This document shows, one piece after another, positions 1 to 33,832 of a DNA stretch of 33,832 nucleotides. Position 1 is the stretch's first letter. Each line of letters starts with the position of its first letter. The position numbers and the translations under genes are program-made. A model generated the notes under the pieces. It worked only from the letters and a program-made list of their open reading frames with translations. It ran no database searches and was not told the origin of the DNA. Source of the stretch: Actinomycetes bacterium (GTDB taxonomy: Bacteria > Actinomycetota > Actinomycetes > Jiangellales > Jiangellaceae); the NCBI GenBank assembly GCA_021793295.1, contig JAJYTA010000032.1, positions 1-33,832 on the forward strand. Direction: 5' to 3'.

Positions 1-287
1 GGCATCGCCGAAGCCAGCACCGAGCCGGACGCAGCGTCGCCTGCGTGTCCGGGCAGCGCGACCTGCCGCGGCACCCCGTAGGCCGCGAAGTCACCGGTTC
101 CCACGACGTCGAGCTCGGTGCGCTCCCCCGTCCCGACCACGATCAGCAGCTCGGGACTGGCGTTGTGCAGCTCGCGCAAGGCCGCCCGGCACGCGTCGCG
201 CAGTACCTCGAGCCGCCCGTCGTGGCGCGGGCCGATCTCGGGCACCAGCAGCGGCGGATGCGGACAGATCGCGGCGGAGACCAGCAC
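1..287 (-). CDS. Extradiol-dioxygenase-like protein (5' part only)
   Basis: The first 95 codons of a minus-strand gene that runs off the left edge. The product begins (GTG read as Met) VLVSAAICPHPPLLVPEIG, the characteristic N terminus of the actinobacterial family annotated as class III extradiol ring-cleavage dioxygenase subunit-B-like proteins. In many actinomycetes this gene lies between miaB and miaA; its substrate is unknown. The GTG at 287-285 is forced because an in-frame TAG lies four codons upstream. A GGAGG sits almost on top of the start, unusually close for a Shine-Dalgarno site. Here miaB is 11 kb away instead of adjacent, with accessory genes in between. Family assignment is fairly sure; biochemical function is not. 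Confidence 0.75.
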   Translation of the reverse strand, partial: MLVSAAICPHPPLLVPEIGPRHDGRLEVLRDACRAALRELHNASPELLIVVGTGERTELDVVGTGDFAAYGVPRQVALPGHAGDAASGSVLASAM

Positions 288-365
288 CCCTCCAGGCTAG
301 CTTCGCCGTGCTCAGGACACGCCGAAGCTGGGCGCCTTACCGCTCAACCCCCCGGACATGGTCGA

Positions 366-860
366 ATGTCTGACATGTTCGACACCGCCCACCCGCTGCA
401 GCTCGCGGCCGCCGGTGTCATCGTGCTCATCGGCCTGGGCTGCTGCCTGGCGTGGCTCCCCGCTGGGCGGCGCGACCCCACGGGGCCCGCGGCACGCATC
501 TTCATGACGGTCGGCCTGGTGATGTCCGTCCTCGACTTCGGCGGCGTGGGCAGCGTGCTCGGGCTCTCCTTGACCGCGCTGGGCGTGCTCATCGCCTGGG
601 AGGGCCAGCCCGCCCCCGAGGTGCCACGTCCCCCGCGGCTGGGCATCGTCATCGCCGTCGTGGCCACTGCCCTGGCCACGGCGGCCATGTTCGAAGGCTG
701 GGGCCCGCTCGGCCAGCTTCCGGCGCAGGTCCGCGCCGTGGCCACCCTGGCCATCGCCACCACCGGCGGTCTGGCCGCGCTGGCGGTCGCCGACCGAGCG
801 CGCGTGGCGCTGCGCGAAGCCGTTCGCCGCCGTTTCGACGCTGCGACGACCACGGACTGA
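366..860 (+). CDS. Small four-helix membrane protein, unknown function
   Basis: A 164-residue hydrophobic protein with about four predicted membrane helices, near residues 13-33, 48-72, 94-115 and 126-148, and a short basic C-terminal tail (ADRARVALREAVRRRF). The ATG at 366 was chosen because the longer in-frame extension reads into Arg/Pro/His-rich shadow sequence lying antisense to the gene ending at position 1. The ribosome site is weak, and an ATG at 375 is an alternative. It is transcribed divergently from the extradiol-like gene and separated from the next operon by 143 bp that hold that operon's promoter. I do not recognise the family. It is likely an actinobacterial conserved membrane protein or a local orphan. 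Confidence 0.6.
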   Translation: MSDMFDTAHPLQLAAAGVIVLIGLGCCLAWLPAGRRDPTGPAARIFMTVGLVMSVLDFGGVGSVLGLSLTALGVLIAWEGQPAPEVPRPPRLGIVIAVVATALATAAMFEGWGPLGQLPAQVRAVATLAIATTGGLAALAVADRARVALREAVRRRFDAATTTD

Positions 861-933
861 AGCACCCCACCGACACTCGCCGAACCCCGCCACCACGCAC
901 CGACGACCGCGACGTTCGCAGGTCACCGGACCC

Positions 934-972
934 TTGACCTGCTGCGGGACGGACGGTAACGTCACCGTGACG
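934..972 (+). promoter_or_regulatory. Promoter of the cupin/ABC/NCS1 operon with overlapping palindrome
   Basis: TTGACC (934-939), a 17-nt spacer and TAACGT (957-962) form a good sigma-70/HrdB-type promoter with a predicted start near 969. The -10 element and start are overlapped by a second perfect inverted repeat, CGTCAC-C-GTGACG (960-972), which could be another regulator site. Predicted from sequence only. Confidence 0.6.
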
Positions 973-988
973 CGGAAAGCGTTTTCCG
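973..988. promoter_or_regulatory. LacI-family-type operator upstream of cupin operon
   Basis: CGGAAAGCGTTTTCCG is a 16-bp palindrome with one mismatched pair and the central CG typical of LacI/GalR-family operators. It lies at about +5 to +20 from the predicted start and just ahead of the ribosome site GAGGAGGGG at 992-1000, a position suited to repression. A near-identical palindrome lies at 5417-5434. No LacI-family gene is in the window. Confidence 0.65.
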
Positions 989-1003
989 GTCGAGGAGGGG
1001 TTC

Positions 1004-1345
1004 ATGGGTGAACCTGCGACGGCTCAACTCGACACGATCGAGGCGCAAGCGTGCTCGTGCGGATCGACCCGTCGGGCGTTCGTCGACGCACGGCCCGGGA
1101 CCGCCAGCGTGCACCTACTCGACGTTCGCGACGCGGCGACCCACTACCACCGCACGGCCACCGAGCTGTACATCGTCCTCGACGGAGAAGGCACGGTCGA
1201 ACTCGACGGCACGGCGCACCCGGCGCGTGCGCTCAGTGCGTTCCTGATCCCGCCTGGCTGCCGCCATCGCGCCGTCGGTGACCTCCGCATGCTCGTCGTC
1301 GCCATCCCAGCCGCCGATGACAAGGACGAGTTCTTCGATGACTGA
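1004..1345 (+). CDS. Small single-domain cupin
   Basis: A 113-residue cupin. The first motif is intact, THYHRTATELYIVLDGEG, with the His-x-His and Glu metal ligands, and the second motif IPPGCRHRAVG supplies the last His, so the metal site looks complete. It is the first gene of the operon, with a strong ribosome site GAGGAGGGG before the ATG. Its 3' end overlaps the permease gene by 8 nt. Such cupins can be isomerases, dioxygenases or small-molecule sensors; here, leading a transport operon, it may act on or sense the imported compound. That role is inference. Family call is firm, substrate unknown. Confidence 0.8.
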   Translation: MGEPATAQLDTIEAQACSCGSTRRAFVDARPGTASVHLLDVRDAATHYHRTATELYIVLDGEGTVELDGTAHPARALSAFLIPPGCRHRAVGDLRMLVVAIPAADDKDEFFDD

Positions 1346-2225
1346 CGTTTCCAGCCGCGACCGAACGACGAGTGCAGGGTCGCCACGCGGGCCGGCCGGG
1401 CCACGACACGACGCCACCGACCAGCGCAGCGTCCTGGAGCACCTCGCCCGCTTCGCCGCAGCCGTATGGCGACCCGCCGTCCTCCTGGCGCTGATCGGCG
1501 TGGTGTGGTGGGCCGTGACCGCAGCTGAGCTGTTCCCCCGCTACCTCGTACCGACGCCCGGCGCGGTGTGGGCCACGCTTCTCGAAGACCGGGAGATGCT
1601 GGCCGTACACACCTGGGTCACCGCGTATGAGACCGTCATCGGTTTCCTGCTGGCCACGCTGGCCGGGCTCCTGGCCGCGGTGCTCATCGTGTATTCGTCG
1701 ACCCTCGAGAAGGCGTTGTATCCGCTGATCTTGTTCGCCCAGGTCATCCCCAAGATCGCCATTGCACCGATCCTCGTGGTCTGGTTCGGCTTCGGCCCGG
1801 AGCCGAAGATCATCCTGGCAGTGCTGATCGCGTTCTTCCCCGTGGTCATCTCCGGTGTCGCCGGCCTGCGCTCCACCGACCCGGAACTGCTGGACCTGTC
1901 AGCCACCATGGGCGCCAGCCGCTGGCAAACCTTCCGCAAGATCCGGTTCCCCGGCTCACTCCCACACTTGCTCGCCGGGCTCAAGGTGGCCGCGACGCTG
2001 GCCGTCGTCGGCGCGGTGGTGGGCGAGTTCGTCGGTGCGGACGAGGGCCTGGGCTACGTGCTGCTCCTGGCCAGCGGCAACTTGAACTCGTCGTTGCTGT
2101 TCGCCGACCTGATCCTCATGTCCGTCCTCGGAGTCGCGCTCTTCGTGCTCGTGGAGCTCGCCGAAGCCCTGCTGATCCCATGGCACGCCAGTCGGCGCCA
2201 GGGCATCGCGATGACCACGTCCTGA
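1338..2225 (+). CDS. ABC importer permease, SsuC/TauC/ThiX type
   Basis: A 295-residue BPD-type permease. After a hydrophilic N-terminal tail come about six membrane helices. The EAA-like cytoplasmic loop, which docks on the ATPase, is visible around ATMGASRWQTFRKIRFPGSLP. The pattern LFAQVIPKIAIAPILVVWFGFG is typical of the nitrate/sulfonate/taurine/HMP-precursor permease subfamily. ATG 1338 starts inside the cupin gene (8-nt overlap), so the genes are translationally coupled; the longer in-frame extension is only antisense shadow of cupin sequence. It works with the lipoprotein at 2253 and the ATPase at 3262. The substrate cannot be read from the permease. Confidence 0.88.
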   Translation: MTDVSSRDRTTSAGSPRGPAGPRHDATDQRSVLEHLARFAAAVWRPAVLLALIGVVWWAVTAAELFPRYLVPTPGAVWATLLEDREMLAVHTWVTAYETVIGFLLATLAGLLAAVLIVYSSTLEKALYPLILFAQVIPKIAIAPILVVWFGFGPEPKIILAVLIAFFPVVISGVAGLRSTDPELLDLSATMGASRWQTFRKIRFPGSLPHLLAGLKVAATLAVVGAVVGEFVGADEGLGYVLLLASGNLNSSLLFADLILMSVLGVALFVLVELAEALLIPWHASRRQGIAMTTS

Positions 2226-2252
2226 CCGACCAGCCCGAGAAAGGTGCTCACC

Positions 2253-3257
2253 ATGCGACGTAGCTTGCTCACCGCCGCCGCGGCCGGCCTGCTCGCCGTG
2301 GCCGGCTGCGGTGGCGATGACGACGCCACAACCAGCGCGGACGGCGGCCTGACCGAAGTGACGATGACGTTGAACTGGGTTCCGTACGGCGAGCACGCGC
2401 CCTTCTACTACGGCGTGGCCGAGGGTATCTACGAGGAGGAGGGCATCGACCTCGAGATCAAACCGGGCAGCGGATCGGGCACCACGGTCCAGCAGGTGGC
2501 GCAGGCGCAGACCGACTTCGGCTGGGCCGACACCCCTCCCCTGCTCAACGGGATCAGCGAGGGCATGCCCGTGAAAAGCCTCGGGGTGTACCTCCAAGCC
2601 GGGCCTTCGTCGGTGGAGTTCTTCGCCGACCAGGGCATCACCGAACCCGCTGATCTGGTCGGCAAGACCGTGGCCGGCACACCCGGCGACGCGATGTATG
2701 CGACGTTCCCGGCCTGGCTGTCGGTCAACGGCGTCGACCCCGACGACGTCGAGATCGTCAACGTCGACCCGGCCGGCAAGATCGCCGCGCTGGTCGAAGG
2801 ACGCGCCGACGCGATCATGGGATTCTTCCACGACCAGGCGCCGACCATCGAGGATCTCAGCGGCAAGACCGTCGACGTACTGCTCTACTCCGAGTTCGGC
2901 ATGAACCTGCTCGGCACCGGCATCATCGCCCACCAGAAAACGATCGACGAGGATCCTGAACTGGTCAGCGCGTTCGTCCGCGCCACCGAACGTTCATGGG
3001 AGGCCGCTGCCGAGGATCCCGAGGCCGCGGCGGCAGCCATGGAAGACAACGCCGGCGAGACGCCGCCGGCCGACGTCCTACGCGATCAGCTCGAGAAGAG
3101 CATCGGCCTGCTGCAACTCGACACGGCCGGGACACCGGGCGTCAACACCGAAGCGCAGTGGCAGGAGACCATCGATCTGCTCGCCGAGCACGCCGACCTC
3201 ACCGATGCGGGCGAGCCGGCCACGTACTGGGATCCGTCGTTCAGTGAAGCCGAGTGA
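2253..3257 (+). CDS. ABC substrate-binding lipoprotein, NMT1/THI5 family
   Basis: A 334-residue lipoprotein. The signal MRRSLLTAAAAGLLAVAGC ends in a lipobox with Cys19, so it is anchored outside the membrane. The start LNWVPYGEHAPFYYGVAEG, then GTTVQQVAQAQTDFGWAD and GLVEGRADA-like segments, are hallmarks of NMT1/THI5-type binding proteins, which carry pyrimidine precursors, riboflavin-like compounds, sulfonates or nitrate. The GTG at 2244 is in frame, but GAGAAAGG at 2237-2244 is correctly spaced for the ATG at 2253. The HAPFYYG motif is closest to thiamine-precursor (ThiY) or flavin-type binders, but co-regulation with a sugar dehydrogenase leaves the ligand open. Confidence 0.88.
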   Translation: MRRSLLTAAAAGLLAVAGCGGDDDATTSADGGLTEVTMTLNWVPYGEHAPFYYGVAEGIYEEEGIDLEIKPGSGSGTTVQQVAQAQTDFGWADTPPLLNGISEGMPVKSLGVYLQAGPSSVEFFADQGITEPADLVGKTVAGTPGDAMYATFPAWLSVNGVDPDDVEIVNVDPAGKIAALVEGRADAIMGFFHDQAPTIEDLSGKTVDVLLYSEFGMNLLGTGIIAHQKTIDEDPELVSAFVRATERSWEAAAEDPEAAAAAMEDNAGETPPADVLRDQLEKSIGLLQLDTAGTPGVNTEAQWQETIDLLAEHADLTDAGEPATYWDPSFSEAE

Positions 3258-3261
3258 GCCG

Positions 3262-4077
3262 ATGCAGCCACAGACAGCCATGCCGCGAAATTCTGCTCAA
3301 CCCGCGACCGCCACGATCGAGATCCGCAATCTGACCTGTACGTTCACGTCGAAGCGCCAGAGCACGACGGCGTTGCAAGACGTCTCGCTGACCGTCGCGC
3401 CGGGCGAGTTCGTCACCATCGTCGGCCCGTCGGGCTGCGGCAAGTCGACCCTGCTCAAGATCATCGCCGGGCTCGTCCAGCCGAGCGAGGGTGAGGTGAT
3501 GCTGCTCGGTAACGCGGTCCGCGAGCCGCAGCGCGACATCGGTTTCGCCTTCCAACGCGCAGCCCTGCTGGAGTGGCGCGGTGCGCGCGCCAACATCCTC
3601 CTGCAGGCGGAAATGCGCGGGATGGACAAGGACGCGGCCGCAGCGCGAGCCGACCACCTCATCGAACTGACCGGCCTGTCCGGGTTCGAAGACGCGCTGC
3701 CGCATGAGCTCTCCGGCGGCATGCAGCAGCGGGTGGCCCTGTGCCGGGCGTTGCTGCACGAGCCTCCGGTCCTGCTCATGGATGAACCGTTCGGTGCACT
3801 CGACGCGCTCACCAGGGAACACATGAACGTCGAGATGCACCGCTTGTGGCGTGAGACCTCGACCACGGTCGTCCTGGTGACGCACTCGATCGCCGAGGCC
3901 GTCTATCTCGGCCAGCGGGTCGTGGTCATGACACCGCGGCCGGGACGCATCCACGAGGTGTACGACGTCGATCTGCCCGCCGAGCGCGACTACGGCACGA
4001 CGATGTCCAGCCCGGCCTTCGAGACTCTGGCGAGGAACATCCGCGGTCTGCTCGGTGCCAGCGGCCACCACGGATGA
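3262..4077 (+). CDS. ABC importer ATPase, SsuB/TauB/ThiZ type
   Basis: A 271-residue ATP-binding subunit energising the importer. Walker A is GPSGCGKST (residues 55-63), the Q-loop lies in IGFAFQRAALLEWRGA, the signature is LSGGMQQR, Walker B is VLLMDEPFGALDALT, and the switch His is in VLVTHSIAEAV. These are the hallmarks of nitrate/sulfonate/taurine-class ATPases. ATG 3262 follows the binding-protein stop by 4 nt; ATG 3280 is a possible internal alternative because the first 18 residues are poorly conserved. The stop overlaps the next gene as ATGA, so permease, binding protein, ATPase and NCS1-like permease are one translational chain. Confidence 0.9.
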   Translation: MQPQTAMPRNSAQPATATIEIRNLTCTFTSKRQSTTALQDVSLTVAPGEFVTIVGPSGCGKSTLLKIIAGLVQPSEGEVMLLGNAVREPQRDIGFAFQRAALLEWRGARANILLQAEMRGMDKDAAAARADHLIELTGLSGFEDALPHELSGGMQQRVALCRALLHEPPVLLMDEPFGALDALTREHMNVEMHRLWRETSTTVVLVTHSIAEAVYLGQRVVVMTPRPGRIHEVYDVDLPAERDYGTTMSSPAFETLARNIRGLLGASGHHG

Positions 4078-5285
4078 CGCCGAGCCGTCCGGGCGCATCC
4101 GGCCCGGCCATCGTTGCGGAACGGAGGTGGTGGGACACCGCCGGGGCCTGGTTGGCCATCGGCACGTCGCCGGCTGCCCTCGTGTTCGGCGCCGGTATCG
4201 CCGATCGCCACGACGGCCCCATGCCCGCGGCGGCGTTGGTGCTCGGCAGTACGGCCATCATGTGCTTGTTGCTGGCCCAGGGTCGCCTCGGGCTGCGACC
4301 ACCGCACGGCGAGGGATGGTCACTGGCGGACATCCTCGACGCCTACACGCCGCGGCGCGACCGGCGTCTGGTCGCCGCGCTCATGGCGCTGGGCATGGCC
4401 GGCTGGCTCGGTTTCAACGCCGGCCTCGGCGGCGCTGCGCTCGGCTCGTTGCTCGGCGCACCACGCTGGGTGGGAGTCGCCTTGCTCGGGCTCCCCCTGC
4501 TCGCTCTCGCCCTGGCCGGTCAGCACCGGTGGAACGGGCCTGCCGTGCTCACCACCATGGCGGCGCTCGCGCTGATCGTCCTGGTGGCCGCCCAGAACTC
4601 GCACACGCAGGCCCCGCTGACCCTGGAGACAGGCCCGTGGGGTCTGCTGTTCGCCGACGTCTCGGTGTTCGTCGGATACGTGGCGGTGTTCGCCCTGCGG
4701 GCGCCGGACTTCACGGCCGGGCTACGCGGGCGCGCCGACCTGTGGGCCTGCGCAACCGTGCTGATCGTGCCGACGGTGGTGGCCGCCGGCGCCGGGGCCA
4801 CCGTTGCCCTGCACGACGGCTCGAGCGATCTCGTCGCGCATCTGCAGACGTCGACGGTCGGAACCGTGCTGATCGTGCTCGCGGTGGCGGCGCCGTCGTT
4901 GACGGCCTACCACTCCGGCGGCCTGGCGCTGCGAACCGTGCTGAGCACCTCGCTGCGCCGTTGCACGCTGCTGATCGGAGCTGCTGGGCTCGCGCTGGCC
5001 ACCAGTGGTTTCGAGACGGTACTCCTGCCCTGGCTGACGGTTCTGGCGGCCGTGCTGCCGCCGTTGATCGTTCCGCTGGCCTTCGAAGCGCGCTCGCGGC
5101 GACGCGGGAGGACACCCGTGTCGGTCAGCGCGTGGAGTTGGCTGCCGGCCGCCGTGCTCGGCATCGCGTTGACAGCGGCGGGAGTACCCGGTGCCGCCTT
5201 GGTGGGCCTCGCAGCCGCCTTCGTGTCGACTGCCGCGGTGCGCGGACACGGCCGGATGCGGACACGCCGGCTCGCCCGGCGCTAG
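4074..5285 (+). CDS. Divergent NCS1-like (cytosine/purine permease-type) transporter
   Basis: A 403-residue integral membrane protein with roughly eleven to twelve hydrophobic helices. The segment GWLGFNAGLGGAALGSLLG resembles the helix-3 region of NCS1 transporters (CodB/CytX group, usually 400-450 residues), and the order of helices and loops fits, but identity to textbook members looks low. It starts inside the ATPase stop (ATGA), so it belongs to the importer operon. CytX-type permeases often accompany thiamine-precursor ABC importers, which supports a nucleobase or pyrimidine-like cargo; this is inference. Alternative: an unrelated secondary transporter or a membrane partner of the ABC system. 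Confidence 0.55.
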   Translation: MTPSRPGASGPAIVAERRWWDTAGAWLAIGTSPAALVFGAGIADRHDGPMPAAALVLGSTAIMCLLLAQGRLGLRPPHGEGWSLADILDAYTPRRDRRLVAALMALGMAGWLGFNAGLGGAALGSLLGAPRWVGVALLGLPLLALALAGQHRWNGPAVLTTMAALALIVLVAAQNSHTQAPLTLETGPWGLLFADVSVFVGYVAVFALRAPDFTAGLRGRADLWACATVLIVPTVVAAGAGATVALHDGSSDLVAHLQTSTVGTVLIVLAVAAPSLTAYHSGGLALRTVLSTSLRRCTLLIGAAGLALATSGFETVLLPWLTVLAAVLPPLIVPLAFEARSRRRGRTPVSVSAWSWLPAAVLGIALTAAGVPGAALVGLAAAFVSTAAVRGHGRMRTRRLARR

Positions 5286-5324
5286 CCGGTCAACACCGCG
5301 AACGGCGCAGGTCACGGCTTTCCG

Positions 5325-5340
5325 GCCCGGCGGTCCGGGC
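5325..5340. terminator. Possible short GC hairpin after the NCS1-like gene
   Basis: GCCCGG-cggt-CCGGGC forms a 6-bp stem with a tetraloop 40 bp after the operon's last stop. There is no T-run, so it is at best a weak terminator or mRNA 3' stabiliser. Confidence 0.3.
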
Positions 5341-5386
5341 AGGTCGACGACGGCCGCGGCGAACCGGCACAACTCGCTGCGCTGTG

Positions 5387-5415
5387 TTGACGTGGTGACG
5401 CCGTCCCCGTATGGT
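5387..5415 (+). promoter_or_regulatory. Promoter of the ThuA/sugar-dehydrogenase gene
   Basis: TTGACG (5387-5392), a 17-nt spacer and TATGGT (5410-5415) make a clear sigma-70-type promoter with a predicted start near 5422 and a leader of about 66 nt. The operator at 5417-5434 covers the predicted start. Confidence 0.65.
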
Positions 5416-5416
5416 C

Positions 5417-5434
5417 TCGGAAAGCGCTTACCGA
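5417..5434. promoter_or_regulatory. LacI-family-type operator at the ThuA promoter
   Basis: TCGGAAAGCGCTTACCGA is an 18-bp palindrome with a single mismatched pair and a central CG. It shares the 9-base run CGGAAAGCG with the operator at 973-988. Spanning about -5 to +13 of the predicted transcript, it is ideally placed to block transcription until a sugar-like inducer appears. Confidence 0.7.
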
Positions 5435-5487
5435 GTGGCAGAACCACTGCACGATGCAGCCCGTTCGACGCACCGGAGGTGCCGGAC

Positions 5488-8400
5488 ATGCCTCGCTCAG
5501 CCTTGATCACGACGCTCGTGGCCACCATGTCGGCAGTTGCTCTTCCCGCTGCCGGCCTCTCCCTGGGCGCTGAGCCCGCATCAGGGCTGACGAGTTCGGC
5601 CACGACGCCGCCAGTGTCGGCCCAGCAGGCCGAGTTCGACGCGTTGGTGTTCTCGAAGACGACGAACTTCTACCACGATTCCATCCCGGCCGGTGTCGCG
5701 GCGATCGAGGCGCTCGGGGCCGAACACGGGTTCAACGTCGTCGCCTCGGACGATTCGGCGATGTTCACCGACGAGTCCCTGGCCGAGTTCGAGGTGGTGA
5801 TCTTCAACAACACGAACTCCACCCCGGCCGCGGGCAACCTGCTCGACGATGACCAGCGAGCGGCCTTCCAGCGCTACATCCGAAACGGCGGCGGCTTCGT
5901 CGGCATCCACTCGGCTTCCGGCACCGAACGCGACTGGGACTGGTACGGCCAGTTGGTCGGGGCGTTCTTCGCCAGCCACCCACCCGTGCAGGAGCTCGAG
6001 GTGGAAGTCGACGATTCGTTGCACCCCTCGACCAGCCACCTGCCTCAGGAATGGGTACGCACCGAGGAACCCTACGACTTCGCCACGAACCCCCGCGGTG
6101 ACGTGCACGTGCTCGCCAGCTACGACAGCACGTCCTACGACGGCCACACGATGGGCGCCGATCACCCCATCACGTGGTGCCAGCACTACGACGGCGGGCG
6201 CTCGTGGTTCACCGGGATGGGTCATGCGTCCTCGGCCTTCACCGACGAGCCGCTGTTCGTCCAACATCTGCTCGGCGGCATCCAATGGGCGGCCGGCGTG
6301 GTCGACGGCGACTGCGCGGCCAGCGCCAACGAGAACTTCGAGAAGATCCAACTCGACGGCAACACCGACGACCCGTTGGCCATGGACATCGACGAGCAGG
6401 GCCGGGTGTTCTACGTCCAACGCGGCGGGGCGCTGAAGTACTACGACCCCGACTCGGCGCGAACCCACCTGGCTGCGACGTTCGATGTCCTGGTGGAGCA
6501 CACCCACGGCATGCACGGCATCGTCCTCGATCCCGAGTTCGGCGAGAACCATTGGCTCTATGTCTATTACTCGCCGCTGGACGACGACGTCAGCCGCGTG
6601 TCGCGGTTCACCTTCGACGAATCCACCGGCACGCTGGACATGGACTCGGAGAAGGTGCTGTTCGAGATCAACTCTCAGCGCGCGGTCAATGCCCACGAAG
6701 GCGGCGGGATGGATTTCGACGCCGACGGCAACCTCTACGTCGCCACCGGCGACAACTCACTGCCGTGCTGCAGCGGCTACGGCGCCACCGACGAACGGCC
6801 GGGCTTCGAGCACAGCGATGCGCAACGGTCGTCGGCCAACACCAACGACCTGCGCGGAAAGATCCTGCGGGTGCACCCGGAGGACGACGGCACGTACACG
6901 ATCCCCGAGGGCAACCTGTTCGAGCCGGGCACGGACCAGACCCGGCCCGAGATCTACGTCATGGGGTTGCGCAACCCGTACCGCATCCACGTCGATCCCG
7001 AAACCGGCTGGCTGTACTGGGGCGACGTCGGCCCCGACGCCAGAGTCGACAGCGAGACCCGCGGCAGCAAGGGCTACGACGAGTACAACCAGGCGCGTGA
7101 AGCCGGCTTCTTCGGCTGGCCGTACTGCATCGGTGCGAACCACGCCTACAACGACTTCGACTTCGCCACTGGTGAGTCCGGACCGCTCTACGACTGCACC
7201 GGCGGACCGGTCAACGACTCGCCCAACAACACCGGGCTGGCCCAGTTGCCGCCGGCGCAGCCGGCTTGGTTGCCCTACCCGTACGACACCTCGCCGCAGT
7301 ACCCGGAGCTGGGCGAAGGCGGGCGCCTGGCCGTCGCCGGCCCGACCTACCACTTCGACCCGGACCTGGACTCCGAAGCCAAGTTCCCGCAGTACTACGA
7401 CGACACCGTGTTCATCGCCGAGTGGACCCGCAACACGATCTTCGAGGTACAGCTCGACGAGAACGGCCGGCCGGCCATCATCAACCCGTTCCTGCCCGGC
7501 GTGGAGTTCTTGCGCCCCATCGACCTGCAGTTCGGGCCGGACGGCTCCCTCTACGTCATCGAGTGGGGCAGCAACTACGGCGGCTCCGGACGCGGTGACC
7601 CGAACACCGACTCCGGCATCTACAAGATCAATTACGCCAAGGTCGGCGAGCGCTCGCCGGTGGCCAAGGCGAGTGCGACCCCCACGTCCGGGCAGCCGCC
7701 GCTGACGGTGGACTTCTCCAGCACCGGCTCCGGCGACCCTGATGACCATCCGATCACCTACGCCTGGGACTTCGACGCCGACGGCACCATCGACTCCACC
7801 GAGGCGAACCCGTCGCACACCTACACCGAACGCGGCGACTTCACCGCCCAGCTCACCGTCACCGACCCGACCGGGCGTACGGGGGTCGCGAACATCCCGA
7901 TCACCGTCGGCAACACCGCGCCGGTGGTCGAGATGGTCGAGCCGCGGGACGGGCAGGTCTTCGACTTCGGCGCACCGATCGACTTCGAGTTGACCGTCTC
8001 CGACGCCGAGGACGGCAGCTCGATCGACGGCACCATCGACTGTCAGCGGGTCATCACCCAGCCCGCGCTCGGGCACGACCAGCACGGTCACCCGTTGGAG
8101 CAGTATCGCGGCTGCAGCGGAACCATCCAGGCGATCATCGACGACGGCCACAGCGAGATCGACAACATCTTCTACATCGTCGACTCGACCTACACCGACA
8201 CCGGCGGCGACGGCGCCTCGGCGCTGACCGGAGGCGACTCGGCGATCCTGCAGCCGCGGCTGAAGCAGGCCGAGCACTGGACGAACGCCGGCGAGGTGGC
8301 GCTGTTCGACACCGAGGAAGGCGACGGCGGGCGCATGGTCGGTGACATCGGCCACGGCGACTGGGTGTCGTTCGAACCGGTGAACCTGCGCGGCATCTCT

Positions 8401-10104
8401 CAGCTGACCTTCCGGGTGGCCTCGGCCGGTAGCGGTGGCACCATCGAGCTGCGCGTCGACAGCGTCGACGGACCCGTCATCGGCCAGGTCGATGTCGCGC
8501 CCACCGGCGGGCCCCGGGTCTTCGAGACCGTGACCGCGCCGGTCGACGACCCGGGCGGATCACACGAGCTGTTCCTCGTGTTCACCAACGACGACGCCGA
8601 CAGCTATCTGTTCAACGTCGATTGGATGCGCTTCGAGAACCCGCTGACCGACCCGTTACGTGCGGTGCGCGGACAGCTCGGCGACCTGCGCGCGGCCGTC
8701 GACGACCATGCCGACGTCCTCGACGACGAGGAGGTGCGGTACCTGGACGAGCTGGCCGGCCGAATCGCGTCGGCGATCGTGGCCGCCATCGACACGGCGA
8801 CGTCAGCCGGGACCACGGATCCGGCGTTCACCGAGCATGTCGATGCCGCGTTCACGCACGTCACGAGTGGTCAGCGGTGGATCACCGAACGCCGCGACCG
8901 CGGCGATCTCGCCGGCGACGTAGCCGGCGACCTGCTGACCCCGCTGGACACGTCGTACGCGGGGCTGTCGGACGTGGTGTCCCGCCTTTACCGGGTGCGC
9001 GCCGGGCTCACGCTCGACGACGGTGACATCGTCGGCGGCGAGTCGGTGCTGGTGACCGCGACGGTGGCCAACGACGGACGGCGCCCGGTCCGCGAACCCG
9101 CGGCCACACTCGAGGTGCCCGACGGGTGGCAGGCCGACGAGGTCGACTCCACCGGCGGCGACATCGTGCGACCAGGCGAGACGTTCACCCGGACCTGGCA
9201 GCTCACCGCGCCGCCGGCGGCCGAACCGCAGGAGTTGCAACTCACCGGCGCGGCCACGGTCATCCATCGCGGACGGGCACCGATGACGCTGCCGGTGACG
9301 GCGGAGCTGACGGTCCGCCCGGCGATCGAAGCCACGGCGCTCACGGTCGCTGCGCCGGCGTTCGCAGGCCACGAGAACACCGCCATCGTCACCGTGGCCA
9401 ATCACCGCGCCACCGGACCCGTGGACGTCGACGTGACGATCGACGTGCCCGAAGGGTGGACGGCCGGTGCGGCCACGACGACGGTGCCGGCCGGGTCGTC
9501 GGAGCAGGTCGAGATCGCGGTGACGCCGCCGTCCGGCGGGCCCGAAGCCGGAGAGGTGACGGCGCCGACGCTCACCGCGGTCGTGACGGCCGACGGCGTC
9601 GCGGTGGCGGGGGCACCACAGGCGGCTACCTACGCCGTTCCGCACGGCGCCGACCTCGCACTCGCCCTGGACGGTGGGTCGGCCAACAGCCCGGTCCTGG
9701 AGTCCTACGCGCGATTGGCGCCGGAGGACGCGTGGGATCCGGCCCGGGGCTTCGGCTGGACCAGCGGCGCCCCGCAACAGCGTGACCGCGGCGGGCCCGA
9801 CGCCTTGCGCCGAGACTTCGTGCTGGACAACACCGGTCCGGGCGTGCTGCGGGTCGCCATGCCACCGGGACCACACGTGTTCTGCGTCCTCAGCGGTGAT
9901 CCGAGTTATGCCACGTCGGGATTCGTGGTGGAAGCAGACGGCGAGGTGGTCGTCGACGCCGGACCGACGCTGCCCACCGGCACCTACGCCTGGCAGCAGT
10001 TCACGCTGGACGGCGGGGCCGAGGGCCGGACCGTGGACCTGCGCCTGTCCAGCCCCACCGGCGACTACTGGCGGATCCTGTCGCTGATCGCCCGGCCCGG
10101 GTGA
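5488..10104 (+). CDS. Secreted ThuA / sugar dehydrogenase / PKD / CBM6-like multidomain protein
   Basis: A 1538-residue exported protein. Approximate order: signal peptide 1-46; ThuA (glutamine-amidotransferase-like, linked to sugar utilisation) 49-272; GSDH/sorbosone-type beta-propeller dehydrogenase 283-720, with HGMHGIVLDPEFG, HEGGGMDFDADGNLYVATGDN-type and MGLRNPYRIH segments usual in PQQ-dependent sugar dehydrogenases; PKD 724-810, with YAWDFDADG; an Ig-like segment 812-905 with two Cys; CBM6-like 915-1052; a helical stretch 1053-1170; two NEW3-type beta domains about 1173-1278 and 1280-1385; and a C-terminal galactose-binding-like domain (GFGW...RRDF) 1390-1538. ATG 5488 has GGAGGT 7 nt upstream. 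Probably binds and oxidises polysaccharide-derived sugars outside the cell. No PQQ genes are nearby, so the cofactor is unproven. Confidence 0.9.
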   Translation: MPRSALITTLVATMSAVALPAAGLSLGAEPASGLTSSATTPPVSAQQAEFDALVFSKTTNFYHDSIPAGVAAIEALGAEHGFNVVASDDSAMFTDESLAEFEVVIFNNTNSTPAAGNLLDDDQRAAFQRYIRNGGGFVGIHSASGTERDWDWYGQLVGAFFASHPPVQELEVEVDDSLHPSTSHLPQEWVRTEEPYDFATNPRGDVHVLASYDSTSYDGHTMGADHPITWCQHYDGGRSWFTGMGHASSAFTDEPLFVQHLLGGIQWAAGVVDGDCAASANENFEKIQLDGNTDDPLAMDIDEQGRVFYVQRGGALKYYDPDSARTHLAATFDVLVEHTHGMHGIVLDPEFGENHWLYVYYSPLDDDVSRVSRFTFDESTGTLDMDSEKVLFEINSQRAVNAHEGGGMDFDADGNLYVATGDNSLPCCSGYGATDERPGFEHSDAQRSSANTNDLRGKILRVHPEDDGTYTIPEGNLFEPGTDQTRPEIYVMGLRNPYRIHVDPETGWLYWGDVGPDARVDSETRGSKGYDEYNQAREAGFFGWPYCIGANHAYNDFDFATGESGPLYDCTGGPVNDSPNNTGLAQLPPAQPAWLPYPYDTSPQYPELGEGGRLAVAGPTYHFDPDLDSEAKFPQYYDDTVFIAEWTRNTIFEVQLDENGRPAIINPFLPGVEFLRPIDLQFGPDGSLYVIEWGSNYGGSGRGDPNTDSGIYKINYAKVGERSPVAKASATPTSGQPPLTVDFSSTGSGDPDDHPITYAWDFDADGTIDSTEANPSHTYTERGDFTAQLTVTDPTGRTGVANIPITVGNTAPVVEMVEPRDGQVFDFGAPIDFELTVSDAEDGSSIDGTIDCQRVITQPALGHDQHGHPLEQYRGCSGTIQAIIDDGHSEIDNIFYIVDSTYTDTGGDGASALTGGDSAILQPRLKQAEHWTNAGEVALFDTEEGDGGRMVGDIGHGDWVSFEPVNLRGISQLTFRVASAGSGGTIELRVDSVDGPVIGQVDVAPTGGPRVFETVTAPVDDPGGSHELFLVFTNDDADSYLFNVDWMRFENPLTDPLRAVRGQLGDLRAAVDDHADVLDDEEVRYLDELAGRIASAIVAAIDTATSAGTTDPAFTEHVDAAFTHVTSGQRWITERRDRGDLAGDVAGDLLTPLDTSYAGLSDVVSRLYRVRAGLTLDDGDIVGGESVLVTATVANDGRRPVREPAATLEVPDGWQADEVDSTGGDIVRPGETFTRTWQLTAPPAAEPQELQLTGAATVIHRGRAPMTLPVTAELTVRPAIEATALTVAAPAFAGHENTAIVTVANHRATGPVDVDVTIDVPEGWTAGAATTTVPAGSSEQVEIAVTPPSGGPEAGEVTAPTLTAVVTADGVAVAGAPQAATYAVPHGADLALALDGGSANSPVLESYARLAPEDAWDPARGFGWTSGAPQQRDRGGPDALRRDFVLDNTGPGVLRVAMPPGPHVFCVLSGDPSYATSGFVVEADGEVVVDAGPTLPTGTYAWQQFTLDGGAEGRTVDLRLSSPTGDYWRILSLIARPG

Positions 10105-10217
10105 GAGCAGGTGCGTGCGATCGTCTGCGGTGAAATCTCCGGGAACCGCTTGTCGCTGCTCAGACCTGTTCTGCAGGCTGGGACAGCGCGGATGGCGCAG
10201 ACCCTGGGGGTGTTCCG

Positions 10218-11225
10218 GTGGAACTCGGCGTGCGCAGTGTCGACCAGACCGTCTCGACCGGCGACCTGCCGGAATGGGATCGCGTCAAAGCGTTCGTCGA
10301 CCAGGCGTACCGGCACAGCCTCGACGTGCACGACGGCGCTGTCACCACCCGCATCCCGGCGCTGTCCCAGGCCGATCCCGATCTGTTCGGCATCTGTGTC
10401 GCCGAGGTGACCGGCCGCACGTACGGCGCCGGTGACGTCGACCACCCGTTCTCGCTGCAGTCGATATCCAAGGCGTTCGTCTACGCCCTCGTGTGCGAGG
10501 CCGTGGGTCACGACGTCGTGATGGACCGCGTGGGCGTGAACAACACCGGGCAGGCGTTCGACTCGGTCATGGCGATCGAACTCAACGACGGGCACCCGAT
10601 GAATCCCATGGTCAACGCCGGGGCCATGGCGACGACCGCCCTGGTGCCCGGCGACACACCCGAGGCCAAGTGGGCCTTCGTGCAACAGGGCCTGTCCCGG
10701 TTCGCCGGCCGCGACCTGCGTCTGGACAGCGAGGTCTACGCGTCGGAGGCCACGACCAATCAACGCAATCTGGCGATCGCGCGGTTGCTGGAGAGCTACG
10801 ACCGGCTCGACGTCGACCCGGTGGCCGTCGTCGACGTGTACACCAGGCAGTGTTCCCTCCTGGTCAACGCCCACGACCTCGCGGTGATGGGCGCGACGCT
10901 GGCCGACGGCGGCGTCAACCCGCTGACCGGCGAGCAGGTGGTACCCGCCTCGGCCTGCAACGACACCCTGGCGGTGTTGGCCACCAACGGCCTCTACGAG
11001 CGCTCCGGTGAGTGGCTGTTCGAGATCGGTGTGCCGGGCAAGTCCGGCGTCAGCGGGGGCATCGTCGCCGCGGCACCGGGCAAGGGTGGCATCGCGACGT
11101 TCTCACCCCGCCTGGACACCGCAGGCAACAGCGTCCGAGGGCAGCGAGCCACCGCCTTCTTGTCCCGCAGCCTGGGGCTGAACCTGTTCGCGTCCAAGGT
11201 CCATCCGCACAGCCGTCACCGGTGA
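10218..11225 (+). CDS. glsA: Glutaminase
   Basis: A 335-residue serine-dependent glutaminase that hydrolyses glutamine to glutamate and ammonia in the cytoplasm. The Ser-x-x-Lys catalytic motif is in [10 protein letters not shown] (Ser82, Lys85), followed by family segments [37 protein letters not shown] and [14 protein letters not shown]. Length is slightly above the usual 300-310. GTG 10218 has a G-rich ribosome site (GGGGG about 8 nt upstream). The stop codon overlaps the convergent miaB stop by 10 bp. It lies close to gluABCD, which imports glutamate, so both feed the same pool, though miaB intervenes and they are not an operon. Confidence 0.93.
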
Positions 11226-12754
11226 ACCGGCGCCACCTCGGTGCTCACGGCGCACGACACGCCCGCTCCGCCGCTGCCTTCGGACGCTGGCGGGACCCCG
11301 ACCGTCGGCATGCCGATCAGCACCCCCGGTGTCGACGGCGCCGTACCGCTCAACCGCTCGTAGGCGTCACCGGCCCGCGTGCGGCGCACCTCGAACGTGC
11401 CGCCCTGCCGGGCGGAATCGGCGACCAGATGGTGCGGTGCGGCGTAGGTGACGCCGACGGTGACCATGTCGCCGGGCCGCGGGACCTGGGCTTCCGCGGT
11501 GTCGTCGGGGACGGCGAAGTGCACGAGCCGGTTGTCTCGCGCTCGCCCGGACCAGCGGCGCGTCTGCCCGTCCTTGCGCCCCTCGCCCTCAGCGACCAGG
11601 ACCTCGACGTCGTGCCCGACCAGACGCTGGTTCTCCTGCCACGCGATGTCTTCGACCAACGCGGTCAACCGCTGGTAGCGCTCTTTGACGACCTCGGGAG
11701 GGACCTGGTCGTCCATGTCCGCCGCTGGTGTTCCGGGCCGCTTGGAGTATTGGAACGTGAAGGCCGAGGCGAACCGGGCTTCGCGCACCACGTGCAGGGT
11801 CTGCTCGAAATCAGCCTCGGTCTCGCCGGGGAAACCGACGATGATGTCGGTGGTGATGGCCGCCTCGGGTAAGGCTGCACGGACCTTCTCGACGATGCCC
11901 AGGTAGCGCTCTTGGCGGTACGAGCGCCGCATCGCCCGCAGCACGCGGTCGGAACCGGACTGCAGCGGCATGTGCAGCTGCGGCATCACGGCCTGCGTCT
12001 CGGCCATGGCGGCGATGACGTCGTCGGTGAAATCGCGCGGATGCGGGCTGGTGAACCGAACCCGCTCGAGCCCGTCCACAGCGCCCACCGCGCGCAGCAG
12101 CTTGCCGAAGGCGAACCGGTCACCGAACTCCACGCCGTAGGCGTTGACGTTCTGCCCCAGCAACGTCACCTCGACGACACCCTCGGCCACCAGCGCCTCG
12201 ACCTCGGCGAGCACGTCGCCGGGGCGGCGGTCGCGCTCACGCCCGCGCAGCGCCGGAACGATGCAGAACGTGCACGTGTTATTGCACCCGACACTGACCG
12301 CGACCCACGCGGCGTACGGGCTCTCGCGCTTGGACGGCAGGTTGGACGGGAAGACCTCGAGTGCCTCGGCGATCTCGACCTGGGCCTCCTGCTCGACCCG
12401 GGCCCGCTCCAGCAGCACCGGCAGCGAGGCGACGTTGTGCGTGCCGAACACGACGTCGACCCACGGCGCCCGCCGGACGATCTCGCTGCGGTCCTTCTGC
12501 GCCAAGCATCCGCCGACGGCGATCTGCATGCCCGGCGTCTTGGCCTTGACCGAGGCCAGGTGGCCGAGATTGCCGTAGAGCTTGTTGTCGGCGTTCTCGC
12601 GCACCGCGCACGTGTTGAGCACGACGACGTCGGCCGTGCTGTCGGCACTGGCCTGCTGATAGCCGGCGTCTTCGAGCAACCCGGCCAGCCGCTCGGAGTC
12701 GTGGACGTTCATCTGGCACCCGTAGGTGCGAACCTGGTACGTGCGCTCATTCAT
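11216..12754 (-). CDS. miaB: tRNA-2-methylthio-N6-dimethylallyladenosine synthase
   Basis: A 512-residue radical-SAM methylthiotransferase that adds the methylthio group to i6A37 in tRNAs reading UNN codons. The N-terminal cluster cysteines are in [15 protein letters not shown] and GGCLAQ; the radical-SAM CxxxCxxC is in [16 protein letters not shown]; a TRAM-type RNA-binding region follows near [14 protein letters not shown]. The C-terminal tail after the TRAM domain is a little longer than in E. coli. ATG 12754 gives the standard start [16 protein letters not shown]; a longer in-frame extension is not family-like. Divergent from gluA, convergent with glsA. In related genomes it is followed by the extradiol-like gene and miaA; here that link is broken. 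Confidence 0.96.
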
Positions 12755-12941
12755 GACCCGTCCAGGGTACGACGACACACCGACATGCGCCGCGCATGGC
12801 CACAGCCGCTGTCCGCGCACGGACATGACCGGCGGCGCACCGGGCGGTCACGGCCGCGTTGGCACCGTTGAGCTGCAGTCGTGTCCACTTCGTAACCCGA
12901 TCCTGTCCCATGTGGGCACAGCCCGCGGATAGGTTTCCTGC

Positions 12942-13733
12942 ATGGCCGCGAGCAACGAGCCCGACGTCTTGTCCACCGGCATGCAGGCCGCCGTGGGCGA
13001 GCCGCTGGTCCAGATGCAGAACGTCAACAAGTCCTTCGGCTCCCTGCATGTCCTGCAGGACATCAACCTGTCCGTCCAGCGCGGCGAGGTCGTCGTCGTC
13101 ATCGGGCCGTCGGGGTCGGGCAAGTCGACACTGTGCCGCACCATCAACCGACTCGAGCCCATCGACTCCGGCACCATCACCCTGGACGGCCAGCCGCTTC
13201 CCGCCGAGGGCCGAGCACTGGCGCGGCTGCGGGCCGACGTCGGCATGGTCTTCCAAGCGTTCAACCTGTTCGCGCACAAGACCGTGCTCGACAACGTCAC
13301 GCTCGGTCCCATCCGGGCTCGCGGCGTGAAGAAGGCCGAGGCCGAGTCGTTGGCCATGGAGCTGCTCGAACGCGTCGGCGTCGCCGACCAGGCCCGCAAG
13401 TACCCCGCGGCGTTGTCCGGCGGCCAGCAGCAACGCGTCGCCATCGCCCGGGCACTGGCGATGCGCCCGAAGGTCATGCTGTTCGACGAGCCCACCTCGG
13501 CGCTCGACCCCGAAATGATCAACGAGGTCCTCGATGTCATGACCAGCCTGGCCAAGGACGGCATGACGATGATCGTCATCACCCACGAGATGGGCTTCGC
13601 CCGGCGCGCGGCTCACCGCGTGGTGTTCATGGATGCCGGGCGCATCGTCGAGCAGGCCGTTCCGGAGGACTTCTTCACCAACGCCAAGAGCGAACGGGCT
13701 CAAGATTTCCTGAGCAAGATCCTGACGCACTGA
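12942..13733 (+). CDS. gluA: Glutamate ABC importer ATPase
   Basis: A 263-residue ATPase of a polar amino acid importer. Walker [10 protein letters not shown] (residues 55-63), Q-loop MVFQAFNLF, signature LSGGQQQR, Walker [16 protein letters not shown] and switch His in [11 protein letters not shown] are all intact and are the classic GlnQ/GluA sequence pattern. The core begins at [20 protein letters not shown], so about 22 residues precede it; ATG 13014 would give a shorter form, and the ribosome site at 12942 is weak (only AGG in the right area). First gene of gluABCD, 35 bp before gluB. Specificity for glutamate is inferred from the operon structure and the actinomycete location. Confidence 0.92.
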
Positions 13734-13768
13734 AACACCGCACATTCACGAAGGAGTTGACCTGCATC

Positions 13769-14662
13769 ATGGCCACCAGAAGTGCGGGCCGCACGCGACG
13801 GGCGGCATTCGCCGCCGTGGCGGCCGGCTGTGCCCTCGTTCTCGCGGCGTGCGGAGGCGACGACGAGGAACCGAGCGTCGAGGTCGAAGAGAACCCCGAC
13901 TTCCCTGCGGGCAGCACCATGGCCGAGCTTTCCGAGGCGGGCTCCATCGAGATCGGCGTGAAGATCGATCAGCCCGGCATCGGCTACCTCGCACCGGGTG
14001 AGGACATGCCCAGTGGGTTCGACATCGAGATCGGGAAGATCATCGCCGGAGCGCTGGGTATCGCGCCTGAAGACGTCACCTGGACCGAGACCGTCTCGGA
14101 CAACCGCGAGCCGTTCCTGCAACAGGGCAACGTCGACATCGTCATCGCCTCGTACTCCATCACCGACGAGCGGCGCCAGGTCGTCGGCCAGACCGGGCCG
14201 TATTACGTCACCGGGCAACAGATCCTCGTCCGCGAGGAGGACAAGGACACCATCACCGGACCCGAGCAGCTGGCCGACGTCAAGACCTGCTCGGTCACCG
14301 GGTCGACGTCGCTGTCCAACGTGGTCGACGACTACGGCGCCGAGCCGGTGCCTTTCGACACCTACTCCGACTGCCTGACCCAACTGCAGAACGGCTCCGT
14401 CGACGCGATGACCACCGACGGCGCCATCCTGCTGGGGTACGCGGCCCAGGCGCCCGACGAACTCGAAGTCGTCGGCGAGGCGTTCAGCGAGGAGCGCTAC
14501 GGCATCGGTTACCAGCACGGCGACACCGAGTTCTGCGAATTCATCAACGACACCCTGCAGGAGGCCTACGACGACGGCTCGTGGGCCGAGGCCTTCGAGG
14601 CGACGCTGGGCGAGTCGGGCGTCGAGACCCCGGATCCCCCGGAACTGGACGCCTGCCAGTAG
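13769..14662 (+). CDS. gluB: Glutamate-binding lipoprotein
   Basis: A 297-residue binding protein. A basic N terminus and hydrophobic stretch end in the lipobox LVLAAC with Cys28, so it is lipid-anchored on the cell surface. The mature part has the SBP family 3 pattern: GSIEIGVKIDQPGIGY, SGFDIEIGKIIAGALG, VDIVIASYSITDERRQ and CSVTGSTSLSNV. Family-3 proteins bind polar amino acids; glutamate is inferred from gene order. Start ATG 13769 has AAGGAG 12 nt upstream, rather far but the best in-frame choice. The stop is followed by a strong hairpin before gluC. Confidence 0.92.
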   Translation: MATRSAGRTRRAAFAAVAAGCALVLAACGGDDEEPSVEVEENPDFPAGSTMAELSEAGSIEIGVKIDQPGIGYLAPGEDMPSGFDIEIGKIIAGALGIAPEDVTWTETVSDNREPFLQQGNVDIVIASYSITDERRQVVGQTGPYYVTGQQILVREEDKDTITGPEQLADVKTCSVTGSTSLSNVVDDYGAEPVPFDTYSDCLTQLQNGSVDAMTTDGAILLGYAAQAPDELEVVGEAFSEERYGIGYQHGDTEFCEFINDTLQEAYDDGSWAEAFEATLGESGVETPDPPELDACQ

Positions 14663-14674
14663 GCCGAGCGTCAT

Positions 14675-14711
14675 CCCCGCCGGCGCGGGCGTGTAGCGAG
14701 CGCCGGCGGGG
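14675..14711 (+). other. Strong mRNA hairpin between gluB and gluC
   Basis: CCCCGCCGGCGC pairs perfectly with GCGCCGGCGGGG across a 13-nt loop (12 G/C-rich base pairs). There is no T-run. The place, directly after a binding-protein gene, is where many importer operons carry a stability hairpin or leaky terminator that makes binding protein more abundant than permease. Confidence 0.7.
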
Positions 14712-14741
14712 TCGCCACGTTCAGGGAGGAGTTTCACCGCT

Positions 14742-15389
14742 GTGTACCGGTCCGAGTTGATCTCGCGCCTGTCCGATGGGTTCATCGTCACGCTGCAACT
14801 GCTCGGCTGGTCGATGCTCATCGCGACAGTACTGGGCACGCTGCTGGCCGCGATGCGTGTCTCGCCGATCGCGCCGCTGCGCGCCGTCGGCGTCAGCTAC
14901 GTCAACATCTTCCGGAATACGCCGCTCGTGGTGCTGTTCCTCATCGCCGTCGTGGGCCTGCCCGAGTTGGGCCTGCTGACCGGTAGCTTCTTCTGGCGCG
15001 CCGTCACCGCGTTGTCGCTGTACACCGCGGCCTTCGTCTGCGAGGTGCTGCGCTCGGGCATCAACACCGTCCAGGCCGGGCAAGCCGAGGCGGCGCGAGC
15101 CATCGGGCTGACGTTCGGACAGACGCTGCGCCTGGTGGTGCTCCCGCAGGCCTTCCGCAACGTGATCCCGCCGCTGGCCAGCGTGTACATCGCGCTGACC
15201 AAGAACACCTCGGTCGCCTCGGCTTTCGGCATCCTGGACCTGACCTACCAACTCAGTGACCTGATCGAAGACTTCCCAGGCTCGCTGTACTGGAACTTCT
15301 TCAGCATCGCGGCCTGTTACATCCTGATCGTGGCGGTCATCTCCGGTGCCGCCGCGTTGTTCGAGCGGCGCGTGGGGGTGTCCCGATGA
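14742..15389 (+). CDS. gluC: Glutamate ABC importer permease 1
   Basis: A 215-residue HisM-type polar amino acid permease with about five helices. The N terminus LISRLSDGFIVTLQLLGWS, the FRNTPLVVLFLIAVVGLPELG stretch and the cytoplasmic ATPase-docking loop AARAIGLTFGQTLRLVVLPQAFRNVIPPL (its EAA motif is in EAARAIGL) are family signatures. GTG 14742 is preceded by AGGGAGGA 11 nt away. It pairs with GluD; the stop overlaps the gluD start as ATGA, consistent with equal expression of the two permeases. Confidence 0.92.
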   Translation: MYRSELISRLSDGFIVTLQLLGWSMLIATVLGTLLAAMRVSPIAPLRAVGVSYVNIFRNTPLVVLFLIAVVGLPELGLLTGSFFWRAVTALSLYTAAFVCEVLRSGINTVQAGQAEAARAIGLTFGQTLRLVVLPQAFRNVIPPLASVYIALTKNTSVASAFGILDLTYQLSDLIEDFPGSLYWNFFSIAACYILIVAVISGAAALFERRVGVSR

Positions 15390-16231
15390 GCTCGGTCCTG
15401 TACGACACCCCAGGCCCCACGGCCCGACGCCGTCACCTGATCGGCACGGTCATCGGCACGCTGGTGCTGGCTGCGGTTCTCGGGTGGGTGCTCTGGAAGC
15501 TGTGGTCCGAGGAGCAGATCACACCGGACCAGTGGGAGGCTTTCACCCAGCCGACCATCATCAAGGCGCTGTGGAACGGCCTGCTCGACACCCTGCGCGC
15601 TGCAGCATTCGCCATCGTGCTGGCGGTCGTGTTCGGCGCGATCCTGGCCTCCGGACGGCTCTCCGACCACGCGCTGCTGCGGTGGCCCAGCATCATCGTC
15701 ATCGAGTTCTTCCGCGCCGTGCCCCTGTTGTTGCTGATCTTCTTCATCTTCCTCGGCTTCGGATCGACCTTCGGCACGTTCTACTCGCTGGTGCTGGGTC
15801 TGATGCTGTACAACGGCGCGGTTCTGGCCGAGATCTTCCGGGCCGGGATCATCGCGGTGCCGAAGGGGCAGACCGAGGCCGGTTACGCCATCGGCTTGCG
15901 CAAGTCGCAGGTCATGCGCCTGATCCTCGCCCCGCAGGCGGTGGCGTCGATGCTGCCGGCGATCATCAGTCAATGCGTCGTCGCACTCAAGGACACCGCA
16001 CTCGGCTATGTCATCGGCGCTTCGGGCATCGTGCGCACGGGCGAGCAGATCTACATCTCCCCGCTCTACAACAACCCGCTGGCCACCGGCTTCGTCCTGG
16101 CCGCGGTGTTCATCGTCATCAACTACTCGCTGAGCAAGCTCGCCACCTGGATCGAATCACGGCAGCGTCGTGAAGGCCGCGCGGTCGTGAGACGGGGAGC
16201 CACCGACGCCGCAGCCCCGGCGGCCGGATGA
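15386..16231 (+). CDS. gluD: Glutamate ABC importer permease 2
   Basis: A 281-residue HisM-type permease, the partner of GluC. After an N-terminal helix and a periplasmic stretch comes WNGLLDTLRAAAFAIVLAVV, the FFRAVPLLLLIFF motif and the docking loop TEAGYAIGLRKSQVMRLILAPQAV. It is longer than GluC by the N-terminal part and a basic tail, as usual for GluD. Coupled to gluC by ATGA. Its stop directly abuts the stop of the convergent gene at 16232, leaving no intergenic space for a terminator. Confidence 0.92.
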   Translation: MSSVLYDTPGPTARRRHLIGTVIGTLVLAAVLGWVLWKLWSEEQITPDQWEAFTQPTIIKALWNGLLDTLRAAAFAIVLAVVFGAILASGRLSDHALLRWPSIIVIEFFRAVPLLLLIFFIFLGFGSTFGTFYSLVLGLMLYNGAVLAEIFRAGIIAVPKGQTEAGYAIGLRKSQVMRLILAPQAVASMLPAIISQCVVALKDTALGYVIGASGIVRTGEQIYISPLYNNPLATGFVLAAVFIVINYSLSKLATWIESRQRREGRAVVRRGATDAAAPAAG

Positions 16232-17014
16232 TCAGGCCGGTGGTTCGAACAACCCGATCTCGGCCGCCGAGGCGTGCCCGCGATAGCCGGCCAGGACCTC
16301 CAGCCGGACGTAGCGGGCCCGCGTCGCTGGCCAGGTCGCGAACGTGCCCTCGGTGTCCAGGGCCCACCAGTGGCCCGTCGTGGCGGGGGTGAAGGTCGAT
16401 CCGTCGGTGCTGAGCGCAACGGCGTACGCCGTCACGGTGCCGCCGTGCTCGCCGTCCTGGCGCGGCAGGTAGGTCAGCGCGGTGACGGGCCGCACCTCAC
16501 CCATGTCCACGGTGAGCGCGTGCGGCATCGGAACACGCGGGTCGTACTGGGAGTGCCAGAACGTCGCCGGATCACCGTCGAGCACGAACTCGGCCGCATA
16601 GTCGGGCTGCTGCGCGCTCGTGGCCGTGGCGACCAGGTTCCCGGCCGGAATCCGTGGCAGGCCTCGCGACGCCGTCGTCACCGACACCTGCGTACTGCCG
16701 CGGAACCGGCTCACCCGGCCGGCTGCGTCCACGCCCACCACCCGGTAGTGCCAGGTCCGGCCGTCGGCTGGCAGGCCACTGTGCAGGTGGGTGGTCCACG
16801 GCACCCGGACCTTCAGCGTGGCCTGCGACGGCGAGAAGTCGGACAGCGCAGCCCCGTAGACGACGTAGTGATCCATGGCCAGGCCGGGCTCCGGGGCCTC
16901 CCACTCCAGCACGACCGTCTGCGACACCGGCGCCTGCGTCGTCGTGGCGCGCAGGTTGCGCACCGGTGGGAGCCGGGGACCGGCCTGGCCCGCCGCGGTG
17001 ATCGATGCGTGCAC
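16232..17014 (-). CDS. Fibronectin-III plus F5/8C (discoidin) protein without signal peptide
   Basis: A protein of about 260 residues: an FN3-like domain roughly 14-115 (VVLEWEAPEPGLAMDHYVVYG, WHYRVVGVDAAGRVS) followed by an F5/8 type C carbohydrate-binding-like domain roughly 118-258 (AAEFVLDGDPATFWHSQY, HALTVDMGEVRPVTALTYLPRQDG, ARYVRLEVLAGY). Such domains are normally extracellular, yet no signal peptide is seen. ATG 17020 overlaps the phoD stop as ATGA, but AGGAGG lies only 1 nt from it; GTG 17014, two codons on, has ideal 7-nt spacing, so I chose it. It is coupled to phoD and may assist or target the phosphatase. No catalytic domain is visible. Confidence 0.75.
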   Translation of the reverse strand: MHASITAAGQAGPRLPPVRNLRATTTQAPVSQTVVLEWEAPEPGLAMDHYVVYGAALSDFSPSQATLKVRVPWTTHLHSGLPADGRTWHYRVVGVDAAGRVSRFRGSTQVSVTTASRGLPRIPAGNLVATATSAQQPDYAAEFVLDGDPATFWHSQYDPRVPMPHALTVDMGEVRPVTALTYLPRQDGEHGGTVTAYAVALSTDGSTFTPATTGHWWALDTEGTFATWPATRARYVRLEVLAGYRGHASAAEIGLFEPPA

Positions 17015-17016
17015 GC

Positions 17017-18597
17017 TCATACCTCCTGCAGCCCGGGGTGGCCCGCTTCGACCACGAAACTCCGGCGGGTCGATACCGGCGCGCCGGGCGTCGACACATA
17101 CGGGGCGACCCGGTAGTCCGAGCGCCACCGCCCACGAGTGACGTGACATCGCACGTAGCCGCGTTGTCCGTTGATGAACGCGAAGTGCGGATTGGTCTGC
17201 AAGTCGGTCGGAGCCCACCAGGGCAGGTCCGTGCCGTCACCGGCCGAGCTCACCGAGGTTCCGGCGAACTCCGAACCAAGGGTCGCGGAGTCCGGATCGG
17301 TGAAGTCGGCCTTGATGTCGGCCGCGATGTTCAGGTGGATGTCGCCGGTGAGCACGATGAAGTTGGGCACCGGCGCCTCGGTGACGGTACGCAGCACCCG
17401 CTCGCGAGAAGACGCGTATCCGTCCCAGGCGTCCATGCTGAACAGCTCCGGATCGCCGTCCATGGCCCATTGCGAGAAGAAAACCTGCTGGGCCAGGACG
17501 TTCCATCGGGTCTCGGCATCGGCGAGGCCCGCATGTAACCAGCGCTCCTGTTCGGCGCCGGGCAGGCTGCGCGCCGGGTCCCAGCGCTCGTCGCAGTCGC
17601 TGAGCCGTCCACCGCCACAGGCCGGCGCCGCTCGGAACTGACGCGTGTCGAGGACGTTGAACGTCGCGAGATCGCCGTAGGCGACGCGCCTGTACAGCCG
17701 CATGTCCGGGCCCTGCGGCAGGGCCCGTCGCCGCAACGGCATGTGCTCGTAGTAGGCGCGCAATGCCGCCGCTCGCTGGTCGCGAAAGGCCGACGGCGGA
17801 ACCTGGAGATTGGTCTCGTCCGCCCAGCTGTCCTGGACCTCATGATCGTCGAGCGTCGTGACCCAGGCGAAGGCTCGATGCGCAGCCTGCAGATCGGCGT
17901 CGGTGCGGTACAGCGCGTACCGGTTGCGGTACTCGGCCAACGTGCGGATGGAGTCGTCGCCCGGTTCGGTGCCCGGCTGCGGCCGGGGATAGTCCGGTCC
18001 GTACGAGGCGTACTCGTAGATGTAGTCACCGAGGTGGACCACGAGGTCCAGGTCTTCGGCGGCCAAGTGCCGGTAGGCGGTGTAGTACCCGGTCTGCCAG
18101 TCCTGGCAGGAGACGAAAGCGAACGGCAGCGCCGCCGGCTGCGCCCCCGGCTCGGGCAGCGTCCTGGTCCGGCCGGTGGGACTGACGTGGGCACCTAGCC
18201 GAAACCGATACCAGTACCACCGATGTGGCAGTAGTCCGTCGAGCTCGACGTGCACGGCGTGCGCGAACTCCGCGCGCGCCGGCGCCGTTCCGCGGCGCAC
18301 GATCGCTCGGAAGTGCTCGTCGGTTGCCACTTCGTATCGCACGGCGACCGGCTGCGGCGGCATCCCGCCGTGCCCGTCCTCGGCGAGCGGCTCCGGGGCC
18401 AGCCGGGTCCAGAGCACCACACCATCAGGACTCGGATCCCCTGAGGCCACGCCCAGGGTGAAGGGATCGTCGCGGGGCAGGCGCTGCGGTGCTGCCGCCA
18501 CCGGGCGGGCTCGTCGTTGCCCCAGGCTGTACAGCCCCACGGCCCCGCCAGCGCCAGCCAGCAATCCGCGACGCCCGAGCGTGAGCTGGTCCGCCAT
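17017..18597 (-). CDS. phoD: PhoD-family alkaline phosphatase/phosphodiesterase, Tat-exported
   Basis: A 526-residue secreted phosphoesterase releasing phosphate from organic esters. The N terminus has a twin-arginine signal (GRRGLLAG, Arg9-Arg10, then a hydrophobic stretch). A PhoD N-terminal beta domain spans about 42-145. The metal-centre motifs are FVSCQDW (Cys164), HLGDYIYEY (Asp191, Tyr192), LDDHEVQDSW (Asp250-Asp251-His252-Glu253) and a C-terminal VLTGDIHLN, as in Ca/Fe-dependent PhoD enzymes. ATG 18597 has AGGAGG 7 nt upstream. The C terminus (RSFVVEAGHPGLQ) is the normal family end, so it is not a truncated fusion. The FN3-F5/8C gene follows with overlap. A possible PHO-box lies upstream. 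Confidence 0.93.
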   Translation of the reverse strand: MADQLTLGRRGLLAGAGGAVGLYSLGQRRARPVAAAPQRLPRDDPFTLGVASGDPSPDGVVLWTRLAPEPLAEDGHGGMPPQPVAVRYEVATDEHFRAIVRRGTAPARAEFAHAVHVELDGLLPHRWYWYRFRLGAHVSPTGRTRTLPEPGAQPAALPFAFVSCQDWQTGYYTAYRHLAAEDLDLVVHLGDYIYEYASYGPDYPRPQPGTEPGDDSIRTLAEYRNRYALYRTDADLQAAHRAFAWVTTLDDHEVQDSWADETNLQVPPSAFRDQRAAALRAYYEHMPLRRRALPQGPDMRLYRRVAYGDLATFNVLDTRQFRAAPACGGGRLSDCDERWDPARSLPGAEQERWLHAGLADAETRWNVLAQQVFFSQWAMDGDPELFSMDAWDGYASSRERVLRTVTEAPVPNFIVLTGDIHLNIAADIKADFTDPDSATLGSEFAGTSVSSAGDGTDLPWWAPTDLQTNPHFAFINGQRGYVRCHVTRGRWRSDYRVAPYVSTPGAPVSTRRSFVVEAGHPGLQEV

Positions 18598-18630
18598 GGT
18601 CGAACCTCCTGAGCCTGGTCCCGCCGAACA

Positions 18631-18656
18631 GTTCAAGGAGCGTTCGTAAAATACGA
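18631..18656. promoter_or_regulatory. Possible PHO-box-like repeat and AT-rich palindrome upstream of phoD
   Basis: GTTCA at 18631 and GTTCG at 18642 are spaced exactly 11 nt, the repeat length of actinomycete PhoP boxes, though the rest of each unit fits poorly. Overlapping it is TCGTA-AAA-TACGA (18644-18656), an AT-rich inverted repeat, rare in this GC-rich DNA. Together they likely mark the phoD control region. Confidence 0.35.
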
Positions 18657-18706
18657 TTTTTCACCCGCCGCCGTCTAGGGCTGAACGGGTTGCGGTGGCG
18701 GCAGGA

Positions 18707-20341
18707 TCAGCGGGCGAACTCGGTGGAACGAGACTCGCGGACGACGGTGATGCGGATCTGGCCGGGGTAGGTCAGCTCCTCTTCGACCTTCTTGGCGATG
18801 TCTCGAGCCAGCACCTGCGCCTGGATGTCGTCGACGACGTCGGGCAGCACCATGACCCGGATCTCGCGGCCGGCCTGCATGGCGAACACCTTCTCCACGC
18901 CTTCGTAGCTCATGGAGATCTCTTCGAGCCGCTCCAGCCGCTTCACGTAGGCCTCGAGCGATTCGCGCCGCGCGCCCGGGCGCCCGCCGGAGATGGCGTC
19001 GGCCGCCTGGGTCAGCACCGCCTCGACGGTGCGCAACTCGACCTCGTTGTGGTGGGCCTCGATGGCATGGATCACGTCGTCGTTCTCGCCGTAGCGCCGC
19101 GCGATCTCGGCGCCGATCAAGGCGTGGCTGCCGTCGACCTCGTGCGTGAGCGCCTTGCCGATGTCGTGCAACAACGCGCACCGCTTGGCGAGCTTGATGT
19201 CCATGCCGAGTTCGCCGGCCATCATGCCGGCCAGGTGCGCGGACTCGATGAGGTGCTTGAGCACGTTCTGCCCGTACGACGTGCGATAGCGCAGCCTTCC
19301 CAGCAGGGCGACCAGGTCGGGGTGCATCTCGGAGATGCCGACCTCTACCAGGGCGTCCTCCCCCGCACGCACGCACAGCGCCTCGACCTCGGCCTTGCTC
19401 TTCTCGTACTGCTCCTCGATCCGGTGCGGATGGATCCGCCCGTCGAGCACGAGTTCCTCGAGCGTGAGTCGGGCCACCTCGCGCCGGACCGGATCGAAGC
19501 AGGACAACAACACCGCTTCTGGGGTGTCGTCGATGATCAAGTTCACGCCGGTGACCTGTTCGAACGCGCGGATGTTGCGTCCCTCGCGGCCGATGATGCG
19601 GCCCTTCATCTCATCGCCGGGCAGGTGCAGCACCGAAACGACCGATTCAGCGGTCTGCTCGGAGGCCAGCCGCTGGATCGCCAACGTGATGATCTCGCGG
19701 GCCCGGGCCTGGCCGTTCTCTTGCGCCTCCCGCTCGATGTCGCGGACCAGCAGGGTCGCCTCCCGCTTGGCCTGCTCTTCGACTGAGGCGATCAGTTCGG
19801 CCTTCGCCTGATCGGCGGTGAGCTGAGCCGCGCGTTCGAGGATCTCGCGGCGTTCGGCCTCGAGGTTGTCCAACTCGACTTTGCGGGCTTCGAGCGCGGC
19901 GAACTGCACCTCGAGCTCCTGCTCGCGTTCCTCGAGACTGCGCGCGTCGGCGTCGACACGCTCTTCGCGCTCGACGACTCGCTGCTCGCGCCGTTCGAGG
20001 TCGGCGCGTTGATCGCGCAGGTCGGCCCCGAGTTGATCGGAACGCTTCCGCGCCTGCTCAGCGTCGGACGTCGCTTTGGCCCGCATCTCTTCGATCTCGG
20101 CCAGGGCCTTGGCCTTGAGTTCGTCGACCTCACGGCGAGCTTGCGCACGCGCCTCGTCAGCGTCGGTTTGCGCCGCGGCGCGCAACTTGATGGAGTCGGC
20201 TTCCACCTTCGCCAGCGCATCCGATGACTCCGCGCGTCGCGCCTCGACACCGCGCAACTTCGCGAACATGCTGACCAGCGCCACGACAAGCAGCACGACG
20301 ATCAACGACCCGACGATCAGAATTGCCGTTCCGGTGTCCAT
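18707..20341 (-). CDS. rny: Ribonuclease Y
   Basis: A 544-residue membrane-anchored endoribonuclease that starts mRNA decay. Layout: an N-terminal helix (ILIVGSLIVVLLVVALVSMFA), a long charged coiled coil to about 200, a KH domain with GRIIGREGRNIRAFEQVTG, then an HD domain with the metal-binding His-Asp in LLHDIGKALTHE, and the conserved C-terminal region. Length is close to the 520-residue family standard. ATG 20341 has a GAGGGAG ribosome site 7 nt upstream. It sits in the recA-recX neighbourhood as in many actinomycetes. A promoter about 290 nt upstream implies a long leader that may be regulatory. Confidence 0.95.
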   Translation of the reverse strand: MDTGTAILIVGSLIVVLLVVALVSMFAKLRGVEARRAESSDALAKVEADSIKLRAAAQTDADEARAQARREVDELKAKALAEIEEMRAKATSDAEQARKRSDQLGADLRDQRADLERREQRVVEREERVDADARSLEEREQELEVQFAALEARKVELDNLEAERREILERAAQLTADQAKAELIASVEEQAKREATLLVRDIEREAQENGQARAREIITLAIQRLASEQTAESVVSVLHLPGDEMKGRIIGREGRNIRAFEQVTGVNLIIDDTPEAVLLSCFDPVRREVARLTLEELVLDGRIHPHRIEEQYEKSKAEVEALCVRAGEDALVEVGISEMHPDLVALLGRLRYRTSYGQNVLKHLIESAHLAGMMAGELGMDIKLAKRCALLHDIGKALTHEVDGSHALIGAEIARRYGENDDVIHAIEAHHNEVELRTVEAVLTQAADAISGGRPGARRESLEAYVKRLERLEEISMSYEGVEKVFAMQAGREIRVMVLPDVVDDIQAQVLARDIAKKVEEELTYPGQIRITVVRESRSTEFAR

Positions 20342-20412
20342 CGACCGGCTCCCTCACGTGTAGCTGTCTGCGAACAGACTTATTCAACGGTGGGAACCGC
20401 ACTGCGACCGCA

Positions 20413-20433
20413 CTCACTTGCCCAGGAAGTGAG
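20413..20433 (-). other. Hairpin in the rny leader
   Basis: CTCACTT and AAGTGAG form a perfect 7-bp stem with a 7-nt loop. On the minus strand it falls at the very end of the small leader ORF, including its stop codon, about 70 nt upstream of rny. It lacks a T-run. A second small stem, GTCTG-cgaa-CAGAC, lies nearer rny at 20366-20379. Confidence 0.45.
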
Positions 20434-20578
20434 CTTCGTTCACCGAATCACTGAAATCGAGTCTGGATCGACCGTGTGATGCCAACGCGCCACGTCCGCA
20501 AGGCTGTGAACTCGCTGCATACCACTGAGGCCAGCGGAAAGCCGGCCTCGGTGACGTTTCGGTGTTGGGTGTTGCCAT
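20414..20578 (-). CDS. Possible small leader ORF upstream of rny
   Basis: A 54-residue open frame (begins MATPNTETSPRPAFRWPQWY, ends VNEAHFLGK) inside the predicted rny leader. It has no clear ribosome site, and I recognise no family. Its stop lies in the hairpin at 20413-20433. It could be a real small protein, a regulatory leader peptide, or chance. Base composition here is less GC-biased than in surrounding genes, which argues that the stretch is mainly a leader. Confidence 0.25.
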   Translation of the reverse strand: MATPNTETSPRPAFRWPQWYAASSQPCGRGALASHGRSRLDFSDSVNEAHFLGK

Positions 20579-20630
20579 GGTGTCTATGTCCGATCCGCGG
20601 TCGCGGAGTTGTTCTCCACCTTTTATGTTG

Positions 20631-20659
20631 AGATTACGTAAGGGTGTACGAGGGGTCAA
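20631..20659 (-). promoter_or_regulatory. Promoter of rny
   Basis: On the minus strand TTGACC (20659-20654), a 17-nt spacer and TAATCT (20636-20631) form the best sigma-70-type promoter in the 382-bp gap between recX and rny. The predicted start near 20624 leaves a leader of about 283 nt. Confidence 0.65.
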
Positions 20660-20723
20660 GGTGACACGGCGGCGCCCACATCGCGCCACCGCTGCGCTTC
20701 ACCACCCGTTGTTCAGCTGGTGG

Positions 20724-21302
20724 TCATTCGTCGATGTGTTCGGCTGGTAGGTCGCTTTCGTCCACCCCCTCAGCCTCCAACGCTTCACGCACGACTCGAT
20801 AGGACAGGCCGGCCGGGTAACCCTTGCGCGCCAGCATCCCGGCCAGTCGCCGAGTCCGTGCTGCCGGATCGAGCCTGCGGGTACTGGGCAACCGCCGGGC
20901 CACGAGCGCACGCGCCATGGCTTCCTCCTGCTCCGGCTCCAGCGCCTCGACGGCCTCGTCGGCCACCTTCGGGTCGACGCCTCGCTGCCGGAGCTCGTGC
21001 CCTAAGGCACGCTTGGCCAGCCCACGGCCGTTGTGCCGCGAGTCGACCCAAGCCTGGGCGAAGGCTGCATCGTCGATCAGGCCGACATCGGAGAACCGGT
21101 CGAGGATGGCGCCGCGGACGTCGTCGGGTACGCCCTTCTTCGTCATCGCGACATCGAGCTGTGCCCGTGTCTGCGGGGCTAGCGAGAGTCGTTGCAGCAC
21201 GATGGAGCGCGCTACCGACTCAGGGTCGGGCTCCGGTTCACCCGATGGCGACGGAGCCGAACCCTCAGCGGATTTCGACGTGCGCCCGGCCCTGCTGCCC
21301 AT
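20724..21302 (-). CDS. recX: RecA regulatory protein RecX
   Basis: A 192-residue modulator that binds RecA filaments and limits recombination activity. The family pattern of three-helix repeats is visible: ARSIVLQRLSLAPQTRAQLDVAMTKKGVP, FAQAWVDSRHNGRGLAKRALGHELRQRGV and RTRRLAGMLARKGYPAGLSYRVVREAL. The first 25 residues are low-complexity Ser/Pro/Glu-rich, normal for actinobacterial RecX. ATG 21302 has a weakly placed GGAGGG upstream. It follows recA by 69 bp and is probably cotranscribed, so damage induction of recA would raise recX too. Confidence 0.92.
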   Translation of the reverse strand: MGSRAGRTSKSAEGSAPSPSGEPEPDPESVARSIVLQRLSLAPQTRAQLDVAMTKKGVPDDVRGAILDRFSDVGLIDDAAFAQAWVDSRHNGRGLAKRALGHELRQRGVDPKVADEAVEALEPEQEEAMARALVARRLPSTRRLDPAARTRRLAGMLARKGYPAGLSYRVVREALEAEGVDESDLPAEHIDE

Positions 21303-21371
21303 GGCGGACTTCGCCCTCCCCTGGTCTTGTGCCTACGGCGTGGCCAGAGCCGAACATCGTGACCGTACCGG

Positions 21372-22421
21372 TCAGAAGTCGACCGGCACCTCTGCCGCCG
21401 GTGCCTCGCCGGACGCGTCGGCCTTGGGGCCAACCCCCAGCTTCTCCTTGATCTTCTTCTCGATCTCGTCTGCGAGGTCGGGGTTGTCCTTGAGGAACTT
21501 CCGGGCGTTCTCCTTGCCCTGGCCGAGCTGGTCGCCCTCGTAGGTGTACCAGGCGCCGGACTTGCGCACGATGCTCTGTTCCACCCCGAGATCGATCAGG
21601 CTGCCCTCGCGGCTGATGCCCTCGCCGTAGACGATGTCGAACTCGGCCTGCTTGAACGGGGGGGCCACCTTGTTCTTCACGACCTTGACCCGGGTGCGGT
21701 TGCCTACGGCTTCGGTGCCGTCCTTGAGCGTCTCGATGCGCCGGACGTCGAGGCGGACCGAAGCGTAGAACTTCAGCGCCTTTCCACCGCTCGTCGTCTC
21801 GGGGCTGCCGAAGAACACGCCGACCTTCTCACGCAGCTGGTTGATGAAGATCGCCGTCGTCTTGGACTGACTCAGCGCACCGGCGATCTTGCGCAGCGCC
21901 TGGCTCATGAGCCGTGCCTGCAGACCGACATGGCTGTCACCCATCTCGCCCTCGATCTCAGCTCGCGGCACCAGCGCGGCGACGGAGTCGATGACGATGA
22001 TGTCCAGCGCCCCGGACCGGATCAACGTATCGGCGATCTCGAGTGCCTGCTCACCGGTATCGGGCTGGGAGACCAGCAAGGAGTCGGTGTCGACCCCCAG
22101 CGCCTTGGCGTAGTCGGGGTCGAGCGCGTGCTCGGCGTCGATGAAACCGGCCACCCCTCCGGCACGTTGCGCGTTGGCCACCGCATGCAGCGCCACCGTC
22201 GTCTTACCGCTGCTCTCAGGGCCATACACCTCGATGACCCGCCCGCGCGGAAGTCCGCCGATGCCGAGGGCGACATCGAGCGCGATCGCCCCGGTGGGAA
22301 TCACCTCGACCGGCGCGCGCGCCTCCTCACCCAGACGCATCACCGAGCCTTTACCGAACGCGCGCTCGATCTGAGCGAGCGCAGTATCGAGCGCCTTCTC
22401 ACGGTCTGCGGAAACTGCCAT
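21372..22421 (-). CDS. recA: Recombinase RecA
   Basis: A 349-residue DNA strand-exchange ATPase and co-protease for LexA. It starts [20 protein letters not shown] and has KGSVMRLG, Walker A GPESSGKT, the Walker B-like [12 protein letters not shown], loop L1 [19 protein letters not shown] and L2 [22 protein letters not shown], with an acidic, Ala-rich tail. No intein is present, unlike in some mycobacteria. ATG 22421 has AGGTGG 6 nt upstream and gives the standard length. An in-frame ATG at 22475 would add 18 basic residues and lies within 2 nt of the predicted start of the PafBC-type promoter. A LexA box sits further upstream. Confidence 0.98.
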
Positions 22422-22483
22422 GGGAACCACCTGGGGTCGACGGGCCGGCGTGCGACCCTGTGATCGTTTGTTCATCACCCGTG

Positions 22484-22506
22484 ACGTTACGCGGTGCCAC
22501 CGACAG
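22484..22506 (-). promoter_or_regulatory. PafBC-type (RecA-NDp) damage promoter of recA
   Basis: On the minus strand CTGTCGGTG (22506-22498), then exactly 8 nt, then TAACGT (22489-22484) fits the published mycobacterial RecA-NDp pattern tTGTCRgtg-N8-TAnnnT except for the first base. That promoter class is driven by PafBC independently of LexA. The predicted start is near 22477. Confidence 0.7.
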
Positions 22507-22563
22507 CTTCGAGGGCCTCTCTGCAAGCTGTGGATAACCTCGGCGACCGGGTCATGATGGCAC

Positions 22564-22584
22564 CTTATACCGAACGAGTGTTCG
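22564..22584 (-). promoter_or_regulatory. LexA (SOS) box and distal recA promoter
   Basis: CGAACGAGTGTTCG (22571-22584) is a perfect actinobacterial LexA box, CGAAC-N4-GTTCG. Directly next to it on the minus strand is TATAAG (22569-22564), a good -10 element, so LexA would sit in the -35/-10 spacer and block initiation. The leader to ATG 22421 would be about 135 nt. Confidence 0.85.
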
Positions 22585-22634
22585 ATCACGAACGACACGC
22601 CGACCAGCCGCCGTGACCGTCGCACGCCCCGCAG

Positions 22635-23471
22635 CTACTTCAGCAACAGGCTCTCGATGCGCCGTGCCGCCAGCACCACCCCGATCGCGCCCATGATCGC
22701 GAGGTAGGCGGCGTGCACCAGGAGTCCGGCGCCGACGTCACCGAGCATCAGATCACGTACCAGCGCCACACCGTGGTAGAGCGGCGTGGCCTGCACGACC
22801 CACTGGAGCGCGTCCGGATAGGTCGACAACGGGTAGAACGTGGCGGAGAACAGGAACATCGGCACGATCGCCAGTTGCACGTAGTCGAAGTCCTGCCAGG
22901 TGCGCATGAACGTCGTGGCCGTCATGCCGACCGCGGCGAAGGCCAGCCCGATCAGCGTCGTGGCCGGCAGGGCGAGAACCGCCCACCACGACGTCACCAC
23001 CCCGCTGACCGTGGCGACCACCAGGAAGGCTGTGGAGTAGAGCAGGCCGCGCAGCAAGGCCCAGCTGATCTCGCCGACCGCGACATCGCGCGGGCCCAGC
23101 GGCGTGGCCAGCACCGAGTCGTAGAGCTTGGCGTACTTCAACTTGAAGAAGACGTTGAACGTGGAGTCGAAGACCGCACCGTTCATCGCCGCCGCGGCCA
23201 TCATGCCCGGCGCCACGTAGACCGCATAGTCGATCATCCGTCCACCGCCGGTGTCGACGTCGCCGATCAACGCACCCAGGCCGACGCCGAGAGAGAACAG
23301 ATAGAACATCGGCTCGAAGAACCCGCTGACCAGCGTGACCCAGCCGTGCCGGAACGCACGCACGTTCCGTTCGACGAGCGCACGGGCCATGCCCGCGCCG
23401 GCCGGGACCGGCAGCGCCCTCGCCAGCGTGTGGACCAGCGCACCAGGCCGGGTCTTCGTGGGCGCGCTCAC
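22635..23471 (-). CDS. ABC-2 exporter permease, NodJ/DrrB type (second)
   Basis: A 278-residue membrane subunit with about six helices. Typical ABC-2 segments are YVAPGMMAAAAMNGAVFDSTFNVFFKLKYAKLYDSVLATPLGPRDVAVGE and FLFSATFYPLSTYPDALQWVVQATPLYHGVALVRDLMLG. The GTG start at 23471 overlaps the preceding permease stop as GTGA. It ends 50 bp before the LexA box of recA, with no terminator visible between. It pairs with the homologous permease at 23468-24292, probably as a heterodimer with the ATPase at 24292. Cargo unknown; the family exports drugs, glycolipids or lipo-oligosaccharides. Confidence 0.88.
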   Translation of the reverse strand: MSAPTKTRPGALVHTLARALPVPAGAGMARALVERNVRAFRHGWVTLVSGFFEPMFYLFSLGVGLGALIGDVDTGGGRMIDYAVYVAPGMMAAAAMNGAVFDSTFNVFFKLKYAKLYDSVLATPLGPRDVAVGEISWALLRGLLYSTAFLVVATVSGVVTSWWAVLALPATTLIGLAFAAVGMTATTFMRTWQDFDYVQLAIVPMFLFSATFYPLSTYPDALQWVVQATPLYHGVALVRDLMLGDVGAGLLVHAAYLAIMGAIGVVLAARRIESLLLK

Positions 23472-24291
23472 GTGAGCAACCTCTTCCGGAAGTTGGTGAC
23501 CGTCCACCACAGGCCGCCGATCGCCCACACCAGCAGGTAAGCCACGTGCCCCAGTGAATCCAGCGGGGTGGCCGTCTCCAGCACCAGGGCGCGGCACAGA
23601 TCGACGCCGTGCCACAGCGGGGTCAGCCACGCCACCACCTCGAGCACGCCGGGCAGCTGGCTCACCGGGAAGAAGGTGCCGGAGAACAGGAACATCGGCA
23701 TGATGACGAACCGGAACAGCACGTTGAAGCCGCCGTCGTTGTCCTGTCGCGCGGCGAAGGCGAAGACCGGCGTCGTGAAGGCCAGCCCCACGAGCACGGC
23801 CACCGGTACGGCCACGATCAGCCACGGCGAGGTGATGGCGCCCACCATAGCCGCCACCATCGCGAACACAGTACTGGTGATCGCTACGCGCAGCACGACG
23901 AAGAGCACGTGGCCGTACACGACATCGCGGATGCCGAGGGGCGTGGCCAGCATCGCGTAGTAGTGCCGATGCCACTTCAACGCACCCATGACGGGATAGG
24001 TCGACTCCCCCACGGCGGTCTGCATGGCTTGCGCGGCGAGCAGGCCCGGGGCGATGAAGTTGACGTACGACGCGCCGTCGATGCCGCCGCCCGCGCCGGA
24101 ATCGACCAGCTCGCCGAGGCCGAAGCCCATGGCGACCAGGAAAAACAGCGGATGGAGGAAGCCGTTGACGATCGTGCCCCGCCAGACCCTGCGGTAGCTG
24201 GTCAGCCAATAGGCGAAGGCTCGCCCGGCCATGCGTCCCTCGCGGTGGTGGACGCTGTCGCCGCCGGGCCTGGTGTTCGTTTCAGTGGCCA

Positions 24292-24292
<1 letters not shown>
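23468..24292 (-). CDS. ABC-2 exporter permease, NodJ/DrrB type (first)
   Basis: A 274-residue ABC-2 permease. SYVNFIAPGLLAAQAMQTAVGEST, ALKWHRHYYAMLATPLGIRDVVYGH and MFLFSGTFFPVSQLPGVLEVVAWLTPLWHGVDLCRAL match the NodJ pattern, with about six membrane helices. ATG 24292 shares one base with the stop of the ATPase gene (TGATG), so translation is coupled. Its similarity in layout to the following permease suggests an old gene duplication. Direction of transport (export) follows from the family; cargo cannot be told. Confidence 0.88.
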
Positions 24293-25233
<941 letters not shown>

Positions 25234-25326
25234 GTCGTTCGACGCTACCCGTCGGGACCGACAGTCGGCATCTGAGTTTCGGGCCGGATCACGCGCCCGA
25301 TGCAGCCTTCGGTGCTCGCCGGGCTC

Positions 25327-25521
25327 TCAGCGTTCGCTGGGAGCCAGGCGCAGCGCGTCACACACCGCCAGCCAGACGACCTTGGTGTCCTCGCCGGCCT
25401 CGAGCGCCTGGTGCACCGTGCGCTCGCCCAGGGCGTCGATGACGTAGTCGCGCGCCCACGAGTCGGCGTAGGCCGGACCGAGGTGATGCTCCATCCGCTG
25501 CCAGAAATCGGTCAATCGCAC
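25327..25521 (-). CDS. DUF3046 family protein
   Basis: A 64-residue protein that begins (GTG as Met) RLTDFWQRMEHHLGPAYADSWARDYVIDALGERTV in the pattern of DUF3046, a small actinobacterial family usually found right beside recA (Rv2738c in M. tuberculosis). Function is unknown. GTG 25521 was chosen because the conserved domain starts there; the longer open frame upstream (to 25626) is not family-like. Divergent from lhr, with 149 bp between. In this genome a three-gene exporter separates it from recA. Confidence 0.88.
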   Translation of the reverse strand: MRLTDFWQRMEHHLGPAYADSWARDYVIDALGERTVHQALEAGEDTKVVWLAVCDALRLAPSER

Positions 25522-25641
25522 CTGTCCAGTATCCACACCGACACCCTCGTCGGGAGTGCTCGCACCGAGCGAAGTCTCGGCAGCCGCAGTCAACACCCAC
25601 AAACCGCGCAATGCCGGTACGACCAAGGCGACGCTGCGACG

Positions 25642-25664
25642 TTGTCGGTGGCCGGGTGGAAGAT
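25642..25664 (+). promoter_or_regulatory. Possible PafBC-type promoter giving a leaderless lhr mRNA
   Basis: TTGTCGGTG (25642-25650), exactly 8 nt, and GAAGAT (25659-25664) match the RecA-NDp layout tTGTCRgtg-N8-TAnnnT except for the first base of the -10. The predicted transcript start falls on the A of the lhr ATG at 25671, so the mRNA would be leaderless. The same 9-nt core, one base different, is found at recA. Confidence 0.5.
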
Positions 25665-25670
25665 GGAAGC

Positions 25671-28600
25671 ATGGGTGACGTCCTCGAACTCTTCGGCCCC
25701 GCCACCAGGGCGTGGTTCGCCGACTCGTTCGCGGCGCCCACCGCGGCCCAGCAAGGCGCGTGGCAAGCCATCGCGGCCGAGCGCAACGCCCTGGTCGTGG
25801 CTCCGACCGGCTCGGGCAAGACGCTCGCGGCGTTCCTGTGGGCGTTGGACCAACTGGCCGCCGCTCCCCCGCCCGACGACCCCACGCACCGCTGCCGAGT
25901 GCTCTACGTCTCGCCGCTCAAGGCGCTCACCGTCGACGTCGAGCGCAACCTGCGCGCGCCGCTGGCCGGTATCAGCCAGGCCGCCCAGCGGCTGGGGCTG
26001 GCGGCGCCTGACATCACCGTCGGCATCCGCTCCGGTGACACGCCGCCGGAGCAGCGACGCCAGTTCGCCCGCCGGCCACCCGACGTGCTCATCACCACGC
26101 CGGAGTCGTTGTTCCTGCTGCTCACGTCGCAGGCGCGGGAGTCGCTGCGGCACATCCACACGGTCATCGTCGACGAGGTCCATGCCGTGGCCGGCAGCAA
26201 GCGCGGCGCTCATCTCGCCCTGTCACTCGAGCGGCTCGACGCCCTGTTGAGCCGGCCCGCCCAACGCATCGGTCTCTCGGCGACCGTACGGCCGGTGGAC
26301 GAGGTCGCGCGCTTCCTCGGCGGCCCGCGTCCGGTCGAGGTCGTCGCGCCGGAAAGCACCAAGAGCTGGGACCTGCGCGTCGTCGTGCCCGTTCCCGATC
26401 TCGACGAGCTCGACGCCGCTCCCGCGCCGCCGGGCGAGGACACCGGCCGGCTCGGAGACGCCGAGGCCGACGGCGCTCGCTCGTCCATCTGGCCACACGT
26501 GGAACGCCGCGTGGTCGACCTCGTCGAGCAGCACACCTCGACCATCGTCTTCGCCAACTCGCGGCGGCTGGCCGAACGGCTCACGGCCCGGCTCAACGAG
26601 ATCGCCGCCGAGTCCGCCCGGTCGGCCGAGCCCGAACTCAGCAGCGACACCCCTGGCCCGCCCGCGCAGATGATGGCCCAGGCGGGCAGCAGCGACGGCG
26701 CCGACCCGGTCGTGGCCCGGGCCCACCACGGCTCGGTCAGCAAGGAGCAACGCGCTCTCATCGAAGACGACCTCAAGTCCGGGCGACTGCCGGCGGTGGT
26801 GGCCACCAGCAGTCTCGAGCTCGGCATCGACATGGGCGCGGTCGATCTCGTCGTCCAAGTCGAGGCGCCGCCGTCGGTGGCCAGCGGCCTGCAACGGGTC
26901 GGGCGGGCTGGCCACCAGGTCGGCGCGGTCTCGCGTGGGGTGCTGTTCCCCAAGTACCGCGGCGACCTGGTCCAGACGGCAGTGGTCGCCGAGCGCATGC
27001 GCGCCGGCAGCATCGAAGAACTCGCCGTCCCGAACAACCCACTGGACGTCCTCGCCCAGCAGGTCGTGGCGGCCGTGGCGATGGACGACTGGCCAGTGGA
27101 CGAGTTGCTCGCCCTGGTCCGGCGGGCGCATCCGTTCGCCCGGCTGCCGCAGTCCTCGTTCGACACCGTGCTCGACATGCTCGCCGGCCGGTATCCGTCC
27201 GACGAGTTCGCTGAGCTGCGCCCGCGGGTCGTGTGGGATCGCACCGCCGGGGTCCTCAAAGGCCGGCCCGGCAGCCAGCGCCTGGCCGTCACCAGCGGCG
27301 GCACCATCCCCGACCGCGGCCTGTTCGGCGTGTTCCTGGTCGGCTCGGACCCGCGCAAGGGTGGCGCGCGCGTCGGCGAGCTCGACGAAGAGATGGTCTA
27401 CGAGTCCCGGGTCGGCGACGTCTTCGCGCTCGGCGCCACGAGCTGGCGCATCGAAGACATCACCCACGATCGCGTGCTCGTCTCTCCCGCTCCTGGACGG
27501 CCGGGCAAGCTGCCGTTCTGGCACGGCGACAGTCTGGGCCGCCCGGCCGAGCTGGGCGCGGCCGTCGGCGCCTTCGTCCGAGAGATCTGCGGGCTGCCCG
27601 ACGACGACGCCCGCAGGCGGGCCGCGGCCGCCGGGCTGGACGACTGGGCCGTGGACAACCTGCTCGCCTACGTCCGCGACCAACGGGCAGCCACCGGTCA
27701 CGTCCCGGACGACCGCACGGTGCTCGTCGAGCGGTTCCGTGACGAACTCGGCGACTGGCGCCTGGTCATCCATTCGCCGTACGGCGCTCAGGTCCACGCC
27801 CCGTGGGCGCTGGCGCTCGGCGCACGGCTACGCGAGCTCTACGGCGTCGACGTCCAGGCCGCGCACGCCGACGACGGCATCGTGTTGCGTATCCCGGACA
27901 CGCTCGACACCCCGGAGTCCCTCGACGCCACCGGCTCCACGGCCGCACCTGACGCCGGGCTCGTGGTGCTCGACCCGGACGAGCTGGACGATCTCGTCAC
28001 CGCCGAGGTCGGCAACTCCGCGCTGTTCGCGTCCCGGTTCCGTGAATGCGCCGCGCGGGCGCTGCTGTTGCCGCGCCGCACCCCCGGCAAACGCTCGCCA
28101 CTGTGGCAACAACGCCAGCGCTCGGCGCAACTGCTGGAGGTGGCCGCCAAGTACGGCTCCTTCCCGATCCTCCTCGAGACGATGCGCGAGTGCCTGCAGG
28201 ACGTCTACGACGTCGACGGCCTGCGCCGGCTCATGCGCGCCATCGCCGAGCGCACCGTCAAGGTCGTCGAGGTCGAGACCCCGCAGCCCTCGCCGTTCGC
28301 CCGGTCGCTGCTGTTCGGCTACGTCGCCTCGTTCATGTACGAGGGCGACTCCCCGCTGGCCGAGCGCCGTGCACAGGCGCTCACCCTCGACGCGACCCTG
28401 CTCGCCGAGTTGCTCGGCCGTACCGAACTACGCGAGCTGCTCGATCCCGAGGTGGTCGAGCAGACCGAAGCCGAGCTCCAGCGACTGGCTCCGGACCGGC
28501 GGGCCAGCGGTGTCGAGGCCGTGGCCGACCTCCTGCGCTTGCTGGGCCCGCTGACGACCGACGAGGTCGCTGCTCGGTGCGCCGACGGTGAAGATGCCGC

Positions 28601-30290
28601 AGTTCACCTGGAGGAGCTGGCGCGGCTGCGGCGCGTCATGCTCGTGCGTATCGCCGGGCGTGAGGTCTGGGCGGGCGTCGAAGACGCGGGGCGGCTGCGC
28701 GACGCTTTGGGGGTCGCGGTTCCCGGCGGCGTGCACGAGGCCTTCGCCGCGCCGGTACCCGATCCCCTGGGCGACGTCATCGCCCGCTATGCCCGGACTC
28801 ATGGCCCATTCCGTGCCGACGACGTCGCCGCCCGCTTCGGCCTGGGTGTCGCCGTCGTCACGTCGACGCTGCGGCGGTTGGCCGGCGAAGGCCGGGTCGT
28901 CGAAGGCGAGCTTCGTCCCGGGCGGGTCGGCACCGACTGGTGCGACTCCGGCGTCCTGCGCCTCTTGCGCCGCAGGTCGCTGGCTGCGCTGCGGCAAGAA
29001 GCCGAGCCGGTCGATCCGGCCACCCTGGGCCGCTTCCTGCCGGCATGGCAGTCGGTGGGCAGCTCGCTGCGTGGCCCCGACGGTGTCCTGCGCGTCGTCG
29101 AGCAGCTCGCCGGCGCCGCCGTGCCGGCCAGCGCGCTGGAGAGTCTCGTGCTGCCCGCACGGGTGGCTTCGTACTCCCCGGCCTGGCTCGACGAACTGAG
29201 CGTCGCCGGCGAGATCGTCTGGGCCGGGCACGGTCACCTGCCCGGCAATGACGGCTGGGTGTCGCTGCACCTGGCCGACACCGCCCCGCTGACTCTTCCC
29301 GACCTCGACGGCGAACCAGACGACGCCGTGCAACGTGCCGTGCTCGACGCCCTGGCCGGAGGCGGCGCCTTCTTCTTCCGCCAACTCGCTGACGCCGTCA
29401 CCGCGACGATCTCCGCGAGCTCCACCGGCGACAGCGTGCCCGACGATGCCACGATCGCCGCCGCGCTGTGGGACCTCGTCTGGTCCGGCTACGTCACGAA
29501 CGACACCGTGGCGCCCCTGCGTTCGCTGCTGGCCGGCACTCGAAGCACGCACCGGTCTCGCCCAACCCGGCCACGCTCGCGCTACGCCCGGACCCGCGCG
29601 GCGATGCCCGCTCGGTCCGGGCCGCCCACCGTGGCAGGGCGCTGGTCGCTGCTGCCCGACCGCGAGCCGGACGTGACCCGGCGGGCGCATGCCGCGGCCG
29701 AAGCGCTGCTCGAGCGCCACGGCGTGGTCACCCGAGGTGCCGTGACCGCCGAGCGGCTGCCTGGCGGGTTCGCCGCTGCTTACCGCGTCCTCTCGGCGTT
29801 CGAGGACACCGGGCGCGCCCGCCGCGGCTACTTCGTCGCCGGGTTGGGGGCCGCCCAGTTCGGCACCCCCGGTTCGGTCGACCGGTTGCGATCGTTCGCG
29901 CGCCCGGCCGGCTCCGCGGACAGCGACGGCGCGCTCGTCCTCGCCGCCACCGATCCCGCCAACCCGTTCGGCGCCGCCCTGCCGTGGCCGGAGCGTGACG
30001 GGTCCGGGCACCGGCCCGGCCGCAAGGCCGGCGCCCTGGTCGTCCTCGTCGACGGCGAACTGACGCTCTACGTCGAGCGCGGCGGTCGAACCCTGCTGTC
30101 GTGGACCGACGATCCCACCCGGCTGCGCGCCTCGGCCGATGCGCTCGCCCTGGCCGTGCGCGAGGGCGCTCTCGGGTCGCTACGGGTCGAGCGAGCCGAT
30201 GGCGAGCAGGTCACCTCCACCCCGCTGGGTGAGGCGCTGAGCGCAGCCGGCTTCTATCTGTCACCGCGGGGGCTGCGGCTGCGCAACTGA
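25671..30290 (+). CDS. lhr: Lhr-type ATP-dependent DNA helicase
   Basis: A 1539-residue superfamily-2 3'-5' helicase of the long Lhr class (about 1500 residues), involved in nucleic acid repair. The Lhr core has Walker A APTGSGKT (44-51), Ia SPLKAL, the DEVH box (168-171), LSAT near 203, and motif VI QRVGRAGH near 408. Winged-helix and long C-terminal domains follow. A basic, disordered Arg-rich linker lies around 1285-1320 before the final conserved block ending in YLSPRGLRLRN. ATG 25671 was chosen for the conserved start and the promoter position. In mycobacteria this helicase is linked to the DNA-damage response. Its strand is opposite to the surrounding recA-side genes. Confidence 0.95.
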   Translation: MGDVLELFGPATRAWFADSFAAPTAAQQGAWQAIAAERNALVVAPTGSGKTLAAFLWALDQLAAAPPPDDPTHRCRVLYVSPLKALTVDVERNLRAPLAGISQAAQRLGLAAPDITVGIRSGDTPPEQRRQFARRPPDVLITTPESLFLLLTSQARESLRHIHTVIVDEVHAVAGSKRGAHLALSLERLDALLSRPAQRIGLSATVRPVDEVARFLGGPRPVEVVAPESTKSWDLRVVVPVPDLDELDAAPAPPGEDTGRLGDAEADGARSSIWPHVERRVVDLVEQHTSTIVFANSRRLAERLTARLNEIAAESARSAEPELSSDTPGPPAQMMAQAGSSDGADPVVARAHHGSVSKEQRALIEDDLKSGRLPAVVATSSLELGIDMGAVDLVVQVEAPPSVASGLQRVGRAGHQVGAVSRGVLFPKYRGDLVQTAVVAERMRAGSIEELAVPNNPLDVLAQQVVAAVAMDDWPVDELLALVRRAHPFARLPQSSFDTVLDMLAGRYPSDEFAELRPRVVWDRTAGVLKGRPGSQRLAVTSGGTIPDRGLFGVFLVGSDPRKGGARVGELDEEMVYESRVGDVFALGATSWRIEDITHDRVLVSPAPGRPGKLPFWHGDSLGRPAELGAAVGAFVREICGLPDDDARRRAAAAGLDDWAVDNLLAYVRDQRAATGHVPDDRTVLVERFRDELGDWRLVIHSPYGAQVHAPWALALGARLRELYGVDVQAAHADDGIVLRIPDTLDTPESLDATGSTAAPDAGLVVLDPDELDDLVTAEVGNSALFASRFRECAARALLLPRRTPGKRSPLWQQRQRSAQLLEVAAKYGSFPILLETMRECLQDVYDVDGLRRLMRAIAERTVKVVEVETPQPSPFARSLLFGYVASFMYEGDSPLAERRAQALTLDATLLAELLGRTELRELLDPEVVEQTEAELQRLAPDRRASGVEAVADLLRLLGPLTTDEVAARCADGEDAAVHLEELARLRRVMLVRIAGREVWAGVEDAGRLRDALGVAVPGGVHEAFAAPVPDPLGDVIARYARTHGPFRADDVAARFGLGVAVVTSTLRRLAGEGRVVEGELRPGRVGTDWCDSGVLRLLRRRSLAALRQEAEPVDPATLGRFLPAWQSVGSSLRGPDGVLRVVEQLAGAAVPASALESLVLPARVASYSPAWLDELSVAGEIVWAGHGHLPGNDGWVSLHLADTAPLTLPDLDGEPDDAVQRAVLDALAGGGAFFFRQLADAVTATISASSTGDSVPDDATIAAALWDLVWSGYVTNDTVAPLRSLLAGTRSTHRSRPTRPRSRYARTRAAMPARSGPPTVAGRWSLLPDREPDVTRRAHAAAEALLERHGVVTRGAVTAERLPGGFAAAYRVLSAFEDTGRARRGYFVAGLGAAQFGTPGSVDRLRSFARPAGSADSDGALVLAATDPANPFGAALPWPERDGSGHRPGRKAGALVVLVDGELTLYVERGGRTLLSWTDDPTRLRASADALALAVREGALGSLRVERADGEQVTSTPLGEALSAAGFYLSPRGLRLRN

Positions 30291-30355
30291 CCGCCGCGCT
30301 CTCGTTCGTGCCCCCGCAGCGGATTCCACTCGGCGTGGGCCGCCATGCAGATGCA

Positions 30356-30391
30356 CTGATGCCCGTGACCGCAACCGGTCACGGGCATCAG
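30356..30391. terminator. Bidirectional terminator between lhr and clgR
   Basis: CTGATGCCCGTGACC and GGTCACGGGCATCAG form a perfect 15-bp stem with a 6-nt loop, in the 133-bp gap between two convergent genes (lhr stop at 30290, clgR stop at 30424). No long T-run, but such stems are the usual actinobacterial form. It can serve both strands. Confidence 0.85.
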
Positions 30392-30423
30392 CCTTGCTTG
30401 AGTCTGCCTGTTGGGTATCCAGG

Positions 30424-30735
30424 TCAGCCGACCTGGACGACGTCACGCGGCCGCGCTTCCTCACGCGGGCGCAACTGGGTGAGCGCACCTACCGCGGCCG
30501 CCTCGACCCGCATCATCTCGTCGCTGACCTCGCGGAGCACCTCGGACATCGGCAGGTCCAAAGCCTCGCAGATCGCGGCGAGCAGTTCAGAGGACGCTTC
30601 TTTGCGGCCTCGTTCGACCTCGGACAGATATCCGAGGCTCACCCGAGCCGCTGCCGAGATCTCGCGAAGGGTTCGACCCTGCTCGATCCGGCGGCGCCGC
30701 AAGACATCGCCGACGAGCCGTCTGATGAGTACCAC
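30424..30735 (-). CDS. clgR: Clp gene regulator ClgR (XRE-family)
   Basis: A 103-residue transcription activator of Clp protease genes under protein-damage stress. The N-terminal helix-turn-helix [52 protein letters not shown] is nearly the canonical ClgR sequence, and the place beside cinA and pgsA matches Rv2745c in M. tuberculosis. GTG 30735 has a purine-rich AGAGGGG about 6 nt upstream. The C-terminal tail lacks the classic Ala-Ala Clp-degradation signal and ends in QVG here. Upstream lie a candidate ClgR box and a SigR/SigH-type promoter. Confidence 0.93.
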
Positions 30736-30778
30736 CGGCCACCCCTCTCGCGATCAGTCTCGACTGTGCCTGACACCA

Positions 30779-30797
30779 CCGTACCGCGCGTACGGCG
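30779..30797. promoter_or_regulatory. Palindrome with ClgR-box core upstream of clgR
   Basis: CCGTAC-CGCGC-GTACGG (30779-30795) is a perfect 6-bp inverted repeat; within it and just beyond, CGC-GTACG-GCG (30787-30797) fits the CGC-N5-GCG core of known ClgR boxes. It lies about 50 bp upstream of the clgR start, so autoregulation is plausible. Confidence 0.5.
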
Positions 30798-30867
30798 TCT
30801 GTGCTGTGTGACCCCGCCGCGGTTCGTATCAGTTCAACGACTCGAAGGGGCGCACCTGGACACTCGT

Positions 30868-30895
30868 GTAACGCCGTCGATATGCCGGACATTCC
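30868..30895 (-). promoter_or_regulatory. SigR/SigH-type ECF promoter of clgR
   Basis: On the minus strand GGAAT (30895-30891), exactly 18 nt, then GTT (30872-30870) is the exact SigR (Streptomyces) / SigH (mycobacteria) consensus GGAAT-N18-GTT, extended to GGGGAAT and CGTTAC. The predicted leader to clgR is about 125 nt. It lies in the 180-bp gap after cinA. Confidence 0.6.
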
Positions 30896-30915
30896 CCGTC
30901 ACGTCCGGCCGTCGC

Positions 30916-31428
30916 TCACGTCCGGCCCGGCTCCGGGCGGGCCGCTTCGCTCACCATTTCCAGCGCGATCCGGACCGTCTGCCGTCGAACGTCGGCCCGG
31001 TCGCCGGCGAGCCGGTCGGCGTCGACGTACGAGCGCACAGTGACGCCGCGTGGGTCGGCGACAGCGATGTGCACGGTCCCGGGCGGGTGACCGTCCTGCG
31101 CATCAGGGCCGGCCACCCCCGTGGCCGCCACGCCCAGATCTGCGGTCAGGCGGTTGCGCACGCCGCCGGCCATCGCGGCCGCCACTTCGGCCGACACCGG
31201 CCCGTGGCGTCGCACCACGTCGGCGGCGATGCCGGTGAGGAGGGATTTCAGTTCCGTGGCGTAGACGACGACACCGCCGCGCACCGTTGCTGACGATCCC
31301 GGCACCATGGTCAAGGCTGCGCAGATCAGTCCGCCGGTCAGCGACTCCGCGGTCGCGACCGTACGGGCCTGCTCGATCAACGTGTGCACGGCGGTCTCGG
31401 CGTGCTCAGCGGTCGCGGCGTCGATCAC
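30916..31428 (-). CDS. cinA: Nicotinamide-nucleotide amidohydrolase (CinA C-terminal domain only)
   Basis: A 170-residue PncC-type enzyme that converts nicotinamide mononucleotide to nicotinate mononucleotide. The catalytic Ser lies in ATAESLTGGLICAALT, followed by GSSATVRGGVVVYATELKSLL, VSAEVAAAMAGGVRNRL and ATGVAGPDAQDGHPPGTVHIA, which are family hallmarks. The N-terminal CinA domain is absent, as usual in actinomycetes. GTG 31428 has AGGAG 7 nt upstream and overlaps the pgsA stop as GTGA, so the two are coupled. The longer open frame upstream is shadow of pgsA. Confidence 0.92.
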   Translation of the reverse strand: MIDAATAEHAETAVHTLIEQARTVATAESLTGGLICAALTMVPGSSATVRGGVVVYATELKSLLTGIAADVVRRHGPVSAEVAAAMAGGVRNRLTADLGVAATGVAGPDAQDGHPPGTVHIAVADPRGVTVRSYVDADRLAGDRADVRRQTVRIALEMVSEAARPEPGRT

Positions 31429-32066
31429 GCCGACGCTCCTGGCCGGCCGGCTTCGCGGTGGCGCCGGATCGCCGAGACGACGTAGTCGATGCCCGTCACC
31501 ACCGTCACGACGACCGCCAGCGTCATCGCCGTGATCTCGACCGGGTCGAACGCGCCGGGCAACGGCAGAATGTAGAGCCCCAGCGCGACGGCCTGCAGCG
31601 CGGTCTTGACCTTGCCGCCACGGCTGGCCGGGATGACACCGGAGCGAATGACGGCGAAGCGTAGCAGCGTGATACCGATCTCTCGGGCCAGGACCACCAC
31701 CGCGACCCACCAGGGCAACTCCCCGAGTAGGCACAACCCGATGAAGGCCATCCCGGTCAGTGCCTTGTCGGCGATCGGATCGGCGATCTTGCCCACGTCG
31801 GTGATCAGCCCGCGGCGCCGGGCGATGTCACCGTCCAGCCGGTCGGTCGTCATGGCGATCGCGAACACCACGAAAGCCGCGATCCGCGAGCCGTCCTCGG
31901 CGCCACCGGCCCGCAGCAGCAGCCACCCGAACACCGGCACGAGCACGATCCGTAGCGCCGTGAGCGCGTTGGCGGCGTTCCATACGCTCGGCGCCACGGG
32001 TTCGCGTCGGTCGGAACTGGGGTCGGGCACGAGGTAAGGGTAGGACTTCCCGGTGCGTTGCGACAC
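31425..32066 (-). CDS. pgsA: CDP-diacylglycerol-glycerol-3-phosphate 3-phosphatidyltransferase
   Basis: A 213-residue membrane enzyme that makes phosphatidylglycerol phosphate, the first step to phosphatidylglycerol. The CDP-alcohol phosphotransferase motif DG-x2-AR-x8-G-x3-D-x3-D is complete in DRLDGDIARRRGLITDVG and KIADPIADK. About five or six helices. GTG 32066 starts 5 bp after the rimO stop, but with no clear ribosome site; GTG 31991 (VAPSVWNAAN) close to the first helix is an alternative that would shorten the protein by about 25 residues. Operon order rimO-pgsA-cinA is conserved in actinomycetes. Confidence 0.92.
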   Translation of the reverse strand: MSQRTGKSYPYLVPDPSSDRREPVAPSVWNAANALTALRIVLVPVFGWLLLRAGGAEDGSRIAAFVVFAIAMTTDRLDGDIARRRGLITDVGKIADPIADKALTGMAFIGLCLLGELPWWVAVVVLAREIGITLLRFAVIRSGVIPASRGGKVKTALQAVALGLYILPLPGAFDPVEITAMTLAVVVTVVTGIDYVVSAIRRHREAGRPGASA

Positions 32067-32071
32067 CGCCG

Positions 32072-33481
32072 TCAGCGTGCGGTTGCGACCAGGTCGACGC
32101 CGTCGTTGCCGACGACGACTGCACGCACGACGTCACCGACACCGGCCCGCACACCCCGAACGGTCGTGCAACCGTCGACCTCCGGGCCCTGATGCGCTGC
32201 GCGGCCCTGCACGCCGTCGCCGTCGACCGACTCGATGAGCACCTCGACTTCAGAGCCCACGCGGTCCTCGGCGCGCTGGTCGACCAGGTGCTCGACGAGA
32301 TCGTTGAGGCGCTCGACGCGTTCGTCGATCTCGTCCAGGTCGATCTTGTCGGGCAGGTCGGCTGCTTCGGTGCCGTCCTCGTCGGAGTAACCGAACACGC
32401 CGACGACGTCGAGCTTCGCGCGGGTGAGGAAGTCTTCGAGCTCCTCGACGTCGTCTTCGGTCTCACCCGGGAATCCGACGATGACGTTCGAGCGGATGCC
32501 GGCTTCGGGCGCACGATCGCGAATCGAGGCGATGAGCTCGAGGAACGACTCCGTGGAGCCGAACCGGCGCATCCGCCGCAGCAGTGGTGCGCTGGCGTGT
32601 TGGAACGACAGGTCGAAGTACGGCACGACGCCCGGGGTGGTGGTCATCGCCTCGACCAGGCTCGGGCGCATCTCGGCCGGCTGCAGATATGACACCCGGA
32701 CCCGGTCGATGCCGTCCACGGCGGCCAGCTCGGGCAGCAGGGTCTCGAGCAGGCGCAGATCGCCGAGGTCCTTGCCGTACGAGGTGGAGTTCTCGCTGAC
32801 CAGGAACAGCTCCTTCACCCCGGTACCGGCCAACCAGCGCGCATCGGCCAGCACGTCGGCCGGCCGGCGGGACAGGAAGGCGCCCCGGAAGGCGGGGATG
32901 GCGCAGAACGTGCACGCGCGATCGCACCCGCTGGCGAGCTTGACCGGCGCCACCGGAGCGCCGTCGAGGCGGCGGCGCAGCGTACGCGGCCCGGACGCGG
33001 GCGCGACGCCGTCGGGCAAGTCCGCCACGACTGGGGCACCCGCCGCGGCTTGCCGCTCCACCGGGCTGACCGGCAGCAGCTTGCGCCGGTCCTGTGGCAC
33101 ATGCGGGACGTGCCGCTCGCCGTCGAGAATCCCACGCAGCCGCTGGCCGATGGCGGCGTAGTCGTCGAAGCCGAGCACGGCGTCGGCTTCGGGAAGTTCG
33201 TCGGCCAATTCCACGCCGTACCGCTCGGCCATGCAGCCCACGGCGACGACGGCCTTGGTGGCGCCGCCGGACTTGAGGTCGGCGGCGGCGAGCAGGGAAT
33301 CCACCGAATCCTTCTTCGCCTGCTCGACGAACCCGCAGGTGTTGACCAGAACCGTCTCAGCCGCGGCCGGATCGTCGACGAGTTCGAAGCCGTCGGCGTC
33401 CAGGCGGCCCGCCAGCTCCTCGGAGTCCACCTCGTTGCGGCTGCAGCCCAGAGTGACGATGGCGACGGAATGCTTGGTCAT
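32072..33481 (-). CDS. rimO: Ribosomal protein S12 methylthiotransferase
   Basis: A 469-residue radical-SAM enzyme that methylthiolates an aspartate of ribosomal protein S12. Auxiliary cluster cysteines are in [19 protein letters not shown] and VGCMAERYG; the radical-SAM CxxxCxxC is in [26 protein letters not shown] and [13 protein letters not shown] are family-typical, and a C-terminal TRAM domain follows [13 protein letters not shown]. It differs from the paralogous miaB at 11216 by the FVEQAKKDS motif, which marks RimO. ATG 33481 has no strong ribosome site. It lies downstream of ftsK with a 47-bp gap. Confidence 0.95.
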
Positions 33482-33528
33482 GAGACCGTTAGCCTACTCT
33501 GGCGCGCCGGAGCGCAGGTCACGCGCCG

Positions 33529-33832
33529 TCACTCGCCGCGCAGGGACGCCAGGACCTCCTCGAGATCGTCCGGCTTGATCAGCACGTCGCGGGCCTTGGA
33601 TCCCTCGGACGGGCCGACGATGCCCCGGCTTTCCATCAGGTCCATCAACCGTCCCGCCTTGGCGAAGCCGACACGCAGCTTGCGCTGCAGCATCGACGTC
33701 GAGCCGAACTGGGTGTTGATCACCAGCTCCGCGGCCTGGCAGAGCAGGTCGAGGTCGTCGCCGATGTCTTCGTCGACCTCGCGCTTGGTCGTCTGCGGCG
33801 CGGTGACGTCCTCGCGGTAGCTCGGCTCGAGC
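33529..33832 (-). CDS. ftsK: DNA translocase FtsK, C-terminal end (partial)
   Basis: The last 100 codons of a minus-strand gene that enters from the right edge. The sequence [49 protein letters not shown] is the winged-helix gamma domain of FtsK, which reads KOPS motifs and contacts XerD to resolve chromosome dimers at division. The motor domains lie outside the window, so I cannot comment on them. No start is available in the window. Confidence 0.95.

Follow-up and report, generated by a model that had tools for sequence, protein, structure and literature searches.

A conserved, structured leader of the RNase Y gene in actinobacteria, with a candidate long-range clamp that may tune RNase Y synthesis

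In many bacteria, the decay of mRNA is initiated by RNase Y. For Bacillus subtilis, a published account (PMC10303841) describes an rny mRNA that is autoregulated by RNase Y, the enzyme cutting its own message mostly early in the ORF and in the first 50 nt of the 5' UTR; this UTR is 160 nt long and its first 50 nt are 76% A+U. In E. coli the rne, pnp and rnc mRNAs are autoregulated as well, as is that of rnc in S. coelicolor (PMC3997798), and a survey of 104 motifs (PMC2864571) lists a rne-II motif for Pseudomonadales; the term rny is absent from the main text of that survey. In the open-access literature we found neither a study of RNase Y control in actinobacteria nor a description of an actinobacterial rny leader, a search by which descriptions elsewhere could be missed.

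The leader analysed here belongs to the same gene as that of B. subtilis and likewise lies in the 5' UTR, its 5' end being placed from the promoter; in our proposal only, it would also share a cut near the 5' end beside a stem-loop and the logic of feedback. It differs in its length of 282 nt, in the composition of its first 50 nt, which at 42% A+U (21/50) are not A+U-rich, and in a predicted long-range pairing of its 5' and 3' parts (the clamp, below), of which the consulted part of the B. subtilis account (PMC10303841) makes no mention. Like the E. coli rne 5' UTR and rne-II of Pseudomonas, it is a structured leader on the mRNA of a decay-initiating endoribonuclease, although the enzyme and the sequence are different and the leader stands upstream of rny, not rne. 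An analogy with the RNase E leader, drawn in a first-pass annotation of this DNA, therefore holds for function and not for family: no rne leader family of Rfam matches. With the E. coli pnp and rnc leaders it has in common a long duplex, here predicted and interrupted, which in this case is long-range and overlaps an alternative hairpin. The structured rny leader is real and, in the literature searched, undescribed so far, and its predicted 5'-3' clamp is unusual for the leader of a ribonuclease mRNA; how it acts is our inference.

The window, by which we mean the whole stretch of 33,832 nt that was analysed (contig JAJYTA010000032.1), comes from a genome of the Jiangellaceae (family f1 in our numbering) in a genus other than Jiangella, and the closest named relatives of its RNase Y are those of Jiangella (81-85% identity). 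The gene rny (18707..20341, minus strand) encodes 544 aa with RNase_Y_N, KH_1 and HD domains. Reading along the minus strand, the order is recA (ORF at 21372-22625), recX (20724..21302), a gap of 382 nt, and rny, and the gap contains a promoter, TTGACC-N17-TAATCT, followed by a leader of about 282 nt. The distance from recX to the projected rny start ranges from about 0.2 to more than 2 kb across loci L003-L111, with the conserved 5' element described below staying near rny; in some species, genes or insertions may lie between recX and the rny promoter. Within the class Actinomycetes the gene is patchy, occurring in 124 of 393 sampled genomes (E<=1e-60). Propionibacterium acnes, for which dRNA-seq data have been published (PMC3848588), is another carrier of RNase Y. 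The genome of the window also encodes RNase III, RNase J and RNase E/G, the sole RNase E/G gene detected sitting on contig C307. On the other side of rny, a PhoD-like phosphatase ORF (17017-18636, minus strand; exact start uncertain) begins about 70 nt past the rny end, between rny and a MiaB-like gene. The window holds two UPF0004/radical-SAM proteins (11216-12826 and 32072-33481, both minus strand, the second with a TRAM_2 domain), which we take to be of the MiaB/RimO type.

The rny promoter (20631..20659, minus strand) consists of a -35 box TTGACC at 20659-20654, a 17-nt spacer and a -10 box TAATCT at 20636-20631. TTGACC and TAAYCT are kept in all 14 aligned Jiangella-type leaders, and the strict pattern CTTGACC-N15..18-TANNCT recurs in 29 of 60 rny-upstream regions taken from other actinomycete genomes, where shuffled sequences give a mean of 0.02 per 60; a looser form is found in 39 of the 60 (shuffle mean 1.4). 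A consensus promoter scanner reported no promoter above its threshold, the -10 box being poor by E. coli standards, and it is by its conservation that we judge the promoter real. The first-pass annotation had placed a promoter at these positions and a leader of about 283 nt behind it, and both are borne out: the transcript would start near 20623, which gives 282 nt. In Jiangella or Microbispora, the start would be expected at the purine run preceding GGUGGAG or GUGAGGAG. Comparison of the leaders supports a promoter that fixes the 5' end about 280 nt ahead of rny. The pattern is absent from the six f38 regions and the single f30 region, and among five f28 regions it occurs once, at L200, beside the projected start and lacking a recognisable element. 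It is also missing at L150, L152, L154, L160, L166, L167, L169, L191, L201 and L202; of these pattern-negative loci, L152 and L154 show a looser promoter together with what may be an element, the element is present at L202, and at L191 a covariance model (R2, below) places the element just outside the region. The promoter spacer (20653-20637 in the window) is conserved within groups, as GUACACCCUUACG in Jiangella and as a UUACCU-type sequence in Streptosporangiales, which exceeds the needs of a plain promoter.

The promoter and the first ~40 nt of the leader (AAAGGUGGAGAACAACUCCGCGACCGCGGAUCGGACAUAG in the window) are better conserved than any other part of the upstream alignment, being nearly invariant in the 14 Jiangella-type leaders, where the middle of the leader is variable. 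This 5' element (20584..20623, minus strand) runs from the inferred start to AUAG and comprises the purine-rich GGUGGAGAAC, a hairpin (stem I) and ACAUAG. Further downstream in the same 14 leaders, a second conserved block, GCGGUCGYGGUGCGGUUCCC, is followed by GUGAGGGAGCC before the start codon. Most Streptosporangiales loci have a related element, AGUGAGGAGUUACUCCGCGnnnCGCGGAUUGCCAUA, some 120-235 nt ahead of the projected rny start, and more distant forms occur downstream of the same promoter type in other families.

We scanned the 393 actinomycete genomes with two covariance models of the 5' element, R1 (42 sequences) and R2 (33 sequences), which were built partly on leaders of the scanned species, so that the scan measures specificity and not recall. 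All 39 R1 matches at E<=2e-3 are upstream of rny on the same strand, 134-361 nt from the aligned part of rny, and among the eight weaker matches a further one, in G070, is likewise upstream of rny, at 584 nt; in the genome of the window itself, the next-best R1 match has an E value of 0.75. With the stricter filters that the large scan required, R2 missed the window and the leaders of Jiangella, all of which R1 recovered. At E<=2e-4, 56 of 60 R2 matches lie upstream of rny, three elsewhere, and one is L208; between E 2e-4 and 0.009 there are 14 further matches, one of them upstream of rny. Together, the two models place a match upstream of rny in 73 of the 124 rny-bearing genomes and in none of the remaining 51, a count that excludes R2 rows weaker than E 0.009, two of which (G043 and G197) are also upstream of rny. 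L208 is in our judgement an rny leader divided over two contigs, since in this genome the match to rny begins at base 22 of a different contig; at L208 itself recX lies upstream, the contig ends within a membrane-anchor-like ORF and tblastn finds no rny. The R2 matches L205, L206 and L207 and the weaker match L209 were rejected as rny leaders, with tblastn finding no credible rny or recX match nearby (ORFs were inspected around L205 and L206). The rny leader is a conserved, structured and rny-specific RNA in many actinobacteria, as judged from its sequence. The first-pass annotation had made its reading depend on conserved structure, and at this level it stands, with a leader that is long, structured and rny-specific behind a conserved promoter and has a predicted 5' end. 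With a conserved, single-copy RNA element linked to rny in several families, the control of RNase Y becomes testable with simple reporters, and the leader is a candidate RNA family for annotation.

Three short stems had been called in the leader from the window alone, and all three exist: stem I (UCCGC/GCGGA, 20594..20607), stem II (CUCACUU/AAGUGAG, 20413..20433) and stem III (GUCUG/CAGAC, 20366..20379), all on the minus strand. The comparison across relatives that had been suggested for them separates the three, with stems II and III covarying within Jiangellaceae and stem I giving no clear covariation. In stem II, 99% of cells are paired over the 12 of 14 Jiangella-type leaders counted, with seven two-sided compensatory cells (as many in 0/2000 shuffles); in stem III, 98% are paired over 10 of 14, with three such cells (6/2000 shuffles). 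Both stems were chosen from hairpin calls and are hence biased towards structure, and the rows left out of these counts are in-stem duplicates and, for stem II, L013, which has a different register. RNAalifold on a separate MAFFT alignment recovered stem II, one pair of which shows a two-sided change; it did not call stem III there, and paired the 5' arm of that stem with the Shine-Dalgarno region. A GCCC/GGGC stem occupies the position of stem III, between the anti-element (below) and the Shine-Dalgarno region, in five of six Phytoactinopolyspora-type leaders. In the predicted fold of the window leader, stem II has a probability of 0.88-0.98, stem III of about 0.9 and stem I of 0, since a long-range helix takes the arms of the last. 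Stem I lies inside the first 50 nt and can form locally, is mutually exclusive with the inner helix of the clamp, and gives way to the clamp when the whole leader is folded.

As a covarying hairpin stem I was not borne out: its arms hardly vary in 42 leaders, the loop alone changing in length, and this near-invariance is why no clear covariation appears. In the 33-sequence alignment of several families, the outermost pair is the only one with two-sided changes (five cells; as many in 86/500 shuffles), with rows L159 and L026 read as out of register. These two carry variant stems, CCACC/GGUGG (L159) and GCCCGG/CCGGGC (L026), whose hairpins are modestly above shuffles (p = 0.09 and 0.02, respectively), and a hairpin of the stem I type reaches p<=0.05 in 24 of 52 leaders scored, those without the AUA motif being skipped.

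A 54-codon ORF that had been noted in the leader is present (20414..20578, minus strand) and does end in stem II, and is not conserved. In the other 13 Jiangella-type leaders the frame has 38, 44 (with a GTG start), 43 or 28 codons, with ACG at the start position in two, and in six Phytoactinopolyspora-type leaders no start codon was found at the tested place, where the alignment is uncertain. Control through this ORF or through an 11-codon GTG ORF within the element could be entertained for the window, where both frames are open; given that the longer frame is of variable length and lacks its start codon in two relatives, and that the GTG frame reads otherwise in leaders of the Phytoactinopolyspora type and has an altered stop in Actinomadura, we regard a leader peptide as scarcely credible. 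Both ORFs were rejected as the frames are not kept, and the longer one is judged not functional.

A block that lies a short way upstream of the Shine-Dalgarno sequence, at 48-71 nt ahead of the start codon in the window, shows complementarity to the 5' element. In this anti-element (20389..20412, minus strand), GCGGUCG (20411-20405) can pair with CGACCGC (20603-20597) and CCACC (20393-20389) with GGUGG (20620-20616). RNAalifold, unprompted, paired the 5' element of the Jiangella-type leaders with the second conserved block over 21 pairs, with no two-sided change, and a duplex search of the element against its leader selected the anti-element block in all 16 f1 leaders. In 15 of 16 Jiangellaceae leaders and 20 of 27 of the Streptosporangiales type, no more than 5 of 100 shuffles equalled the energy of the duplex. 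Since a comparison of duplex energy with shuffles tells nothing for most long GC-rich leaders, we turned to cross-pairing, on the reasoning that a genuine pairing should make each element fit the leader it belongs to better than any other. For the 91 leaders ranked (four with less than 60 nt downstream were dropped), the own pairing fell in the top 5% relative to leaders of other families in 14 of 16 f1, 23 of 29 f17 and 5 of 46 other leaders.

Within families, for the 60 of 70 leaders with an assigned start codon, element and anti-element co-diverge in f1 (z = -2.9), f17 (z = -6.1) and the Streptosporangiaceae-type leaders (z = -4.6); the signal is only -1.5 in the six Phytoactinopolyspora-type leaders and absent within the Actinomadura-type (z = 0.6) and within Jiangella plus the window (z = -0.3). 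Cross-pairing keeps shared ancestry in, which makes its p-values optimistic. Over 24 pairs, 88% of cells can form in the 36 distinct rows of the Streptosporangiaceae type, as compared with 27-61% when the strands are slid; shuffled letters pair equally well (88.1%), so that there is no excess covariation, because the element hardly varies. Single-row changes in the element are each accompanied by a unique compensating change in L063 and L090, and are uncompensated in L087, L096 and L107. Family f18 gave no significant co-divergence in any of four settings, and 25 leaders of other families gave p = 0.004, 0.005, 0.17 and 0.05 in four settings; outside f1 and f17, the case for the clamp is weak. 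These comparisons support co-divergence of the 5' element and anti-element in Jiangellaceae and Streptosporangiales, consistent with a long-range helix, and thereby a 5'-3' clamp in which the first ~30 nt can pair with the anti-element and enclose the variable middle and stem II.

That the promoter and positions +1 to +40 are conserved together could also reflect DNA alone, that is, a promoter with an operator or an initially transcribed sequence, for which the dyad of stem I might serve. The spacing of that dyad is variable, an anti-element some 200 nt downstream co-diverges with the element, and stems II and III covary, all of which make an explanation at the level of DNA highly improbable.

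The clamp is an interrupted helix, of 21 pairs in the Jiangella type and 24 in the Streptosporangiales reference L045. Duplexes of this length, a gene for RNase III in the genome alongside those for RNase E/G and RNase J, and the autoregulated rne, pnp and rnc mRNAs mentioned above would suit RNase III as the main actor, cutting the clamp as it does the duplexes of the E. coli pnp and rnc leaders, with decay of the processed mRNA setting the level of RNase Y; the helix is broken by mismatches, however, and we consider this unlikely. In the fold of the window the inner clamp helix has a probability of about 1.0 and the outer half of 0.49. The outer end (GGUGG in f1, GUGAGG in f17) is paired far downstream with a probability of at least 0.5 in 9 of 15 f1 and 8 of 14 f17 leaders, and has a probability of 0 in some single-sequence folds.

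The outer half has a competitor. In the Shine-Dalgarno region GUGAGGGAGCC (20347..20357, minus strand), GGGAGCC (20353-20347) can pair with GGUUCCC (20398-20392) of the anti-element, which would cover the Shine-Dalgarno sequence at the expense of the outer clamp half. The predicted energies of the two states in the window are -116.1 (outer clamp) and -116.2 kcal/mol (Shine-Dalgarno sequestered), and across the 16 f1 leaders the states are -9.7 to +3.4 kcal/mol apart; in several Streptosporangiales leaders the anti-element CCCCUCGCG can in the same way fit GCGAGGAGGGG. Folds so nearly equal in energy, together with a 5' element of near-invariant primary sequence, might suggest riboswitch-like sensing of another trans factor, be it a small molecule, a protein or an sRNA. 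Against this, the leader is tied to an RNase gene and we saw no large conserved aptamer-like core. Nor did Rfam give a match above chance: there was none in the whole window at gathering thresholds (rne 5' UTR, rne-II and riboswitch classes included), only a CRISPR-repeat family far below its gathering score for the leader at a relaxed threshold of E<=5 (E = 1.1), and none at relaxed thresholds in four other loci. We rate such sensing as very unlikely.

The best partner of the Shine-Dalgarno sequence overlaps the anti-element in 8 of 16 f1 leaders (3.6 expected) and 24 of 43 f17 leaders (15.2 expected), that is, at 1.6-2.2 times expectation, and does not overlap it in a duplex search of the window. 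Anti-element and Shine-Dalgarno sequence do not co-diverge significantly within f1 or f17 (p = 0.25 and 0.34), and do so only across both families jointly (z of about -3.1). When full-length leaders are compared with leaders truncated at the 5' end, the predicted mean accessibility of the Shine-Dalgarno sequence is 0.41 versus 0.43 in 16 f1 and 0.32 versus 0.27 in 44 f17 leaders, the full-length form being the more accessible in 12 of 16 and 30 of 44, respectively. A translational switch through pairing of the anti-element with the Shine-Dalgarno sequence is on these predictions plausible but weakly supported. That truncation leaves accessibility almost unchanged, and that the 5' end lies within the clamp, would equally fit a fold that only stabilises the mRNA, its sequestered 5' end protecting it from 5'-dependent decay with neither feedback nor switch; as this would account neither for the invariant alternative hairpin in the 5' element nor for the link of the fold to rny, we think it quite unlikely.

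We place about even confidence in reading the rny leader as a cis-regulatory RNA, conserved and structured, that tunes RNase Y synthesis post-transcriptionally, most likely by feedback, the tuning being inferred from the comparisons above and the feedback helped by the published case of B. subtilis rny and the autoregulation of rne, pnp and rnc. As long as the 5' element is attached, the outer clamp half would hold a pyrimidine-rich block otherwise able to cover the Shine-Dalgarno sequence, and the 5' end would be shielded. Excess RNase Y might cut the leader at the AUAG beside hairpin I or in the variable middle, upon which the 5' element would be lost, translation would drop and the mRNA would decay. 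By analogy with the systems described, RNase Y autoregulation through the leader is plausible; that RNase Y, and not another RNase, would be the enzyme that cuts is the least certain step. The leader would be a small natural model of how a long-range RNA fold could sense that a 5' end has been lost. A more specific form of this proposal, which we hold tentatively and regard as doubtful, has the 5' end of the rny mRNA act as a Shine-Dalgarno mimic that holds an anti-Shine-Dalgarno block, so that an RNase cut between the two would remove the mimic and stop translation; if true, the leader would read out RNase activity in several actinomycete orders, with the enzyme as its own ligand. Many leaders of family f18 (L173, L185, L193 and others) carry a second conserved motif, approximately AACUUCACACG, some 10 nt past the AUAG of the element.
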